Source of the DNA: an uncultured Chitinophaga sp. | GTDB lineage: Bacteria > Bacteroidota > Bacteroidia > Cytophagales > Cyclobacteriaceae | DNA length: 64,000 nucleotides | Direction of reading: 5' to 3' | Assembly (NCBI GenBank): GCA_902168205.1 | Contig: CABHOK010000014.1 | Span: 496,001 to 560,000, forward strand | Position numbers and translations under genes: made by a program | The notes under the pieces: model-generated | What the model saw: the letters and a program-made list of their open reading frames with translations, nothing else | What the model was told of the DNA's origin: nothing | Databases searched by the model: none | Shown: positions 1 through 64,000 of the stretch, in pieces | Layout: each line of letters opens with the position of its first letter | How positions within the stretch are numbered: the stretch's first letter is position 1

Positions 1-2
1 CG

Positions 3-1790
3 AATTCAAAATTTTCGGATCTCGGAACGATTGCATCGACACCGAACGGAAAATTTATTTCGATCGCGTCAGGTGATTTGCGAATACCAGAAGATGGATC
101 AACTGTGGTTGATGATAATATAGTTGACCAGGGAGCTTCCGTTGTAACCGAAGATATAGATGGAGCACAACGTTTAAATGTACCAGACATTGGAGCAAGT
201 GAAGTGCTCATAACCTGGCTCGGAGGTTCAGCAGGTAATGAAACCAACTGGTACACAGCTGCAAACTGGTCGGGCAATGTTGTTCCATCATGTGGTGGTC
301 GCGACCGTATCAAAATAAGTAAAGCTACTTTCCAGCCAAATATAGCTTCATCTGTTACGGTTAAAGAACTTGTTATTATTGAAGATGCGATGGTTACACT
401 TTCAGGAGCCGGAAGTATCAGCCAATGTACTGATGGTGTTGCTCCATATGGAGTGGTTGTAAATGGAAGTCTTGTTGTTTCGGGAAGTCAGAGCATAGAT
501 CTGATCGGAAATTTTACACAAAATAATTCTTTCGATGCTGGTAGCGGTACTATAACATTGAGTGGCAGCAGCGCTCAGCAAATTTCAGGAGATGATCAGT
601 TTTCTATTTACGATCTTATTGTTGACGGAGGTGGTGCAAAAAATATTTCGCAAAATGTAGTGGTTGATAACCTGATGACTTTTGTAGATGGAATTGTGAA
701 CACATCATCAAGTGGTCATATAATTTTTGGTACCGGTGGAAGTTATACCGGTGTGAGTGATGCTACGCACATCAATGGTCCTGCCGGCAAACAAACAAAC
801 TCGATGGGGTCATTTACTTTCCCGATCGGAAAAAGTGGAAGATTACGAGAACTCTCCATTACAGCAACCAATACTCCGCTTACAACATTTACAGCTGAAT
901 ATTTTTCAGCCAGTGCTTTGGATACATATGGTTCGCTCAATGATGGTTCGCTGGCAACAATAAGTGATGTTGAGTATTGGATACTGAATCGATCCGGAAT
1001 AACTGATGCAACGGTTACACTTACATGGGATAATCGCAGTGGTGTATCATCCAACTCAGGCTCACCGGGTCGCGCAGATCTTCGTGTTATCCGTTGGGAC
1101 GGATCGCGATGGATAAACCACGGAGGAAATTCAATTTCCGGTACACAAAGCGCTGGCTCTTTGACAAGCGATCTTATCACAGCATTCAGTCCTTTTACTT
1201 TGGGCTCTGAAGATCCAATTAACCCACTACCCATAAATCTGAAAAGTTTCAAAGCATACGCAATTGACGGAAGAGTTAAACTAGTTTGGACTACAACAAG
1301 CGAGTTGGACAACGATTATTTCACGATCGAAAATTCCAGGTCCGGAGAATTTTTCCAGACCGTTACGAAAGTAAAAGGCAGTGGTACAACAAACGAAGAG
1401 CATACTTATGAGGCTTGGGATAATGCACCGTATAGTGGTTTATCGTACTATCGTTTAAGACAAACTGACCTGGATGGCATATCAAAAACATTCAAGCCCG
1501 TAGCAGTTGAGGTTGATGCTACGTCTCAACGTGCGCAACTTGTTTTATCACCGAATCCGGTTCAGCAAAAGGATTTCACCGCGTCACTTCGCTCTTTCAG
1601 TGAGCAAGCCGATGTTGAAGTAAGTATACATGATATGTCGGGCTACGAAGTTGCGCGTAAAAAAATAACTACGGACGAAACGGGTTATGCAGAAGTAATT
1701 TTTGACAATGATTATCCTGCGGGGCTATACTTGGTCAAAGCAAAAAGTGGTGTACGATCGATAACCCAGAAAATTGTCATCACGAGATAA
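3..1790 (+). CDS. Secreted protein with type IX secretion sorting tail, 5' truncated
   Basis: The frame is open from base 3 with no stop, so the gene begins before the window; a TTG at 78 is only an internal codon. The visible part is a secreted, Ser/Thr/Gly/Asn-rich beta protein. The last 80 or so residues begin with the LSPNPV motif and end KIVITR, which is the type A C-terminal sorting domain (Por secretion tail) that directs Bacteroidota proteins through the type IX secretion system to the cell surface. Just before it is a fibronectin-like module with the common YYRLRQTDLDG motif. The substrate or partner is not evident; the N-terminal part that would define the function lies outside the window. 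A strong terminator follows directly. Confidence 0.85.
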   Translation, partial: NSKFSDLGTIASTPNGKFISIASGDLRIPEDGSTVVDDNIVDQGASVVTEDIDGAQRLNVPDIGASEVLITWLGGSAGNETNWYTAANWSGNVVPSCGGRDRIKISKATFQPNIASSVTVKELVIIEDAMVTLSGAGSISQCTDGVAPYGVVVNGSLVVSGSQSIDLIGNFTQNNSFDAGSGTITLSGSSAQQISGDDQFSIYDLIVDGGGAKNISQNVVVDNLMTFVDGIVNTSSSGHIIFGTGGSYTGVSDATHINGPAGKQTNSMGSFTFPIGKSGRLRELSITATNTPLTTFTAEYFSASALDTYGSLNDGSLATISDVEYWILNRSGITDATVTLTWDNRSGVSSNSGSPGRADLRVIRWDGSRWINHGGNSISGTQSAGSLTSDLITAFSPFTLGSEDPINPLPINLKSFKAYAIDGRVKLVWTTTSELDNDYFTIENSRSGEFFQTVTKVKGSGTTNEEHTYEAWDNAPYSGLSYYRLRQTDLDGISKTFKPVAVEVDATSQRAQLVLSPNPVQQKDFTASLRSFSEQADVEVSIHDMSGYEVARKKITTDETGYAEVIFDNDYPAGLYLVKAKSGVRSITQKIVITR

Positions 1791-1798
1791 AAACAAAG

Positions 1799-1827
1799 AA
1801 AGGGATCACAAAATGATCCCTTTTTTA
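1799..1827 (+). terminator. Rho-independent terminator
   Basis: A 9-bp perfect stem (AAGGGATCA at 1800-1808 with TGATCCCTT at 1814-1822) with loop CAAAA is followed by a T-rich run to about 1834. It ends the T9SS cargo gene, nine bases after its stop codon. Confidence 0.85.
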
Positions 1828-1852
1828 TTTTTTTATTCTTGGCAGAAACCAG

Positions 1853-1861
1853 TTATCCACA
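1853..1861 (+). promoter_or_regulatory. Exact DnaA box TTATCCACA
   Basis: A perfect match to the 9-bp DnaA box in the gap between the cargo gene and the convergent TPR gene. One exact match in either orientation is expected about every 130 kb by chance, so a single site is weak evidence; it gains weight from the second exact box at 3790-3798 and the parS cluster at 8.5 kb. Confidence 0.4.
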
Positions 1862-1886
1862 GGCTGTCAACAAGCGAAAAATTTTT

Positions 1887-3782
1887 TTAAAAGCGAGGTT
1901 GAGCCGGTTCCGCAAAATCTCCACGCATGGTTCGATATCTTTTTCTTGCTTCGGCCGCATATACACTTCCCGGATATTTGTTGAGGAAGTCACGATATAT
2001 CTCCATCGCTTTCTCTTTATTTTTTAACTGGCGCTCATAAATTTCACCTTGTAAAAAGTAAGCATCGTCAGCCAGTATATCATCAGCGAATTCATCGCGA
2101 ATTTTTTGAAGCAGACCAATTGCGTTATCAAACTCTCCACGTTTCATGCGAATATTTGCTTCAAGCCAATATACATCGTCAAGTATAGTCTGGTTTGACA
2201 CTGCCTTTCCTGCAACAGAAAATCCCTGCTTCAATTTATCAAGTCGCGCCAACGCTTCATCCGTTTTGTTCTGGTAGAGCATCAGTTCAATGGAAGCATA
2301 CTCCTGGAGCGCTTCACCGGCAGAATCGAGGGCTATATTTTCTTTAATGCGCATGCTCAGGTCAAGCGCATCGTTGGCGATTTCACGAGTCGTTGCTTCT
2401 TTAAGAATATCGAGGTGTTCCTGCGCAAGCCTGAAGTCGCCTTTGTAGTAGGATAGTTTTGCATTCTTCAACTTGGCCTCATAACCAATGGGATTTTCTT
2501 TTTGTGTTTTTTCTACTTGCGAGTATAGCAGCGTAGATTCCCACGGCTCGGCTTTCAAAAGATAAATGTCTCCGAGATCCAATTTTGCCTTTGACCGGAG
2601 GTATAGCGAAGTGCGTGTATTGGCGATGAGTTTATTTAAAATTTTTACGGCCGAATCTTTTTGATCCAGGTAATTGGCAAAGAGCAACGCTTCGCTTCGT
2701 GCCGCTTCCAGAGCGTTTGCGTTATCCGGATATTGTTTGATAAATTTTCTGTAATCCGTTACCAGTGTTTTAACTGAATCTGTATTTACCGGGTAGATTT
2801 TTTTTAATCTGGCTTCGCGTGTACGAATGAGGCCTAAGGTTGCCATCAGGTAGTTGGGTGTGTTTCTATACTCACGAATGATGTAGCGGTAAATCTTTGC
2901 TGCGTTATCATAGTCTTCATTGTCCAAAGCCACTTTGGCAACTTCCATACTTTTTTCGCCATCGTGTTTATAGCGCTTGTCGTAAGCCCGCGCCTGGACG
3001 AAAGACGCGTAGAAATTTTTCTGCTGCATCGTTACCCAGATCAGCAGATCCGAGTATACTTCCACGTCCGGAAATTCCTGTACGCGGTCGTATAGTAATT
3101 TTTCCAGGCTCGTTAGTTCTTCAGGTTCCGTCAAAAGAGCCTGCATCACATTTTTTACATATTGAATATTGGCTGAGGTCTGTGTTACGTAATTCAGATA
3201 TTCCTGCACCATTTTATCTTGATTTCCCTTCAGTCGATACAGCATGGCCAGGTCGAGACTGAAGAGTGTGGAATTGTTTAGAAAGTTTCGGCTTTCAGTG
3301 AGCGAGAGTATGCCGTAATCGAGCAGTGAACGTGACGAGAAGAATTCTGCCATAAGCTTTATACGCTGCACGTTCGTTTTATTTTCAGCAATCAACTCAC
3401 GGAAGTAACGATCGGCCCGTGTAAGGTCTCCAGAACGCACGTAGACGAGTCCTGCATCGAGCTTGTACTGCAGATTCTCCGGATCGCGCTTTAATAATTT
3501 TTTTAAGAAGCCTTGTGCTTCATCGTACGCCCCCAGGTCGAGCAGCGTGTTTATATAGTTGTTGTAAATAAAAGAATTGTTCACATCCTGTTTGGACAAC
3601 TCACGATAAAGCTCAACCGCTTTTTTCTTATCACCTTTTAAAAGATACTCATTCGCGAGCTGTATTTCGGATTGATTCTGTCCGAACGAAAGGTGAACAA
3701 GAAGAACAAGGAACGTTATTAAGATTGAACGTTGACTAATAGTATTAATTAAATAATATATATAGTATTTATAATTAGTCAT
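1887..3782 (-). CDS. Secreted tetratricopeptide-repeat protein
   Basis: A 631-residue protein with a hydrophobic signal segment (about residues 18-34, ending SFGQ) and then helical TPR units almost to the end: the N-terminal repeats contain NEYLLKGDKKKAVELYREL and the C-terminal ones YEAKLKNAKLSYYKGDF and AYFLQGEIYERQLKNKEKAM. TPR arrays are protein-docking scaffolds; in this phylum such proteins are often periplasmic or outer-membrane associated. No enzymatic domain is visible. The ATG at 3782 is the only good start before the signal segment, although it gives an unusually long charged N-region. The gene is transcribed alone, from the 3783-4036 spacer. The partner is unknown. Confidence 0.8.
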   Translation of the reverse strand: MTNYKYYIYYLINTISQRSILITFLVLLVHLSFGQNQSEIQLANEYLLKGDKKKAVELYRELSKQDVNNSFIYNNYINTLLDLGAYDEAQGFLKKLLKRDPENLQYKLDAGLVYVRSGDLTRADRYFRELIAENKTNVQRIKLMAEFFSSRSLLDYGILSLTESRNFLNNSTLFSLDLAMLYRLKGNQDKMVQEYLNYVTQTSANIQYVKNVMQALLTEPEELTSLEKLLYDRVQEFPDVEVYSDLLIWVTMQQKNFYASFVQARAYDKRYKHDGEKSMEVAKVALDNEDYDNAAKIYRYIIREYRNTPNYLMATLGLIRTREARLKKIYPVNTDSVKTLVTDYRKFIKQYPDNANALEAARSEALLFANYLDQKDSAVKILNKLIANTRTSLYLRSKAKLDLGDIYLLKAEPWESTLLYSQVEKTQKENPIGYEAKLKNAKLSYYKGDFRLAQEHLDILKEATTREIANDALDLSMRIKENIALDSAGEALQEYASIELMLYQNKTDEALARLDKLKQGFSVAGKAVSNQTILDDVYWLEANIRMKRGEFDNAIGLLQKIRDEFADDILADDAYFLQGEIYERQLKNKEKAMEIYRDFLNKYPGSVYAAEARKRYRTMRGDFAEPAQPRF

Positions 3783-4036
3783 GTCGAAATGTGGATAAGG
3801 TTTCGTTGTTCTTTGTGTTGAATGAATGTTGAATGAATTTACAGTTTAATTATCTCTTTATCAATAGGTTGTGAAGTTGTTAACATATATACGTTGAGTG
3901 GGTAAGTTGCGTGTGGATAGAGTACGATGTTAGTGTATGTTGGTAACTTGGTTTTCATACACATTGTTGTGCATGGGTTGGTAACAATCAGGATTTCGAC
4001 AAAGTTTGACTGGTTTTTTCAACATCATTTAACAAG
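3783..4036. promoter_or_regulatory. GT-rich spacer with DnaA boxes, possible promoter or origin element
   Basis: This 254-bp spacer upstream of the TPR gene has strongly skewed composition: for example 3901-3960 holds 19 G and only 5 C on the plus strand. It contains an exact inverted DnaA box (TGTGGATAA, 3790-3798), a one-mismatch copy (TGTGGATAG, 3912-3920) and, just beyond it, TTATCAACA near 4049. No TAnnTTTG promoter element is seen on the minus strand. It could be a regulatory spacer or part of an origin-proximal DnaA-binding region; sequence alone does not decide. Confidence 0.35.
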
Positions 4037-5734
4037 TTATGGATACTTTATCAACAATGGTCCGACCTCCCAATTCGCTTTTAAGTTGATAACTGGATTA
4101 GCTTTTTCGTTCCTGTAAAAACGTATAGGTTCTGGTTCGTGTTTGAGAATATAATTTCCTGGTGACCATTTGCCGTCATTATCTTTATCTATGATTAGTC
4201 GGATTTGATATTCGGATGGGCTCAGATCTTCGAACTGTGGTTTACGAATATTTTTTTGTGATGCGATAACATTGAAATTTTTATCAAGCAGTTCTACTAT
4301 AAAGTTTGGTTCAGTTGTTTGTACATCAATAAAAATAATACCTGTCTCCTCGAGTGCTATGGGTTTAAGTTGCTCTTCTGAATGCTTGGAGCTGTCGAGC
4401 TCTATACTGACGAAGGCACCTTTACCAAATAAGAGTTGATGGCTTACGACTTTTTTCGGAGCTGTCTTGGTTTGAGGAGAGGGCTTTTGAATTGGAGTTG
4501 TTGCCTTGATTTCTGATTCTGTTGGTTTGGCGAGTAAACTTTTGTCAAATGTTTTTTCTATAGTGAGACGATTATGCAGGCTGTCCCAGAGAATGTTTTC
4601 ACGTGAAAAAGTAATTGTCTTTGCTGAATCAATTCGGTAGATGATACTATCGAAATGAACATCAAGGAGAGGTTTGTTGAACTGTACTTTTCCCTTGATG
4701 GTGCCTTTGTTGGCTAGTACTCTAAAGCCCTCAGATTTTGTAGTAAAGGCTTCCGGTTTTACTTCACGTTCACTGAACTTTGCGTAGAGAACAGTGTCGA
4801 GAGAATTGTTTACACTATCGAGTGCTTGAAGCGTTATAGCTACACTATCCTTGGTGTCAAAGGTGTTATAGATTTTTATGTTAGACTGATCGTCACCAAA
4901 AGAAGACATAACAACTTCGCCCGGAGAGGACAACCTGAATTGTTTTAGATTCTTAGAGGTTTTGATGTTGAAGTAAGTATTGTAAGGCCGGGAGTTTGTA
5001 AGCTTGAGCGGACGGGCATCGAGTTTGATCAGAGGGATATTGATTGACTTGATATCTTTTGTGAGATTGATGCTATCTACAAGAAAGCCGTAAGACTCAG
5101 TTTTACTGTCAACAATCAGGTTTCGGTTTTTATCATCTATTCCGTAGAGGTGATATATACCGGGTTTTAGATTTTCAAGTCTGTATCTTCCTTTGTCATT
5201 GCTTTTGGTAAGATAGACTGGTTTATGTTTTAGAATGTTGAAGGTGTCGCTTTCATATAGTGCGATGGTAACATCTTTATACTCTTTGTTTTTGAGTGGA
5301 TCTACAGCTGTCCCGTCAATGGATAATGAATCTATGTAGGACCCTGTACTTAGCGCAAGTTTGAGATTGACTGAAGGATTCTTTTCAGTTATATCTTGAA
5401 CGGCATCACGGAAGTTGAAAGAGTAAGTAGTGCTGTCTTTGAGTTTGGCTTTCAGTGTGAGGCTTACTTTATTCTTTCGGGCAATGATGTCGTACTCTTT
5501 ATTAATATCTGGCGTTATGATAATTTGCTCTTTTGGATTATTAACTGCAACGGCTTCATCGAATATAAGCTCTATAGTATTGTCTTTGAAGTTGGTTTGT
5601 TCCTTTACCGGGAATGATCGCATGAGTATAGGAGGTATGGTATCTTTAGGACCACCCGTTGGCGAGGTTTGTCTTGCGCATGAAAGAATGAACAAAGGAA
5701 ATATTAACCAGTGTAAATTTTTTTTCAGTTTCAT
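4037..5734 (-). CDS. Ig-like domain lipoprotein
   Basis: A 565-residue lipoprotein: the signal peptide ends in the lipobox ILSC with Cys19 as lipidated residue. Residues about 30-130 match the bacterial Ig-like (Big_5) fold that opens with PPILMRSFPVKEQTNF and the phrase IELIFDEAV. A Cna/SpaA-like or carboxypeptidase-regulatory module (YRLENLKPGIYHLYGIDD) follows near 190-210, and a similar C-terminal module (FEDLSPSEYQIRLIIDKDNDGKWSPG) ends the protein. This family is common in Bacteroidota and has no assigned biochemical role; a cell-envelope structural or binding role is inferred. The start overlaps the stop of the upstream methyltransferase by 4 bases, so it is the third gene of the mnmG operon. 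Confidence 0.8.
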   Translation of the reverse strand: MKLKKNLHWLIFPLFILSCARQTSPTGGPKDTIPPILMRSFPVKEQTNFKDNTIELIFDEAVAVNNPKEQIIITPDINKEYDIIARKNKVSLTLKAKLKDSTTYSFNFRDAVQDITEKNPSVNLKLALSTGSYIDSLSIDGTAVDPLKNKEYKDVTIALYESDTFNILKHKPVYLTKSNDKGRYRLENLKPGIYHLYGIDDKNRNLIVDSKTESYGFLVDSINLTKDIKSINIPLIKLDARPLKLTNSRPYNTYFNIKTSKNLKQFRLSSPGEVVMSSFGDDQSNIKIYNTFDTKDSVAITLQALDSVNNSLDTVLYAKFSEREVKPEAFTTKSEGFRVLANKGTIKGKVQFNKPLLDVHFDSIIYRIDSAKTITFSRENILWDSLHNRLTIEKTFDKSLLAKPTESEIKATTPIQKPSPQTKTAPKKVVSHQLLFGKGAFVSIELDSSKHSEEQLKPIALEETGIIFIDVQTTEPNFIVELLDKNFNVIASQKNIRKPQFEDLSPSEYQIRLIIDKDNDGKWSPGNYILKHEPEPIRFYRNEKANPVINLKANWEVGPLLIKYP

Positions 5735-6618
5735 TTTCTAACTATGTATATCAGGCTTGAGTATTGACCGTTTTTTGTAGCAAGTATATTTGACTTCAAT
5801 CCGTTTATAAATGCTGCGATCATTCCGGTGATTGTTGTATTTCCTCTCCTATACTTTTCACTCAGAAGAGATATATAGAATGAGTCGAGTTTCATCGGTA
5901 TAATCTGTTTTACTTTTAATCCGTTGTTCTCAACTAGCTTCGTCATGGTTTGGTCTGAGAAGTGCCACAGATGTCTTGGTACATCGTAGCCCGCCCAATG
6001 TGCTTTATACTTTTTTCCATCCCAGCTTGAATGATTGGGTACAGCAATAAACATTGTGCCATTCTCTGAGAGAATTGATTTTAGTTTCTGAAGAAGTTCA
6101 TTCAGATCAGGAACGTGTTCAAGCACGTGCCACATAGTGATAGCATCGAACGTGTCGTCCTGTATTTCATCAAGTGATTTATAAACAGGGGCATTTGTTA
6201 TCTTCTTTGCTTCCTCCCTGGCTTGAGTGGATGGTTCTATCCCGAATGACTTCCAATTGTCTTTAGTTGCTGCGTGAAGGAAGGCTCCGGTTCCACAGCC
6301 ATAGTCAAGTAGTTTGTTCTCGGTGCGCGTAGTGTTATTCAGGATAAGGTTACGTTTCCATGTTAGAGTATAGTTTCGAGCTGTCAGATATACTTTGTCA
6401 ATTAATGTTTTCGCTTCGTTGGTGTGGGAGATGTAGTCATCAGACAAATAGTACTTTCCGAGCTCAGAGTCACTTGGCCTTGGACTAGTTATTAAGAAGT
6501 GGCATTGTTCACATAGTACAAGTGTGAAATTTTCTTGCGTAACGGTATAGTCTTTACAGGTGAATACATTTTGAAAATTATGGTTGCCACATATGGGGCA
6601 ATTTGTAACAGCGATCAT
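5731..6618 (-). CDS. Class I SAM-dependent methyltransferase with N-terminal zinc ribbon
   Basis: 295 residues. The N-terminus carries two CxxC pairs (C7/C10 and C36/C39) that would form a zinc ribbon, followed by a Rossmann methyltransferase domain with motif [13 protein letters not shown] near residue 103 and the HVLEHVPDL post-motif typical of Methyltransf_23 proteins. This zinc-ribbon type is often found in sugar or glycan methylation, and sometimes in RNA or small-molecule methylation; the substrate cannot be told from sequence. Translational coupling is likely: it overlaps mnmG by 4 bases upstream and the Ig-like lipoprotein by 4 bases downstream. Confidence 0.85.
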
Positions 6619-8480
6619 TTGCCTAGATAAATAGTTAATACAGAAATGTCAGATGGCGATACACCACTGATTCGGGTTGCTTGTCCTAATGTTTCGGGTT
6701 TTATTTTCTTAAGTTTTTCTCTTGCTTCCGATGAAAGTGCCTTTACCCTATCATAGTCGAAGTCGGATTTGATTTTGAAGTCCTCAAGCGTTCCTATCTT
6801 TTCGGCAAGCTTTTGCTCACGATCGATATAGCTTTCATACTTTATACTTATCTCTACCTGTTCTTGTACTTCAATGGAATATTTGTCGAGTAGTTCCCTT
6901 GTTTCAGTACTTAAGGCTTTTATTTCTTTGATGCTGAGTTGGGGTCTTTTAAGAAGATGAGCCACGGAGGCTTTCTCATCAATAGTTGAAGTATTGAATT
7001 GAGTCAGTCCATCATTCACTATTGCGGGGTCGAGTTTAGCCTTCTTTAGTTGTTGAAGCAGATGGTTAATGTGTTCTTTTTTAGTTTGCACCTTTTCAAG
7101 CCTTTTGTCACTTGCTAGTCCGATGCTATGCCCTATTTCAGTTAATCTAAGGTCTGCATTGTCTTGTCTTAGTAGAATTCTGTACTCCGCTCTTGAGGTG
7201 AACATCCTGTATGGTTCTTGGGTGCCCTTGTTAACTAAGTCGTCTATCAGTACGCCGATATAAGCTTCCGATCTTTTCAGGATGAGTGGTTCTTTGCTAT
7301 GTGCTTTGTTGTGGGCATTGATTCCTGCCATGAGGCCTTGGCATGCTGCCTCTTCGTATCCTGTGGTCCCGTTGATTTGGCCTGCAAAGAAGAGTCCCTC
7401 TACTCTTTGCGTTTCAAGGCTCAATTGTAGCTGAGTTGGTGGGAAGAAGTCGTACTCTATTGCGTAACCAGGGCGGAACATTTTAGCCTTTTCAAAACCT
7501 GGTATCTTGGTGAGGGCTTGATATTGTACATCTTCAGGTAGAGAGGTAGAGAATCCATTTACATAGATCTCAACGGTGTTCCATCCTTCTGGCTCTACAA
7601 AGATCTGGTGTCTTTCACGCTCAGCGAATCGATTTATCTTGTCTTCTATGGATGGACAGTATCTTGGGCCTAAGCCTTTAATGCGACCCTGGAACATTGG
7701 AGATTTCTCGAAGCCTTTCTTGAGTTCGTGATGGACTTCGTCATTAGTATAGGTTATCCAGCAGCTTATTTGTTTTTCTAAAGTTTTGGTATCGCCGTAG
7801 GAGAACTTTGCGGGTTGTTCATCTCCTGGTTGTTCTTCCATTTTTGAATAATCGAGACTCCTACCATCTATTCGCGGCGGAGTCCCTGTTTTCATTCTCC
7901 CTGACTCAAATCCTAACGAGACCAATTGCTCAGTAAGACCAGTGGCTGCACCTTCTGCTGTTCTGCCTCCACCGAAGTTCTTTTCTCCTATGTGAATCTT
8001 CCCATTCAGGAATGTTCCGTTGGTCAGTACGACCGCGTTGGCTTTTATCTCTAAACCGAGACTAGTCTTTATTCCAACTGCCCTTCCATTCTTAACCAGT
8101 ACTTCTTTGACCATTTCTTGCCAGAAGTCCAGGTTAGGAGTTTGTTCAAGAGCTAATCTCCATTCTTCAGAGAATCTCATTCTATCGTTCTGCGTTCTTG
8201 GACTCCACATAGCAGGACCCTTAGATCTGTTGAGCATTCGGAATTGAATCATGGATTTATCTGAGATAATCCCCGACATACCTCCAAGGGCGTCTATCTC
8301 TCGCACTATTTGACCTTTGGCTACACCACCCATTGCCGGGTTACAAGACATTTGGGCAATAGTGTTCATGTTCATGGTGACCATTAACACTTTCGAGCCC
8401 ATTCTGGCCGCGGCATGTGCCGCCTCACAGCCGGCATGCCCAGCCCCCACCACAATAACATCGTAATCTGGAAACATCAT
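6615..8480 (-). CDS. mnmG: tRNA uridine-5-carboxymethylaminomethyl(34) synthesis enzyme MnmG
   Basis: 621 residues, full length for MnmG (GidA). The N-terminus has the FAD-binding motif [19 protein letters not shown] (GxGxxG), followed by the family signatures [22 protein letters not shown] and [13 protein letters not shown]. The middle has the [25 protein letters not shown] block. With MnmE it installs the cmnm5 group at the wobble uridine of tRNAs, using FAD, methylenetetrahydrofolate and glycine or ammonium. In many bacteria this gene lies beside the replication origin; here three parS sites lie directly upstream (8509-8617). It is the first gene of a tightly overlapping three-gene operon. 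Confidence 0.97.
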
Positions 8481-8508
8481 ATATTAAGAAATTCTATTCC
8501 GTCAATTT

Positions 8509-8524
8509 TGTTCCACGTGGAACG
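8509..8524. promoter_or_regulatory. parS site 1 (ParB-binding palindrome)
   Basis: Contains the 14-bp perfect palindrome GTTCCACGTGGAAC (8510-8523), within TGTTCCACGTGGAACG. This is the parS sequence bound by the chromosome-partition protein ParB, in the CC/GG variant known from Pseudomonas. It lies 30 bases upstream of the mnmG start codon. Confidence 0.9.
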
Positions 8525-8563
8525 AAAAGTTGCCCACAAAATTCATCCACATTTCCACATTTG

Positions 8564-8579
8564 TGTTCCACGTGGAACG
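8564..8579. promoter_or_regulatory. parS site 2
   Basis: Second identical 14-bp palindrome (8565-8578), centred 55 bp from site 1. The stretch between them holds ATCCACA and TTCCACA, which resemble partial DnaA boxes. Confidence 0.9.
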
Positions 8580-8601
8580 TGAATAAATCTGCAGGGGTTG
8601 T

Positions 8602-8617
8602 TGTTCCACGTGGAACA
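8602..8617. promoter_or_regulatory. parS site 3 (perfect 16-mer)
   Basis: TGTTCCACGTGGAACA, a perfect 16-bp palindrome, centred 38 bp from site 2 and ending one base before the ybeY stop codon. Three copies in about 110 bp of one spacer cannot be chance. Confidence 0.92.
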
Positions 8618-8618
8618 G

Positions 8619-9044
8619 TCATTTTCCTCTCAAAGATAGGTAAGTGTCCTCTTTTCTTTTCATCTGGGCTTTCTTGGTAGATCCCTTGTCTGAGTAGCCG
8701 ATTAGGTGAAGGACTCCATGAATTATCACGCGGTGAAGTTCTTCATCGAAAGATGTGTTGAATTTGGAGGCATTTTCTTGGATTCTTTCAACGCTTATAA
8801 AAATGTCTCCCTCTATTAATCCCTTTGTTTCGCTGCTGTCGAACGTAACAATGTCTGTGTAGGTGGTGTGATTGAGGTATTGGACGTTTATGGAGTGCAG
8901 GTATTCGTCAGAGCAAAAAATGAAATTCACATTGCCCTGCTCTTTCTTCTCTTTTTGTATAGTCTCTTTAATCCAGTTGGTGGTTTTCCGCGGATGAGGG
9001 ATTTTAAATTGTACGTCTTCCGCAAAGAATCGAATAGAAGCCAT
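8619..9044 (-). CDS. ybeY: Endoribonuclease YbeY (rRNA maturation)
   Basis: 141 residues with the UPF0054/YbeY core VIIHGVLHLIGYSDK. YbeY is a zinc-dependent RNase acting in 16S rRNA 3' maturation and ribosome quality control. His109 and His113 fit the H-x3-H metal motif; the third ligand, His in E. coli, is Asp119 here, a substitution I recall as usual in Bacteroidota members. The start ATG overlaps the upstream anti-sigma-type gene by one base (TGATG), so the two are co-transcribed. The stop codon is immediately next to the third parS site. Confidence 0.93.
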   Translation of the reverse strand: MASIRFFAEDVQFKIPHPRKTTNWIKETIQKEKKEQGNVNFIFCSDEYLHSINVQYLNHTTYTDIVTFDSSETKGLIEGDIFISVERIQENASKFNTSFDEELHRVIIHGVLHLIGYSDKGSTKKAQMKRKEDTYLSLRGK

Positions 9045-9448
9045 CAGGAGTTTACGTAAAAGCTAAGTTCTACAACACGACCTTTTTCCTTGAAATCAAC
9101 TTCATCAGAAAGATGTTTCATCAGGAATATACCGCGGCCTCCGGGCTTTTCAAGATTCTCAGGAGCTGTTGGGTCGGGCAGGTTGTCGTAATTGAATCCG
9201 TTTCCTTCATCTTTAATAACAAACTTAATCATGCTGTTGTCAAGGGATAAACTCAGATGAACGTTCTTCGACTTGTCGCTAGAGTTGCCATGCTTAATGG
9301 CATTGTTCACTGCCTCCGTTACGGCTATCATTATATTTCCATAAATGTCATCGTCCAGATGAAAGCGCTCTTTAGCATTGTCAATAAAGCTTTCAATCAT
9401 TCTGATGTTCTCCATAATTGATGGAACCTGGATGCTGATCGTGTTCAT
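9044..9448 (-). CDS. Anti-sigma-factor-type serine kinase / HATPase_c_2 protein
   Basis: 134 residues, a single GHKL ATPase domain of the RsbW/SpoIIAB type. The N-box is VTEAVNNAIKHGN, the G1-like box DEGNGFNY and the G2-like box GGRGIFLMKHL. In Firmicutes such proteins phosphorylate an anti-sigma antagonist and hold a sigma factor; in Bacteroidota their partner is often unknown. No STAS antagonist or phosphatase is next to it here. It lies between ybeY (1-base overlap downstream) and the DUF4175 gene (17-base gap upstream), so it belongs to that minus-strand transcription unit. Confidence 0.85.
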   Translation of the reverse strand: MNTISIQVPSIMENIRMIESFIDNAKERFHLDDDIYGNIMIAVTEAVNNAIKHGNSSDKSKNVHLSLSLDNSMIKFVIKDEGNGFNYDNLPDPTAPENLEKPGGRGIFLMKHLSDEVDFKEKGRVVELSFYVNS

Positions 9449-9465
9449 GTGCCGTAAATCCGTTG

Positions 9466-12400
9466 TTATTGGTTATTCATTCTTTTAAAATAGTCGTTTA
9501 CCTCTTTCTTATAATAGGGGTAAAGTTTGGGTGGAACTGTTTTTAGCAATTCTACTTCTTTTTCCTTGAGTCGCAAATATTCTTCAAATGCCTTGGGAAT
9601 TTCTTTGTCGTAATCCTTCGCTGTCTCGCCTTTCCTCTCTTCATCCATATCCTGTTCACGCATTGACTTCTCTGTTTCAAGCATTCTGGTGAGGATATCT
9701 TGCTGGCGTCTGATTAATTGGTCGGTAAGCTGTTTGTTCACCAGATCCATTTCCGTTTGTTCCATTTTAGAAGGAAGATCTCCCCCAGGACCCTTTCCTC
9801 CTTCTTTCATCTTCTCCTGCATTTCCTGAAGAGCTTTCCGGATACGTTCCTGCTCTGCAGCCATTTCAGCAAGTTCTTCTGATAATTCACGGCCTGATTT
9901 ACCGCTACCTTTTAATTCCTGAATCTTTTGATTGAGCTGCTGCTGCATTTGACTCAAGCTTGGCTTCTGACCTTTCTTGGATTTTCCCATCGATGGTTTG
10001 GCATTAGCCATCATCTGCATCATCATGTCGAAGTGATCATCCAGCATCAAAGCCAGATTATTGATAGAAGTCATGCTGGCCTGCATTTCAGAAGAAGCTT
10101 GTGGTCTCTTCCGTTCACGGTTGGCTTCAATTACTTTGTCCAGATGATCGTTTAGTTCGCCAACTTCTTTTGTTACGAAAGAACCCATAAAAGGATCACG
10201 CTTTCCAAGCGCTAAAAGACTGTCTTCTAAAACACGAGCATCATCTTTTAACTTCAGCTGTTGCTGAGCAAGCGTATTAAAACGCGGGTCGCTCTGATTT
10301 AATTCAGCCAGGCCCTTCATCAGGTTTTCTTGGTCAAATGAGAGTTTTACAAGTCCATGGATGATTTGACGTAATGATTCCATATTCTGCATGTCCATTT
10401 CCATATTCATGGAACTTTGTGCACCCTCCATTTGCTGCTGCATCTTCTGCATTTGCTGAATAGCTTTCTGTTGAGGCGTTTTGGATTTAGATGGCTGGTT
10501 CTGTTCAAGCATCTCCTGACTTTCGTCTTGTTGTTGCTCGTTTTGATCCATTTCTTCCTCTGAAGGCAATTCTTCACCTTTATCTAGCTCTTCCCCCAGT
10601 TTCTTAAGCTCATCGAGCTTTTCAGAAGTTTGTTTGAATTGCTCTTTCAGCTTTTCCTGTTCTTTTGCCAGTTCCTGGCTTTCTGACTTCTGATCCTCTC
10701 CATTCTGCTGATCGTTGCTTTTATCTCCCTTTTGATTCTTTTCGTTTTGCTCGCCTTTCTTTTCCCCTTTTTGATTCTTTCCGGATTTTTCCTTTTCCAA
10801 AGATTCAGTTTTCTCCAAAAGTGATTTTTGATCCTGAACTTGTTCTTTTATGTCTTCAATGGCTTGATCAAGTTTATAATCGTATTGAAGTTGTTTGAAT
10901 AACTCTAGTGTGCGCTCAAGCTCTTTCTCCAGGTTGTTTGTGTTTTGATTGAGTTTATCGAGCACTTTCTGAAGCTTGTTGATATCAGCATTTTCCTTCA
11001 ATAGCTTCTGCAGTTCTTCAAACAGCTTTTTGGTTTCTTCATCTAAGAGTTCTTCCATTAGCTTCTGGATCTGCTGGGCTTTTTCGCGAATGCGTTCGTC
11101 CTGTTTTGTAAAAGCCTCTTTTTTCTCTTCCAGCAGCTTATTCTCTTCTTTTAACTTTTCGAGCATTTGATCCAGACTCTGTTTCTGCTGAACAATGTCT
11201 TCCAGCATCTTCTTATCCTGCCAATCGAGATTCTGTTTGCCTTTTAACTTCTGTGCGGCCTGCTCTATCTGATTCTGAAGCTTGTTTGCTTTAGACTCGC
11301 TCTGATTGATTTTTTGCTCGGTCTGATTTTGCGAGTTTCGAATCTCGGTCACCAGATTATCCTTGGTAGGAATCAAAAATGTGTAAAAACCCGTTTTGCT
11401 GGATTTTCGACCATTTACGCCATCGTTATCCCACACTTGCAAATAATATTCAAGTTGTTCGCCTGGACTGAGCTTCAACGAATCAACAGACCAATTGTAA
11501 AAGAAGCTTTGCTGATTTTGGACTTTGGAAATTGGAATATTTACCGATCTCGATAAAATCTCTTTTTGGTTTTCATTTCTTATTCTGAAATGAAGTGTCA
11601 ATTGTGTAATTCCATAATCATCTCCAATCGAGCCTCCCAAAATAATTCTTTGGTATAAAACTGAGTCTTTGAAGTTATTAACGGAAATCTGGGGATGCTG
11701 ATCTTTGATGACGTCAACCTGGTAGGCTATTCTTTCTTTGTTTTTGCTCCTGTCGTTTTCCAGTAGAATTTCATATTGATCAGGATTTCTAAACTCTTTT
11801 ATATAGTTAAAGAATTGGTTGTCAGATTCTTGAAAATTTTGAGGAGCGTTTTCGGAGGAGAACAAAATGCTTGCTTTCTCTGCATTTACTGTTGTCAGAT
11901 TCCATTTTACTTTCGTTCCCTCGGGAATTTCAAGGTTTCCGGAGTTTACAATCTTTTCTGGTTGACGCTGCAGATAACGAGGGTACTCAAGCTCAATGCT
12001 GAATTGTGTGAGTTCAGGTCTGTTAACAAGTGAAACGTGAAACATTTCTGAATAAAACCCCGCTGCCTCAAGTTGAAAATCAAATGCAGTCTGCACATTT
12101 TCGAAAACGGCAGTAAACTCACCGTTGCCTTTGTGATCCAGTTTAATTCTGCGTTCACCCGTAATGAGGTAAGCATCATATGGAACGGCCTGCCCATCCA
12201 ACGTTATGTTTACAGAGAGATCTTCGTTGTAAAATGCGGTTAGCGATTTGTCGGCTACATTAAATTTAAAAGGAGCCTGTGGAGAATATTGCTGTGTAAA
12301 ATTTACAATGCGTTGGGTGCTGAGTGTTAAGATGCTGCTGTTGAAAATGATGATTGCAAAAATGGCAACGAAGGGTATAATGAGATAGCGCAGGTATTTT

Positions 12401-12849
12401 CTGTTCTCGCGTATATCAATAAAACTATCAAATTGGATGGGTGCGAAATCCTGGGACTTTTGTTGGATGCTCGCGTAGGTTAGAGCGGAGTCGCTTTTGG
12501 AAGAGCTGAGTTGGATAAGGTTGAGAAGTCTGTCGCTAACGTGAGGTAGATGGCTACCGATAATTTTTGCACTTTGCTCTTCATCCATTCCTCGTTTGAT
12601 GATCCACCAGCGAAGTGGTTCTTTCAGAAACCGATAGGTGCAGAATGCAGCTACAGCGAGAAACGTAAAGAAGATTAAGAATCTCGCCCATGGACTGAGC
12701 CACAAATTATATTCAACAAGCGCGGCAATCAGAAAGTACGATGCGAGAATTGACAGCGAGAGAATGGCACCTCGTATGAAAATGTTGAGATAGTACTTCC
12801 GTTTGAAGGACTTGATCTTCTCATGTATCTGCTCTACACCCGTTCCCAT
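9466..12849 (-). CDS. DUF4175 family membrane protein with long coiled coil
   Basis: 1127 residues. The N-terminus has two membrane segments (about residues 26-48 and 54-75) and a third near 150-170, followed by an extended beta-rich region (about 180-500). From about 500 to the end it is almost entirely charged, Gln/Glu/Lys-rich coiled coil, including a low-complexity KGEKKGEQNEKNQKGD stretch near 700 and Met/Gln-rich helices. This architecture fits the DUF4175 family of Bacteroidota and Alphaproteobacteria, whose function is not established. The start (ATG at 12849, MGTGVEQIHEKI) precedes the first membrane helix appropriately. A structural or mechanical envelope role is only a guess. Confidence 0.8.
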   Translation of the reverse strand: MGTGVEQIHEKIKSFKRKYYLNIFIRGAILSLSILASYFLIAALVEYNLWLSPWARFLIFFTFLAVAAFCTYRFLKEPLRWWIIKRGMDEEQSAKIIGSHLPHVSDRLLNLIQLSSSKSDSALTYASIQQKSQDFAPIQFDSFIDIRENRKYLRYLIIPFVAIFAIIIFNSSILTLSTQRIVNFTQQYSPQAPFKFNVADKSLTAFYNEDLSVNITLDGQAVPYDAYLITGERRIKLDHKGNGEFTAVFENVQTAFDFQLEAAGFYSEMFHVSLVNRPELTQFSIELEYPRYLQRQPEKIVNSGNLEIPEGTKVKWNLTTVNAEKASILFSSENAPQNFQESDNQFFNYIKEFRNPDQYEILLENDRSKNKERIAYQVDVIKDQHPQISVNNFKDSVLYQRIILGGSIGDDYGITQLTLHFRIRNENQKEILSRSVNIPISKVQNQQSFFYNWSVDSLKLSPGEQLEYYLQVWDNDGVNGRKSSKTGFYTFLIPTKDNLVTEIRNSQNQTEQKINQSESKANKLQNQIEQAAQKLKGKQNLDWQDKKMLEDIVQQKQSLDQMLEKLKEENKLLEEKKEAFTKQDERIREKAQQIQKLMEELLDEETKKLFEELQKLLKENADINKLQKVLDKLNQNTNNLEKELERTLELFKQLQYDYKLDQAIEDIKEQVQDQKSLLEKTESLEKEKSGKNQKGEKKGEQNEKNQKGDKSNDQQNGEDQKSESQELAKEQEKLKEQFKQTSEKLDELKKLGEELDKGEELPSEEEMDQNEQQQDESQEMLEQNQPSKSKTPQQKAIQQMQKMQQQMEGAQSSMNMEMDMQNMESLRQIIHGLVKLSFDQENLMKGLAELNQSDPRFNTLAQQQLKLKDDARVLEDSLLALGKRDPFMGSFVTKEVGELNDHLDKVIEANRERKRPQASSEMQASMTSINNLALMLDDHFDMMMQMMANAKPSMGKSKKGQKPSLSQMQQQLNQKIQELKGSGKSGRELSEELAEMAAEQERIRKALQEMQEKMKEGGKGPGGDLPSKMEQTEMDLVNKQLTDQLIRRQQDILTRMLETEKSMREQDMDEERKGETAKDYDKEIPKAFEEYLRLKEKEVELLKTVPPKLYPYYKKEVNDYFKRMNNQ

Positions 12850-12888
12850 ATGGATTTATATTTATAGTCAAAAACGAAACAACCAGAC

Positions 12889-12930
12889 TGAAAGTTGAGA
12901 GACACCGAAGATAGCGGCTCCCAACTTTCA
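12889..12930. repeat. Inverted repeat in spacer upstream of the DUF4175 gene
   Basis: TGAAAGTTGAGAG (12889-12901) and CTCCCAACTTTCA (12918-12930) are inverted copies with one mismatch, giving a 13-bp stem with a 16-base loop. It lies between two minus-strand genes in a 113-bp spacer and has no immediate T-tract, so it could be a weak terminator, an mRNA-stability hairpin or an operator. Confidence 0.45.
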
Positions 12931-12962
12931 AAACAAAGCACTGGTGTAAAACGGACAACAGA

Positions 12963-13337
12963 CTAAGGATTGTGTTCAGGCTTAGTCCAATCGAACTCTT
13001 TTTCGAAATACTCGATCACATGCATCCTCAACAACTTCTCTTGTTCGAGTAAATCAAAATGGGGCAATTTTTTAATGAGCTTCCAATGAGGCCAGCCATC
13101 TTTATCCTGACCTTCCAGTTCATAATAACCCGAGTAGCTAAGCACTTTGCAGATGCCGATGTGCATTAGGTCCTGCTTTTCTTCTTTACTGAAAACCCGA
13201 TTGCCTTTTCCCAACTCCTGCACGCCAATCAGAAAAAGTACACTGTTCAGATCTTTTGGTTTTTTTCCAACCATACCTTCTATACCGAGGAGTAATGCAG
13301 ACCAGGTTCGTTCAAGTTCGAGATCGCGCTTAAACAT
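12963..13337 (-). CDS. Conserved hypothetical protein, AhpD-like gene partner
   Basis: 124 residues from the ATG at 13337 (MFKRDLELERTW); the frame extends upstream only to a TTG, and the ATG gives a short 8-base overlap with the upstream AhpD-like gene, so it is preferred. Small, soluble, helical protein with the conserved-looking core DLNSVLFLIGVQELGKG and DGWPHWKLIKKLP. No recognised catalytic motif. I recall similar uncharacterised proteins in other Bacteroidota. The overlap with the carboxymuconolactone-decarboxylase-like gene suggests co-expression, but no function can be assigned. Confidence 0.7.
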   Translation of the reverse strand: MFKRDLELERTWSALLLGIEGMVGKKPKDLNSVLFLIGVQELGKGNRVFSKEEKQDLMHIGICKVLSYSGYYELEGQDKDGWPHWKLIKKLPHFDLLEQEKLLRMHVIEYFEKEFDWTKPEHNP

Positions 13338-13671
13338 TTTGAAGTTCCTCCCAATACTCAAACGCTCTGCGTAAATGTGGAATTACGATGGTACCTCCTA
13401 CCAATGTTGCAACTCCCATTGCTTCGTGAACTTCTTCAGTGGTAAAACCAACTTCTTTGCATTTTCCTAAATGATAGCGAACGCAGTCGTCACAGCGAAG
13501 AACGAGTGAACAGGTTAAGCCGATGAGTTCTTTTGACTTTACATCCAGGTGTCCTTCGGCATAAGCGTTTGTGTCGAGATTGAATATTCGTTTAATGATC
13601 AGACTATCGGAAGCCATGATCTTATCGTTCATCTTGCTACGATATGTATTAAAATCTTCAACAAGTCCCAT
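13330..13671 (-). CDS. AhpD-like / carboxymuconolactone decarboxylase family protein
   Basis: 113 residues with the CMD fold. The AhpD-type redox motif is Cys60-Asp-Asp-Cys63 with His67 just after it (CDDCVRYHLGKC), followed by the helix VHEAMGVATLVGGTIVIPHLRRA. Such proteins act as thiol peroxidase partners or as lyases; the CxxC and His favour a peroxidase-like role in oxidative stress. The ATG at 13671 is preceded on the minus strand by a TATATTTG element (13715-13722). It is the first gene of a pair with the small hypothetical gene at 12963, and is divergent from comF. Confidence 0.85.
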   Translation of the reverse strand: MGLVEDFNTYRSKMNDKIMASDSLIIKRIFNLDTNAYAEGHLDVKSKELIGLTCSLVLRCDDCVRYHLGKCKEVGFTTEEVHEAMGVATLVGGTIVIPHLRRAFEYWEELQNV

Positions 13672-13714
13672 AAAATAATTTTTGATTTAGTAAATTTAAA
13701 AACACAGTTGCTGG

Positions 13715-13722
13715 CAAATATA
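13715..13722 (-). promoter_or_regulatory. Possible -7 promoter element TATATTTG
   Basis: Exact match to the Bacteroidota -7 consensus TAnnTTTG on the minus strand, 43 bases before the ATG of the AhpD-like gene. No TTTG is present at the usual 19-base spacing upstream, so the call is tentative. Confidence 0.35.
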
Positions 13723-13729
13723 TTTCAAA

Positions 13730-14428
13730 ATGGCTAATTCTATTTTCAGGGAGTTAATCTCCGATTTCGTCTCGCTCTTCTTTCCGAATTGTTGTGTTGC
13801 CTGTTCAGATTCACTGGCCAAAGGTGAAGAACTTGTCTGTACGCGTTGTATGTTAGAGATGCCTCAAACGTCTCATCACAAAGAAATCAACAACGAGTTG
13901 CGAGTGAGATTATCGCACCGGTTCGAAGTAACAAAAGCTGCAGCACTTTTCAAGTTTGCCAAGAGCAGTCGTGTACAGCATATACTTCATGCGCTGAAGT
14001 ATAAGAACCGCCCGGAAGTAGGCATTATGCTCGGTAAAGTTTTAGGACAGAAACTGGTGGATGCTAAAATTATACAAACGGATATTATTATACCGGTTCC
14101 GCTTCATTCATCCCGAAAAAGAAAACGCGGTTATAACCAGAGTGCAAAGTTTGCTGAAGGATTATCGATGAAGTTAAATATACCTTTCTCGGATACAATC
14201 ATCACCAGACTTGTAAAGACGGATACACAAACCAAGAAGAATAAACTGAACCGCTGGCGAAATGTTAGCGAAGTTTTCCACGTGAAAGATCCTGTTACCG
14301 TGAAAGGTAAGAGGATCCTTCTGGTGGATGATGTAGTAACAACAGGTGCTACCATTGAAGCTTGTGCTCATGTACTTAAGCAAAACGGTTGCTCAGAAAT
14401 TAATATAGCATGTATTGCCGAAGCCTAA
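13730..14428 (+). CDS. comF: ComF family phosphoribosyltransferase-like protein
   Basis: 232 residues. The N-terminus has a double-zinc-ribbon-like cluster (C21, C22, C25, C37, C40) followed by a type I phosphoribosyltransferase domain with the PRPP loop ILLVDDVVTTGATIEAC near residue 195 and the RKRKRGYNQS motif. ComF proteins take part in DNA uptake or recombination during natural transformation; the exact activity is unclear. It is the only plus-strand gene in the first 17 kb after the first one. Its stop overlaps the stop of the convergent permease gene by three bases. Confidence 0.9.
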   Translation: MANSIFRELISDFVSLFFPNCCVACSDSLAKGEELVCTRCMLEMPQTSHHKEINNELRVRLSHRFEVTKAAALFKFAKSSRVQHILHALKYKNRPEVGIMLGKVLGQKLVDAKIIQTDIIIPVPLHSSRKRKRGYNQSAKFAEGLSMKLNIPFSDTIITRLVKTDTQTKKNKLNRWRNVSEVFHVKDPVTVKGKRILLVDDVVTTGATIEACAHVLKQNGCSEINIACIAEA

Positions 14429-16857
14429 TCATTTTTCAAATTATCAACCGGGTTTGCCCACGCGGCACGTATAGTTTGCGAACCAATGGTGAGGCCTCCG
14501 AGTGCGATAAGAATTAATACGCCAGAACCAATCACACCTATACTTAGCTCTGTACGGTAGGCAATCAGTTGTAACCATAAGTTATTGATAAGCCATGCAG
14601 CGGGTACCGCCAGTACAATGGCGATAACAATGAGAAGTATAAAACTCTTCGAAAGTAAAAGCACCAGAGAGCGATTGCTGGAACCTAGAACTTTACGAAT
14701 CGAAATTTCTTTCAATCTGGTTTCCGTGGTATAGGTGGCCATGCCGAGTAAACCGAGACATGAAATAACAATAGCCATAAAGGCGATCACGCCAATGATA
14801 TTTACAAAATCAGCAAATACGGTTTTGTAAAATGATCTTACCTCTTCTTCAAAATCGCGATAGTCAAGTTTTAGTGTTGGATTTACTTTAGCCCAAGCTG
14901 CTTCTATATTTTTTACTGCGTCTTCACGACTCCCAGTATATTTTACCTGCAGAATATTGAATTGCTCCGGATTATACCGTAGTGCCATCGCCTCTACTTT
15001 ACTCATCATCATCTGGTGATTGTAATCTTTTATCACACCGATGATCTCAAATTTTGATGAGTCGAATGCGTTATAGATAAATTCGCCAATGGCATCGTGT
15101 GGTGTAGCGAATTGAAAACTCTTTACGGCTTCTTCGTTGATGATAATCCAACTCTTATTTTTATCACCGGCCTGTTCGTCAAAATTTTTACCGGCCAGCA
15201 AAGGTATACCCATGTTTTCAAGATATCCTTCATCAACTACAAAGTAGTCTACCATACTACTCTCTTTATCACTCAATTGTTTTTTGAAATTATCGCCATA
15301 GGTAACACCCGTTGCCGGGACGTGTGAAGCTGCCGCTATACTTTGTATAGTGCTATAGGAGCCAAGTTGTGTTTTGAGTGCCCCATAAGATGATCGGTTC
15401 AATTGAACATTGATCTTATTGGCCATGTCGAAACCATGATCGGCCTTCACAAAAAGCTGAAGTTGATTATAAAGCAGTAACACGGAAAGAATAAAAATGA
15501 GTGACAAGGTAAACTGTACAACCAACAGCGACTTACGCAAACCCATTCGTGAGAACAGCTTCAGGCTGCCACCTATATTTTTGAAAACTTTTACCGGTTG
15601 AAATTTTGAAAGTATAACCGCTGGGAAAAATCCTGCGAGCAGTCCAACGCAGATGCTGAAGACAACAAACACACTGTATACATATATATTTCCCTCCAGG
15701 TCCCAACGGAGCGCCTGGGCAAAACGGAGGTTGAGCATAAACGGTTTAACCGCGAGCAAAAACAAAAGTGAAAGCCCCAGTGCAAAGAGCGACATGATTA
15801 CCGCCTCTGATATAAATTGAGAAAATATCTGATAGCGATACGCTCCGTTTACTTTTCGTATACCAATTTCTTTCGCACGAGTTAACGCGCGTGCTATTGA
15901 AAGATTGGTATAGTTGAAGCATGACGTTACCATGACGATCAAAGCCAACCCACCAAAAAAGTATACAAAGATTCGCGGCATGAACGGACCAATCGGATTG
16001 TTGATAAAACCTCCGGGTGTTATACTTGAAAGATTCTGAAGGTAAAACTCAATTTTTCGCTCGTCTTTACTTTCAGCTTTATCGACTTGTTGCTTTTTCG
16101 CGAAGTCGTTTAAGTGTCTTTCGATCTCGGTGGGCGATTGCCCTTCTTCCAGTAACAGATATACCCAGCCCGCTGTGAAATTATCCCAACCCGAATCGTT
16201 ACGGTCGAAAGTACTATCGGCTTCGAGACTTTTAATGGTTGAGTACGAGGCGAGTCCTTCAAAGACAATGTGTGATTTGTGTTCAGTTTCTTTCAATACA
16301 CCGGTAACTTTATACTCTCCCAGCTTTCCGACTTTGATAACCTCGCCTACCGGATTGTTGTTGCTGAATAATTTTTTAGCAGCCTTGCTTGTAATAACAA
16401 CAGAATAAGGATCTTTCAATGCGGTTTTTGGATCACCGAGTTCAAGCTCGTATTCGAAAACGTCAAGCGCATCCTGATCTACAAAAAAACCAGATATAGG
16501 AATATTGATGTCGCGACCCGGATCGAGTTCGAGCCAATTATTACCAAATCCTCTGCGGATGCGAACCGCTTTTGCCACACCGGTGTATTCTTCGAGCATT
16601 GCCTGCGCCACCGGCTGAGGTGAAGTCGAGTAATCATTACCGGAAGACGAACCATCGGGATTGAGGTTGCGCGTAATGACCCGGTATACCCGATCGCGTT
16701 TTGTATTATAGCGGTCGTAGGTGAGTTGGTCTGCTACCAGCATGATAATGCCGAGACATACAGACATGCTGATGGCTAGTCCGAATATATTTATGAAAGA
16801 GAAAAATTTATGCCTCTTCAGATTGCGCATGGCAACCTGTATATAGTTTTTAATCAT
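14425..16857 (-). CDS. ABC transporter permease, MacB/FtsX type
   Basis: 810 residues with two FtsX-like permease cassettes: an N-terminal membrane helix (IFGLAISMSVCLGIIMLVADQL), a MacB-type periplasmic core (about 50-260), four helices near 290-470, a second periplasmic core (about 480-670) and three final helices. Each cassette has the coupling sequence KEIGIRKVNGA / KEISIRKVLGS. In Bacteroidota these duplicated permeases form tripartite or mechanotransmission ABC systems, often for peptides or drugs. The cognate ATPase is not adjacent. A small membrane protein gene lies upstream on the same strand. Confidence 0.88.
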   Translation of the reverse strand: MIKNYIQVAMRNLKRHKFFSFINIFGLAISMSVCLGIIMLVADQLTYDRYNTKRDRVYRVITRNLNPDGSSSGNDYSTSPQPVAQAMLEEYTGVAKAVRIRRGFGNNWLELDPGRDINIPISGFFVDQDALDVFEYELELGDPKTALKDPYSVVITSKAAKKLFSNNNPVGEVIKVGKLGEYKVTGVLKETEHKSHIVFEGLASYSTIKSLEADSTFDRNDSGWDNFTAGWVYLLLEEGQSPTEIERHLNDFAKKQQVDKAESKDERKIEFYLQNLSSITPGGFINNPIGPFMPRIFVYFFGGLALIVMVTSCFNYTNLSIARALTRAKEIGIRKVNGAYRYQIFSQFISEAVIMSLFALGLSLLFLLAVKPFMLNLRFAQALRWDLEGNIYVYSVFVVFSICVGLLAGFFPAVILSKFQPVKVFKNIGGSLKLFSRMGLRKSLLVVQFTLSLIFILSVLLLYNQLQLFVKADHGFDMANKINVQLNRSSYGALKTQLGSYSTIQSIAAASHVPATGVTYGDNFKKQLSDKESSMVDYFVVDEGYLENMGIPLLAGKNFDEQAGDKNKSWIIINEEAVKSFQFATPHDAIGEFIYNAFDSSKFEIIGVIKDYNHQMMMSKVEAMALRYNPEQFNILQVKYTGSREDAVKNIEAAWAKVNPTLKLDYRDFEEEVRSFYKTVFADFVNIIGVIAFMAIVISCLGLLGMATYTTETRLKEISIRKVLGSSNRSLVLLLSKSFILLIVIAIVLAVPAAWLINNLWLQLIAYRTELSIGVIGSGVLILIALGGLTIGSQTIRAAWANPVDNLKND

Positions 16858-16914
16858 AAAGAAAGTGAAAAGAGGTGAGGGTATATAGTATAAGAAGTGA
16901 GTAAAACGTACTGC

Positions 16915-17256
16915 TTATTTAGCAGCACGTTTCACCAGGAAGAAGTATAGCAGAAAACCGAGAGAAAGAGCAACAGCAAAAATTCCGTAAGGTAATGTTG
17001 AGTCCGGACGAACTTCGAGTGAATCCATTAAGATCAACGCCACGCCGCCTGACAGTGCGATCAGTCCCCATTTCAAAGAACTATATTTATTGTCTTCAGC
17101 GGAATGTGACTTGAAGATTGATTGACTCTCTTCATTAACAAAGCCTTTTTCAATCATCTTCTTTTTAAGAATATAATCGGTAAGCACTTTTGTGAAGAAG
17201 TATAAAGAAGTACCAAAGCTTCCTATAATCGCGATTGGCATGAGTACATGTTCCAT
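16915..17256 (-). CDS. Small membrane protein, DUF6249-like
   Basis: 113 residues from ATG at 17256 (MEHVLMPIAIIGSFG); the frame runs up to a GTG at 17292 but the ATG places the start just before the first membrane helix. Three membrane segments: about 4-25, 65-82 and 88-108, with a cytoplasmic segment KKKMIEKGFVNEES between the first two. The KMIEKG motif is typical of small Bacteroidota membrane proteins that often accompany ECF sigma genes. It is divergent from the sigma factor gene at 17417, which agrees with such a link. Function unknown. Confidence 0.7.
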   Translation of the reverse strand: MEHVLMPIAIIGSFGTSLYFFTKVLTDYILKKKMIEKGFVNEESQSIFKSHSAEDNKYSSLKWGLIALSGGVALILMDSLEVRPDSTLPYGIFAVALSLGFLLYFFLVKRAAK

Positions 17257-17416
17257 AACTGTTTCGTGTTTTTGTTTTGAAGCGTAAGACACGCGACTGT
17301 ACCGCGATGTTGCAGACTTGGTTATTTATTTTCAAGAAAATCAGCATCCATTTGCAGGCTCAATATTTTTCTTCCTTTCTGCAACATCTTTGCTTGCTAA
17401 CTTGTCTAACAACTTA

Positions 17417-17980
17417 ATGACAGACGATCGGGCACTCATCTCTAGAACCTTGCGGGGAGATATGCAGGCCTTCACGTTGCTGATCCGGCAACATGAAAGG
17501 CTTATTGCTCATATGATAAGCCGCCTGGTAAAAAATGACGAGGAGCGTGAAGAACTTTGCCAGGACGTTTTTTTAAAAGTGTACGAAAAACTGGCAGAGT
17601 TTAATTTTCAGTCCAGGCTCTCCACGTGGATCGCCACCATTGCCTATCGTCATGCCATTAACCACATGCGAAAGAAAAAGATGTTGTACACAGCCATTCC
17701 GGAGGACGAAAGTTATACAGCACATTTTACAGAAGATGTAAATCCAGAATCGTTGATGGAAGATAATGACATGGACTCTTTCGTAATGAAGCTGGTTGAC
17801 CTGTTGCCTACGAACTATAAACTGGTACTTACACTTTATCATGTAGAAGGCATGACCTACGAAGAGATAGGTTCTGTAACCAATATGCCGGAGGGCACTG
17901 TAAAAAATTATATCTTCAGAGCGCGAACGCTCCTGAAAGAAAAAGTAAAAAACATTTTACCAAAAGAAGAGTGGTTATGA
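17417..17980 (+). CDS. ECF RNA polymerase sigma factor
   Basis: 187 residues from ATG at 17417 (MTDDRALISRTLRGD); a longer frame begins with a hydrophobic stretch at 17318 that is not typical of sigma factors, so the internal ATG is preferred. Region 2 is seen in FTLLIRQHERLIAHMISRL and ELCQDVFLKVYEKLAEFNF with RLSTWIATIAYRHAINHMRK, and region 4 in HVEGMTYEEIGSVTNMPEGTVKNYIFRAR, the helix-turn-helix that reads the -35 element. It is sigma-E-like and directs a stress or envelope regulon. The next gene overlaps by four bases and is the probable anti-sigma factor. Confidence 0.93.
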   Translation: MTDDRALISRTLRGDMQAFTLLIRQHERLIAHMISRLVKNDEEREELCQDVFLKVYEKLAEFNFQSRLSTWIATIAYRHAINHMRKKKMLYTAIPEDESYTAHFTEDVNPESLMEDNDMDSFVMKLVDLLPTNYKLVLTLYHVEGMTYEEIGSVTNMPEGTVKNYIFRARTLLKEKVKNILPKEEWL

Positions 17981-18372
17981 GTGAGGCCGATAAAAAACTG
18001 CAGGAAAAAATTGAAGCCGGATTTTCAGGTTTGGGTTCTGATGATGAAAAAGTATATCAACAGATCTTTTCAGCGTTGGAGAAGGAACCGGCTTTTACTT
18101 TACCCGCATCGTTCGCAGAGGGTGTTGTTCATAAAATTCAACGCGAACAGGCGCGTGCTGCCAAACGCGAATACTTCTGGTTGTGTGCTGGAATTGTACT
18201 CTTGATCATCGTGATGATAGTAGCCATTGCATTTACCGGTTTCAAAATCAGTGCAGGTTTTCTGTCGGGTATATCAGCTTACAAAGGTCTGTTTGTGTTC
18301 GGAGCGATCTTTATTCTCGTTCTTCATTGGCTGGACAGAAAGTTTGTTCGTGTAAAGAGTGACATCCTGTAA
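17977..18372 (+). CDS. Probable anti-sigma factor, membrane protein
   Basis: 131 residues from the ATG that overlaps the sigma-factor stop as ATGA (17977-17980); a GTG two codons earlier is less likely. A soluble acidic N-terminus (about 1-65, ending in the helix HKIQREQARAAKREY) precedes two membrane helices (about 69-90 and 99-118). No ZAS zinc motif (HxxxCxxC) is seen, so the assignment rests on position, coupling and topology. It would hold the ECF sigma factor at the inner membrane until a signal releases it. Confidence 0.65.
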   Translation: MSEADKKLQEKIEAGFSGLGSDDEKVYQQIFSALEKEPAFTLPASFAEGVVHKIQREQARAAKREYFWLCAGIVLLIIVMIVAIAFTGFKISAGFLSGISAYKGLFVFGAIFILVLHWLDRKFVRVKSDIL

Positions 18373-18433
18373 TTTTCATGTGTCAGCAATTACACTATAT
18401 TAGTGACGGAGATCGTTTACTCCATCACTAATT

Positions 18434-19270
18434 ATGAAGTATTCTAGCCTACTACTACTCCTGCTCTGTTCAGTATTCAGTCCGTTGTATTCCCAAAAGT
18501 ATACGGGCGACAGCTGGTCGAAAGTAAAATCAAAAGGATCCGGAACGTTAACGATTGTATACTATGATCAGGCCGGTCTTATTCAAAATGTAAATGGCAA
18601 AATGAAAGGAGTGTGCGTAGATATACTTTCAGATTTTGCTGAATACGTAAAGACCAAACACGGGGCGAACCTCACCCTGAACTATGCCGGACAAGAACAA
18701 GAGTTCTCGTCTTTTCTAAAAATAGCGCAGACAACTCCGAATATTCTGGGCGTAACCAACACCAGTATTACCGAGGAACGAAAAAAAATAATGAAGTTCA
18801 GTCCTCCGTATATGACAACGCAGTTAGTGTTACTTACCAATCAACAGGCTCCTACGCTGGCTAAACTCGAAGATCTTTCAAAAACATTCAATGGTTTTAC
18901 CGCTGAGGTGATAACCGGAAGTACCCACGTGAAGTATGTTGATAAAATAAAAAAACAATACTACCCAACGCTTAATGTAGTATATGCCACGTCCAGCGAA
19001 AGCGTTATTAAACATCTTACCTCGAACACAAAAGTTTTTTCCATTCTCGACTTTACGGAATATGTAGGCGTGGTGCGGAAAAAGCTCCCGGTAAAAAGAC
19101 ATGACATTGACCTGGGTAATGCTGAAGAACTTGGTTTTATAATGGCCAAACAAACTGATTGGGATGAAGTATGGAATGAATTTCTTACAACGGATTATCG
19201 TAAAAGTGTACGCTATAAAAAAATCATAGCCGATAACCTGGGCTCAACTTTCCTCAACCTGGTGCGCTAA
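18434..19270 (+). CDS. Periplasmic solute-binding protein, SBP_bac_3-like
   Basis: 278 residues with a signal peptide (about 1-20, ending LYSQ) and a family-3 amino-acid-binding fold: the first lobe is TIVYYDQAGLIQNVNGKMKGVCVDILSDFAEYV and the ligand loop VTNTSITEERKKIMKFSPPYMTTQLVL. There is no transporter permease or ATPase nearby and no fusion to a sensor domain, so it may be an orphan binding or signalling protein rather than part of an importer. A clear terminator follows its stop codon. Confidence 0.82.
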   Translation: MKYSSLLLLLLCSVFSPLYSQKYTGDSWSKVKSKGSGTLTIVYYDQAGLIQNVNGKMKGVCVDILSDFAEYVKTKHGANLTLNYAGQEQEFSSFLKIAQTTPNILGVTNTSITEERKKIMKFSPPYMTTQLVLLTNQQAPTLAKLEDLSKTFNGFTAEVITGSTHVKYVDKIKKQYYPTLNVVYATSSESVIKHLTSNTKVFSILDFTEYVGVVRKKLPVKRHDIDLGNAEELGFIMAKQTDWDEVWNEFLTTDYRKSVRYKKIIADNLGSTFLNLVR

Positions 19271-19275
19271 TAAAT

Positions 19276-19312
19276 AAAAAAGAGGCTTACCGATATGGCA
19301 TGCCTCTTTTTA
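19276..19312. terminator. Bidirectional terminator
   Basis: AAAAGAGGC (19278-19286) pairs with GCCTCTTTT (19302-19310); A-rich on the left and T-rich on the right, so it can end both the solute-binding gene and the convergent DUF4382 gene. Confidence 0.82.
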
Positions 19313-19339
19313 TTTATACCTATATATGTTTTTCTCGGT

Positions 19340-20122
19340 TTAGTCAGCTTCTATCGTAACGGTGCCTACGTCAGTAACATTACCAACCGTTACCTGCACA
19401 CCAGATTTTGTCGTGCTGAGATAATTGAAGTTGGGAGCAAACGAAACATCATACGTACCGGTTGATAAACCGCGGATCAAAAAGCGACCTTCGGCATCGG
19501 CATAGGTGGTACCAACAGTGTCTTGTCCAACAATGGCGTATACCGCAGGCGTTGACGCAGCCGGAGTAACGATACCTTTAATCGCTCCATCTTGTGCCTC
19601 TGCGATGCTGCGAATTACGGGCTTCAGTTTGTAGCTGCCATTGCCGGTAGTAACAATAGAGCGTGCAACATCAAAATCAAGCAGAATCTTGTAGGTTATA
19701 CCGGCCGATAAAGTTTGGTGAACCTGCAACTTCAAACCAGATTGTTGTGCACTGGGTGTGTACAGATCAAATACATCTCCATCAACCTTAACAGTATTAT
19801 CATCACCTAATACTAAACGCACTTGCGAAATTTTGCCTGCGGGTATTTCAACTTCGCCCAGCAGCGTATCCAGTCCGTTGGTGAGATCAAGCAGATTATA
19901 AATTCCCTCTCTTATGGATAAAGATCGCCAGCCTGATTCCTCATCATTATCTCCAACGTGTACTTTCACTTCCTGAATGTCAATGTTTACTTCCTGAAAG
20001 TCTCCGGGAGCATCCGTTAACCACACCTGAACCTTGGCCGCTTTGTCGTCATCAGAGTCGCAACACACTAAAAAGATCGAAACAAGGCTCAGCAGAAATA
20101 GTTTTACTGTTTTTGTGAACAT
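19340..20122 (-). CDS. DUF4382 domain lipoprotein
   Basis: 260 residues. The signal peptide ends in a Cys pair (C20/C21), so it is probably a lipoprotein. Residues about 28-175 form a DUF4382 domain (VQVWLTDAPGDFQEVNIDIQEVKVHV) and the rest is a carboxypeptidase-regulatory-like beta sandwich (GRFLIRGLSTGTYDVSF). The family is common in Bacteroidota and archaea and uncharacterised; a cell-surface role is inferred. It is a single gene, convergent with the solute-binding protein and divergent from fumC. Confidence 0.82.
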   Translation of the reverse strand: MFTKTVKLFLLSLVSIFLVCCDSDDDKAAKVQVWLTDAPGDFQEVNIDIQEVKVHVGDNDEESGWRSLSIREGIYNLLDLTNGLDTLLGEVEIPAGKISQVRLVLGDDNTVKVDGDVFDLYTPSAQQSGLKLQVHQTLSAGITYKILLDFDVARSIVTTGNGSYKLKPVIRSIAEAQDGAIKGIVTPAASTPAVYAIVGQDTVGTTYADAEGRFLIRGLSTGTYDVSFAPNFNYLSTTKSGVQVTVGNVTDVGTVTIEAD

Positions 20123-20203
20123 ATAAATTTGGGTTATTTACAGTTCAAAGGTTGGTAAAAGATCATCTTTATGTATAACCAATACTGATCAGTAGCCAAT
20201 AGT

Positions 20204-20234
20204 TTCGCTTTTGTGACAGCTTCCTATATTTTTG
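20204..20234 (+). promoter_or_regulatory. Promoter of fumC
   Basis: The -7 element TATTTTTG (20227-20234) matches TAnnTTTG, with TTCG (20204-20207, one base off TTTG) exactly 19 bases upstream. It lies 23 bases before the ATG at 20258, which supports that start. Confidence 0.55.
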
Positions 20235-20257
20235 CGCACAAATTAAAAAATTCTGCT

Positions 20258-21652
20258 ATGAGCTATCGCATCGAAAAAGACACCATGGGTGAAGTGCAGG
20301 TTCCTGCCGATAAATATTGGGGAGCACAAACTGAGCGTTCACGCAATAACTTTAAAATTGGTCCTGAAGCAAGCATGCCCAAGGAAATCATTTATGCTTT
20401 TGCATACCTTAAGAAGGCTGCAGCCATGGCCAACCACGAACTTGGTGTTTTAGCGGCCGATAAAAAAGATCTTATCGGTAAAGTTTGCGATGAAATTCTT
20501 ACCGGTAGTCTCGATGCTGAATTTCCTCTGGTGATCTGGCAAACCGGATCGGGTACACAGAGTAACATGAACGTGAACGAAGTGATCGCATACCGTGCAC
20601 ATGTTATTCAAGGCGGTAAAATTACAGACGAGAAAAAAGTACTTCATCCAAACGATGATGTTAACAAGTCTCAATCTTCCAACGATACTTTCCCAACGGC
20701 TATGCACATCGCTGCTTATAAACAGGTGGTTGATGTTACCCTTCCGGGAATGACGAAGCTTCGTGATACACTTGCTAAAAAATCAGAAGCGTATAAAAAT
20801 ATAGTGAAGACCGGCCGCACCCATTTTATGGATGCAACTCCGCTTACACTCGGTCAGGAATTTTCAGGATACGTTCAACAGATCGACAACAGCATTCGCG
20901 CTATAAAGAATGCGCTTGAAGTTGTTCGCGAACTTGCATTGGGTGGAACAGCTGTAGGTACGGGACTCAATACACCAAAGGGATACGATGTACTCGTTGC
21001 TAAAAAAATAGCCGACCTCACCGGACTTCCTTTTGTTACTGCTCCCAACAAATTCGAAGCGCTTGCCGCACACGATGCTATGGTAGAATTATCAGGAGCG
21101 TTGAAAAGATCGGCCGTAGCATTTATGAAAATCGCGAATGATATTCGTATGCTGAGTTCAGGCCCACGCTGCGGTATAGGTGAAATTGTTATTCCGGATA
21201 ACGAACCAGGTTCTTCTATTATGCCGGGCAAAGTAAATCCTACACAACCGGAAGCACTTACCATGGTATGCGCACAGGTAATCGGAAATGATGTTGCTGT
21301 ATCTATAGGAGGGTCAACCGGCCATTTCGAGTTGAATGTTTTCAAACCAGTTATCGCAGCAAACGTACTGCAGTCTGCACGACTTATCGGTGATGCCTGC
21401 GTATCATTCAATGATAAATGCGCAGAAGGTATAGAACCAAATGAAGCGATCATCAAACAACATCTTGAAAATTCTTTGATGCTGGTAACATCACTCAATA
21501 CACACATTGGTTATGAGAACGCAGCTAAAATTGCCAAGAAGGCGCACAAGGAAAATAAAACATTGCGCGAAGCTGCTGTAGAGCTGGGTCTCGTTACTTC
21601 AGAGCAGTTCGATCAGTGGGTAAGGCCTGAAAAGATGGTTGGAAGTCTTTGA
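20258..21652 (+). CDS. fumC: Class II fumarate hydratase
   Basis: 464 residues from ATG at 20258 ([32 protein letters not shown]); a GTG at 20213 lies upstream of the promoter and is rejected. The lyase signature [15 protein letters not shown] is near residue 320 and the [14 protein letters not shown] and [10 protein letters not shown] blocks of FumC are present. It interconverts fumarate and malate in the TCA cycle without iron-sulfur clusters. Aspartase and argininosuccinate lyase are relatives, but the length and the [13 protein letters not shown] block fit fumarase. A single-gene unit with its own promoter. Confidence 0.96.
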
Positions 21653-21723
21653 GAAATAGCACCTTCCTGAAAAATATAATAAATTTATTTGTACTTTTAA
21701 ATGGGATTTAAACCAAACAAGCC

Positions 21724-22362
21724 ATGAAATACAGACTTACTTTATTTTTTTGTCTGGCTTTAATTTTTTCATCTACACTAGTTTCTGCACAGCTCTCCAA
21801 ACAAGAAAAGAAGGAGTGGAAGAAAAAAGCCAAGCAATTTTCTAAAAGCCCTGAGAGCCTGAAACAATTAACAGAGGAAAAACAGGCAGCAGAAACTCAG
21901 GTATCTACACTAAACCAAAAGGTAACGCAGATGCAGAGCCAGGTGAGTGAGAAAGATGCCAAGATCGTTCAACTCGAAGATGAACTTACACAGGCACGCG
22001 GACAACTTACAGCTGCAAAAGCAGAACTCGCGCAGTTGAAAGAAGCTCCTGTTATTAACCCGATGGATTTTTCGAAGGGTATCGTTTTTAAAGTACAGAT
22101 AGGTGCTTTCAAGAATAAAGATCTTGCGAAGTATTTTGACAATAACCCCAACTTTGGTGGTGAGGTAAAAGAAGGAGAGCCACAAAAAGTAACGATCGGA
22201 ATTTTCCGTGACTACTGGGAAGCTGATACCTTTAAAAAGTATATGCGCGAAATGGGCGTTAAAGATGCATGGATTGTTCCATACAAAGATGGCCAGCGCG
22301 TAGAGATAAAAGATGTTCTGGAAGGTGTTGTAAATGAGAAACCCGCAGAAAGTTCTAAATAA
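21724..22362 (+). CDS. Secreted coiled-coil protein with SPOR-like domain
   Basis: 212 residues with a signal peptide (1-22, ending VSAQ), a charged segment, a coiled coil (about 45-115, heptads such as VSTLNQKVTQMQSQVSEKDAKIVQLEDEL) and a C-terminal domain of about 80 residues beginning FKVQIGAFKNKDLAKYF, which resembles SPOR domains that bind denuded septal peptidoglycan. Databases often name such Bacteroidota proteins ezrin/radixin/moesin-like because of the coil. It is presumably periplasmic or outer-membrane associated. A strong terminator follows. Confidence 0.75.
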   Translation: MKYRLTLFFCLALIFSSTLVSAQLSKQEKKEWKKKAKQFSKSPESLKQLTEEKQAAETQVSTLNQKVTQMQSQVSEKDAKIVQLEDELTQARGQLTAAKAELAQLKEAPVINPMDFSKGIVFKVQIGAFKNKDLAKYFDNNPNFGGEVKEGEPQKVTIGIFRDYWEADTFKKYMREMGVKDAWIVPYKDGQRVEIKDVLEGVVNEKPAESSK

Positions 22363-22384
22363 GAAATTGTTTTCTGTTTGAAAT

Positions 22385-22413
22385 AAAAGCAGTGGTTAAA
22401 CACTGCTTTTTTG
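22385..22413 (+). terminator. Rho-independent terminator
   Basis: A 10-bp perfect stem, AAAAGCAGTG (22385-22394) with CACTGCTTTT (22401-22410), loop GTTAAA, then further T residues. It ends the SPOR-like gene. Confidence 0.88.
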
Positions 22414-22482
22414 TTTTCATACGCTCTGGTCCTGTTATTGATATCTGAAAGTTTTTAAATTTTTAAAAGACCGGCTCTGCCT

Positions 22483-22490
22483 TATTTTTG
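22483..22490 (+). promoter_or_regulatory. -7 promoter element TATTTTTG, close to the start codon
   Basis: Exact TAnnTTTG four bases before the ATG at 22495, with TTTT (22460-22463) at 19-base spacing. If used, the transcript would begin at or next to the start codon. Confidence 0.4.
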
Positions 22491-22494
22491 TAAA

Positions 22495-23280
22495 ATGACT
22501 TGCCTGCGAACGTTCCTGTTTCTCTTGCTTTTGCTGCCTACTACACTTCTGGCACAGATTCGTGTTGGCAAGCTGGTGATTAAACCAAAAGAAGTTTTTG
22601 AGCTTGGTCAATCCGATATCCTCGTAGCCGATACACTCATTATGATGGATTCATCGCGACTGGTGTTGAATAAACTCAAGAGCGAAAACTATATACGTGC
22701 ACGCTGGGCGGTATTTGGAAATAATTGTGTTATAGATGGAAAAGGTATAGATGGCAAATCTGGACGAGACGGAAGAAATGGTGATACACCTACGATTCCA
22801 TGCAGCTCAGGTCAACCCGGAAGAAACGGAGGAAAAGGTCTTGACGGAACACCGGGCATTAATCTTTTTCTGTATCTTGAAAGAATAACCGTGAACGGAA
22901 ATCTGATCATCGATATAAGAGGAGGAAATGGAGGAAGAGGTGGTAACGGAGGCAACGGTGGTGGTGGCAGTCCGGGTACCGTGCATTGCATCGGGGGTGA
23001 TGGCGCCAATGGAGGGAACGCGGGCCCCGGTGGAAATGGTGCGAACGGAGGAAGTTTAACATTAGACAACGCGAAGAATCCTGCTGTAAAAGATTTAATA
23101 GGAAAACAGATCATTATTAGAAATTATGGTGGTATGGCGGGCTCGCCCGGGCGAGCCGGATACTACGGGCCAGCAGGCTTAGGTCCATCGCGCAGAAACG
23201 GAAAAAAAGGTTTGCCAGGAACTGAAAGCGCCTTCGGTATAGGAGGTGGCTATGGCAAAATCAACATCGAATCAAACTAG
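22495..23280 (+). CDS. Secreted glycine-rich collagen-like protein
   Basis: 261 residues. Signal peptide about 1-21 (ends LLAQ), a short beta-rich N-terminal domain (about 22-80), then glycine-rich stretches: GKGIDGKSGRDGRNGD, GQPGRNGGKGLDGTPG, a GGNGGRGGNGGNGG run near 143-160 and a C-terminal GSPGRAGYYGPAG segment, in Gly-x-y periodicity reminiscent of collagen. Two Cys (about 102 and 165) could form a disulphide. Such proteins are usually surface-exposed and structural; no specific role can be assigned. Its end lies close to or overlaps the start of recJ, suggesting co-transcription. Confidence 0.75.
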   Translation: MTCLRTFLFLLLLLPTTLLAQIRVGKLVIKPKEVFELGQSDILVADTLIMMDSSRLVLNKLKSENYIRARWAVFGNNCVIDGKGIDGKSGRDGRNGDTPTIPCSSGQPGRNGGKGLDGTPGINLFLYLERITVNGNLIIDIRGGNGGRGGNGGNGGGGSPGTVHCIGGDGANGGNAGPGGNGANGGSLTLDNAKNPAVKDLIGKQIIIRNYGGMAGSPGRAGYYGPAGLGPSRRNGKKGLPGTESAFGIGGGYGKINIESN

Positions 23281-23284
23281 GCAG

Positions 23285-24985
23285 ATGTATAGAAGATGGA
23301 TTCAAAAAGAAATACCCTCACAAGAGGAAGTGGAAAAGCTTTCGCAGGCAATTAATGTAAATCACTGTTTAACGTCTATTCTTATTCAGCGAAAGATCGG
23401 TGAGTTTGAAACGGCCAGGAATTTTTTTAGACCCTCGCTCGAACATCTTCATGATCCGTTCCTGATGAAGGATATGGATAAAGCTATAGATCGTTTGAAG
23501 AAAGCAATTGACTCAAACGAAAAAATTCTGATCTATGGCGACTACGATGTAGATGGTACCACGGCTGTGTCGCTGGTGTATAGTTATGTTCATAACTTTT
23601 ATACAAACTGTGAAGTATATATACCCGATCGCTATGCCGAAGGCTATGGCGTTTCACTTGCTGGTATAGAATGGGCGGAGCAAAACGGATATACTTTAAT
23701 CATTGCACTTGACTGCGGTATAAAATCATCGGAGCTGATAGACACGGCACGGAACAAGGGTATAGATTTCATAATTTGTGATCACCACTTGCCTGACGAT
23801 AACATCCCGCTTGCTGCAGCGGTGCTCGATCCTAAACGCAAGGATTGTAATTATCCGTATAAAGAATTAAGCGGTTGTGGAATAGGTTTCAAACTTATTC
23901 AGGCATACGCCCAGCGCCATCGCGATAGTCATGAAATATACCAGTACCTCGACCTGGTTGCTGTAAGTATAGCTTCTGATATTGTGCCGATCAATGGTGA
24001 GAACAGAACGCTCGCACATTTCGGTTTAAAGAAGTTAAATGAAAATCCTTCTCCGGGATTAAAAGCGCTACGAGAAATTGCCGCTATAAAAAACGACCTC
24101 GATGTTTCCGGCATCGTCTTTACATTAGGCCCTCGTATAAATGCAGCCGGCCGTGTAGCACATGCGCGTGCAGCCGTAGAGTTGCTCATTGCAAAGACAG
24201 AAGAAGAAGCAAACGACCTGGCGGGCAAAGTAAATATCAAGAACGATCTTCGTAAACAGTTTGATTCGGATATAACCGAAGAAGCTATTGCCATGATCGA
24301 AGGTGATGCCGCCTTGCGCTCCGCTAAATCAACCGTACTTTTTAAAAATACCTGGCACAAAGGTGTAATTGGCATAGTTGCTGCTCGCTGTGTAGAGAAA
24401 TACTACAGGCCAACAGTGATCTTGACAGAATCCAATAATAAAATTACAGGCTCGGCACGAAGTGTAAATGGCTTTGATCTATATAAAGCTATACATGAAT
24501 GCAGCGACCTGCTTGAAAAATTCGGAGGACATAAGTATGCTGCCGGCTTAACGCTGGATATACAGAACCTCGAATTGTTTCAGCGAAGATTTGAAGAAGT
24601 GGTTTCGTCAACTATAACAGAAGATATGCTCACGCCTGTTATTGAAATTGATATGCCGCTAAACTTCGACACCATCACGCCAAAATTTTTAAACGTGTTG
24701 AAGCAAATGGCACCGTTCGGCCCAGAGAGTCAGCGCCCCGTTTTCCAGGCAAGTAATGTATATGTATTTAATTCTCTGTCGAGTTTTAAAGACAAGCACG
24801 TTCGTTTCCTCGCTGCACAGGAAGGAAGCGATAATGTATTTCAGGCGGTAGGTTTTGATCTGGTTGAACATTACGACAGACTTTCAAGACGCGACACGTT
24901 CAAGATGGCCTATACGGTTGAAGAAAACACATTCAACGGAACAACTTCGATCCAACTAAGAATCAAAGACATTAAATTTCATTGA
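23285..24985 (+). CDS. recJ: Single-stranded-DNA-specific exonuclease RecJ
   Basis: 566 residues from the ATG at 23285 ([11 protein letters not shown]), four bases after the upstream stop; an ATG at 23252 or GTG at 23246 would overlap the glycine-rich gene by about 30 bases and adds a non-conserved tail. DHH phosphoesterase motifs: [14 protein letters not shown] near 82, DCGIK near 143 and ICDHHLPD near 160; the DHHA1 domain has [15 protein letters not shown] and [10 protein letters not shown], and an OB-fold ends the protein. RecJ degrades 5'-ended single strands in RecF-pathway recombination, mismatch and base-excision repair. lptB starts one base after its stop. Confidence 0.96.
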
Positions 24986-24986
24986 G

Positions 24987-25766
24987 ATGATATTGCGCGC
25001 AGAACATTTAATGAAAAAGTATAAAACGCGAACTGTTGTGAACGATGTTTCTGTGCAGGTTGCACAAGGAGAAATTGTTGGTTTGCTCGGTCCGAATGGT
25101 GCAGGCAAAACCACTTCGTTTTATATGATTGTGGGTTTGATAAAACCGAATGAAGGAAAAATATTTCTGGACGACCAGGAGATAACTCCCCTGCCTATGT
25201 ATCAGCGCGCGCGCATTGGTCTTGGGTATCTCGCACAGGAAGCTTCCGTTTTCAGAAAATTAACCGTTGAAGAAAATATAATGTCGGTGCTGGAGATGCG
25301 CGATTACACAGCCCAGCAACGAAAAGAAAAAGTTGATGAACTGATTGAGGAATTTAGTCTTCACAAAGTTCGTAAAAACATGGGCATGTCTCTTTCAGGT
25401 GGTGAACGCAGAAGAACGGAAATAGCACGTGCGCTTGCTGTTGATCCTAAATTTGTTTTACTCGATGAGCCCTTTGCCGGTGTAGACCCTATTGCGGTTG
25501 AAGAAATTCAAACCATCGTTGCCAAGCTCAAGAATAAAAACATTGGAATACTCATCACCGATCACAACGTTGATGAAACATTATCCATTACAGATCGTGC
25601 GTACCTGATGGTAGATGGAAAATTATTCAAATCAGGAACGGCCGAAGAACTTGCCAGTGACCCTCAGGTAAGAAAGGTTTATCTGGGACAAAACTTCGAG
25701 TTGAGAAGGGCAAAAATTACTTTTCCCAAAGAAGAGCAATGGATTGATCCATCGGAAGGATTATAA
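24987..25766 (+). CDS. lptB: LPS export ABC transporter ATP-binding protein LptB
   Basis: 259 residues with all ABC ATPase motifs: Walker [11 protein letters not shown]-loop region [18 protein letters not shown], signature [14 protein letters not shown], Walker [14 protein letters not shown] and the switch His in ITDHNVDE. The [12 protein letters not shown] phrase and length are typical of LptB, which powers extraction of lipopolysaccharide from the inner membrane with LptF/LptG. Those permeases are not in the window, as is usual in the phylum. It follows recJ by one base, so the two are co-transcribed. Confidence 0.94.
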
Positions 25767-25823
25767 GATTCTTAAATCGACCAACACACGCACTTTACCT
25801 CCGCTCTAGTCGGCAAGTTTTAC

Positions 25824-25831
25824 TATTTTTG
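25824..25831 (+). promoter_or_regulatory. -7 promoter element of the GH3-family gene
   Basis: TATTTTTG matches TAnnTTTG, 21 bases before the ATG at 25853. No clear TTTG at the -33 position. Confidence 0.4.
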
Positions 25832-25852
25832 ATTTTACTGTAAAGTGTGTAA

Positions 25853-27382
25853 ATGGGTCTTATCAATTCTATATTAACATGGGTTATGAAGAAGCGCATC
25901 CACCAGATGGAGCTCTTCATGAAATATCCGCATGAAGTACAGGATGAGCTTTTCAAAAAACTTATTTATAGCGCGCGCTATACAGAGTTTGGATTGCAGT
26001 ATGATTTCAGCAGCATACAAACCTACGAGCAATTCCGTGAGCGCGTTCCGGTTCATACCTACGAAAAAATTTTTCCGTTCATTGAACGTCTCATGCGTGG
26101 TGAACAAAACATTTTGTGGCCAACCGAAATAAAGTGGTTTTCAAAATCTTCAGGCACCACGAACGCACGCAGTAAATTTATACCTGTATCACAAGAAGCT
26201 CTGGAAGACTGTCACTTTAAAGGCGGAAAGGATCTGATATCCATTTACGTCAACAACTATCCGGATACAACTTTGTTTGATGGAAAAGGTCTTGCTGTGG
26301 GAGGCAGTCATCAACTCAATGATTTCGATCCGAGTGCTAGTTCATACTACGGAGACGTGTCGGCAGTAATTATGCAGAACCTTCCGCAGTGGGCGCAGTT
26401 CATTCGCACGCCAAGTCTGGAGACAGCATTGATGGGCAACTGGGAAGAAAAAATTGAAAAGCTCGCGCGCGAAACAGCGCGAGATAATGTTACTAACATC
26501 GCCGGTGTACCTACCTGGACAATTCTGCTGATACAGAAAATTGTTGAACTCGAAGGAAAGAATAATATACTCGAAGTATGGCCTAACCTCGAAGCATTCT
26601 TTCACGGAGCTGTTTCGTTTACGCCTTATCGAAATCTTTTTAAATCACTTATACCTTCCGACAGAATGCGATACTGGGAAATATATAATGCCAGTGAAGG
26701 ATTCTTCGGTATACAAGATCAGCGCGATTCGGAAGAAATGTTACTGATGCTCGACTATGGTATATTCTATGAATTCATTCCGGTATCAGAACTTGATAAT
26801 GAAAATCCGCGCGCGGTTCCATTGGGCGAAGTGCAACTCAATACAAACTATGCTATGCTCATTTCTACCAATGCCGGCTTATGGCGCTATAGTATTGGTG
26901 ATACTATAAAATTTACTTCGCTCGCTCCGTATCGTATCAGAATATCAGGTCGCACCAAGCATTTCATCAACGCCTTTGGCGAAGAGCTTATCGTTGAAAA
27001 TGCCGATGCTGCAATTGCGCGTGCGTGCGATCAAACCGGGGCTATTATTGAAAACTTTACGGCTGCGCCTATATATCTCGATCACGGAAAAAAAGGCGGT
27101 CATGAATGGCTGATCGAATTTAAAGTCAAGCCATCAAGTCTCGAACAGTTTACATATATACTCGACAAGACACTGCGCGAAATAAATTCTGATTACGATG
27201 CCAAACGCACGCACGACCTGGCACTGATCGAACCTCGCGTGCATTGCGTTGAAGAAGGAACATTTTATAACTGGATGAAGAATCGTGGCAAGCTTGGCGG
27301 ACAAAACAAAGTTCCCCGGTTATCAAACTCACGCGAGTATGTTGAAGATATACTCAAGATGATGGCGGAGGTAGAACGTTAA
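25853..27382 (+). CDS. GH3 family acyl-acid-amido synthetase-like protein
   Basis: 509 residues, the full length of the GH3 superfamily, related to plant auxin-responsive acyl-adenylating amidosynthetases. The adenylation motifs are WFSKSSGTTNARSKFIPVS (P-loop-like) near residue 100, YNASEGFFGIQDQRD near 280 and LWRYSIGDTIKFTS near 343, with the C-terminal subdomain afterwards. In plants such enzymes join amino acids to hormones; bacterial members are widespread in Bacteroidota and their substrate is unknown. A dedicated promoter and a terminator bracket it, so it is a single-gene unit. Confidence 0.9.
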   Translation: MGLINSILTWVMKKRIHQMELFMKYPHEVQDELFKKLIYSARYTEFGLQYDFSSIQTYEQFRERVPVHTYEKIFPFIERLMRGEQNILWPTEIKWFSKSSGTTNARSKFIPVSQEALEDCHFKGGKDLISIYVNNYPDTTLFDGKGLAVGGSHQLNDFDPSASSYYGDVSAVIMQNLPQWAQFIRTPSLETALMGNWEEKIEKLARETARDNVTNIAGVPTWTILLIQKIVELEGKNNILEVWPNLEAFFHGAVSFTPYRNLFKSLIPSDRMRYWEIYNASEGFFGIQDQRDSEEMLLMLDYGIFYEFIPVSELDNENPRAVPLGEVQLNTNYAMLISTNAGLWRYSIGDTIKFTSLAPYRIRISGRTKHFINAFGEELIVENADAAIARACDQTGAIIENFTAAPIYLDHGKKGGHEWLIEFKVKPSSLEQFTYILDKTLREINSDYDAKRTHDLALIEPRVHCVEEGTFYNWMKNRGKLGGQNKVPRLSNSREYVEDILKMMAEVER

Positions 27383-27410
27383 AATATACTCTCTGAAAAA
27401 ACTAGGGAAT

Positions 27411-27443
27411 AAAAAAGGGTGGACTATATATCCACCCTTTTAC
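27411..27443. terminator. Bidirectional terminator
   Basis: AAAGGGTGGA (27414-27423) pairs with TCCACCCTTT (27431-27440), loop CTATATA; A-rich left, T-rich right. It separates the convergent GH3 and DUF6263 genes. Confidence 0.88.
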
Positions 27444-27463
27444 TTTAATAAATAAGCCGTGAT

Positions 27464-28387
27464 TTAGTTTATAGTAAATGTACTCTCGCTAAGTATCTCC
27501 ATCGGTACATCCATATCCTGCGGAATCATGCCTCCTGCGAGCAACGTCATTTTACCTTTTATTTCAGAGATCACTTCCATTTTGCTGGGCCACCCGCTTT
27601 TTAAATCAACGGTACCTTTTGTCATCTGTCGTCCGCCTAAATCTACTTTTGCCTGCATGCCATTTATAGTTGTAGTCTTATCCTTATCGACCGTAACAAC
27701 GATACCATCACTTACGATAGATGCAACCGTGCCTTCAAGTTTTTCGAATGTCCACGTGTTGTTAATCTGCATCGGGAAGTTAAGCGCAGTGCTCACGGTG
27801 TTCTTCCAGGTATCACCTGTCTTTACTTTCGCAGTCGGGTATTGCATCAGCGACATTTCGATACTTGCTTTGATGGATTGCTCACTCATTGCTTGCTGAA
27901 GAGATTGCTTCGCTTGTTCGGCCGCTGCGGGCTCCATGCCCAGTTCAGAAATTCCGGAGTATAGATTCTCGGTGCCTTCTACTTTTTCAATCACACCTTG
28001 CTTGTTCATAAAAATGTAGAACGGCTTCTTGGTCATAGTCTTCATCATCTTGTTTTGCATGGTATCATCGGTACCCTCGCTGTCCATCGTAACATCTCCC
28101 ATGGGTGCAGGCATCTTCATCAACATCTTAATTTTAGAATATGTAGTTTCTACTTTCGCTCCGGTAGCGGTTAATGCAACAACCTTTAATTGCATGGCAC
28201 CATCCAGCGAAATGTTTACCGACATCTCTCCTGCCCCTGGCACAGATTGAGTAATGGTTTGCCTGGTGGTTTGAATCCATTCGTGTACATCGCCTACTTT
28301 GAAAATATACTCGAGCTTAACTTCTTTAGCAGGGTTAGTAAAGGCACAGGCTATAAATACAAGAACTACAAAACGCAATGCTTTCAT
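27464..28387 (-). CDS. DUF6263 family secreted protein
   Basis: 307 residues with a signal peptide (1-19) and a beta-rich domain starting LEYIFKVGDVHEWIQTTRQTITQ, with a conserved PTAKVKTGDTWKNTVSTALNFPMQ segment near 190. The family is found widely in Bacteroidota and has no known activity; it resembles periplasmic or surface lipid-binding-type beta proteins only in general composition. It follows the DUF2179-type membrane protein gene on the same strand with a 40-base gap and may share its transcript. Confidence 0.78.
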   Translation of the reverse strand: MKALRFVVLVFIACAFTNPAKEVKLEYIFKVGDVHEWIQTTRQTITQSVPGAGEMSVNISLDGAMQLKVVALTATGAKVETTYSKIKMLMKMPAPMGDVTMDSEGTDDTMQNKMMKTMTKKPFYIFMNKQGVIEKVEGTENLYSGISELGMEPAAAEQAKQSLQQAMSEQSIKASIEMSLMQYPTAKVKTGDTWKNTVSTALNFPMQINNTWTFEKLEGTVASIVSDGIVVTVDKDKTTTINGMQAKVDLGGRQMTKGTVDLKSGWPSKMEVISEIKGKMTLLAGGMIPQDMDVPMEILSESTFTIN

Positions 28388-28427
28388 AAGGTGTTTATGG
28401 GATGATAGAAAATTTAAAAAACTCAGT

Positions 28428-29036
28428 TTAGTCTCTTTTTATACTCTTTAGCCACGAGCCAATACTCCATCGGGTTGATTCCTGAACAATGGTACCACTC
28501 TCTGCTGCGCGATTAACTTTCTCAACAGTATAAAATGCACTGGGCAAAATATCTTTTAGTTTCAGCAAAAGATCATCGAGGTGTTCTCTTTCTAAAACTG
28601 TAAACACCAGGTTTTCGTGTCCGTCTGGTCCTTCAGCATGTACATGCGTATAGCGAAACTGCTGCGAAGAGAGAAAAGCAAGCAGGTGATAAACTTCTTT
28701 ACGAGTTATGATACGAACAATCACTTTACCATACGCGATTCGTTCTTCAATGATCATCCCAACAAAAATACCCGAAGCAAAACCAGCGGGATAGGCGATA
28801 TAGCAGATCCAGTTATCGAGGTGCTCAAAGATTTGTCGGATAGCCATCAGCCAAATGAATGATTCAAAAAAACCGAGTATTGTAGCCGTTGCCTTTCGTC
28901 CTCCCAACACGTAGATGATACGAATCGTGTTTATCGATACATCGGCAATGCGCGCGAAAAAAATCATCAGCGGCAGGATCAGAAAACTGAAGAGGCTTTC
29001 ACTAATTCCCAGTGTACCGATAAAGAAATCTTCCAT
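28428..29036 (-). CDS. UPF0316 (DUF5698/DUF2179) membrane protein
   Basis: 202 residues. Three membrane helices in the first 100 residues (the UPF0316/DUF5698 part, with FFARIADVSINTIRIIYVLGGRK) followed by a cytoplasmic ferredoxin-like DUF2179 domain (VIVRIITRKEVYHLLAFLSSQQF ... FTVLEREHLDDLLLKLKDI). DUF2179 is a predicted ligand-sensing module; in Gram-positives the family is called YebE. Role unknown. The ATG at 29036 follows a 270-bp spacer that is divergent from the TPM gene at 29307. Confidence 0.85.
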   Translation of the reverse strand: MEDFFIGTLGISESLFSFLILPLMIFFARIADVSINTIRIIYVLGGRKATATILGFFESFIWLMAIRQIFEHLDNWICYIAYPAGFASGIFVGMIIEERIAYGKVIVRIITRKEVYHLLAFLSSQQFRYTHVHAEGPDGHENLVFTVLEREHLDDLLLKLKDILPSAFYTVEKVNRAAESGTIVQESTRWSIGSWLKSIKRD

Positions 29037-29306
29037 GATTTTGCAATAATTTAATTAACATTCCCGACCTAAGCTCTATAAAAGCTAAGTTAGCGAGCTT
29101 CGGCCCGTAAGCTATACATTGACTTTTTATTTTGCTCATGTTCATCGGCTTTTTTATCACGGGTCGTCTCAGTAACTTTATTCCGAATAAACTCAACCCG
29201 GGTTGCATCCTTAAAACGTAAAACAGAACCGTCAATCTACTTTCAAAAGAATCTGTGCCCGTGAATAAAAGTCGCAGCATGGAAATCTTAAAAACCCACA
29301 AAAGAT

Positions 29307-29972
29307 ATGAACCTTAAACAGAAATTTTCCGAGAGCGACCTCCAACGCATTAAAGAGGCAGTGAAGAAAGCGGAAGATAAAATTTCAGGAGAGATAGTTC
29401 CTGTTATTGTAGAACGCAGCGGTTTCTATTCGGAAGGAAACTACCGGGGCAGTTTGATTGGTGCATCGCTCATGTTTGTTTTTATGATCATACTCGATCG
29501 CTATATAATTACAGATGCTGCCAACACGCTTTACTACGATCCCGTTTTTATTTTCATCGCGGTAATTCTCGGAGGCGCTATGGGTGCAGTACTTCCCAAT
29601 TTTATCGATCCGCTCAAGCGATTGCTGGTAAGCCAGCGACACCTCGATTACTCTACACGCCAGCGTGCTGAGAATGCTTTTCTGGAAGAAGAAGTTTTCA
29701 ACACACGTCATCGTACCGGTATCATGATCTTCATTTCATTTTTTGAACACGAAGTAATTGTTATGGCTGACAAGGGTATAAGCAAAGTAGTAGATCAGAA
29801 ACAATGGGATAAAATTGTCGCAGATCTGATCACTCATATTCGTGCCGGAAAAATTGTAGAAGGTCTAGAAGCATCGATACAACGCTGTGGTGAAATTCTG
29901 TTGGAAAAAGGATTCTATAAAACGGAAGATGATACGAATGAGTTAGGTGATGAACTTCGCTTTGATCGTTGA
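29307..29972 (+). CDS. TPM domain protein, short form
   Basis: 221 residues. A TPM (TLP18.3/Psb32/MOLO-1) fold with two inserted membrane helices (about 48-64 and 80-100); the motif GIMIFISFFEHEVIVMADKGIS near 135 is the family core. Unlike the two genes that follow it has no signal peptide and no glycine-rich tail, so the TPM domain is probably on the inner membrane. TPM proteins are membrane-associated, sometimes with acid-phosphatase activity. First gene of a three-gene TPM cluster (58-base gap to the next). Confidence 0.82.
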   Translation: MNLKQKFSESDLQRIKEAVKKAEDKISGEIVPVIVERSGFYSEGNYRGSLIGASLMFVFMIILDRYIITDAANTLYYDPVFIFIAVILGGAMGAVLPNFIDPLKRLLVSQRHLDYSTRQRAENAFLEEEVFNTRHRTGIMIFISFFEHEVIVMADKGISKVVDQKQWDKIVADLITHIRAGKIVEGLEASIQRCGEILLEKGFYKTEDDTNELGDELRFDR

Positions 29973-30030
29973 TCAGGCCGATCGCTATCGGTAAACATTT
30001 CAAAAAATTCCTAACTCCAGATTTCATCAC

Positions 30031-30765
30031 ATGACTTTCAGAATTCTTTTCATCCTTTTATTTATACCATTCCTTTCGTTCGCCCAACGAAGTATACCTG
30101 AACACGGAGGTATGTGGGTACACGATGAAGCCAATGTATTATCAGCACAGACAAAAGCTGAACTCGAAACGATTTTAAAAGCAGAACGCGATTCAACCTC
30201 TAACCAGATTGCCGTACTCATCATTCCTTCTTTGGAAGGTGATGCACTGGAAGACTATTCTCTTCGTGTTGCTGAAAAATGGAAGCTCGGTCAGAAAGAT
30301 AAAGACAATGGTGTGTTGCTGATCATTTCCATTAACGACAAACTGGTGCGCATTGAAACCGGCTATGGATTGGAAGGAGCACTCACCGATGCTCTTTCAA
30401 GTCGCATCAACAGAAATGAAATCGCTCCGAGATTCAGGCAAGGCGATTTTGATGGTGGTGTAAAGGCTGGCGTGTTGGCTATTATGCAGGCTATAAAGGG
30501 CGAGTATAAAAATGACGCACCTCCTCCGAGAAAGAAATCCAGAAAGAACTCTCCGCTCATCACATTACTGATTATAGTTGCCATTATTATTCTTGCTTCA
30601 CGCAGACGTGGTGGAGGCGGTGGTGGTGGCTGGTCATCACGTGGGGGATGGGTTGGTCCGATCGGCGGATTTGGTTCAGGCTCAGGTTCTGGCTCGTGGG
30701 GTTCGGGTTCCGACTTCGGTGGTGGCGGAGGATTTGGTGGAGGCGGCTCCAGCGACTCGTGGTAA
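30031..30765 (+). CDS. TPM domain protein with glycine-rich tail
   Basis: 244 residues. Signal peptide 1-18 (FLSFAQ), TPM domain about 20-150 (GMWVHDEANVLSAQTKAELETIL, QIAVLIIPSLEGDALEDYSLRVAEKWKLG, DNGVLLIIS, RIETGYGLEGALTDALSSRI), a membrane helix (about 170-188, LITLLIIVAIIILASRR) and a Gly/Ser-rich C-terminus ending GGGGSSDSW. This is the YgcG/TPM_phosphatase arrangement; LemA, a frequent neighbour, is absent. Close paralogue of the next gene. Exact role unknown; envelope stress or signalling has been proposed for relatives. Confidence 0.86.
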   Translation: MTFRILFILLFIPFLSFAQRSIPEHGGMWVHDEANVLSAQTKAELETILKAERDSTSNQIAVLIIPSLEGDALEDYSLRVAEKWKLGQKDKDNGVLLIISINDKLVRIETGYGLEGALTDALSSRINRNEIAPRFRQGDFDGGVKAGVLAIMQAIKGEYKNDAPPPRKKSRKNSPLITLLIIVAIIILASRRRGGGGGGGWSSRGGWVGPIGGFGSGSGSGSWGSGSDFGGGGGFGGGGSSDSW

Positions 30766-30789
30766 GCTTGTGATTTAAGAAAGTAAAGA

Positions 30790-31755
30790 ATGAAAAAAGT
30801 AGCATTGCTTGTTTGTCTGTTAACACTGGTATTCACAACGTGGGCGCAGCGTGCTGTACCTGAACTGTGGGGCCATCGCATTCACGATGAAGCGCACATT
30901 CTTACACAGGCTACTGCAGACAACCTGGAGGCTACACTACGAAAGCATGAAGATTCTACTACGAATCAAATCGCTGTTCTCATTATACCATCTCTCGATG
31001 GAGAAGTGCTCGAAGAATATTCCATGCGGGTAGCACACGATGTCTGGAAACTGGGAACCAAGAATAACGACAACGGTGTGCTGTTACTCATTGCTGTTGA
31101 CGACCGAAAGATGCGCATTGAAGTTGGCTACGGACTTGAAGGTGCATTGACAGATGCGTTGACAAGTCGCATTATCCGAAATGAAATAGCCCCTCATTTT
31201 CGAGATCAGGAATATGATGCTGGTGTTACGGCCGGAGTAAATGCAATTGTTGCCGCGATCGGCAATGAGTATAGAACTGCAGATAGCAGCAGTGATACTT
31301 CTGAAAACAGTTCGCTGGAAATGGATATGACCTGGCAGGAGCGTTTGCTTATAGGAGCTTTCATCTTTGGTATACTCGGTATATTTACAGCGATCGGCAT
31401 TTTTATACCGGGATGTGGCGGTTGGTTTATGTATGCTTTTCTCATTCCGTTTTATGCTGTATTTCCGCTGGCAGTAGTCGGGGTTACCGGAGGTATGATT
31501 TTGTTAGGTATATATACGATCGGATTTCCGATTGTGAAGATATTGCTGGGGCGAAGTGCCTGGGGTAAAAATGTAATGAGTAACCTGCAATCCGGAAAAG
31601 GCTCTGGCGGGAAACGAGGAGGAGGCGGTGGCTGGGCATCTGGTTCTGGTTGGTCATCCGGAAGAAGTTCTGGCTGGTCGTCTGGTGGAAGCAGTGGCGG
31701 ATTCTCCGGAGGTGGAGGAAGTTTTGGAGGCGGTGGTAGCAGCGGGTCGTGGTAA
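30790..31755 (+). CDS. TPM domain protein with glycine-rich tail, paralogue
   Basis: 321 residues, 24 bases after its paralogue and clearly a tandem duplicate: signal peptide ends TTWAQ, the TPM domain has the same QIAVLIIPSLDGEVLEEYSMRVAHDVWKLG and EVGYGLEGALTDALTSRI motifs. It differs by a larger membrane region (three or four helices, about 180-250) and a longer Gly/Ser/Trp tail ending GGGGSSGSW. Duplication and divergence suggest separate partners. The DinB gene follows after nine bases. Confidence 0.86.
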   Translation: MKKVALLVCLLTLVFTTWAQRAVPELWGHRIHDEAHILTQATADNLEATLRKHEDSTTNQIAVLIIPSLDGEVLEEYSMRVAHDVWKLGTKNNDNGVLLLIAVDDRKMRIEVGYGLEGALTDALTSRIIRNEIAPHFRDQEYDAGVTAGVNAIVAAIGNEYRTADSSSDTSENSSLEMDMTWQERLLIGAFIFGILGIFTAIGIFIPGCGGWFMYAFLIPFYAVFPLAVVGVTGGMILLGIYTIGFPIVKILLGRSAWGKNVMSNLQSGKGSGGKRGGGGGWASGSGWSSGRSSGWSSGGSSGGFSGGGGSFGGGGSSGSW

Positions 31756-31764
31756 CTTTGGACT

Positions 31765-32247
31765 ATGAATACAACGGAGCATTTAGCACAGCAGTATCAA
31801 CTCGTTAAAGGTTCACGCAACGTTGTGATGGAGTTTTGCCACAAGCTTGATGGCAACGTGTTCGTAAAGTTGAATTCATTCAACAATAAAAGTATATCCG
31901 ATTTGTTGGTTCACGTTACGCATGTATATACTTTCTGGCTCGGAAAATTTTCGCTTAAAAAAGAGGCTGTGTTTGCTGACCCGGATAAAATCAACAGCCT
32001 GGATAAACTTCAGCTTCTCTTTGAAGATGTGAATAACCTCGCATCAGAATTTCTAAAATACACAGATCAGACTTCCATCCGGGAAATTTCAGGTGAAGCC
32101 GGAACACCATCCCAACGCATCACGCGTTCTCCAGTGGAAATTTTCACGCATGTAATTACGCACGAATTCCATCACAAAGGTCAGATACTCATCATGGGCA
32201 GACAACTCGGTTTTGTGCCGCCTGATACGGATATCATTCGCTTTTAA
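31765..32247 (+). CDS. DinB family protein
   Basis: 160 residues, four-helix-bundle DinB/YfiT fold. Metal-ligand histidines are visible at HVTHVYTFWLGKF near residue 50 and in the C-terminal HVITHEFHHKGQILIMGRQLG. Many such proteins are damage-inducible or thiol-dependent transferases (mycothiol or bacillithiol); in Bacteroidota the substrate is unknown. It follows the TPM genes by nine bases, so it is likely in the same transcript. Confidence 0.86.
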   Translation: MNTTEHLAQQYQLVKGSRNVVMEFCHKLDGNVFVKLNSFNNKSISDLLVHVTHVYTFWLGKFSLKKEAVFADPDKINSLDKLQLLFEDVNNLASEFLKYTDQTSIREISGEAGTPSQRITRSPVEIFTHVITHEFHHKGQILIMGRQLGFVPPDTDIIRF

Positions 32248-32293
32248 TGGTAAAAAATACTGACAATCATTTCAATAGGCCATATCCTAATCC

Positions 32294-32301
32294 TATTTTT
32301 G
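32294..32301 (+). promoter_or_regulatory. -7 promoter element of glyA
   Basis: TATTTTTG matches TAnnTTTG. It would give a leader of about 105 bases before the glyA ATG at 32415. The leader has no riboswitch that I recognise. Confidence 0.45.
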
Positions 32302-32414
32302 GGCCTTCTTTAAAATACGTTATAAACAAGAGCCTGGGCAGCGAAAGAGCATTAAGGCCGTAAAAATATCAGCAAGCGTAAAATCGTATCACTACAAACA
32401 AACCACTTACCCTG

Positions 32415-33683
32415 ATGAAAAGAGATAAAGTTATTTTCGACCTCATTGAAAAAGAAAAACAACGCCAGCAACATGGCATCGAACTGATTGCTTCCGAAAA
32501 CTTCACGTCACTGCAAGTAATGAAGGCAATGGGTACTGTGCTTACCAACAAGTATGCTGAGGGTCTTCCCGGAAAGCGTTACTACGGAGGTTGTGAAGTA
32601 GTGGATGAGATCGAGCAACTTGCTATAGACCGTGCAAAAGAATTGTTCGGAGCAGAGTGGGCAAACGTGCAACCTCACTCTGGAGCACAGGCAAACGCAG
32701 CCGTAATGTTGGCATGCTTGAAACCCGGTGATAAAATTTTAGGTTTCGATCTTTCGCACGGAGGTCACCTTACACACGGATCACCGGTAAACTTCTCCGG
32801 CAAACTATATCAACCACTGTTTTACGGTGTAGAGCAGGAAACCGGTGTAATTGATTTTGATAAAGTAATTGAAACGGCCAAGCGTGAAAAACCGAAAATG
32901 ATCATCTGCGGTGCCTCTGCTTACAGCCGTGACTGGGATTATAAAAAACTTCGCGAAGCTGCCGACAGCGTTGGCGCCGTACTCCTCGCAGATATATCGC
33001 ACCCGGCTGGTTTGATAGCAAGAGGTTTATTGAATGATCCGATGGAACATTGCCACATCGTTACCACGACTACACATAAAACGTTGCGTGGTCCGCGCGG
33101 TGGAATGATCATGATCGGTAAAAATTATGACAACCCGTTCGGCTTGAAAACTCCGAAAGGCGAATTGCGCAAAATGTCATCGGTGCTTGACTCAGGCGTA
33201 TTTCCGGGTACACAGGGTGGTCCGCTGGAGCACGTGATCGCAGCGAAAGCAATTGCATTCCAGGAAGCACTGTCGGATGAATACATGGAATATATAGTTC
33301 AGGTAGCCAAGAACGCAAAAGCAATGGCGCAGGCATTCCTTGATCGTGGCTATAAAATTATTTCCGGAGGCACTGATAACCATTTGATGTTGATCGATCT
33401 TCGCTCGAAGAACCTCACCGGAAAACAGGCGGAAGAATCATTGATCCTGGCAGATATTACCATCAACAAAAACATGGTGCCGTTTGATACACAATCTCCT
33501 ATGGTAACATCGGGTATGCGTGTAGGAACGCCAGCCATTACGAGCCGCGGTATGCAAGAGAAAGATGTAGTAAAAGTGGTTGAACTGATCGATGAAGCTT
33601 TACAGAATGTTGATAACCCGAAACAACTGAAAGCAGTGAAGAAAAAAGTAAACCGCTTGATGGAGAAGTTTCCGCTTTATTAA
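32415..33683 (+). CDS. glyA: Serine hydroxymethyltransferase
   Basis: 422 residues. PLP enzyme joining serine and tetrahydrofolate to give glycine and methylenetetrahydrofolate, the main one-carbon source (and a co-substrate of MnmG encoded in this window). PLP Lys222 sits in the [12 protein letters not shown] motif; [28 protein letters not shown] and the [12 protein letters not shown] active-site Asp/His block are all present. Length and motifs are complete. A promoter and a 105-base leader precede it and a strong terminator follows. Confidence 0.97.
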
Positions 33684-33700
33684 TTTGAAGAAATCAGAAT

Positions 33701-33734
33701 GACCTTCCTGATAAAAACAGGAAGGTCTTTTTTA
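33701..33734 (+). terminator. Rho-independent terminator of glyA
   Basis: GACCTTCCTG (33701-33710) pairs perfectly with CAGGAAGGTC (33719-33728), then TTTTTT. It lies 16 bases before the tatC start. Confidence 0.92.
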
Positions 33735-33749
33735 TAACGCTTACGAACC

Positions 33750-34628
33750 ATGCCATTAGATCAGGACCCAATAGAAGAAGAAAGTGGAGAAAAGGAAATG
33801 TCATTTCTCGATCACCTCGAGGAACTCCGGTGGCATGTTATCCGCTCATTAGGCGCTATCGTTGTATTTACCATTTTCGCTTTTGTTGAAGTGAAGTGGA
33901 TATTTACCAACGTAATTCTGGCACCGGCAAAATCAGATTTCTGGACCTGGAGAATGTTCTGTAAACTCGGCCAGGCCTTCAACTCGCAGGATCTGTGTAT
34001 TGATGATATACCTCTCGAACTGCAAAGCCGCTTTATGACAGGGCAGTTTACGATTACCATCGTAGCAGCCTTCATCATCGGACTTGTATTTGCTTTCCCT
34101 TATGTTGTATGGGAGTTGTGGCGATTCATCAAGCCCGGCCTGCGCATCAACGAACGTAAAAATTCACGTGGTGTAGTAAGCGCTGTTTCAGCTTTGTTCC
34201 TGGCTGGTATATCTTTTGGATATTATGTTATTGCTCCGCTGATGGTATATGTTATGGTTAACTACCAGATCAGCGACATGATCAAAAACGAATTTGATAT
34301 TACTTCGTATGTATCTACGGTAGTAACGCTGGTGTTTGGTAGTGGTTTACTCTTTCAGTTACCGGTAGTGATTTTCTTCCTTTCGAAAGTAGGATTGGTA
34401 ACACCGGCATTCTTACGCAGATACCGGAAGCACTCGGTTGTAATTATACTCGTAATCGCAGCGATCATTACGCCTCCGGATCCGCTTAGCCAGACACTGA
34501 TTTCTATACCGTTGTATCTGCTTTTTGAAATCAGTATAATTATATCTGCAAGAGTTGAGAAACAACGAATGAGAGACGAGGAGGAAGAACGCAGACGTGA
34601 ACAAGAATCAACCCCATCACCATCATGA
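33750..34628 (+). CDS. tatC: Sec-independent protein translocase TatC
   Basis: 292 residues with the TatC core: the N-terminal amphipathic SFLDHLEELRWHVIRS motif and six membrane helices (about 25-45, 95-118, 140-162, 170-190, 205-225, 235-255), including FPYVVWELWRFIKPGL. TatC is the receptor for twin-arginine signal peptides. A Tat lipoprotein substrate is encoded in this window at 43723. An extra loop near residues 50-80 and a charged C-terminal tail (EEERRREQE) are typical of Bacteroidota. Its stop overlaps the rpiB start by four bases. Confidence 0.95.
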   Translation: MPLDQDPIEEESGEKEMSFLDHLEELRWHVIRSLGAIVVFTIFAFVEVKWIFTNVILAPAKSDFWTWRMFCKLGQAFNSQDLCIDDIPLELQSRFMTGQFTITIVAAFIIGLVFAFPYVVWELWRFIKPGLRINERKNSRGVVSAVSALFLAGISFGYYVIAPLMVYVMVNYQISDMIKNEFDITSYVSTVVTLVFGSGLLFQLPVVIFFLSKVGLVTPAFLRRYRKHSVVIILVIAAIITPPDPLSQTLISIPLYLLFEISIIISARVEKQRMRDEEEERRREQESTPSPS

Positions 34629-35056
34629 AAAAAATAGCAATCGGCAGCGACCACGCTGGATTTGAATATAAGGAAGCCCTTCGCACCTGGTTGGAAAAGA
34701 ATGGCTATACCTATAAAGATTTTGGAACCTATAGCACCGCTTCGGCTGATTATCCTGACTTTGCTCACCCGGTAGCAAATGCCGTGGAGGGCAAAGAATT
34801 TGATATGGGTATATTGGTATGCGGCAGTGCTAATGGAGTAGCGATTACAGCCAATAAACATCAGGGCATTCGCGCGGCTATCTGCTGGACAGAAGAGCTG
34901 GCAGGTTTAGCGCGTCAGCATAATGATGCCAATGTGGTTTGTATTCCTGCGCGCTTCATCAGCCTGGATGATGCAGAGAAAATAACAAATCGTTTTCTGA
35001 CCGAGAACTTTGAGGGAGGAAGACACGCTAACCGCGTGGGAAAAATAGGTTGCTAG
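34625..35056 (+). CDS. rpiB: Ribose-5-phosphate isomerase B
   Basis: 143 residues. RpiB/LacAB fold with SDHAGFEYKE at 8-17, the catalytic Cys66 in LVCGSANGVAITANKHQG and His in RQHNDANVVCIPAR near 99. It interconverts ribose 5-phosphate and ribulose 5-phosphate in the pentose phosphate pathway. The start overlaps tatC by four bases, so the two are translationally coupled although functionally unrelated. Confidence 0.95.
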   Translation: MKKIAIGSDHAGFEYKEALRTWLEKNGYTYKDFGTYSTASADYPDFAHPVANAVEGKEFDMGILVCGSANGVAITANKHQGIRAAICWTEELAGLARQHNDANVVCIPARFISLDDAEKITNRFLTENFEGGRHANRVGKIGC

Positions 35057-35066
35057 AATTTTAAGT

Positions 35067-35103
35067 CTGCATTCCTCCTGACTCCTGGTCGGGAAGAATG
35101 CAG
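35067..35103. terminator. Hairpin between convergent rpiB and purM
   Basis: CTGCATTC (35067-35074) pairs with GAATGCAG (35096-35103), with CCTCC and GGGA extending the stem. No good T-tract, so termination strength is uncertain. Confidence 0.5.
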
Positions 35104-35117
35104 ATATATACTATATC

Positions 35118-36284
35118 TCAATAGCTGAACTCGCCAGCTTCGCTTTTCACAGTAACCTTCTTGCTATCTGATGCTTCTACCCGACCGATAATTTTCGCGT
35201 CTACCTGATAGCTTCGTGCTATATCAATAACAGATTGAGCGTACTTTTCTTCCAGGTATAGCTCCATGCGATGGCCCATGTTAAATACCTTATACATTTC
35301 TTTCCAGTCTGTTTTACTCTGCTTCTGAATAAGCTTGAACAGCGGAGGTATAGGGAAGAGACTATCTTTTATCACGTGTACATTATCAACAAAGTGTAAC
35401 ACTTTGGTTTGTGCACCACCACTGCAATGTACCATGCCGTGAATTTTTGATCGCAGGTCTTTCAGCACTTCAATAATTACCGGTGCGTAAGTACGCGTTG
35501 GTGAAAGCACAAGTTTACCAGCATCCAGTGGAGACCCCTCAACTTTGTCTGTCATTCGGCACGTGCCGCCATATACCAGGTCTGCCATAATATTGTTGTC
35601 GTACGACTCCGGGTATTTAACTGCGTACTCCTTATGAAAAACATCGTGGCGCGCGGAGGTAAGACCATTGCTACCCATACCACCGTTATAGGAAGATTCG
35701 TAGGTAGTTTGTCCGTACGAAGCCAAACCGACAATAACATCACCACCCTGAATTTTACTGTTGTCAATAACATCGCTTCGCTTCATGCGCGAAACAACTG
35801 TGCTATCTACTACAATGGTTTTAACAAGATCACCAAGATCGGCAGTCTCGCCACCCGTGCTGACGATGTTAAGTCCGTGACTGCGCAGCATCTCCAGAAC
35901 TTCTTCCGTTCCGTTAATGACGGCTGCAATTACTTCTCCGGGTATAAGACTTTTATTACGACCAATGGTTGATGAGAGGAGTATATTTTCAGTAGCACCC
36001 ACACACAGCAAGTCATCTATATTCATGATGATGGCATCCTGTGCTATGCCTTTCCATACAGAAAGGTCGCCTGTTTCTCTCCAGTATACATAGGCCAGCG
36101 ATGATTTTGTACCCGCACCATCGGCATGCATTACGGTGCAAAAATTTTCATCATGTCCTAAATAGTCGGGCACGATCTTGCAGAAAGCTTTCGGAAAAAG
36201 ACCTTTGTCCAGTTTGCTGATGGCCTGGTGAACATCTTCTTTGGAGGCCGAAACGCCCCGCTGATTATAGCGATCGGAGTTCAA
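35118..36284 (-). CDS. purM: Phosphoribosylformylglycinamidine cyclo-ligase (AIR synthase)
   Basis: 388 residues, the long Bacteroidota form of PurM. Motifs: RYNQRGVSASKEDV at the N-terminus, HADGAGTKSSLAY, DAIIMNIDDLLCVGA, GGETADLGDLV, SYNGGMGSNGLTSARHD and VHCSGGAQTKVLHFV. It makes 5-aminoimidazole ribotide in purine synthesis, using ATP. No ATG lies in frame; the start is a TTG at 36284 (a stop is a few codons upstream). A hairpin (36306-36329) sits 21 bases before the start. It follows the HisA-fold gene on the same strand. Confidence 0.93.
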   Translation of the reverse strand: MNSDRYNQRGVSASKEDVHQAISKLDKGLFPKAFCKIVPDYLGHDENFCTVMHADGAGTKSSLAYVYWRETGDLSVWKGIAQDAIIMNIDDLLCVGATENILLSSTIGRNKSLIPGEVIAAVINGTEEVLEMLRSHGLNIVSTGGETADLGDLVKTIVVDSTVVSRMKRSDVIDNSKIQGGDVIVGLASYGQTTYESSYNGGMGSNGLTSARHDVFHKEYAVKYPESYDNNIMADLVYGGTCRMTDKVEGSPLDAGKLVLSPTRTYAPVIIEVLKDLRSKIHGMVHCSGGAQTKVLHFVDNVHVIKDSLFPIPPLFKLIQKQSKTDWKEMYKVFNMGHRMELYLEEKYAQSVIDIARSYQVDAKIIGRVEASDSKKVTVKSEAGEFSY

Positions 36285-36305
36285 TGGAATATCGATAAAG
36301 TAAAA

Positions 36306-36329
36306 GAAGATCTTTCATAAAAGATCTTC
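36306..36329 (-). terminator. Hairpin between the HisA-like gene and purM
   Basis: GAAGATCTTT (36306-36315) and AAAGATCTTC (36320-36329) form a 10-bp perfect stem with a 4-base loop. On the minus strand it is followed by TTTTAC, so it may partly end the HisA-like transcript or act as an attenuator of purM. Confidence 0.6.
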
Positions 36330-36345
36330 CGGTTAAGAGTATATA

Positions 36346-37089
36346 TTAAAGTTCTTTCTTGACCAGGAATTGCTCAAGGTCTTTCAGGTTGAGTACGCCT
36401 TCATAATATGCTTTGCCAAAAATTACAGCAAATACACCCATGTCATTCAGACGCTTGATGTCATCAACACCGCGAACACCACCACTGGCGAGTACACAGA
36501 TCTCCGGAAAAGTATTGATGATCTCCTGGTAGTAATCAAACGCAGGTCCTTCCAGAACACCATCGCGCGAAACATCCGTAGACTTTACATATTTTAATCC
36601 GCGTGAATAGAAAAATTCAAGCTGCTCGAAAAGTTTAGTCTGCGTTTTACGCTGCCATCCGCGGAAGAGTAATTCTTTTGAATTGCGATCTACAACATCG
36701 GCACCCAGTGTTATTTTTTCGCGACCGTACGATATAATCCAGGAAGCAAACAACTCCGGATTTGTTACGGCTATACTGGCGGCAGTTATATAGTCTGCGC
36801 CAAACTCGTATGCTTTGCTAATGTCTCCATCGGTAGATATACCTCCGGTAAAATCGATTTTGAGATCAGTATACCCGGAGATGGTTTCCAATACAGCCCA
36901 GTTAACAGGCGAACCTTTCTCGGCACCATCCAGATCTACCAGGTGCACCACTTCTATACCATGATCTGCAAAGCGCTTGGCCAGATCAAGCGGGTTTTCG
37001 TTATAGGCTTTTTCACTGGTCGGATCGCCTTTGCGCATCTTTACGACCTTTCCTTTCCGAATGGCAATAGATGGGATTACCTGGATCAT
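36346..37089 (-). CDS. HisA-fold isomerase-like protein lacking the catalytic Asp
   Basis: 247 residues, a HisA/HisF-type TIM barrel. The C-terminal half is HisA-like: STDVSRDGVLEGPAFDYY, LASGGVRGVDDIK and VIFGKAYYEGVL. The N-terminal half differs where it counts: the acid Asp of IPAxDxxxG is Ala9 in IPSIAIRKG, and the first phosphate site (usually GGGIR and VxGT) reads TGGIST and TAASIA. The second general acid/base Asp (LGADV) is present. True HisA isomerises ProFAR in histidine synthesis; no other his genes are here and purM is the neighbour, so a changed substrate is likely. Confidence 0.8.
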   Translation of the reverse strand: MIQVIPSIAIRKGKVVKMRKGDPTSEKAYNENPLDLAKRFADHGIEVVHLVDLDGAEKGSPVNWAVLETISGYTDLKIDFTGGISTDGDISKAYEFGADYITAASIAVTNPELFASWIISYGREKITLGADVVDRNSKELLFRGWQRKTQTKLFEQLEFFYSRGLKYVKSTDVSRDGVLEGPAFDYYQEIINTFPEICVLASGGVRGVDDIKRLNDMGVFAVIFGKAYYEGVLNLKDLEQFLVKKEL

Positions 37090-37376
37090 TTATACTGGAT
37101 TTTCTGAGGAGCCAAGTTACGATGCAAAGCTGAAAAACCCTTGAGGTAGCTGAAAAACTGAAAATTATTCACGGCAACGAATTTGCTTTACAAGCCGCAT
37201 GGGCTTTGTGTTATTTGTAGCTGCTGTTTCCCCGCAGGGCGAAAAAAATCCGTGCTTCGCGCGCTTTATTTTGGAATAATTCTGCGGGTATCTGTGCAAA
37301 TCAGCGGGCCATAACTTTTTCCCTATAAGGGGTAATGTAAAAGCTTCGCGGGCTTTTCACTAATTTTAGTAACTAC

Positions 37377-38936
37377 ATGAAAACCTATATGAGAAAAATT
37401 ACTGTGTTGCTAGCACTGGCAAGTGTTGCCTTCAGCGCACTGGGCCAGGCGAAAGTCCGCAGAATGCCAAGTATTATTAATCACCCGTCACTAGATGTTT
37501 CCACTCCGTTTATCAGTCTGGATGGTAACGCACTGTTATTCGTTGCCAACAACGGTCAGGATGGTGGGCTTAACATTTTATATACTTCCCGCGAGTCAGA
37601 CTGGAAGGAACCTGTTGATTTACCGAAGCACCTGAATACGCGTCTTAATTTTTTTAAAGGATATGCACTCAGTGCGGATGGCAAGAAACTATATTTTACC
37701 TGTGCGAAATCGCCTGTTATAGGGGGCTACGATATTTTTTCTTCTGAGCTTACCGGCAGCACCTGGAGTCAGCCTGAAAACCTCATGCTTCCTATAAATT
37801 CAAAGAGCAATGACGGAGCACCTTCCTTTACAGGCGATGGCAACACTATATATTTTATGCGCTGCGACAAGATGGATCAAAATAAAGCGAGCGGCTGTAA
37901 AATTTTTGTGTCGAAGAAAAAATCAAATGGTCAATGGGAAGAGCCTCTGGAATTACCCGCTACTATCAACACGGGTAATTCACAAACGCCTCGAATTATG
38001 GCCGATGGCGAAACGCTCATCTTTTCATCGGATAAAATTACTCCGAACAAAGGAGGAATGGATTTATATATATCCAAACTCAGAAACGGCACGTGGTCAA
38101 ATCCTGTGGCAATGGATTTTGTAAACACTGAAAAGGATGATCAATATGTAAGCGTAGCAGCATTGGGAAGATACCTGTTGAAAGAAGCGCCCGGTGCCCG
38201 AAAAAATTCAGAGATAACAGAGTTCCTGATTCCTGCTGAGATCAAGCCGCGCGGTTTAATGATGGTGGAAGGCAAGGTGACAGACAACACTGGTGCTGCT
38301 ATACCAGCTTATATTTCCATTACAGATATAAATACCAAGAAGCGTGTTTATAGCGGTCGGCCAAATGCGAATGGAGTATACTCGGTTTTTTTATTGGAGG
38401 GTACCCGTTATGAAATGTCGGTAGATCCGGAGCAAAGCAATATATCTTTCTTCTCCAGAACGTTCGATCTTACCAGTGATAAAATTCCGCAGAAAGAGAA
38501 AGTAAATATAACATTGAAACAACTTCAACCTGGTGACGAAGTGCCGCTCAATGTTTCATTTAAACCCAACTCAGCTATACCCGATCCATCGGCAGAATCG
38601 GAGTTAAAGAGACTGGTGCGTGTTGCTAAAGCAAACCCATCGTTGAAATTTGAGATACAGGTTTTACTAAGCGGCTATGAAGAAGATACGATAAAATCTT
38701 CGGCTGATCTTACTGAACTTATTGTTGATTCTGTACACACCATAGTGAATAATGTCGATACCGTTGTTGTACGAAACACCTACCACAATGACAGAACGCG
38801 CGCGCAGGCGCAGGCATTGATTGATTATGTTGTTTCGCAGGGAGCAGACTCTAAAAACTTCCGCTACTTCGTAAATGCAATTCCGGCTGTTACTCCGGAA
38901 AACAGAAAGCTTACAGTGAAGGCTGTAGTCCGTTAA
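37377..38936 (+). CDS. PorE-like secreted protein: beta-propeller, regulatory domain, OmpA-like C-terminus
   Basis: 519 residues. Signal peptide ends SALGQ (residue about 24). Residues about 35-290 form a PD40-type propeller (LYFTCAKSPVIGGYDIFSSEL; DGAPSFTGDGNTIYFMRCDK; ETLIFSSDKITPNKGGMDLYIS), about 300-380 a carboxypeptidase-regulatory domain (EGKVTDNTGAAIPAYISITD) and the rest an OmpA-like region. PorE, a T9SS component, has this order plus an N-terminal TPR that is missing here, so this is a relative rather than PorE itself. Preceded by a 287-bp spacer and followed by a terminator. Confidence 0.78.
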   Translation: MKTYMRKITVLLALASVAFSALGQAKVRRMPSIINHPSLDVSTPFISLDGNALLFVANNGQDGGLNILYTSRESDWKEPVDLPKHLNTRLNFFKGYALSADGKKLYFTCAKSPVIGGYDIFSSELTGSTWSQPENLMLPINSKSNDGAPSFTGDGNTIYFMRCDKMDQNKASGCKIFVSKKKSNGQWEEPLELPATINTGNSQTPRIMADGETLIFSSDKITPNKGGMDLYISKLRNGTWSNPVAMDFVNTEKDDQYVSVAALGRYLLKEAPGARKNSEITEFLIPAEIKPRGLMMVEGKVTDNTGAAIPAYISITDINTKKRVYSGRPNANGVYSVFLLEGTRYEMSVDPEQSNISFFSRTFDLTSDKIPQKEKVNITLKQLQPGDEVPLNVSFKPNSAIPDPSAESELKRLVRVAKANPSLKFEIQVLLSGYEEDTIKSSADLTELIVDSVHTIVNNVDTVVVRNTYHNDRTRAQAQALIDYVVSQGADSKNFRYFVNAIPAVTPENRKLTVKAVVR

Positions 38937-38964
38937 AAATACAAAGCTGCTACGACAAAAAAAT

Positions 38965-39005
38965 AAAAAGAGCGGTTATCAGTACATCGATAGCCGCTCT
39001 TTTTT
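38965..39005 (+). terminator. Rho-independent terminator
   Basis: AAAAAGAGCGGTTATC (38965-38980) pairs with GATAGCCGCTCTTTTT (38989-39004) with one G:T pair. It follows the PorE-like gene. Confidence 0.9.
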
Positions 39006-39222
39006 AATTCTTACAGCGTTATTGCCTTCAATGCTTTCGGGCTGGCAAACACGGTTCTGCATTCTCTCTGTTCGGTACTTCATGCAATTGCGATGGCCAT
39101 TGCCTGTGATGGAGCTTCCGAAACAATATATAGCTTTATACTATATTTTCTCTGGCACTTATCTCGCTGATACTATACTTCGTACTCCAGCGCCGGTAGT
39201 AAAGATTCTGAGAACTAAAATT
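39006..39222. other. Spacer without recognised gene
   Basis: 217 bp between the terminator and the DUF2911 gene. A plus-strand reading frame crosses it but runs mostly antisense to the DUF2911 gene and looks like chance; I see no promoter, RNA or repeat. Confidence 0.5.
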
Positions 39223-39777
39223 CTAATACGAAAAAGGAACAGCCACCAGGGTCTTGTCCCATATCAAAACCATTTCGGCATCCCCGCCTACTTTTTCAAA
39301 AGCGATGGTAAATTGTTCAAAGAGTCTGTCTTGCTTCACGGCATGGACATCAATCTTCAGCACATCACGCGCGGGATCGCGGTTGGCTTCACCTCCAGAG
39401 TTAACACCCCATTGTCCGAATTCAGAATTTAGAATTATGGTCCATGTTTCTTCGCCTGGAATTGTCCACAGAGAATACTTTCCGCTTTTCAAAACCTTTC
39501 CTTCAAAGCGGAGGTCTTTCGATGTTTCAAAAGTTGTAGCTTCGTTGGCTCCGGTGCGCCACACAACACCATAAGGCACCAGGGCGCCAAAGATTTCACG
39601 TTCCTTTTTATACGGGCGATTGTAGAAAACTTTAACAGTCAGGTCTTTATCATTAAAAACCACCTCTTCTTCCGGACTGAAAGATTTGGTCTGTTTCTTC
39701 ATATAGTACATCGTAACCCGGCCCAGCAGAATGAGAACAACAATTGCTATTCCGGTAAAAATCAAAAACTTTTTCAT
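39223..39777 (-). CDS. DUF2911 domain membrane-anchored protein
   Basis: 184 residues. An N-terminal membrane anchor (about 4-26, no cleavage site) followed by a DUF2911 beta domain: VKVFYNRPYKKEREIFGALVPYGVVWRTGANEATTFET near 48-85 and SGKYSLWTIPGEETWTIILN near 97-116. Family common in Bacteroidota; function unknown, extracytoplasmic by topology. Single-gene unit, divergent from the small membrane gene at 39894. Confidence 0.85.
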   Translation of the reverse strand: MKKFLIFTGIAIVVLILLGRVTMYYMKKQTKSFSPEEEVVFNDKDLTVKVFYNRPYKKEREIFGALVPYGVVWRTGANEATTFETSKDLRFEGKVLKSGKYSLWTIPGEETWTIILNSEFGQWGVNSGGEANRDPARDVLKIDVHAVKQDRLFEQFTIAFEKVGGDAEMVLIWDKTLVAVPFSY

Positions 39778-39893
39778 ACTTACGTTAAGGTGGCCTCGCC
39801 GACAAGATCGTTATTCAAAACAATTTTTCAATCTTCTGATACAAAATACTGTCCTAGAACCTATTTTTACGGTCCTAAAAAAATATCAAAGTT

Positions 39894-40016
39894 ATGGACG
39901 TAGCATCTTGGTGGCCTTTTTACGTGGTAATCACATTATTTGTTTTAGCCATCGTTTCTCCCTGGATCTTTCCGAACAAACAGGTGAGCAAAAACAAACA
40001 CGACAACAAATTCTAA
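39894..40016 (+). CDS. Small membrane protein, 40 residues
   Basis: A 40-residue frame, MDVASWWPFYVVITLFVLAI then VSPWIFPN and a charged tail KQVSKNKHDNKF. It has one membrane helix (about 9-25) flanked by Trp residues and a Lys-rich C-terminus, which is the usual shape of a real small membrane protein and not of random coding. A TATTTTTA element lies about 25 bases before the ATG. It sits in the gap between the DUF2911 gene (divergent) and the LOG gene (33 bases downstream), so it may lead that transcript. Function unknown. Confidence 0.6.
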   Translation: MDVASWWPFYVVITLFVLAIVSPWIFPNKQVSKNKHDNKF

Positions 40017-40049
40017 GAAGGCTCCCTCCCGGGCTTTCTTACCCAACCC

Positions 40050-40592
40050 ATGAACATTTGTGTTTTCTGCGGCTCTTCATTAGGTCATAGTCCGATCTAT
40101 GAAGCAGCTGCTAAAGAGTTAGGCGCTTTAATGGCCGCACAAGGTCACACCTTGGTATATGGTGGCGGCAATGTTGGGCTCATGGGTGTCATTGCCGATT
40201 CTGTTCTGCAAAATGGTGGTGAAGTAATTGGTGTGATACCAGACTTTTTACTTCAGCGTGAAGTCGGGCATCGTGGTGTATCGAAACTCGAAGTAGTGGG
40301 CTCGATGCACGAACGCAAAAAAAGAATGGCTGATCTTTCAGATGCATTTATAGCCATGCCAGGTGGCTGGGGCACACTTGATGAACTTGCGGAGATACTC
40401 ACCTGGCGACAACTCGATCTCATCACGCAACCTATCGCATTACTGAACACAGCAGATTTTTTCAAAACGCTGGTAGACCAGATGCATAAAATGGTGGATG
40501 CCGGTTTTCTTCGGGCTTCCAACCTCGACTTTCTTTTGATCGAGCACTCTCCTGAAAAACTTCTCTCATCGATCCAGAGAGAAAATCAATAA
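40050..40592 (+). CDS. LOG family cytokinin-type phosphoribohydrolase
   Basis: 180 residues, TIGR00730/LOG family. The signature is PGGWGTLDELAEILTW (PGGxGTxxE) near 109-124, with VYGGGNVGLMGVIAD near 37-51 and the conserved N-terminus CVFCGSSLG. These enzymes release free base from nucleoside 5'-monophosphates; plant LOG proteins activate cytokinins and bacterial ones act in purine or AMP turnover. Probably co-transcribed with the small membrane protein before it. Confidence 0.92.
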   Translation: MNICVFCGSSLGHSPIYEAAAKELGALMAAQGHTLVYGGGNVGLMGVIADSVLQNGGEVIGVIPDFLLQREVGHRGVSKLEVVGSMHERKKRMADLSDAFIAMPGGWGTLDELAEILTWRQLDLITQPIALLNTADFFKTLVDQMHKMVDAGFLRASNLDFLLIEHSPEKLLSSIQRENQ

Positions 40593-40649
40593 ACATTCGC
40601 ACATTTTGACTTATCTTGACGTATAACCGAATACGGTTCACACGTTTGT

Positions 40650-41882
40650 ATGGTGCGTATAATTCAGGTCTTCGTCCTTGTCATTGCTTGTGTTGGTAAT
40701 CTCTCCGCTCAAACATTGGGCTTCTCTCTTCCTCCGGGTCAGAAGAAGGTTCAAATGCCCATCGAGATCTATAATAACCTGGTGGTGGTTCCTGTAGTGT
40801 TAAACAAAACACTCCCGCTGAAATTTATACTGGATACAGGAGTACGCACCGCCATCCTTACGCAAAAAACATTTACGGATATTCTTAATTTACCCTATTC
40901 ACGCAAATATACTATATCCGGACCCGGTGGAGAAAAACTTGTAGATGCGTACGTCACCAACAACGTCACACTCGATCTTCCGGGTATACAAGGTCGTGGT
41001 CACGCCATGTTGGTACTTGAAGAAGATTACCTTGAACTCAGAAATTATCTTGGCACGGATGTGCATGGGATATTAGGCTATGAATTGTTTAGCCGTTTTA
41101 TAGTACAGATCGATTACGAAAAGAAAGTGCTTACCTGCACTACTCCCGACCGATTTAGAAAATCACGGAAGTTTCAAACTATACCGATGAAGATTGAAGA
41201 CACCAAGCCCTATATTATCACACCGATCTCCTTTCAGGATGGGACGAATATGAATGCAAAGTTACTCATGGATTCTGGTGCAAGTCACGGGTTAATGCTC
41301 GACCCGGCAACGGATCAGCGAATTACGGTGCCCGCACATGTTGTGAGCAGTGTTATCGGCCGCGGACTTGGAGGTGAGATTGTTGGTAAGGTAGGTCGGA
41401 TCAAATCCATCGAGTTTGGAACCTACAAATTGAATAACGCGATCGCTAATTTTCCCGATCCCAACAGTTATTCCGATAGTATAAAGATTGGTAATGTGTT
41501 TCGTAACGGAGCTGTCGGTGGCGAGATTATGAGTCGCTTTACCATTATCTTCAATTTTCCGCAGGAAGAAATATATATCAAAAAGAACGCAGCCTTTAAA
41601 AAAGGATTTCACTATAACCTGAGTGGGCTTATTGTGAAAGCAAAAGGCTCGCAACTAAATGTTTTTGAAGTAACAGAAGTACGCAAACTTTCAGTTGCCG
41701 ACAGAGCCGGTGTTATGGCTGGCGATATTATTACCAGTATAAATGGTATAACAACACAAATACTTACACTGAATCACCTGAACAGCTTTTTCAACAGTAA
41801 GCCTAATAAAAAAATACGTTTAGAGATCGAGCGAAAAGGTCAGCGTATGCGCAAGGAATTTTTGCTGGAAGATCAGATCTGA
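40650..41882 (+). CDS. Retropepsin-like aspartyl protease with PDZ domain
   Basis: 410 residues. Signal peptide 1-21 (NLSAQ). The protease region has two active-site triads, LDTGVRTAIL (Asp62) and LMDSGASHGLML (about Asp209), as expected for a two-lobe pepsin-like or fused retropepsin fold. A PDZ domain (about 320-405, VADRAGVMAGDIITSINGI) ends the protein. This type is widespread in Bacteroidota and periplasmic, with unknown targets. The start ATG has a CACGTTTG element only one base upstream, so a leaderless transcript is possible. Convergent with the next gene (3-base gap). Confidence 0.88.
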   Translation: MVRIIQVFVLVIACVGNLSAQTLGFSLPPGQKKVQMPIEIYNNLVVVPVVLNKTLPLKFILDTGVRTAILTQKTFTDILNLPYSRKYTISGPGGEKLVDAYVTNNVTLDLPGIQGRGHAMLVLEEDYLELRNYLGTDVHGILGYELFSRFIVQIDYEKKVLTCTTPDRFRKSRKFQTIPMKIEDTKPYIITPISFQDGTNMNAKLLMDSGASHGLMLDPATDQRITVPAHVVSSVIGRGLGGEIVGKVGRIKSIEFGTYKLNNAIANFPDPNSYSDSIKIGNVFRNGAVGGEIMSRFTIIFNFPQEEIYIKKNAAFKKGFHYNLSGLIVKAKGSQLNVFEVTEVRKLSVADRAGVMAGDIITSINGITTQILTLNHLNSFFNSKPNKKIRLEIERKGQRMRKEFLLEDQI

Positions 41883-41885
41883 AAA

Positions 41886-42356
41886 TTATCCGTGTGACAG
41901 CTTCAATATAAAATCCTTTCTTTTCTGATACACCTGGTATAAGTAAAGCTGTGTTCTTTTAAAGCGGAGTGAATTCTTCAACGTATTGTAGATCGCATCT
42001 GAGGAAAGATTTTTCTTTAACAGAAAATCAAGTATGCTGTTAGCCGTGAGTGATTCATGGTAATTTGAATTCTTCAGCACGGTGATGGGTATATCTTTTG
42101 TCTTGGCGTTGCTGGAAAGTGTGTTGATGGTTTCCTTTAATTCTGTCTTGCCGAGGTTATCGTCAATCAGAATAAAGTTTGGATTGAAACGGATCAGGCG
42201 TTCCATAATGCTTTTCACATCGAACGCAATCTCGGTAACAATTTTAAAACCACGCACGTCCTGCAGCTTTTTAAGGACAGCACTTAACTCGATCGGGTTA
42301 TTCCCAACCAGTAATACGTGCATGGGTTCTGATGTAGAGGTGTCTTTCGTAGTCAT
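41886..42356 (-). CDS. Receiver-like domain protein, atypical
   Basis: 156 residues. A response-regulator-like fold: VLLVGNNPIELSAVLKKL, then FILIDDNLGKTE with Asp65 at the phosphoacceptor position, and IPITVLKNS with the conserved Thr. The N-terminal acidic pair is replaced by Gly-Asn-Asn, so Mg2+ binding and normal phosphorylation are doubtful. There is no output domain beyond a C-terminal helical tail. Sensor kinase genes are not adjacent. It is a single-gene unit with a 134-bp upstream spacer, divergent from the FAD enzyme gene. Confidence 0.72.
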   Translation of the reverse strand: MTTKDTSTSEPMHVLLVGNNPIELSAVLKKLQDVRGFKIVTEIAFDVKSIMERLIRFNPNFILIDDNLGKTELKETINTLSSNAKTKDIPITVLKNSNYHESLTANSILDFLLKKNLSSDAIYNTLKNSLRFKRTQLYLYQVYQKRKDFILKLSHG

Positions 42357-42490
42357 ATTGCCAACTGTGTAATGTAACAGTATATTAACGTAAAAGGTTA
42401 CTCAACAAGATTTATTCCGGTGCTATTTTTTGTGCGTATACGTACTAATTTTCATCCGGAATTCTCAAATACGGAAATACTGATCTGGAA

Positions 42491-43609
42491 TTGAAAAAAA
42501 TAGTAATCATTGGTGGCGGGCTTGCTGGTCTTGTATCAGCCATTATCCTTTCGCGAAAAGGACTTCATGTTCATGTTATTGAAAAAAAGGTATACCCCTT
42601 TCACCGTGTTTGCGGAGAGTATATTTCGAACGAGACAATTCCATTTCTTAAGTCGCTTGATCTTTTTCCGGAAGAATTTTCACCACCGCACATTCGTAAT
42701 TTTTTACTTTCAGCTACCAGTGGTAAATATGAAAAACTGCCGCTTGATCTCGGAGGCTTCGGCCTGAGCCGCTATATATTGGATGAATTTTTATTTAAGA
42801 AAGCGCAGGCATCAGGTGCCGGGTTCTGGCTTCACACCGAAGCCGAAAATATAATATTTCACGAGCGTGAGAATAAATTTGATATTAGTACTTCGCGGGG
42901 AAATATAGCAGCCGATGTTGTTATCGGTTCATTTGGTAAACGCTCCAGGCTCGATGTTCAGCTTAACCGTTCGTTCATACAAAAGCGTTCACCTTACGTT
43001 GGCATAAAGTATCACATCAAAACAGATCACCCTGCTGATCTTATAGCACTCCATAATTTTCCGGGCGGCTATTGCGGCATGAGTAATGTAGAGGATGGCA
43101 AAACCAATCTTTGCTATTTAACACATCGCGATAATGTGAAGAAGTATAAGAACATTCGCGATATGGAAGAAGCGGTGCTTTTTACAAACCCGTTATTGAA
43201 ATCTGTTTTTACCAATGCCGATTTTCTTTTTGATAAACCCGAAGTGATCAACGAGATCTCTTTCGAAACGAAGTCTCCGGTTCAAAACAATATACTCATG
43301 GCCGGTGATGCTGCGGGTATGATTACACCGCTGTGCGGCAACGGTATGGCTATGGCCATACATGCTTCTAAAATTGTAAGTGAGCTTGTAGAAAGGTATT
43401 GTACCGATGAGCATTTCTCAAGAGAAGAACTTGAGAAGACTTATACATATCAGTGGAGGAAAAATTTTGCAACGCGACTGTGGGCCGGCCGGCAGATTCA
43501 GAATCTGTTTGGTAATGAATGGGCTTCCAACGTGGCTATAAATCTCGCGATTCATGTAAAGCCGGTGGCGCGAATCATTATGCGCAACACCCATGGAAAG
43601 GTGTTCTGA
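42491..43609 (+). CDS. FAD-dependent oxidoreductase, geranylgeranyl-reductase/UbiH-like
   Basis: 372 residues. FAD motif IVIIGGGLAGLVSAIILSRKG at the N-terminus with VIEKK, then RVCGEYIS near 39 and the second FAD motif NILMAGDAAGMITPLCGNGMA near 270. The start is a TTG at 42491, because no ATG or GTG exists upstream in frame. Related Bacteroidota enzymes often sit beside a type III polyketide synthase and a methyltransferase; neither is seen here, but a UbiA-type prenyltransferase is encoded 1.1 kb away. Substrate unknown, probably a prenylated or aromatic lipid. Confidence 0.85.
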   Translation: MKKIVIIGGGLAGLVSAIILSRKGLHVHVIEKKVYPFHRVCGEYISNETIPFLKSLDLFPEEFSPPHIRNFLLSATSGKYEKLPLDLGGFGLSRYILDEFLFKKAQASGAGFWLHTEAENIIFHERENKFDISTSRGNIAADVVIGSFGKRSRLDVQLNRSFIQKRSPYVGIKYHIKTDHPADLIALHNFPGGYCGMSNVEDGKTNLCYLTHRDNVKKYKNIRDMEEAVLFTNPLLKSVFTNADFLFDKPEVINEISFETKSPVQNNILMAGDAAGMITPLCGNGMAMAIHASKIVSELVERYCTDEHFSREELEKTYTYQWRKNFATRLWAGRQIQNLFGNEWASNVAINLAIHVKPVARIIMRNTHGKVF

Positions 43610-43722
43610 CTTTCATAAGACAAATTTACCGTTAGTTGAGCGATACTAAATGTTGGTTGAGTTATAGGTAATTTTTCAGGAATCAATTCTTATCTTCCCT
43701 TATAATCAACCATCATACAACC

Positions 43723-44745
43723 ATGAATCAAGAAACGAATCGCAGATCATTTTTACGTTCCCTCGGACTCATCACGGTTGGCGCAACAGCCGGAGCTTCT
43801 TTTCTATCTTCCTGCGGAAGTAAACCTTCCGGTGATCAGCAGGCAACGGCTGACACAACAGCCGTTACGCCTGCAGCTCCGAAAGAGCTGTTCTTTAAAA
43901 TTTCGTTGGCTGAATGGTCGCTGCATAAATCACTTTTCGATGGAAAATTAACGAACCTCGATTTTCCTGCGAAAGCTAAAAATGACTTCGGTATATCTGC
44001 CGTGGAATATGTAAATCAGTTTTTTAAAGACAAAGCGAAAGATCAGGCATACCTGGCTGATCTGAAAAAGCGTTGTGATGATCTCGGTGTAACCAGTGTA
44101 TTGATCATGTGTGATGGTGAAGGTGAGCTTGGTGATGCTGATGTGAAAAAACGTAAACAGGCGGTTGAAAATCATTATAAATGGGTGGAGGCCGCGAAGT
44201 TTTTAGGTTGCCACTCCATTCGTGTTAATGCTGCGGGTGAAGGTAAACGCGAAGATGTTGCCAAAGCTGCAACGGAAGGACTGCGTCAGCTTTCTGAATT
44301 TGCTAAGGGTGTAGGTATAAATGTTATAGTTGAAAACCACGGAGGTTTTTCTTCGGATGGTCAATGGCTGAGCAGTGTTATTGCCGGCACGCAAATGGAT
44401 AACTGCGGTACGTTACCAGATTTCGGTAATTTCTGTATTAACCGTACAAAACCTGAAGCGAATACTCCGGAAGCCTGGGCGAAAACAAAATGCCTCGAAG
44501 AGTACGATCGCTATAAAGGCGTACAGGAGCTTATGCAATATGCCAAAGGTGTAAGCGCTAAAACACATGAGTTTGATGCCCAGGGTAATTGTACCGATAC
44601 GGATTACACCCGCATGCTGCCCATTGTAAAAGCTGCAGGTTATACCGGCTATATTGGTATAGAGTATGAAGGACAAACCCTTAGCGAAGACGAAGGTATA
44701 CGTGCAACCAAAGCGCTTCTGGAGAAAGCAGGCGCTATAGCGTAA
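43723..44745 (+). CDS. Tat-exported lipoprotein, sugar phosphate isomerase/epimerase-like
   Basis: 340 residues. The signal peptide has twin Arg (RR at 7-8 in [10 protein letters not shown]) and a lipobox FLSSC with Cys31, so it should be a Tat-exported lipoprotein. The mature part is an AP-endonuclease-2-type TIM barrel ([45 protein letters not shown]). In Bacteroidota these act on sugars or inositols outside the cytoplasm. tatC is in this window at 33750. A terminator-like hairpin lies 77 bases past the stop, inside the convergent UbiA-type gene. Confidence 0.88.
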
Positions 44746-44759
44746 CACGATATACACTG

Positions 44760-45650
44760 TCAGAACATCTGCCAAAGCTGGGTTGAATCCAGCAGCAGGT
44801 ATATAAAGAATATATTTAAACATGTGGCTGAAATAAAATTCAGCCACATAGTGTTTTTATGGTTCGCCTTTGTCTCATCTTTTATAACGCGAATGAACCA
44901 GTATAAAAAGAAGATCATTACGGGAAATAAAGCCGCTATAAATGACACGCTATAGTCATTCACAAAGAATGCATTGAAATACAGTATATATCCGATCGTA
45001 ACCACAGCGAACAAAGCGCCCACAAAAAGAAACGTTCCGCGTACACCTACCATCAAACTAAATGTTTTATCTCCACGCTTGGAATCCTCTTCGTGTTGAT
45101 ATACTTGTGTCATGGGATACGTTCCCAACAACATCGCACTGCTCAAGAGTCCGGGTATAATTACAGAAGCCCTTAGTGCATTCTCCAACGGAAAGCGATT
45201 GATGCCAACATAGCACATCACAAATGCAAACAGTCCCTGAAACAAACCGACTGTTAACCATCCTCCGATTGGATATTTTTTAAGGCGTATAGCAGGGTGA
45301 CTATAGGCTTTGGAAATTAAACCGTAAACGAAAATGAGCACGGCAAATACAATAGAGATATTAACAACAGCCAACACCAGCGCGATAACATCAAACAGTA
45401 ACGAAAGATAATATAGTCCTTTTGTTACTTTGGGAGGATTCTTCAATCCACCAATACTCTTTTCATCTTTATCGAAGTAACTGTTATAGCCATTGCTGGC
45501 CGGATACAGGAACAGGTGTATAATAAGAAAGGTCCAGATCAACGGATTCACACTGATGTTAGGCGAGATAGCCAGACTGAAAAAAAATACCGGCATCAGG
45601 TAGTACGAGAACGGTATACGTAAGTGAAGCCAGGCTGAACGCGAAAACAT
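44760..45650 (-). CDS. UbiA family prenyltransferase
   Basis: 296 residues, about nine membrane helices. First Asp-rich motif NGYNSYFDKDEKS (N56, D60, D62) and second motif YQHEEDSKRGDKT near 185-197 match the UbiA prenyltransferase family. Such enzymes attach polyprenyl chains to aromatic rings or modify lipids and pigments. The cognate substrate is unknown; the FAD oxidoreductase at 42491 is a possible pathway partner. Its 3' end carries a strong plus-strand hairpin (44822-44849). Confidence 0.88.
   Translation of the reverse strand: MFSRSAWLHLRIPFSYYLMPVFFFSLAISPNISVNPLIWTFLIIHLFLYPASNGYNSYFDKDEKSIGGLKNPPKVTKGLYYLSLLFDVIALVLAVVNISIVFAVLIFVYGLISKAYSHPAIRLKKYPIGGWLTVGLFQGLFAFVMCYVGINRFPLENALRASVIIPGLLSSAMLLGTYPMTQVYQHEEDSKRGDKTFSLMVGVRGTFLFVGALFAVVTIGYILYFNAFFVNDYSVSFIAALFPVMIFFLYWFIRVIKDETKANHKNTMWLNFISATCLNIFFIYLLLDSTQLWQMF
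44822..44858 (+). terminator. Terminator-like hairpin inside the UbiA-type coding region
   Basis: A perfect 11-bp stem, ATGTGGCTGAA (44822-44832) with TTCAGCCACAT (44839-44849), loop ATAAAA, then AGTGTTTTTAT. On the plus strand it could end the Tat-lipoprotein transcript while coding for the C-terminus of the opposite gene. Confidence 0.55.
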
Positions 45651-45698
45651 AATTGTTGAAAATATATAGTGAATATCTCTTTGTTACTTGAAGTAAAA

Positions 45699-47072
45699 CT
45701 AACCGAATAGCTCCTGAAAGACTTCGGTTAATTTGCCAAACGACTTTACCTGTATATTAGTCTTCTTCAGGTCTATTGATTTTTGATTGAACTTGGAAAT
45801 ATAGATCTCTTCAAATCCAAGTTTTTCCGATTCTGAAATACGTTGCTCGATCCGGTTGACTGCACGAAGCTCTCCTCCCAGCCCGATCTCTGCTGCAAAA
45901 CATATTTTATCAGACACTGGAATTTCTTCCATGGAGGATATAATGGAAATACAGATTGCGAGATCGATAGCAGGATCTTCTACTTTTATACCGCCCGCCA
46001 TATTTAAAAATACATCTTGCGTACCCATGCGAAAGCCACAACGTTTTTCAAGTACGGCCAGCAACATGTTCAATCGCTTCTGATCAAAACCGGTAGGGGT
46101 GCGTTGTGGCGTACCGTATGATGCCGGGCTCACCAGCGATTGTATCTCGATCAGTAAAGGTCTGTTTCCTTCTATCGTTGCGCCAATGGTAACACCACTC
46201 AGTTGTCCGTCTTTCTGTGAAATTAAAATTTCCGATGGGTTGGTAACTTCACGAAGTCCTGTGCCCAGCATTTCATAAATTCCTATTTCAGAAGTAGAGC
46301 CGAAACGGTTCTTGGTTGTACGCAAAATTCTATAGGCTAAATGTCTGTCGCCTTCAAATTGCAAAACGGTATCGACCATGTGTTCTAATACTTTCGGACC
46401 TGCCAGCATGCCATCTTTAGTAATGTGGCCTATCAGAAAAACAGGGGTCTCTGTTTCTTTGGCAAACTTCATGAGTTCAGCGGCACATTGCCGGACTTGT
46501 CCTATACTTCCCGCAGCGGAATCCATCAGCGGAGAGTATAAAGTTTGTATCGAATCGATAATAACCAATTGGGGTTGCAGCGATTCGATTGCCAGAAATA
46601 TATTCTTGGTATTGGTCTCGGTAAGTATATAAAAACCTTTGGAAGAGTTGCCAAGGCGGTCGGCCCGCATCTTGATTTGTTGCTCACTTTCTTCACCGGA
46701 TACATAGAGTACACGAAGCGATTTCAGTTGTAACCCTACCTGTAACATGAGTGTTGATTTACCGATGCCGGGTTCGCCACCAATCAACACGAGCGAACCG
46801 GGAACAATGCCTCCGCCCAATACGCGGTTCAACTCATCATCTCCGGCATGGATGCGCGCTTCGGCTGTTGCTTCAATTTCAGACAGCGCTTTTGCCTTTA
46901 TTGACTTGGTGCGCGAAGATTCCTGTCGCCACTCATTCTTGTTGCTCTCTTCCTTGGTTACTAATTCTTCAGCAAACGTATTCCATGCACTGCACGATGG
47001 ACACTTGCCAAGCCACTTGGCAGATTCGTACCCGCAGCTCTGACAGAAGTAGGTTGTTTTCGCTTTCGCCAA
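45699..47072 (-). CDS. radA: DNA repair protein RadA
   Basis: 457 residues. N-terminal C4 zinc finger (FCQSCGYESAKWLGKCPSC), RecA-like ATPase with Walker A GGEPGIGKST near 97, the RadA-specific KNRFGSTSEIGIYEM motif near 258, and a C-terminal Lon-protease-like P domain. RadA (Sms) is a DnaB-like helicase that promotes branch migration in recombination. Full length. Its ATG at 47072 is 111 bases from the divergent DUF3857 gene. Confidence 0.96.
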   Translation of the reverse strand: MAKAKTTYFCQSCGYESAKWLGKCPSCSAWNTFAEELVTKEESNKNEWRQESSRTKSIKAKALSEIEATAEARIHAGDDELNRVLGGGIVPGSLVLIGGEPGIGKSTLMLQVGLQLKSLRVLYVSGEESEQQIKMRADRLGNSSKGFYILTETNTKNIFLAIESLQPQLVIIDSIQTLYSPLMDSAAGSIGQVRQCAAELMKFAKETETPVFLIGHITKDGMLAGPKVLEHMVDTVLQFEGDRHLAYRILRTTKNRFGSTSEIGIYEMLGTGLREVTNPSEILISQKDGQLSGVTIGATIEGNRPLLIEIQSLVSPASYGTPQRTPTGFDQKRLNMLLAVLEKRCGFRMGTQDVFLNMAGGIKVEDPAIDLAICISIISSMEEIPVSDKICFAAEIGLGGELRAVNRIEQRISESEKLGFEEIYISKFNQKSIDLKKTNIQVKSFGKLTEVFQELFG

Positions 47073-47183
47073 TTTGAATAAATAGTTAAGTGTTAAACGC
47101 AGCCCGAAGCTGCAAAAAGAATCGATAAAGTTGCACTAATTTTTTTTATACTTACGGAACAAATAAATCTAACTAACCTGCCT

Positions 47184-49133
47184 TTGTTGTTTATGAGAGC
47201 TTTAATGCTTGGCCTCATGGCCACCCTCTCTGTGCATATAGTCTGTGCGCAGAAATCTCCTGTTAAATTTGGCGACATCCCGTTGGAAGACCTGAAGATG
47301 AAGGTCTACGATAAGGATTCATCTGCCGCTGCTGTGATGCTCGTAGATTATGGCGAAGCCTATGTTTCGGTTACCGCCATAAATGCTTCGCTTGTTTTTG
47401 AGCGACACGTTCGTATTAAAATTCTTACGAAAGAAGGTTTGAGTTGGGCCGATGCCGGTATACCCCTATACCATTCGGGTTCTGCCGAAGAACGCGTGAC
47501 AAAACTGAAAGCAACAACTTACAACCTTGAAAATGGTAAAATTGTTGAAACCGACATGTCGAAGGACGGTATCTTCAAAGAGAAGTTTAATCGCAATATC
47601 AACCTTCAGAAATTTACATTGCCGAATGTAAAGGAAGGTTCTGTTATAGAATACTCCTATACCGTTACATCTGAATTTCTTTACAACTTCCCGAACTGGC
47701 AGTTTCAATACGACATCCCGGTTCGCTGGAGTGAGTACTGGGCGATGTTCCCGGAATTTTTCTTCTTCGAAAAGTATATGCAGGGATATATAGCGCCTAC
47801 ATCATACGAAATAAAGAATAAAGCCAATTCTGACTTCCAGATTCAGGCACACCACTGGATATCGAAAGATGTACCAGCCTTTAAAGAAGAACCATTCATG
47901 ACGTGTGAAGATGACTATGTTTCAAAAATCAATCTGGCCTTGTCGCACATCAGTTTTCCTGGTCAGCCGGTAAGAGAAATCATGGGTACATGGTCAAAGC
48001 TCAATACGGTGTTGCTGGAAAGTGAAAGTTTCGGTAAAGCTATTTCCGGATCAAACTTCCTCAAGAAAAAAGTAGAAGAGATCACGACAGGAGTTACGGA
48101 CCCACAACAAAAAGCTGCAGCGATTTTTAGCTACGTACGCAATAACATGGAGTGGGATGGCGTGAAAGACAAGTATACCGATAATCTTAAGAAGGTATTT
48201 GAAAGTAAGAAAGGAACAACTGCAGATATTAATTTGCTATTAGGTGCCATGTTGGATAAAGCAGATCTTCCGGTAGAGATGGTGCTGCTTAGTACCCGTG
48301 ACCACGGTTTTGTTCGCGAGACGTATCCGATGGAAGAACAGTTTAACTATGTGATCTGTACTGTGAAAATTGGAGACAAACGCTTATTGCTTGACGCAAC
48401 AGACAAATATTTACCAATAGGTATACTACCGGAACGATGCCTGAATGGGCAAGGTCTTGTTATATCTAAAATAAATCACGGCTGGATTAGCCTGGATGCG
48501 AAGGCAAAATCTAAGACTGTCGTAAGCAGTGATCTTGTTTTGAAAGAGTCTGGCGAACTAACCGGTAAGGTGAATTATACTTTTGATGGATACGATGCAC
48601 ACCGTGTTCGTAAAGATTACTTTGCAAAAGGCGAGACGGACTATCTGAAAAAATTCCTGGAAGATAAAACGTGGGAAATTCAGAAGAGCGAATTCCAGAA
48701 TCTGAAGGAGATAGATCAAAACGCGAAACAACTTCACGAGCTCATCATCAGCGAACACTGCACACTGGCTGGTAATGTTATATATCTGAACCCCTACGTT
48801 ACTTCACAAGTAAAGGAAAATATATTCAAGCACGAGAAGCGTGAATACCCGGTTGACTTTGGTAGTCCGGCAGACAGAACCTATATGTGTAAAATTGTTT
48901 TACCGGAAGGATATGCGGTAGATGAACTTCCAAAACCAAAAGTCATTGTATTGCCAGGCAACGCAGCCAAATTCAGCTATAACATTTCGCAAACGGGCAA
49001 TGTACTCAACGTAATCAGCATGCTGCAAATCAACAAGGCGCTGTTTTTACAAGATGAATACCCGCACCTCCGTGAGTTCTATAACCAAGTTGTTGCCAAG
49101 CAATCTGAACAGATTGTGTTAAAACGTAAATAA
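47184..49133 (+). CDS. DUF3857 / transglutaminase-like protein, apparently inactive
   Basis: 649 residues. Signal peptide ends VCAQ; DUF3857 domain (about 60-220) then a transglutaminase-like core. The Cys of the active-site GDCK is replaced: the motif is ESKKGTTADINLLLGAML (about residues 340-357), and the His position reads FNYVICTV. The Asp of LLLDATDKYLP remains. This matches a widespread Bacteroidota subfamily that is probably not a protease or transglutaminase. The second member, with an intact Cys and His, follows after 13 bases, so they are co-expressed paralogues. Confidence 0.87.
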   Translation: MLFMRALMLGLMATLSVHIVCAQKSPVKFGDIPLEDLKMKVYDKDSSAAAVMLVDYGEAYVSVTAINASLVFERHVRIKILTKEGLSWADAGIPLYHSGSAEERVTKLKATTYNLENGKIVETDMSKDGIFKEKFNRNINLQKFTLPNVKEGSVIEYSYTVTSEFLYNFPNWQFQYDIPVRWSEYWAMFPEFFFFEKYMQGYIAPTSYEIKNKANSDFQIQAHHWISKDVPAFKEEPFMTCEDDYVSKINLALSHISFPGQPVREIMGTWSKLNTVLLESESFGKAISGSNFLKKKVEEITTGVTDPQQKAAAIFSYVRNNMEWDGVKDKYTDNLKKVFESKKGTTADINLLLGAMLDKADLPVEMVLLSTRDHGFVRETYPMEEQFNYVICTVKIGDKRLLLDATDKYLPIGILPERCLNGQGLVISKINHGWISLDAKAKSKTVVSSDLVLKESGELTGKVNYTFDGYDAHRVRKDYFAKGETDYLKKFLEDKTWEIQKSEFQNLKEIDQNAKQLHELIISEHCTLAGNVIYLNPYVTSQVKENIFKHEKREYPVDFGSPADRTYMCKIVLPEGYAVDELPKPKVIVLPGNAAKFSYNISQTGNVLNVISMLQINKALFLQDEYPHLREFYNQVVAKQSEQIVLKRK

Positions 49134-49146
49134 GAGATATACCTCT

Positions 49147-51057
49147 ATGAAAAGAATTGTATCGTTGCTTTTAGTTCTGTTTTCGTGTGCAGCTGTTTTT
49201 GCCAAAGAAGATCCAAAGTACCCGGTAAGCGCTATACCGGAAGATATGAAGACGGGTATGTATGCCGTTATACGCGAGCAGGAATTGAGATTCGAAATTA
49301 ATTCGGTTAGCAGCTCTACTACGTATTATCGCGTTGTCATTACCATTCTTAACTCCAACGCTAAAAGTTATGGCAAGGAAGTTATCGGTTACGATAAGTT
49401 CAATGTTGTAAAATCATTCAAGGGTGTTGCGTATGATGCTGCCGGTAACGTCATCAAAAAATTAAAGCAAAGTGATATATATGACCAGAGCGCTTTTGAT
49501 GGCTTCTCCCTTTATAGTGATAATCGCTTGAAAAGAGCTGACCTGTCGCAAGGCACATACCCATATACCGTTGAGTTTGAATATGAGACAGAACAAAAGT
49601 GTCTGTTCTTTATACCGGACTTTCGTTTATATGAAGATGACGAGATCTCGATCCAGAAGTCGAAATATACCTTGGCCTATCCCGTTGCTCTGAAACCACG
49701 TTATAAACTTTTTAAAATCCAGGAGCCGAAAACGTTCAGTCTGGATGGAAGAGAAGTACTGGAGTGGAATTTTGAAAACGTTAAACCGGCAAAATTTGAG
49801 CGCTTAAGTCCAGATCTCGATCAGATAATTCCAAACATTTCAACAGCACCACAGGCTTTTGAGTTTGATAATTATGCTGGTAGAATGGACTCGTGGGAAA
49901 ATTTCGGAAAGTGGATAACGCTGCTCAATAAGGATAAAAATGTTTTGCCGGAAGCCACTAAAAAGAAAGTTCAGGAGCTGACAAAGAATGCGGCTACAAC
50001 GGAAGAGAAAGTGCGTATACTTTACGAATATCTTCAGGGTAAAACCCGCTACGTAAGTATTCAGCTTGGTATAGGTGGCTACCAGCCTTTTGCCGCATCG
50101 GTCGTGGAGCAAAACGGTTATGGCGATTGCAAAGCACTTTCAAATTATATGGTATCTATGCTGGATGCTGCAGGTGTGAAAGCAAATTATATACTTATTC
50201 GTGCAGGCGAAGACTCTCCGGATATCGATATAAATTTCCCGAGCTCACAATTCAATCATGCTATTGTAGCAGTTCCTGATAAGAAAGATACGTTGTGGCT
50301 GGAATGTACGAGTCAGACAAACCCATTTGGCTATATGGGAAGCTTTACCGGTGGTCGCCATGCATTGATGATCACCGAGAACGGAGGAAAACTTATCAGA
50401 ACCCCGGTATATACTGCCGACCAAAACACACAATCACGTACAGCAGATGTCTTTGTAGAACTAACCGGAGATGCCAAAGCAAAAGTTAAAACGACCTATC
50501 GCGGTCTTCAATACGAAAACGGTGATCTCAACTTCATTGTGAATGGTAAATATGATGATCAGAAAGAATGGGTGCAGGATAACACCGAAATACCAGCTTT
50601 CGACATCGTGAATTTTAACATGACGAATCATAAAGACAAGATTCCGGCTGCCGTGGTTAACCTTGATCTTACACTGAAGCGTTTTGCAACGGTAAGTGGC
50701 AAACGAATATTTCTGACGCCCAACCTGATGAACCGATCAACCTATATTCCGGAAAAACTGGAATCGCGCAAGACGAACGTAGTGTTACGTACGGCCTATA
50801 CCGATCTTGATACCGTTCGCTATCATTTACCAGAAGGTATATATCCTGAGTTTTTGCCGGAGCCTGCAAAAGTAAAATCGCGCTTTGGTGAGTATGAATC
50901 AACGTTCACAGTTGATCAGGGCAGCCTTCTATACATTCGCAGAGTGCGAATGAACAAAGGCGAGTATCCGGCAGAGACCTACAAAGAGCTCACCGAATTT
51001 TATCGTAACATCAATAAAGCGGACAACACCAAACTGGTGTTTATGAGTAAAACGTAA
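49147..51057 (+). CDS. DUF3857 / transglutaminase-like protein, catalytic residues intact
   Basis: 636 residues. Signal peptide 1-19, DUF3857 domain, then a transglutaminase core with Cys328 in NGYGDCKALSNYMVSML, His371 in SSQFNHAIVAVP and the acidic residue in LWLECTS (Glu386). That gives a plausible Cys-His-acid triad for amide cleavage or crosslinking. Likely periplasmic or outer-membrane, acting on peptides or proteins. Follows its apparently inactive paralogue by 13 bases; the two C-terminal beta domains differ considerably. Confidence 0.87.
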   Translation: MKRIVSLLLVLFSCAAVFAKEDPKYPVSAIPEDMKTGMYAVIREQELRFEINSVSSSTTYYRVVITILNSNAKSYGKEVIGYDKFNVVKSFKGVAYDAAGNVIKKLKQSDIYDQSAFDGFSLYSDNRLKRADLSQGTYPYTVEFEYETEQKCLFFIPDFRLYEDDEISIQKSKYTLAYPVALKPRYKLFKIQEPKTFSLDGREVLEWNFENVKPAKFERLSPDLDQIIPNISTAPQAFEFDNYAGRMDSWENFGKWITLLNKDKNVLPEATKKKVQELTKNAATTEEKVRILYEYLQGKTRYVSIQLGIGGYQPFAASVVEQNGYGDCKALSNYMVSMLDAAGVKANYILIRAGEDSPDIDINFPSSQFNHAIVAVPDKKDTLWLECTSQTNPFGYMGSFTGGRHALMITENGGKLIRTPVYTADQNTQSRTADVFVELTGDAKAKVKTTYRGLQYENGDLNFIVNGKYDDQKEWVQDNTEIPAFDIVNFNMTNHKDKIPAAVVNLDLTLKRFATVSGKRIFLTPNLMNRSTYIPEKLESRKTNVVLRTAYTDLDTVRYHLPEGIYPEFLPEPAKVKSRFGEYESTFTVDQGSLLYIRRVRMNKGEYPAETYKELTEFYRNINKADNTKLVFMSKT

Positions 51058-51060
51058 AGG

Positions 51061-51870
51061 TTATTTACGGATGGGAGCGTTGGCTTCCTTCGCCATTACG
51101 TTATAGACCATCTTATCTGCCAGTCCTGGCAACCACTTATTTAGAAATACTGCAAGCTTACCCTGTGTCGTTAAGACCAGGGTACGTTTGCGTTTAACCG
51201 TAGCGTTGTATATATGTTCGGCACATTCTTCGGCCGTCATCATTTTTTCTTCCTGCCGTGGCGACTCTCCCTGCTGACTTCCGTCTTTTGTTAACGACCG
51301 CTTCCGAATGTTAGAGGCCGTAAATCCAGGACAAGCTGTTAACACATGTACTCCTGTTTTTAAAAGTTCGGTGCGCAATACTTCCAGAAAACCGTTCAGC
51401 GCAAATTTAGACGCAGAATATCCGGTGCGCCCGGGCAAACCGCGAAAGCCGGCAATGGAAGATATACCCACAATCGAGCCGTTGTTCTTGGTGATTTCCG
51501 GAAGGCAATATTTAGTAGCGTATAGCACACCGTAAAAATTGATATCCATTACTTTTTTCACAACAGCTATATCAACTTCTGAAAAGAGTGCGCGCATGGA
51601 GATACCTGCGTTATTGATCAATACATCTATAGTTCCGTAATGTTTGATAGCTTCTTCTGCCATTTTACGGTTGTCTTCCTCCACACTAACATCGGCCTGA
51701 AATGATTGAACAGTAATTCCGTTTTGACGAAGTTCTTCCGTTGCTTTTGCAAGCTCCTCTTTGTTTCGGCCGGTGATAAGAATTTTAGACCCTTCACGTC
51801 CGAATTTTTCAGCCATTGCTTTTCCGATACCGGAAGATCCCCCGGTAATGATGACAACCTTATTTTTCAT
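51061..51870 (-). CDS. Short-chain dehydrogenase/reductase
   Basis: 269 residues. Classical SDR: NAD(P)-binding IITGGSSGIGKAMAEKFG near 6-24, NNAGIS near 87-92, the catalytic Ser-Tyr-Lys in VGISSIAGFRGLPGRTGYSASKFAL (YSASK near 153-157). The substrate is not predictable. The gene is convergent with the DUF3857 gene (3-base gap) and divergent from the acyltransferase gene. Confidence 0.93.
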   Translation of the reverse strand: MKNKVVIITGGSSGIGKAMAEKFGREGSKILITGRNKEELAKATEELRQNGITVQSFQADVSVEEDNRKMAEEAIKHYGTIDVLINNAGISMRALFSEVDIAVVKKVMDINFYGVLYATKYCLPEITKNNGSIVGISSIAGFRGLPGRTGYSASKFALNGFLEVLRTELLKTGVHVLTACPGFTASNIRKRSLTKDGSQQGESPRQEEKMMTAEECAEHIYNATVKRKRTLVLTTQGKLAVFLNKWLPGLADKMVYNVMAKEANAPIRK

Positions 51871-51968
51871 GCTGCAAAATAAAAATTACTGAGCACAATG
51901 AGATATAGCGCCATGAAGAGGAGACTGAATTACTGAATTCTTAACTTGCCACGAGAACTTTACTTTCA

Positions 51969-52823
51969 ATGTTTGTAATCAGTCTATTATCGCGATTACC
52001 TTTTGGTGTACTGTATGCTATTTCTGATTTCCTTTTCTTTATTACCTATCGTGTTGTAGGCTACCGGAGAAAGATGGTACAGAAAAATCTGCGGAATTCT
52101 TTTCCTGATAAAACAGAACAGGAGCTTAAAAAAATTGAAAAGCAATTCTATGTCAACCTGTGTGATTATGGAGTTGAGACACTAAAGCTTTATTCCATTC
52201 GAAAAGAAGAATTAGCCAGGCGAATGCTTTTCAGAGATGTTAGCGCCATTGAAAAGTATAAACAACAAAATCAGTCGGTACTTATTCTTTCATCTCACCA
52301 GTTCAACTGGGAATGGCTGCTTTCTTCCGGTAATTTTAATCTGCCTGTACCTGTTGATTTTGTATACCAGCAACAGAGCAGTGAGTTCTTTAATCGATTC
52401 TCGTTACTGTGCCGTACGCGTTTTGGCGCACATCCTATAAAACGATCGGATGTTGCCCGTGAGCTCATCAGACGAAAAGATATACTTCGCGGCATCGCTA
52501 TTGTAAGCGATCAATATCCCGGACTTAAAAAAGATAAAAAATATCAAACCCGCTTTCTTAATCAGGATACAGTGTTTTTTCTGGGAGCACATCAAATTGC
52601 AGTGCTTACACAATACCCGGTGGTATATGCGCAGGTTCGAAAAATAAAGCGCGGTTATTACGAAGCGTCCTTTGTGAATATAGCGGAGCCTCCTCATGCC
52701 AAAGAAGACTTTACACTGATTGAAAACTATATCAAGGCGGTTGAAAAAATAATCTATGAGAATCCTTCCGGTTGGTTATGGTCGCATAATCGTTGGAAGA
52801 CCCGGCATTTGAAAAAGAACTAG
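51969..52823 (+). CDS. Lysophospholipid / lipid A acyltransferase, LpxL-HtrB type
   Basis: 284 residues. N-terminal membrane segment, then the acyltransferase motif SSHQFNWEWLLS near 105 (HxxxxE, the His-acid pair of the family), and SDQYPG near 180 as the substrate-binding block. Related enzymes add secondary acyl chains to lipid A. The exact acceptor is unproven. A terminator follows. Confidence 0.88.
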   Translation: MFVISLLSRLPFGVLYAISDFLFFITYRVVGYRRKMVQKNLRNSFPDKTEQELKKIEKQFYVNLCDYGVETLKLYSIRKEELARRMLFRDVSAIEKYKQQNQSVLILSSHQFNWEWLLSSGNFNLPVPVDFVYQQQSSEFFNRFSLLCRTRFGAHPIKRSDVARELIRRKDILRGIAIVSDQYPGLKKDKKYQTRFLNQDTVFFLGAHQIAVLTQYPVVYAQVRKIKRGYYEASFVNIAEPPHAKEDFTLIENYIKAVEKIIYENPSGWLWSHNRWKTRHLKKN

Positions 52824-52829
52824 AAAACA

Positions 52830-52862
52830 AAAGGCGATGATTTCTCACCGCCTTTCTTTTTT
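52830..52862 (+). terminator. Terminator of the acyltransferase gene
   Basis: AAAGGCG (52830-52836) with CGCCTTT (52849-52855), stem extended by TGA/TCA after one mismatch, then CTTTTTT. It lies just before the convergent metK end. Confidence 0.75.
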
Positions 52863-52882
52863 ATCAAAGTTTCACAAATGCA

Positions 52883-54139
52883 TTAAGCAAGTTTGAATGC
52901 TTTTTTCACCTGGTCAACGTGATCAAGTTTTTCCCATGGGAACAACTCAACTTTCACTTTCTTCTCGTTAGCCTTACCCTTGTTGAAGATTTTCTCAACA
53001 ACTTTTGATTCGCGACCCATGTGTCCGTAAGCAGCAGTTTCTGCATATATAGGGGTGCGTAGGCTAAAGCGTTGTTCGATAAAGTAAGGACGCATGTCGA
53101 ATATCTTGGCAACACGCTTCGCGATTTCGCCATCGCTTTCTTTTACTTTAGAAGTGCCGTAGGTGTTTACATACAAACCAACCGGTTGAGCAACACCAAT
53201 AGCATAAGCTACCTGTACAAGAACTTCGTCACAAAGACCAGCCGCCACCAGGTTTTTAGCGATGTGGCGTGTAGCATACGCTGCAGAACGATCTACTTTC
53301 GAAGGATCTTTACCAGAGAATGCACCACCACCGTGGGCACCTTTACCGCCATAGGTATCAACAATAATCTTTCGACCAGTCAAACCTGTATCACCGTGTG
53401 GTCCACCGATAACAAATTTACCTGTAGGGTTAATATGATACTTGATGTCATTTCCGAAAAGCTTCTGAACACGCTTCGGAAGTTTTTTAGTAATGCGTGG
53501 GATAACGATGTTGATGATATCATCTTCGATCTTCTTCAACATCTTGGCATCTTTATCGAAGTCATCGTGCTGTGTAGATACTACAATGGTATCGATACGC
53601 TGAGGTTTGTTATCATCGCTATATTCAATTGTAACCTGCGATTTTGCATCCGGGCGCAGGTATGTCATTACTTTACCTTCTTTACGGATGGCAGAAAGTT
53701 CGCGTAATAGCATGTGAGCAAGCTCCAATGGAAGCGGCATGTAGTTGTCGGTTTCATTAGTAGCATAACCGAACATCATACCCTGATCGCCAGCGCCTTG
53801 GTCTTCTTTCTTTCTACGCACAACACCCTGGTTGATATCAGGCGATTGCTCGTGAATAGCCGAGAGTATACCGCAGGAGTTTGCTTCGAACATATACTCG
53901 CTCTTGGTATATCCGATCTTGCGGATTACTTCGCGTGCTATGTCTTGCACATCCAGGTAGGCTTCAGATTTCACCTCGCCAGCCAGTACAACTTGTCCGG
54001 TAGTAACAAGTGTTTCACATGCAACTTTAGAAGATGGATCGTAGGCCAGGAAGTAATCGATAAGAGCATCAGAGATTTGGTCAGCGACTTTGTCGGGATG
54101 GCCTTCGGATACCGACTCAGAGGTGAATAGATAAGGCAT
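52883..54139 (-). CDS. metK: S-adenosylmethionine synthetase
   Basis: 418 residues. N-terminal [19 protein letters not shown] (ATP/Met binding), [12 protein letters not shown] near 117 and the [19 protein letters not shown] loop near 271 complete the MetK signatures. It makes SAM from methionine and ATP, the methyl donor for the methyltransferases encoded at 5731 and 54230. It has a textbook Bacteroidota promoter upstream (54179-54209). Confidence 0.97.
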
Positions 54140-54178
54140 ATGAAATTATTTTATTGATTAGTACAAATTTTGCAGCGT

Positions 54179-54209
54179 CAAATTTAGATTGAAAAGTGTA
54201 AACCCCAAA
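54179..54209 (-). promoter_or_regulatory. metK promoter, TTTG-N19-TAAATTTG
   Basis: On the minus strand, TTTG (complement of 54206-54209) is followed by exactly 19 bases and TAAATTTG (complement of 54179-54186), the Bacteroidota -33/-7 consensus without a mismatch. The start codon at 54139 would follow a leader of about 33 bases. Confidence 0.75.
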
Positions 54210-54229
54210 CTCCAGCATTTCAATAGTCT

Positions 54230-54940
54230 TTATTGAGCCAGAAACAAAAACACCGCCGGGCTTTTCGGAAACTCTGTTTTCATCGTCTTCCACTTTTTAA
54301 CCGGCAGTGTCTTTATCCGTTCGTCTGCCCCGGTAACGTTTACCGCTACACATAGCAGTGTATTGTCTTGAAGATTTTTAAGAAGCGTAGTCATAATGGA
54401 ATTATTACGATAAGGTGTTTCAATAAAAATCTGTGTTTGATTTTTGGTGTGTGATTCTTTCTCGAATGTTCTGATAACTGCAGCTGCATCTTTACCATCA
54501 ATCGGCAGGTATCCGTGAAAGGCAAATCGCTGTCCGTTGAGCCCGGAAGCCATTAACGCGAGCAATAATGATGATGGACCCACTAACGGAACCACGTGGA
54601 TGTCATTCTCATGTGCATACTTTACAGCAAGCGCCCCGGGATCTGCCACACCCGGACAACCCGATTCAGAGAGCACACCTATATCCTTTCCTTCAGTTAT
54701 AGGCTGAAAGAACGTTTTGAGACTTTCAGGCTTTGTGTCTTTGTTGAGGACTTCAAACTTCAGCGGTTCGATAGACGGATATACTTTTAAACTACTCAGG
54801 TATCGCCTGGCAGTTCGTACATCTTCTGCTAAAAAATGTTGAATCGAAGGAAGCGCCTCCCGAATATGAGGAGGAATAACAGCGTGCTGTGTTTCTTCTG
54901 CGATTACCGTTGGTATGAGGTATAATTTTCCTGTAGGCAT
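54230..54940 (-). CDS. RsmI-like SAM-dependent methylase, tetrapyrrole-methylase fold
   Basis: 236 residues. Tetrapyrrole-methylase fold: LYLIPTVIAEETQ at the N-terminus, GVLSESGCPGVADPGALAV near 88-106, VVPLVGPSSLLLALMASG near 115 and FIETPYRNNSIMTTLL near 172. It is a divergent relative of RsmI (16S rRNA 2'-O-methylase), smaller than the E. coli enzyme. Substrate not certain. metK lies downstream on the same strand but has its own promoter, so sharing of a transcript is not required. Confidence 0.85.
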   Translation of the reverse strand: MPTGKLYLIPTVIAEETQHAVIPPHIREALPSIQHFLAEDVRTARRYLSSLKVYPSIEPLKFEVLNKDTKPESLKTFFQPITEGKDIGVLSESGCPGVADPGALAVKYAHENDIHVVPLVGPSSLLLALMASGLNGQRFAFHGYLPIDGKDAAAVIRTFEKESHTKNQTQIFIETPYRNNSIMTTLLKNLQDNTLLCVAVNVTGADERIKTLPVKKWKTMKTEFPKSPAVFLFLAQ

Positions 54941-55016
54941 TTACTAAAATGAATTCAGCAAAGAGCTGATGCAAGCAGTTTTAATTCGTGCTAAATTTCG
55001 GCAAGAAAAAGAAGCA

Positions 55017-55229
55017 ATGGGCAAAATGCTTATCATAATTGGTGCAATTTTTATCGTGGCCGGTATACTTGTAACCTATAGCAACAAGATACCGCACCTT
55101 GGAAAGCTGCCAGGTGATATTCGTATTGAACGGGAGAATTTCAGCTTTTATTTTCCTGTTATGACGAGTATACTACTTAGCATCATTGTCTCATTGGTGC
55201 TGTACTTTATCAATCGGTGGAAAAATTAA
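55017..55229 (+). CDS. DUF2905 family small membrane protein
   Basis: 70 residues from ATG at 55017 (MGKMLIIIGAIFIVAG), the usual DUF2905 length; a longer frame to 54969 adds an unlike soluble leader, and a TAAATTTC element (54992-54999) lies between them. Two membrane helices (about 5-22 and 45-64) flank the conserved loop HLGKLPGDIRIERENFSFYFP. Function unknown. Confidence 0.8.
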   Translation: MGKMLIIIGAIFIVAGILVTYSNKIPHLGKLPGDIRIERENFSFYFPVMTSILLSIIVSLVLYFINRWKN

Positions 55230-55323
55230 GCATCTTTCGTACGGTAACATGTCGTTAAGCGTTTAGCTTCTGCAAGCCTTAGTTTATTTAATCAATATTT
55301 ACGAATTTCAGGGTTTAGTTTTT

Positions 55324-58300
55324 GTGAAGCAGGTTAGAACATATTTTTTCCTACTTTCTTTTCTTCCGGCTCTGATTGTGTCGGCTCAAAAGAAATCTCA
55401 GACTTCCTCCATTCCGCTTAATTTTCCTGACAGCGTAAGAATTGTTCTGGAAAATACCCGGAACGTTGATGCTACAGTCGTGGGTACCAGTTTTGCATCC
55501 GCATGGTCAAGCCTCGGTGCAGATCAACAATTAATTATACAACAGCAGCTTCGGAAGATGAAGAAGAAAAAACTTCCGCTCAAGCCTGCACTCATCAATT
55601 ACTTTGGTGCTATTGCAAACGCAGTAACCGTTGAACGTGCTGATGCATCCAAGCTCTCCGGGTTCTTCACCGTTGTCGGGCAGGTGATTGATAATGAAAC
55701 TACGCCACGCATTCTCAATTTCTTGCAAGGAAGTCGTACGTTCTTTGAACATCACGCACTGCACTATGAAAAATCCTATAGGCTGTACGCCAGAGATGAC
55801 GACTATACATTTGATTATATAGCTCCGGCACCGTCATTCGATATGAATGACACCACATCGACTCCCACAACAGACCAGCAGGATTATACCGAATCAACAC
55901 CAACGAACGACTACAACGATCAACCTGTTGATTCTATTTTTACAGAAGTACCATTGTGGATGAATCCGCCTCCTCAACCTGTTGTAGAAGGTCCGGTAAT
56001 TCGTTTCAACCGCGTCACGCTAAACTTTGTAACAAAATACGACTCGGCATTTCTGAAAAACACAAAAGGGTCGCTTTCACTACGCGATAATACTTTTGTT
56101 GGTAAAGACGGAACGTTCGACTGGTCTTCGGCCCTGCTCAGTCCCGACAGTGTATACTGCAATTTTACAGACTATAATTTCAAGGTCAATAAAGCCGAAC
56201 TCAAAGCCGATCTTGTAAAACTTAATTATACCGGCAAAACACCCGGTTTGATTCCCGGAACATTTGAATTCAAATCGCAGACACGCAAAGATTCAGTTGC
56301 ATCCACCTATCCTCGATTCAAATCCTTTCAAAGTACATTGCCCATACAAGGTATAGGCGATGAAAATGTAAAATACTACGGAGGCTTCACACTTACCGGC
56401 AGGAAAATTACCGGAAGTTCCGTGGGAGGAAATCCTTCAACTGTAGAAGTATATCACAATGGAGAAATGAAGGCCAAGGTGCTGTCGCCCGACTTTGAGT
56501 TTTCAGATTCCACTATATTCTCCCGTAAAGCACGCATCTCGCTGGTCGATAAAGGCGATTCTATAACACACCCGGCCGTGCGCATGCGCTATACCTTTGG
56601 TAAAGACAGTCTTCAAAAAATATACGTGCAGAAGGAAAGAGGTTTACTAATGCACACGCCATATTCTTCAACGTTCTTTAATGTAGATTTCTCCACCGAT
56701 GTGATTCAATGGAATTTGTTTGCCGACAGTCTGGATATGCGCACGGATGGGGGAAGAAACACGATACCAATGATCATCGAGTCGGTTGACTATTACGATC
56801 CGGAAGATTTCAGGTTATTAAAAGGCGAAGGATTCTCCTTCCATCCGCTGGCGTTGGTAGTGAGATATTGTATGAAGAACAAAACGCGAGATTTCTATTC
56901 AGGCGATCTCGTGCAGTTTTCAGGTAAAGAAGTAAAAGATATTAAAGCCGCTATAGATTTTTTGAATGAGAAAGGCTTGGTCACTTACAATCCGAAAACA
57001 GATATAGTACATGTAAAAGAAAAGGCAGTTGTGATCTATAAAGCTCATTTAGGAGAAATGGATTATGATAACCTCAAGATCCATTCAGTTATTGATAGTA
57101 CAGCCAATGCTTCCGTTAATTTCAGCAAAGGCTATATGACAGTGCGTGGTGTAGATGAATTTAAAGTGAGTGACTCGCTTAACGTTCGCATTAAACCGGA
57201 TAGTAACGTAATTACACTGCTCAAGAATCGCGACATTAAATTCGATGGAACAATCAATGCCGGTAACTTCGAAATAAGCGGCAAAGGATTTACACTTAAG
57301 TACGATAGCTTCTATATAAACCTGACGCGCATCGACTCCATTAACTTCTACGTAACGGAAAAAAATGCGAAAGGACAGAGCATACGCAGAAAACTGAACA
57401 ACAACATGGTGGGGGCCGACTCTACGGCAGCTGCAGTGGGTGGCTTGGCCAGCACGAGTCAGAAGTCTGGTACGCTCTTCATCAGTAAAGCCGGTAATAA
57501 ATCAGGAAAGAAAAAAATACCCAACTTCCCACGACTCGATGCCAGTGGTGGTGGTGTAATTTACTTCGACAGGCCGGAAGTACTCGGAGGTGTATACGAT
57601 CGATCGATGTTCTTTGTGGTGCCACCTTTTAAACTCGACAGCTTGAACGATGCGGACCCTGCCTCAATTAACTTCGATGGTACATTTGTTTCGAGTGGTA
57701 TGTTCCCGAACTTCAAAGAGAAGCTTCACTCGAAGCCTGATAAGTCTCTTGGTTTTGAGCACAACATTCCGAAGGCTGGTTATCAACTCTATAACGGTGA
57801 AGCTAAAATGCGAGGAGGACTGAACATGGATAACCACGGACTTCGTGGTGCCGGTCAGATCGATTACCTCGCAGCAACGATTCGCTCTTACGATTTTCTT
57901 TTCTATCCGGATTCTGTGATCACGCGCGGTAATCGTGCCACCATCGCAGAAAAACAATTTGGTGCTGTTATGTTCCCGCAGGCTTCGCTGCCTGACTTTG
58001 AAATGAAGTGGTATCCTAAGCAGGATAAAATGCGGATCAAGAACATGAAAGCTCCTTTCAACTTCTACGATTCAACCGCGCAAATGCAGGGAACACTTAC
58101 CATTTCAAAAGAAGGTGTTGCCGGTATGGGTAAACTTGAAACACGAGGCAGCGAGTTGATTTCGCGTAACATGAATTTTACCGCGAACGATTTTAGCGCC
58201 AGACACGCTCGCTTCAAAGTAAAATCAGAAGATCCGAACAAGCCGCTGTTGTATGGGGTGGATATTCGTATGAAGTTTAATCTGAAGGAGAACTATGCGG

Positions 58301-60105
58301 ATATTAGCCCAGAAGTAGCCGGTATAGCAGCGATTGAATTCCCGTATGCGCAGTTCAAAACATCTATACCTGAAATGCGCTGGGATCTGAAAGCAGAGAA
58401 GATCACCATGAAGAAGGATCCGAACACTCCGCTGGAAGATTCATATTTCTATACCACGCGAAAAGAACTCGACTCACTGAACTTCCTTGCAGAGAAAGCA
58501 GAATATAATTTGAAAACGCAGGAGCTCAAAGTGAGCGGTATACCATATATCATTGTGGCCGATGCTAAAATTACGCCTGAAAATAACGAGGTATTGATTC
58601 TCGAGAATGCCAAGATCGGTACACTTAAAAACACCACCATCATTCTTGATACCTTGAATGCGTACCACCGACTTACAGAAGGTGTGGTGGATATAATTTC
58701 GCGTAAGCAATTCAGCGGTTACGCTACATACCAGTATGTAAACTTTTTACAGGATACGTTTGCCATCAAAATGACCGACTTCCATTTGGAAGATATAGCA
58801 CAGGAAGAAGTGTCGCGCAAGAAGAGAAAGACGGTGGCTACACAACAAACTGTAGCTACCGGTTCGGTTACCGATAAGGAAAAGCTTGTACTCGGGGCTG
58901 GTATGTATTATAAAGGCGACATGACGATGTACGCTACACGCCCAGCGTTACAGCTTACCGGCTTTGTGAAGCTCGACATCCGCAAGATCAAAAACTATAA
59001 TACGTGGATCCAATATACTCAGACCGGTGATGAAACAGATGTACATATAGATTTTGATAACGCTATAACGGAAGGAGGAAACCGGGTTAATGCAGGTCTG
59101 CATTTCTCTACCGACAATGAATTATATATCACCTTCATTAACGATAAGAAAATGGAGGAGGATGAAAACTTTTTCGAACCAAGTGGCTCGCTGCACTACG
59201 ATACAGCGACACAGGAATTTAAAATTGAAAGCCTTGCGAAAGCAGCAGGAAATTCTCTCTCGGGAAAAGTATTCGCCTATAATGATGAAACATTGTCTGT
59301 GCGCTTCGAAGGTCCTGTGAAATTATTCAGCGGCTCGAAAGATTTTAATATTACCTCTACCGCGATCGGCCAGGGTAACATGACCAACAACGATATCCGG
59401 ATGAATTCATTCATCATGGTTGATTCAAACGTACCGGTTACTGCTTTTGATTTGATGGCGCGACAGATACAGGATGTTATCAAGAACGAAGGTGCAGATG
59501 AAGGTCTTGGTGATCAGACCGAGTTGCTTTATAAGATAGCAGACATCGTTGGCGAGCGCATGGCTAAAGATTACGAACAGAAAAGCCTGCAAGGATATGT
59601 TTCTTTAGGAACGTTGACACCTCTTGCCAAGCCACTCGTATTCTCAAACGTAAACCTGAAATGGTCGCAAAAACAGAAAGCATTCTATAGCGAAGGCACG
59701 CTTGGTATGTCAAACATTGGCCGTCAGGATATCAACGGTGCGTTTGAAGGTTTTATGGAAGTGAAGAAAACAGAAGATGGCGGCCCTGTATTTCACGTGT
59801 TCATAAAGGCTTCGCCTGAAGCCTGGTATTACTTTGGCTTTGAAGACAATCGTTTAATGGTGCATTCATCCAATGGAGACTTCAATACCATTATTGCCAA
59901 GAAGAGCAACGCTGGTAAAGCGAAGGTTGGCGAAGTTGCATTTATACCCGGCAGTGATGATGAAACGCTTTCATTCATTAACCGCTTCCGTCAGCAATAC
60001 TATGGTATTGACATTCCGTATAGTCTGAGTGATGGATCTTCTGCAGCGAAGAAGAAAGAAGAAGCAAAAGAAGAGGCACCGAAGAAAGAAGACGATGGAT
60101 TTTGA
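55324..60105 (+). CDS. Very large secreted protein, function unknown
   Basis: 1593 residues from a GTG at 55324 directly before the signal peptide (ends VSAQ). After a short helical region and a Thr/Asp-rich linker (about 180-205), nearly the whole protein is predicted beta strand, with recurrent short phrases such as SGTLFISKAGNKSG, GGGVIYFDRPEVLGG and ARHARFKVKSEDP, and a Lys/Glu-rich tail at about 1575-1593. I recall similar large proteins as conserved hypotheticals in this phylum, and the repeated beta sheets recall AsmA/TamB or LptD-type lipid-handling proteins, but no domain is certain. Probably periplasmic or outer-membrane. It forms a single transcript. Confidence 0.75.
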   Translation: MKQVRTYFFLLSFLPALIVSAQKKSQTSSIPLNFPDSVRIVLENTRNVDATVVGTSFASAWSSLGADQQLIIQQQLRKMKKKKLPLKPALINYFGAIANAVTVERADASKLSGFFTVVGQVIDNETTPRILNFLQGSRTFFEHHALHYEKSYRLYARDDDYTFDYIAPAPSFDMNDTTSTPTTDQQDYTESTPTNDYNDQPVDSIFTEVPLWMNPPPQPVVEGPVIRFNRVTLNFVTKYDSAFLKNTKGSLSLRDNTFVGKDGTFDWSSALLSPDSVYCNFTDYNFKVNKAELKADLVKLNYTGKTPGLIPGTFEFKSQTRKDSVASTYPRFKSFQSTLPIQGIGDENVKYYGGFTLTGRKITGSSVGGNPSTVEVYHNGEMKAKVLSPDFEFSDSTIFSRKARISLVDKGDSITHPAVRMRYTFGKDSLQKIYVQKERGLLMHTPYSSTFFNVDFSTDVIQWNLFADSLDMRTDGGRNTIPMIIESVDYYDPEDFRLLKGEGFSFHPLALVVRYCMKNKTRDFYSGDLVQFSGKEVKDIKAAIDFLNEKGLVTYNPKTDIVHVKEKAVVIYKAHLGEMDYDNLKIHSVIDSTANASVNFSKGYMTVRGVDEFKVSDSLNVRIKPDSNVITLLKNRDIKFDGTINAGNFEISGKGFTLKYDSFYINLTRIDSINFYVTEKNAKGQSIRRKLNNNMVGADSTAAAVGGLASTSQKSGTLFISKAGNKSGKKKIPNFPRLDASGGGVIYFDRPEVLGGVYDRSMFFVVPPFKLDSLNDADPASINFDGTFVSSGMFPNFKEKLHSKPDKSLGFEHNIPKAGYQLYNGEAKMRGGLNMDNHGLRGAGQIDYLAATIRSYDFLFYPDSVITRGNRATIAEKQFGAVMFPQASLPDFEMKWYPKQDKMRIKNMKAPFNFYDSTAQMQGTLTISKEGVAGMGKLETRGSELISRNMNFTANDFSARHARFKVKSEDPNKPLLYGVDIRMKFNLKENYADISPEVAGIAAIEFPYAQFKTSIPEMRWDLKAEKITMKKDPNTPLEDSYFYTTRKELDSLNFLAEKAEYNLKTQELKVSGIPYIIVADAKITPENNEVLILENAKIGTLKNTTIILDTLNAYHRLTEGVVDIISRKQFSGYATYQYVNFLQDTFAIKMTDFHLEDIAQEEVSRKKRKTVATQQTVATGSVTDKEKLVLGAGMYYKGDMTMYATRPALQLTGFVKLDIRKIKNYNTWIQYTQTGDETDVHIDFDNAITEGGNRVNAGLHFSTDNELYITFINDKKMEEDENFFEPSGSLHYDTATQEFKIESLAKAAGNSLSGKVFAYNDETLSVRFEGPVKLFSGSKDFNITSTAIGQGNMTNNDIRMNSFIMVDSNVPVTAFDLMARQIQDVIKNEGADEGLGDQTELLYKIADIVGERMAKDYEQKSLQGYVSLGTLTPLAKPLVFSNVNLKWSQKQKAFYSEGTLGMSNIGRQDINGAFEGFMEVKKTEDGGPVFHVFIKASPEAWYYFGFEDNRLMVHSSNGDFNTIIAKKSNAGKAKVGEVAFIPGSDDETLSFINRFRQQYYGIDIPYSLSDGSSAAKKKEEAKEEAPKKEDDGF

Positions 60106-60187
60106 TCCATATAGACACCACGTTGTAGCCTACCAATACTGACCCGAACAGGAGAGTTTTATTCTGATTATTCAATAACTTTCAAGT

Positions 60188-61195
60188 ATGACGAAGTTAT
60201 TGTGTGCATGCGTGTTCTTCTATGGCGTTGCCGTACAGGCGCAGTCGGTTGATGTTACGCAGCGGGCAAATGATTTTCTATTAACGCTGTCACCTGCGCT
60301 AAAGAGTAAAGTGCAGTATATCTGGGACAATGACGAGCGTCACAACTGGCACTTCGTTCCGAAAGACAGAAATGGTATATCTCTGCATGATCTCAGTGAG
60401 AAACAACGAGCAGCAGCTTTCGCGTTGTTAAAAGCATCGCTAAGCAATCAGGGTTATCAAAAAGCAACCGGTATACTGGCTCTTGAAAAAATTCTGCAAC
60501 AGGTTGAAGGTCGCGATGACAACGACTCGTACCGCGATCCGCTTAATTACTACTTCACTATATTTGGAACTCCTGCCGCTGATAAACTCTGGGGATGGCG
60601 CCTCGAAGGCCATCACCTTTCGCTTAACTTTTCAACAGCCCATGGTATAATTGAATCGTCAACGCCATCGTTCTGGGGAAGTAATCCCGCGGTAGTGCCT
60701 TCGGGAAATGAACGTGGTAAGAAAACGTTGAAAGATGAAATGGACCTTGGTTTTGCGTTGATCAACGCTTTGAACGAACAACAACTCGCGAAAGCCCGAT
60801 TTTCAGAAACAGCACTTCATGAAATTGTATCGTATAACAAACAACAGGCAGAACTTCTAACACCGGCAGGTATACTCTATAAAGATCTGACGCCAGAACA
60901 GCAACAACTGTTTATGAAGCTGTTGAACGCCTATGTTAAAAACTATGAGTTTGGTTTCGCGGAGAAACTTATGGAGAAGATTAAAAAGGCGGGTATTGAT
61001 AAATTAAGCTTTGCCTGGGCGGGTGCATTAAAGCCGGGCGCGGGTCACTACTATCGCATACAAGGGCCGATGCTGTTGATTGAATATGATAACACACAGA
61101 ATAATGCAAACCATATTCACTCCGTTGTGCGCGATCTTACCAACGATTTTGCCGGAGACATTTTGCGCGAGCACTATCAGAAAGAACACAACTGA
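60188..61195 (+). CDS. DUF3500 domain protein
   Basis: 335 residues. Signal peptide ends VQAQ; DUF3500 core with the motifs DNDERHNWHFVPKDRNG, YYFTIFGTPAADKLWGWRLEGHHLSLNFS and FAWAGALKPGAGHYYRIQGPMLLIEYDNTQNNANHIHSVVRD, the last including conserved His residues. The family is found in bacteria and some eukaryotes and is uncharacterised, sometimes linked to heme or extracellular metabolism. Secreted. It follows the large protein by 82 bases. Confidence 0.86.
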   Translation: MTKLLCACVFFYGVAVQAQSVDVTQRANDFLLTLSPALKSKVQYIWDNDERHNWHFVPKDRNGISLHDLSEKQRAAAFALLKASLSNQGYQKATGILALEKILQQVEGRDDNDSYRDPLNYYFTIFGTPAADKLWGWRLEGHHLSLNFSTAHGIIESSTPSFWGSNPAVVPSGNERGKKTLKDEMDLGFALINALNEQQLAKARFSETALHEIVSYNKQQAELLTPAGILYKDLTPEQQQLFMKLLNAYVKNYEFGFAEKLMEKIKKAGIDKLSFAWAGALKPGAGHYYRIQGPMLLIEYDNTQNNANHIHSVVRDLTNDFAGDILREHYQKEHN

Positions 61196-61219
61196 TCTAC
61201 ACTTCGCTATATTCTACAG

Positions 61220-61702
61220 TTACAGTTGAAGTAAATAAAAGCGATCGCATGCAAAGTGCCCGGTATTCCCCAGCGGACCATCTATTTTTTCGAAGCCTGC
61301 TTTTTCGTAAAGCTTCATTGCCTTGTTCATGGTGTTGAATGTTTCAAGGTAACAGAAGCGATATCTCTTTGCTTTCGCGGCTTGCAGGCATGCTTCCAAT
61401 ACTTTTTGTCCTAAGCCTAAACCGCGTGCTTCGGGTAGAAAGTACATTTTCTTCAATTCACAATAATCCGTATCACCGCCTGCTAACGGTCCTATACCTC
61501 CGCCACCCATTACTTTTCCCTCGGCTTCACAAACGAAGTATGCTGTGCCTGGTGAAGTATAGGCTGTATACATATCGTCTACTTCGCGATCGTGTATAGC
61601 GAAGCCAGCACCTCCCGCACCAAACTCAGGCATAACAGTTCTTATAACATGGGCTACAACAGTAGCATCGGAAGGTTGTATCGGTCTGATCTCAACTGTC
61701 AT
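61220..61702 (-). CDS. GNAT family N-acetyltransferase
   Basis: 160 residues with the acetyl-CoA-binding motif LPEARGLGLGQKVLEACLQAAK near 90 and a preceding GGGGIGPLAGG beta bulge. Substrate unknown. It starts 13 bases downstream of hutF on the same strand, so may share the transcript of hutF-hutG. Confidence 0.9.
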   Translation of the reverse strand: MTVEIRPIQPSDATVVAHVIRTVMPEFGAGGAGFAIHDREVDDMYTAYTSPGTAYFVCEAEGKVMGGGGIGPLAGGDTDYCELKKMYFLPEARGLGLGQKVLEACLQAAKAKRYRFCYLETFNTMNKAMKLYEKAGFEKIDGPLGNTGHFACDRFYLLQL

Positions 61703-61715
61703 TTCAAAATATAGT

Positions 61716-63086
61716 TTATGCGTGGAGGCGTTTCTGTGCAGCTAGAAAAGCTGCGGTAATTTTCTCCGATCGCAAATGAACCTGATTTTTTACAATCCAC
61801 TTTCCATCCACAATTGTTCCCAGCACGTCACTCGAATCAGAAGTATAAAGAATAACCGAAAGTATATCGGCTATAGATGCCTGTGCCAGCAAAGGTGACT
61901 TGGCGTTGTATATAACAGCATCAAACGATTCTCCGATACCAAAATATTTCCGGTTGAGATTACCCATGGCGGCTTTGCCTGACTGCAATGTCTTTTCGGT
62001 TAACAGGCGAGCACCATCATCAAATGTATTTCGTTTGTGTGTGGTAAAGCGTTGTGCATAATCGAGCCAGCGAAGATCTTCCAATGGATTAAGGCTGATA
62101 TGACTATCTGTACCGATAGACCACGAGCCGCTATAAGAAGCATATTCAGTTAATCGAAATATACCATCACCAAGATTACCTTCCGTGCCGGGGCAAAGTA
62201 CAGCATGCGCTTTACTTTGTGCCAATCGTTTTACTTCCTCATCATTCATGTGGGTGCAATGAACGATGTGAAAACGTGAGTCCACCGGCAAATTATTCAA
62301 CAGCCACTCAATAGGACGTTGTTTGAGATGGGCGACACAGTCTTCAACTTCTTTCAGTTGTTCGGCTGCATGCAGGTGGAAAGGTATATTTCGCGGACCG
62401 TTCGTAAATGTTGATACTATATCTTTTGAATCGACCGCCCGCAACGAGTGTACACTAAAGCCGAGCGAAGCATGTGCATGGTTCGATACAATGGTAGCAC
62501 TATCGTCCAGTAAATGAAAATATTCATTCGCGGTGTTGGATATAAACCTGCGCTGACGAGGCTGTGGATCTTTTCCAAAACCACCTTTCTGATAAAACAC
62601 CGGTATCAGTGTAATTTTTATGCCGGCTGTTTTGGCGGCAGCAACCAATCGCTCCCCCATCTCCGCCAGGTTTGCATAGGGCTTGCCGTCTTTATCGTGA
62701 TGCAGGTAATGAAACTCTGCTACGTGCGTATAGCCCTTCCGTAACATTTCGGCATATAGCATGGCCGCGACTTTTTCAACCTGGTCGGGATCAAGGCTCA
62801 GGGCACAATGATACATCGCTTCGCGCCAGCTCCAGAAATCATCGCTTGAGCCGGGTGCGTGCCGTTCAGCCATACCGGCCATCGCATATTGAAATGCATG
62901 CGAGTGCGCGTTCTGAAAACCCGGTATAGCAAAACCATTAACAGCTTCTATCGATACCGGCTGTGTCGGCTTTTGATCGGCTATATATTGAACAATTCCC
63001 TTTTCATCCACCCCTATATAGGCAGGCGCCATCCATCCATCGTTCAGCAATAAACCTTTGAACTGGAAATATTTTACCGTACTCAT
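61716..63086 (-). CDS. hutF: Formimidoylglutamate deiminase
   Basis: 456 residues from ATG at 63086 (MSTVKYFQFKGLLL); an upstream TTG would overlap the hutG end. Amidohydrolase fold with metal-ligand motif GFQNAHSHAFQYAMAGMAE (HxH), the HLHAAEQLKEVED block, HCTHMND and GTDSHISLNPLEDLRW, all HutF features. Converts N-formimidoyl-L-glutamate to N-formyl-L-glutamate and ammonia in the five-step histidine degradation route. hutG is one base upstream. Confidence 0.92.
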   Translation of the reverse strand: MSTVKYFQFKGLLLNDGWMAPAYIGVDEKGIVQYIADQKPTQPVSIEAVNGFAIPGFQNAHSHAFQYAMAGMAERHAPGSSDDFWSWREAMYHCALSLDPDQVEKVAAMLYAEMLRKGYTHVAEFHYLHHDKDGKPYANLAEMGERLVAAAKTAGIKITLIPVFYQKGGFGKDPQPRQRRFISNTANEYFHLLDDSATIVSNHAHASLGFSVHSLRAVDSKDIVSTFTNGPRNIPFHLHAAEQLKEVEDCVAHLKQRPIEWLLNNLPVDSRFHIVHCTHMNDEEVKRLAQSKAHAVLCPGTEGNLGDGIFRLTEYASYSGSWSIGTDSHISLNPLEDLRWLDYAQRFTTHKRNTFDDGARLLTEKTLQSGKAAMGNLNRKYFGIGESFDAVIYNAKSPLLAQASIADILSVILYTSDSSDVLGTIVDGKWIVKNQVHLRSEKITAAFLAAQKRLHA

Positions 63087-63087
63087 A

Positions 63088-63888
63088 CTAGCGTAGTAGT
63101 TCAATCAGTTGCCGGAAATTTTCTTGCAGCAATTGCCGCATGTGCCGTGCACGCTCTTCGTGGTAATTTACTTCGGCATCGTCCATATAGTGTACCTTCG
63201 GCATTTCGAGTTGAAGGGCGTGTTGATCTTCAGAAGGCTTGCCAAAGGAACGCGTGATGGCGCCCCCCTTAAACGGATGGTTATGACTCAATGAATATTT
63301 ATCGGATGATAAAGTCTTGAGTGTTGATTGAATGAATTCTGCACCCGCAGCTTTTCCATCGGTATCACCGAGAATGAGATCTGGAAATTTTTCTCTTTGT
63401 ATAGTTGGTACGATTTGCCGGATCGAGTGGCAATCCCATAACAATACCTTTCCGAATTTTGACTTGAGATCGTTGAGAAGCTCCTGTACTTTGACGTGAT
63501 AAGGTTTATAGTATAGTGTATATCGTCTTTTAACTTCTTCATCCGCCACTGTACTGCGCTCATCTTTGTAAAGCGGATCGCCCAAAAACGTTGTTGATGG
63601 ACAAAGCGCTGTTATAATGCGTCCGTCACTATACAGCGGCTTACTTTCCGGATCCCGATTCAGATCGATGACCCAGCGACTATATACTGCCGTGATCATC
63701 GTCATGCCCATGGAAGGTGCAAAGTCATAAAGCTTGTCTACAAACCAATCCGTATCATCGGGCGCTTGTGCCAGGGATGATTTATACTCATCACGTATAT
63801 CATCCGGAAAAGAAATACCACAGTGCGGCACACTTACCACGATGGGCACTGTTGATGCTGTAGGACTATAGATCTTAAAAGGACTCAC
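63088..63888 (-). CDS. hutG: N-formylglutamate amidohydrolase
   Basis: 266 residues. FGase fold with VVSVPHCGISFPDDIR at the N-terminus, VIDLNRDPESKPLY, LLWDCHSIRQIVP and LILGDTDGKAAG. It releases formate and glutamate, completing the HutF route of histidine use. Directly upstream of hutF (one-base gap). hutH, hutU and hutI are outside the window, if present. Confidence 0.92.
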   Translation of the reverse strand: MSPFKIYSPTASTVPIVVSVPHCGISFPDDIRDEYKSSLAQAPDDTDWFVDKLYDFAPSMGMTMITAVYSRWVIDLNRDPESKPLYSDGRIITALCPSTTFLGDPLYKDERSTVADEEVKRRYTLYYKPYHVKVQELLNDLKSKFGKVLLWDCHSIRQIVPTIQREKFPDLILGDTDGKAAGAEFIQSTLKTLSSDKYSLSHNHPFKGGAITRSFGKPSEDQHALQLEMPKVHYMDDAEVNYHEERARHMRQLLQENFRQLIELLR

Positions 63889-63908
63889 ACTATATATATA
63901 TCAGATAA

Positions 63909-64000
63909 CTATTCGTCTCTTTTCTTTTTCTTCTTTTTCTTTTTGGGCTGTTCCTGTGTCAGTGCATCCTGTGCTTTTACAAGCTCTTCTGATTTTACTT
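63909..64000 (-). CDS. Partial gene, Lys-rich C-terminus
   Basis: The complement is open from the window edge to a TAG at 63909-63911 and codes about 30 residues: VKSEELVKAQDALTQEQP followed by a run of eight Lys and RDE. It is the last part of a gene that starts beyond the window. Too little remains for a function. Confidence 0.6.
   Translation of the reverse strand, partial: VKSEELVKAQDALTQEQPKKKKKKKKRDE

What the first reader, a model, noticed from the sequence alone, without database searches (positions are those of the whole stretch)
8509..8617. Three perfect parS palindromes directly beside mnmG
The 139-bp spacer between ybeY and mnmG holds three exact copies of GTTCCACGTGGAAC in 108 bp (8510, 8565, 8603), and the last is a perfect 16-mer. 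This is the ParB-binding parS sequence, and mnmG (gidA) is a classic origin neighbour. Such a tight trio suggests the main ParB-nucleation centre of the chromosome. The spacer is also the promoter region of the mnmG operon, so ParB spreading could affect its expression.
Basis: partly seen in the sequence, partly recalled or inferred. Interest (0 to 1): 0.7.

Follow-up and report, generated by a model that had tools for sequence, protein, structure and literature searches.

The report
Chromosome centromere beside the replication origin
Three copies of the DNA tag that bacteria use as a centromere sit beside the gene mnmG, close to the predicted start point of DNA replication; this is a normal feature, but its place beside mnmG is widely kept across the Bacteroidota phylum although the proteins that use it are encoded far away.

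Summary
Observation confirmed: GTTCCACGTGGAAC occurs exactly three times in the 7.30-Mb genome, all in the 138-bp ybeY–mnmG spacer, with no one-mismatch copy. Site 3 equals the published P. aeruginosa parS2/parS3 16-mer. The genome has one parAB operon whose ParB carries parS-type recognition residues. The trio is very probably the main ParB loading site.

The origin inference holds too, but not through dnaA: dnaA and parAB lie on another contig. In the 400 kb of the contig that I read, the cumulative GC-skew minimum is 12.7 kb away. In four single-contig relatives GC skew fits parS better than dnaA or parB. A DnaA-box cluster, a candidate oriC, recurs about 4–5 kb from mnmG; of 17 relatives not used to find it, 15 have their best cluster at +4.0–5.1 kb and two at +3.99 kb. 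In this genome itself that cluster is weak.

parS lies within 1.5 kb of mnmG in 35/36, 24/26 and 19/21 genomes, all chosen for having parS. A Bacteroidota −7 box precedes the array; an effect of ParB on mnmG is untested.

Verdict: an ordinary parS cluster in an informative, conserved layout.

The parts
8510..8523 (.). parS site 1, GTTCCACGTGGAAC (15 of 16 letters of the perfect 16-mer)
8565..8578 (.). parS site 2, GTTCCACGTGGAAC (15 of 16 letters of the perfect 16-mer)
8602..8617 (.). parS site 3, TGTTCCACGTGGAACA, perfect 16-mer, identical to P. aeruginosa parS2/parS3
   Evidence: published sequence in PMC4368675 (passages)
8631..8638 (-). Predicted -7 promoter box TATCTTTG of mnmG, inside the end of ybeY; start of transcription inferred near 8626, so all three parS would lie in the mnmG leader DNA
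   Evidence: 29 of 58 loci against 0.24% of 2900 random windows; consensus TANNTTTG from PMC6847099 and PMC9723704 passages. No transcript data
8530..8559 (+). DnaA-box-like repeats between parS 1 and 2 (TTGCCCACA, TCATCCACA, ATTTCCACA; 2, 1 and 2 mismatches to TTATCCACA)
   Evidence: the block is nearly identical in L012-L014, but boxes at <=1 mismatch occur between parS copies in only 5 of the 81 loci
6615..8480 (-). mnmG (gidA), tRNA uridine-34 modification enzyme
   Evidence: TIGR00136, 855 bits
8619..9044 (-). ybeY, rRNA maturation RNase
   Evidence: TIGR00043, 102 bits
5731..6618 (-). Methyltransferase gene between mnmG and the candidate oriC
   Evidence: Pfam Methyltransf_23, 99 bits
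4037..5734 (-). Gene with Big_5 and DUF2141 domains between mnmG and the candidate oriC
3730..4060 (.). Candidate oriC: DnaA box TGTGGATAA (3790-3798), one-mismatch boxes at 3912-3920 and 4048-4056, AT-rich block at about 3730-3780; 4.5 kb from parS site 1
   Evidence: conserved in position among relatives, weak in this genome
1887..3782 (-). TPR-repeat gene on the far side of the candidate oriC; its listed ATG lies at the edge of the AT-rich block and is absent in L014, so the true start is probably further inside

Best explanation
The three palindromes are the chromosomal parS array of a Cytophagales bacterium (same GTDB genus as Ohtaekwangia koreensis) and its main ParB loading site. Proposed working: the single ParB, made from a parAB operon elsewhere on the chromosome, loads at the three sites as a CTP-dependent clamp, slides into neighbouring DNA and forms the partition complex; ParA moves that complex, and the complex may recruit the genome's SMC, so that the newly copied origin region separates first. 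Replication starts nearby, most likely at the DnaA-box cluster about 4.5 kb away beyond mnmG. Shown here: the sites, their uniqueness, the parA, parB and smc genes, the GC-skew position, the recurring DnaA-box cluster and the wide parS-mnmG linkage. Inferred: ParB binding, clamp loading, SMC recruitment, segregation and origin firing.
For: Only exact copies in 7.3 Mb (0.018 expected). Site 3 is identical to P. [quoted passage not shown] One ParB over the cut-off beside parA, with Q162, G170, K171, R173, N178, G201 and R204 of the parS-reading surface (residues from PMC7383237 passages; checked) and a GERR motif. One SMC_prok_B over the cut-off, 1052 bits. GC-skew minimum 12.7 kb away. GC-skew fit at parS 0.58/0.79/0.79/0.85 against 0.29/0.59/0.22/-0.03 at dnaA in four relatives. 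GTTYCACGTGRAAC in 112 of 118 family and 121 of 128 phylum genomes, near mnmG in 35/36, 24/26 and 19/21 examined. DnaA-box cluster at the predicted place in held-out genomes.
Against: No binding, localisation or replication data. Own-genome skew is weak and noisy and only 400 of 876 kb of the contig was read. In relative G085 the best GC-skew fit is 0.24 Mb and the best third-position fit 0.56-0.82 Mb from parS; gene-strand bias in G030 fits dnaA better than parS, 0.36 against 0.12. The candidate oriC has 3 boxes in this genome, and a 4-box cluster lies 68 kb from the array. NCBIfam's Noc model scores the ParB at 233 bits, above the 180 of the ParB model, though below its own cut-off of 315. 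ParB has S172N, T179Y and A184K against Caulobacter. Eight Hymenobacter loci of 80 lack a site beside mnmG.
Confidence: 0.93

Rival explanations
1. The palindromes are operators of a transcription regulator of mnmG, not a centromere; they sit just behind a promoter.
For: A -7 box TATCTTTG stands in the 60 bp before the first site in 29 of 58 loci, and in 34 of the 36 family rows at least one site lies within 130 bp of the mnmG start.
Against: The sequence is a published parS. In 13 of 26 wider rows sites lie on both sides of mnmG, in one row inside it, and in three Hymenobacter genomes the one exact site is 26-31 kb away: the sites follow the region rather than the promoter. They coincide with the skew origin. 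Both roles are possible at once.
Confidence: 0.03
2. The palindromes act as RNA hairpins in the mnmG leader.
For: They would be transcribed if the predicted promoter is right, and GUUCCACGUGGAAC can pair with itself.
Against: Of 114 sites upstream of mnmG in 58 loci, on the mnmG sense strand, 35 have C at position 4 and A at position 11 (no pair in RNA) and only 9 have T and G (a wobble), with 50 C-G and 20 T-A. Selection for a hairpin should favour the reverse. Sites on the far side of mnmG are not leaders. No folding was computed.
Confidence: 0.01
3. The sites belong to a Noc-type nucleoid-occlusion protein rather than ParB.
For: The Noc model scores the protein at 233 bits, more than the ParB model at 180; Noc 7ng0 is a 4e-45 match; residue 184 is lysine, a Noc-permissive residue.
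Against: The Noc score is below that model's cut-off of 315 bits, the ParB score above its own of 58. The protein has R173 and G201, which read parS, not Q173 and R201. Only one such gene was found, beside parA. The sites carry the parS letters at the two positions that differ (letters of the Noc site partly recalled).
Confidence: 0.01
4. The array is real parS, but the replication origin is elsewhere in the neighbourhood, for instance at the denser DnaA-box cluster 68 kb away, and 3730-4060 is a DnaA-binding control site.
For: In 400 kb of this genome the densest cluster (4 boxes in 300 bp) is at C14:572612. 17 of 75 loci have their best cluster outside +3.9 to +5.1 kb. Skew cannot resolve 60 kb here.
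Against: 118 of 226 exact boxes in 80 loci fall in the single bin +4 to +5 kb, and 115 of 240 boxes in 17 new genomes do so; those searches covered only about 10 kb each side, or less, of mnmG. The skew minimum is on the mnmG side of C14.
Confidence: 0.2

Closest known systems
parS1-parS4 cluster of Pseudomonas aeruginosa (PMC4368675, abstract and passages)
   Same: Same 16-mer (parS2/parS3); small cluster near oriC; high-affinity ParB sites
   Different: There parAB is about 7 kb from oriC and six further sites exist; here parAB is on another contig and no other exact or one-mismatch site exists
parS clusters at the skew origin of gut bacteria including Bacteroides caecimuris and Muribaculum intestinale (PMC10197239, passages)
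   Same: parS cluster and GC skew mark ori in Bacteroidota; the paper already says that ori does not always go with dnaA
   Different: The passages do not mention mnmG or an oriC at a fixed place. They report no known condensin in those two species; this genome has an SMC
gidA/mnmG beside oriC in E. coli and Yersinia (PMC10225481 passage)
   Same: mnmG is a neighbour of the origin
   Different: E. coli has no ParB or parS (PMC7383237 passage); here parS is on one side of mnmG and the candidate oriC two genes away on the other
Origin cluster with mnmG, yidC and parAB together, as in Bacillus or Pseudomonas (gene order recalled)
   Same: mnmG with parS near the origin; yidC next to parAB
   Different: Here yidC-parA-parB is separated from mnmG, parS and the origin

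Membership tests
parS (chromosomal centromere site) | Near-perfect 16-bp palindrome TGTTYCACGTGRAACA | tested here: met
   16, 15 and 15 of 16 letters; published identical site
parS (chromosomal centromere site) | Few copies, clustered | tested here: met
   3 copies in 107 bp, no other at <=1 mismatch
parS (chromosomal centromere site) | Near the replication origin | tested here: met
   Skew only, with the exceptions stated; no replication data
parS (chromosomal centromere site) | Bound by the genome's ParB | not testable with these tools
   Needs ChIP-seq or an in vitro binding assay
ParABS system | parA and parB genes in the genome | tested here: met
   parB over cut-off, adjacent ParA-like gene (best ParA model 100 bits, below its cut-off of 180)
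ParABS system | ParB with parS-type recognition residues (R173, G201) and CTP-binding GERR motif | tested here: met
   the role of GERR is recalled
Noc/NBS | Q173 and R201 in the protein | tested here: not met
   R and G
oriC (candidate at 3730-4060) | Cluster of DnaA boxes | tested here: inconclusive
   In this genome 3 boxes at <=1 mismatch, not the densest of 400 kb; recurring dense cluster at the same place in relatives
oriC (candidate at 3730-4060) | AT-rich unwinding element beside the boxes | tested here: met
   76-88% A+T in the 50 bp at +4700 in the window and L012-L016; not at that exact place in L020 (58%) and L030 (72%). Unwinding not tested
oriC (candidate at 3730-4060) | Replication starts there | not testable with these tools
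   Needs marker-frequency or nascent-strand mapping

The most novel reading that the evidence does not exclude
In Bacteroidota the origin kept a fixed layout, parS-mnmG-oriC, while parAB (with yidC) and dnaA lie far away. ParB is loaded directly behind the mnmG promoter, so clamp loading and mnmG transcription compete at each origin, coupling origin segregation to the making of a tRNA-modifying enzyme.
Probability: 0.15. Interest if true: 0.65.

Novelty: new member of a known kind. Interest (0 to 1): 0.42.

Why it matters
It suggests a sequence-based way to find the replication origin in Bacteroidota draft genomes, where dnaA misleads: look for parS at mnmG and, in Cytophagales, for the DnaA-box cluster about 4.5 kb beyond. 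It names one small, widely kept locus in which to test how ParB loading, origin firing and transcription coexist. It also shows centromere sites staying with the origin neighbourhood although the genes of their binding proteins lie elsewhere.

Tried and rejected
dnaA as the origin marker: rejected. It lies on contig C3, and in four single-contig relatives its fit is worse than that of parS by GC skew and by third-position skew; by gene-strand bias it is worse in three and better in one, G030.

RNA hairpin, Noc site and pure operator: see rivals.

The mnmG spacer itself as oriC (DnaA-box-like repeats between parS copies): kept only as a minor feature. 6 boxes at <=1 mismatch were found in 53 inter-parS segments against 1.22 expected, all in 5 of the 81 loci, three of them close relatives.

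-33 promoter element: none seen by eye in the window; not computed. DnaA-trio motifs: not tested. Livny et al. 2007, the parS survey (recalled, and cited in papers seen), is not held, so I cannot say what it reported for Bacteroidota. Nine paper searches listed no paper that, from its title and abstract start or the passages I opened, states the parS-mnmG link or an oriC at this place in Bacteroidota. They cover open-licence papers only; I read listings and passages, no whole paper, and did not open most listed papers.

Rows dropped or chosen: one search uses only genomes whose sites were printed (36 and 26 rows; both lists were cut off) and one genome for each of the 21 families f10-f30, all having at least one match; the genomes without a match (6 of 118, 7 of 128) are not in it. 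The 26 wider rows hold 2 of the same family, 1 of the same order and 23 of the same class. I left out of that table one extra site of G019 (contig C36) and five of G142 (contig C1). One search prints 14 rows with sites on both sides; one (G134) has its second site inside mnmG, so I count 13. In one search, 3 of 20 genomes were set aside as the same species as loci already used. Loci are related to each other, so their ratios are not independent counts.

Full report
Observation. In the whole genome (7,299,025 bp, 20 contigs; the window is C14:496001-560000) they are the only exact copies, with none at one mismatch and six scattered at two; the pattern read backwards gives as many places at up to two mismatches, so only the exact cluster is meaningful. 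0.018 exact copies are expected from base composition. They lie in the 138-bp spacer between the ybeY stop and the mnmG start, both genes on the minus strand.

What the motif is. The 16-mer at 8602-8617 is letter for letter parS2 and parS3 of P. aeruginosa, the sites bound best by ParB there; one origin-proximal high-affinity site suffices for segregation in that species (PMC4368675, abstract and passages). The window's genome has one ParB over the family cut-off, in a yidC-parA-parB gene order. It matches solved ParB, Spo0J and Noc structures (9e-51, 2e-49, 4e-45). NCBIfam's Noc model gives it more bits than the ParB model (233 against 180), but below the Noc cut-off of 315. At the residues that separate parS readers from Noc readers (PMC7383237 passages) it has R173 and G201, the parS pair; of six shared contacts five are kept and S172 is N; 179 is Y and 184 is K. 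One SMC_prok_B protein is over its cut-off.

Position on the chromosome. dnaA and parB lie on contig C3. In the 400 kb of C14 read (of 876 kb) the cumulative GC skew has its minimum at C14:491755, 12.7 kb from the array; the strand-corrected third-position skew is negative in 9 of 9 bins to the left and positive in 9 of 11 from there on, though small. In four single-contig relatives I sampled twenty 20-kb stretches each. A two-replichore model fits GC skew with correlations 0.58, 0.79, 0.79 and 0.85 at parS, against 0.29, 0.59, 0.22 and -0.03 at dnaA and -0.03, -0.39, -0.24 and 0.03 at parB. The best GC-skew fit lies 0 to 0.24 Mb from parS, with samples 0.25-0.35 Mb apart. Third-position skew agrees in three and is 0.56-0.82 Mb off in G085. 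Gene-strand bias is a weaker guide and in G030 favours dnaA (0.36) over parS (0.12). In six single-contig relatives parS lies about 0.9 to 2.7 Mb from dnaA and parB, taking the chromosomes as circles (with lengths).

A candidate oriC. In 80 mnmG loci of named records, mostly Cytophagales, 118 of 226 exact DnaA boxes fall between +4 and +5 kb from the mnmG start, one of 22 bins. Of 75 loci long enough, 58 have their best 400-bp cluster, however weak, at +3.9 to +5.1 kb. Of the other 17, seven have it at +5.2 to +5.6 kb (five of them Hymenobacter) and ten elsewhere, several Pontibacter among them. I then fetched the same region from 20 family genomes; three were the same species as loci already used. 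Of the 17 new ones, 15 have their best cluster at +4.0 to +5.1 kb and two at +3.99 kb, and 115 of 240 boxes (<=1 mismatch) fall in that one bin of 18. In the window this place is 3730-4060, with one exact box, two one-mismatch boxes and a conserved AT-rich block. Against it: within this genome's own 400 kb a denser cluster lies 68 kb from the array and another three-box cluster has two exact boxes.

Conservation of the parS-mnmG link. Within 700 bp upstream of mnmG, 72 of the 80 loci have a site within two mismatches of the window's palindrome; the eight without are all Hymenobacter. In three Hymenobacter genomes searched, one exact GTTYCACGTGRAAC exists, 25.9, 30.6 and 30.6 kb downstream of mnmG; the fourth genome of that search, a Dyadobacter, has one site only, with one mismatch. 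GTTYCACGTGRAAC occurs in 112 of 118 genomes of the family, mostly twice (backwards control: one match in 9 of 118), and in 121 of 128 of the phylum sample (control: one match in 6 of 128). Where positions were printed, a site lies within 1.5 kb of mnmG in 35 of 36 family rows (the other is 6.7 kb away) and 24 of 26 wider rows (the others are on another contig). In 13 of the 26, sites lie on both sides of mnmG, and in one further row a site is inside the gene. One genome from each of 21 further families of the phylum gives 19 of 21. All these rows were conditioned on having a match.

Promoter. In 58 loci (window included) with GTTYCACGTGRAAC upstream of mnmG, TATCTTTG stands in the 60 bp before the first site in 29, against 0.24% of 2900 random windows; in the window it is at 8631-8638 on the minus strand. 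It fits the Bacteroidota -7 box TANNTTTG (PMC6847099 and PMC9723704 passages). It overlaps the end of ybeY, where it codes for Leu-Ser-Leu; none of 216 such tripeptides in longer ORFs of these loci uses this codon string. If right, transcription starts near 8626 and all three parS lie in the mnmG leader DNA. The loci are related, so these ratios overstate the evidence. On effects: P. aeruginosa ParB represses the genes behind two intergenic parS, whereas lack of Spo0J in B. subtilis did not change genes next to its parS (PMC7022226 passages).

Verdict.

Noticed in passing
G000:C14:572612 (about 12.6 kb beyond the right end of the window): The densest DnaA-box cluster of the 400 kb read: 4 boxes at <=1 mismatch in 300 bp, 68 kb from parS. 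Could be a DnaA-titration site or a second origin candidate.
   Followed up: no
L065, L068, L069, L075, L076, L078, L080, L082 (Hymenobacter): No parS beside mnmG; in the three genomes searched one exact site lies 25.9-30.6 kb downstream of mnmG.
   Followed up: partly
G233, G222, G218, G173, G138, G199, G184, G142, G203, G169, G210, G129, G162 (same class): parS sites on both sides of mnmG, so that the gene is bracketed.
   Followed up: partly
58 loci with sites upstream of mnmG: Asymmetric sites have a preferred orientation on the mnmG sense strand: 35 GTTCCACGTGAAAC against 9 GTTTCACGTGGAAC. Shared descent not excluded.
   Followed up: no
window 8530-8559: DnaA-box-like repeats between parS 1 and 2, in a block nearly identical in L012, L013 and L014.
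   Followed up: partly
window 1853-1861: An exact DnaA box TTATCCACA between two convergent genes, about 2 kb from the candidate oriC.
   Followed up: no
L010 (G000:C3, about 1.3 Mb): parA-parB follow a yidC gene, far from mnmG, as if an ancestral origin gene cluster had split.
   Followed up: partly
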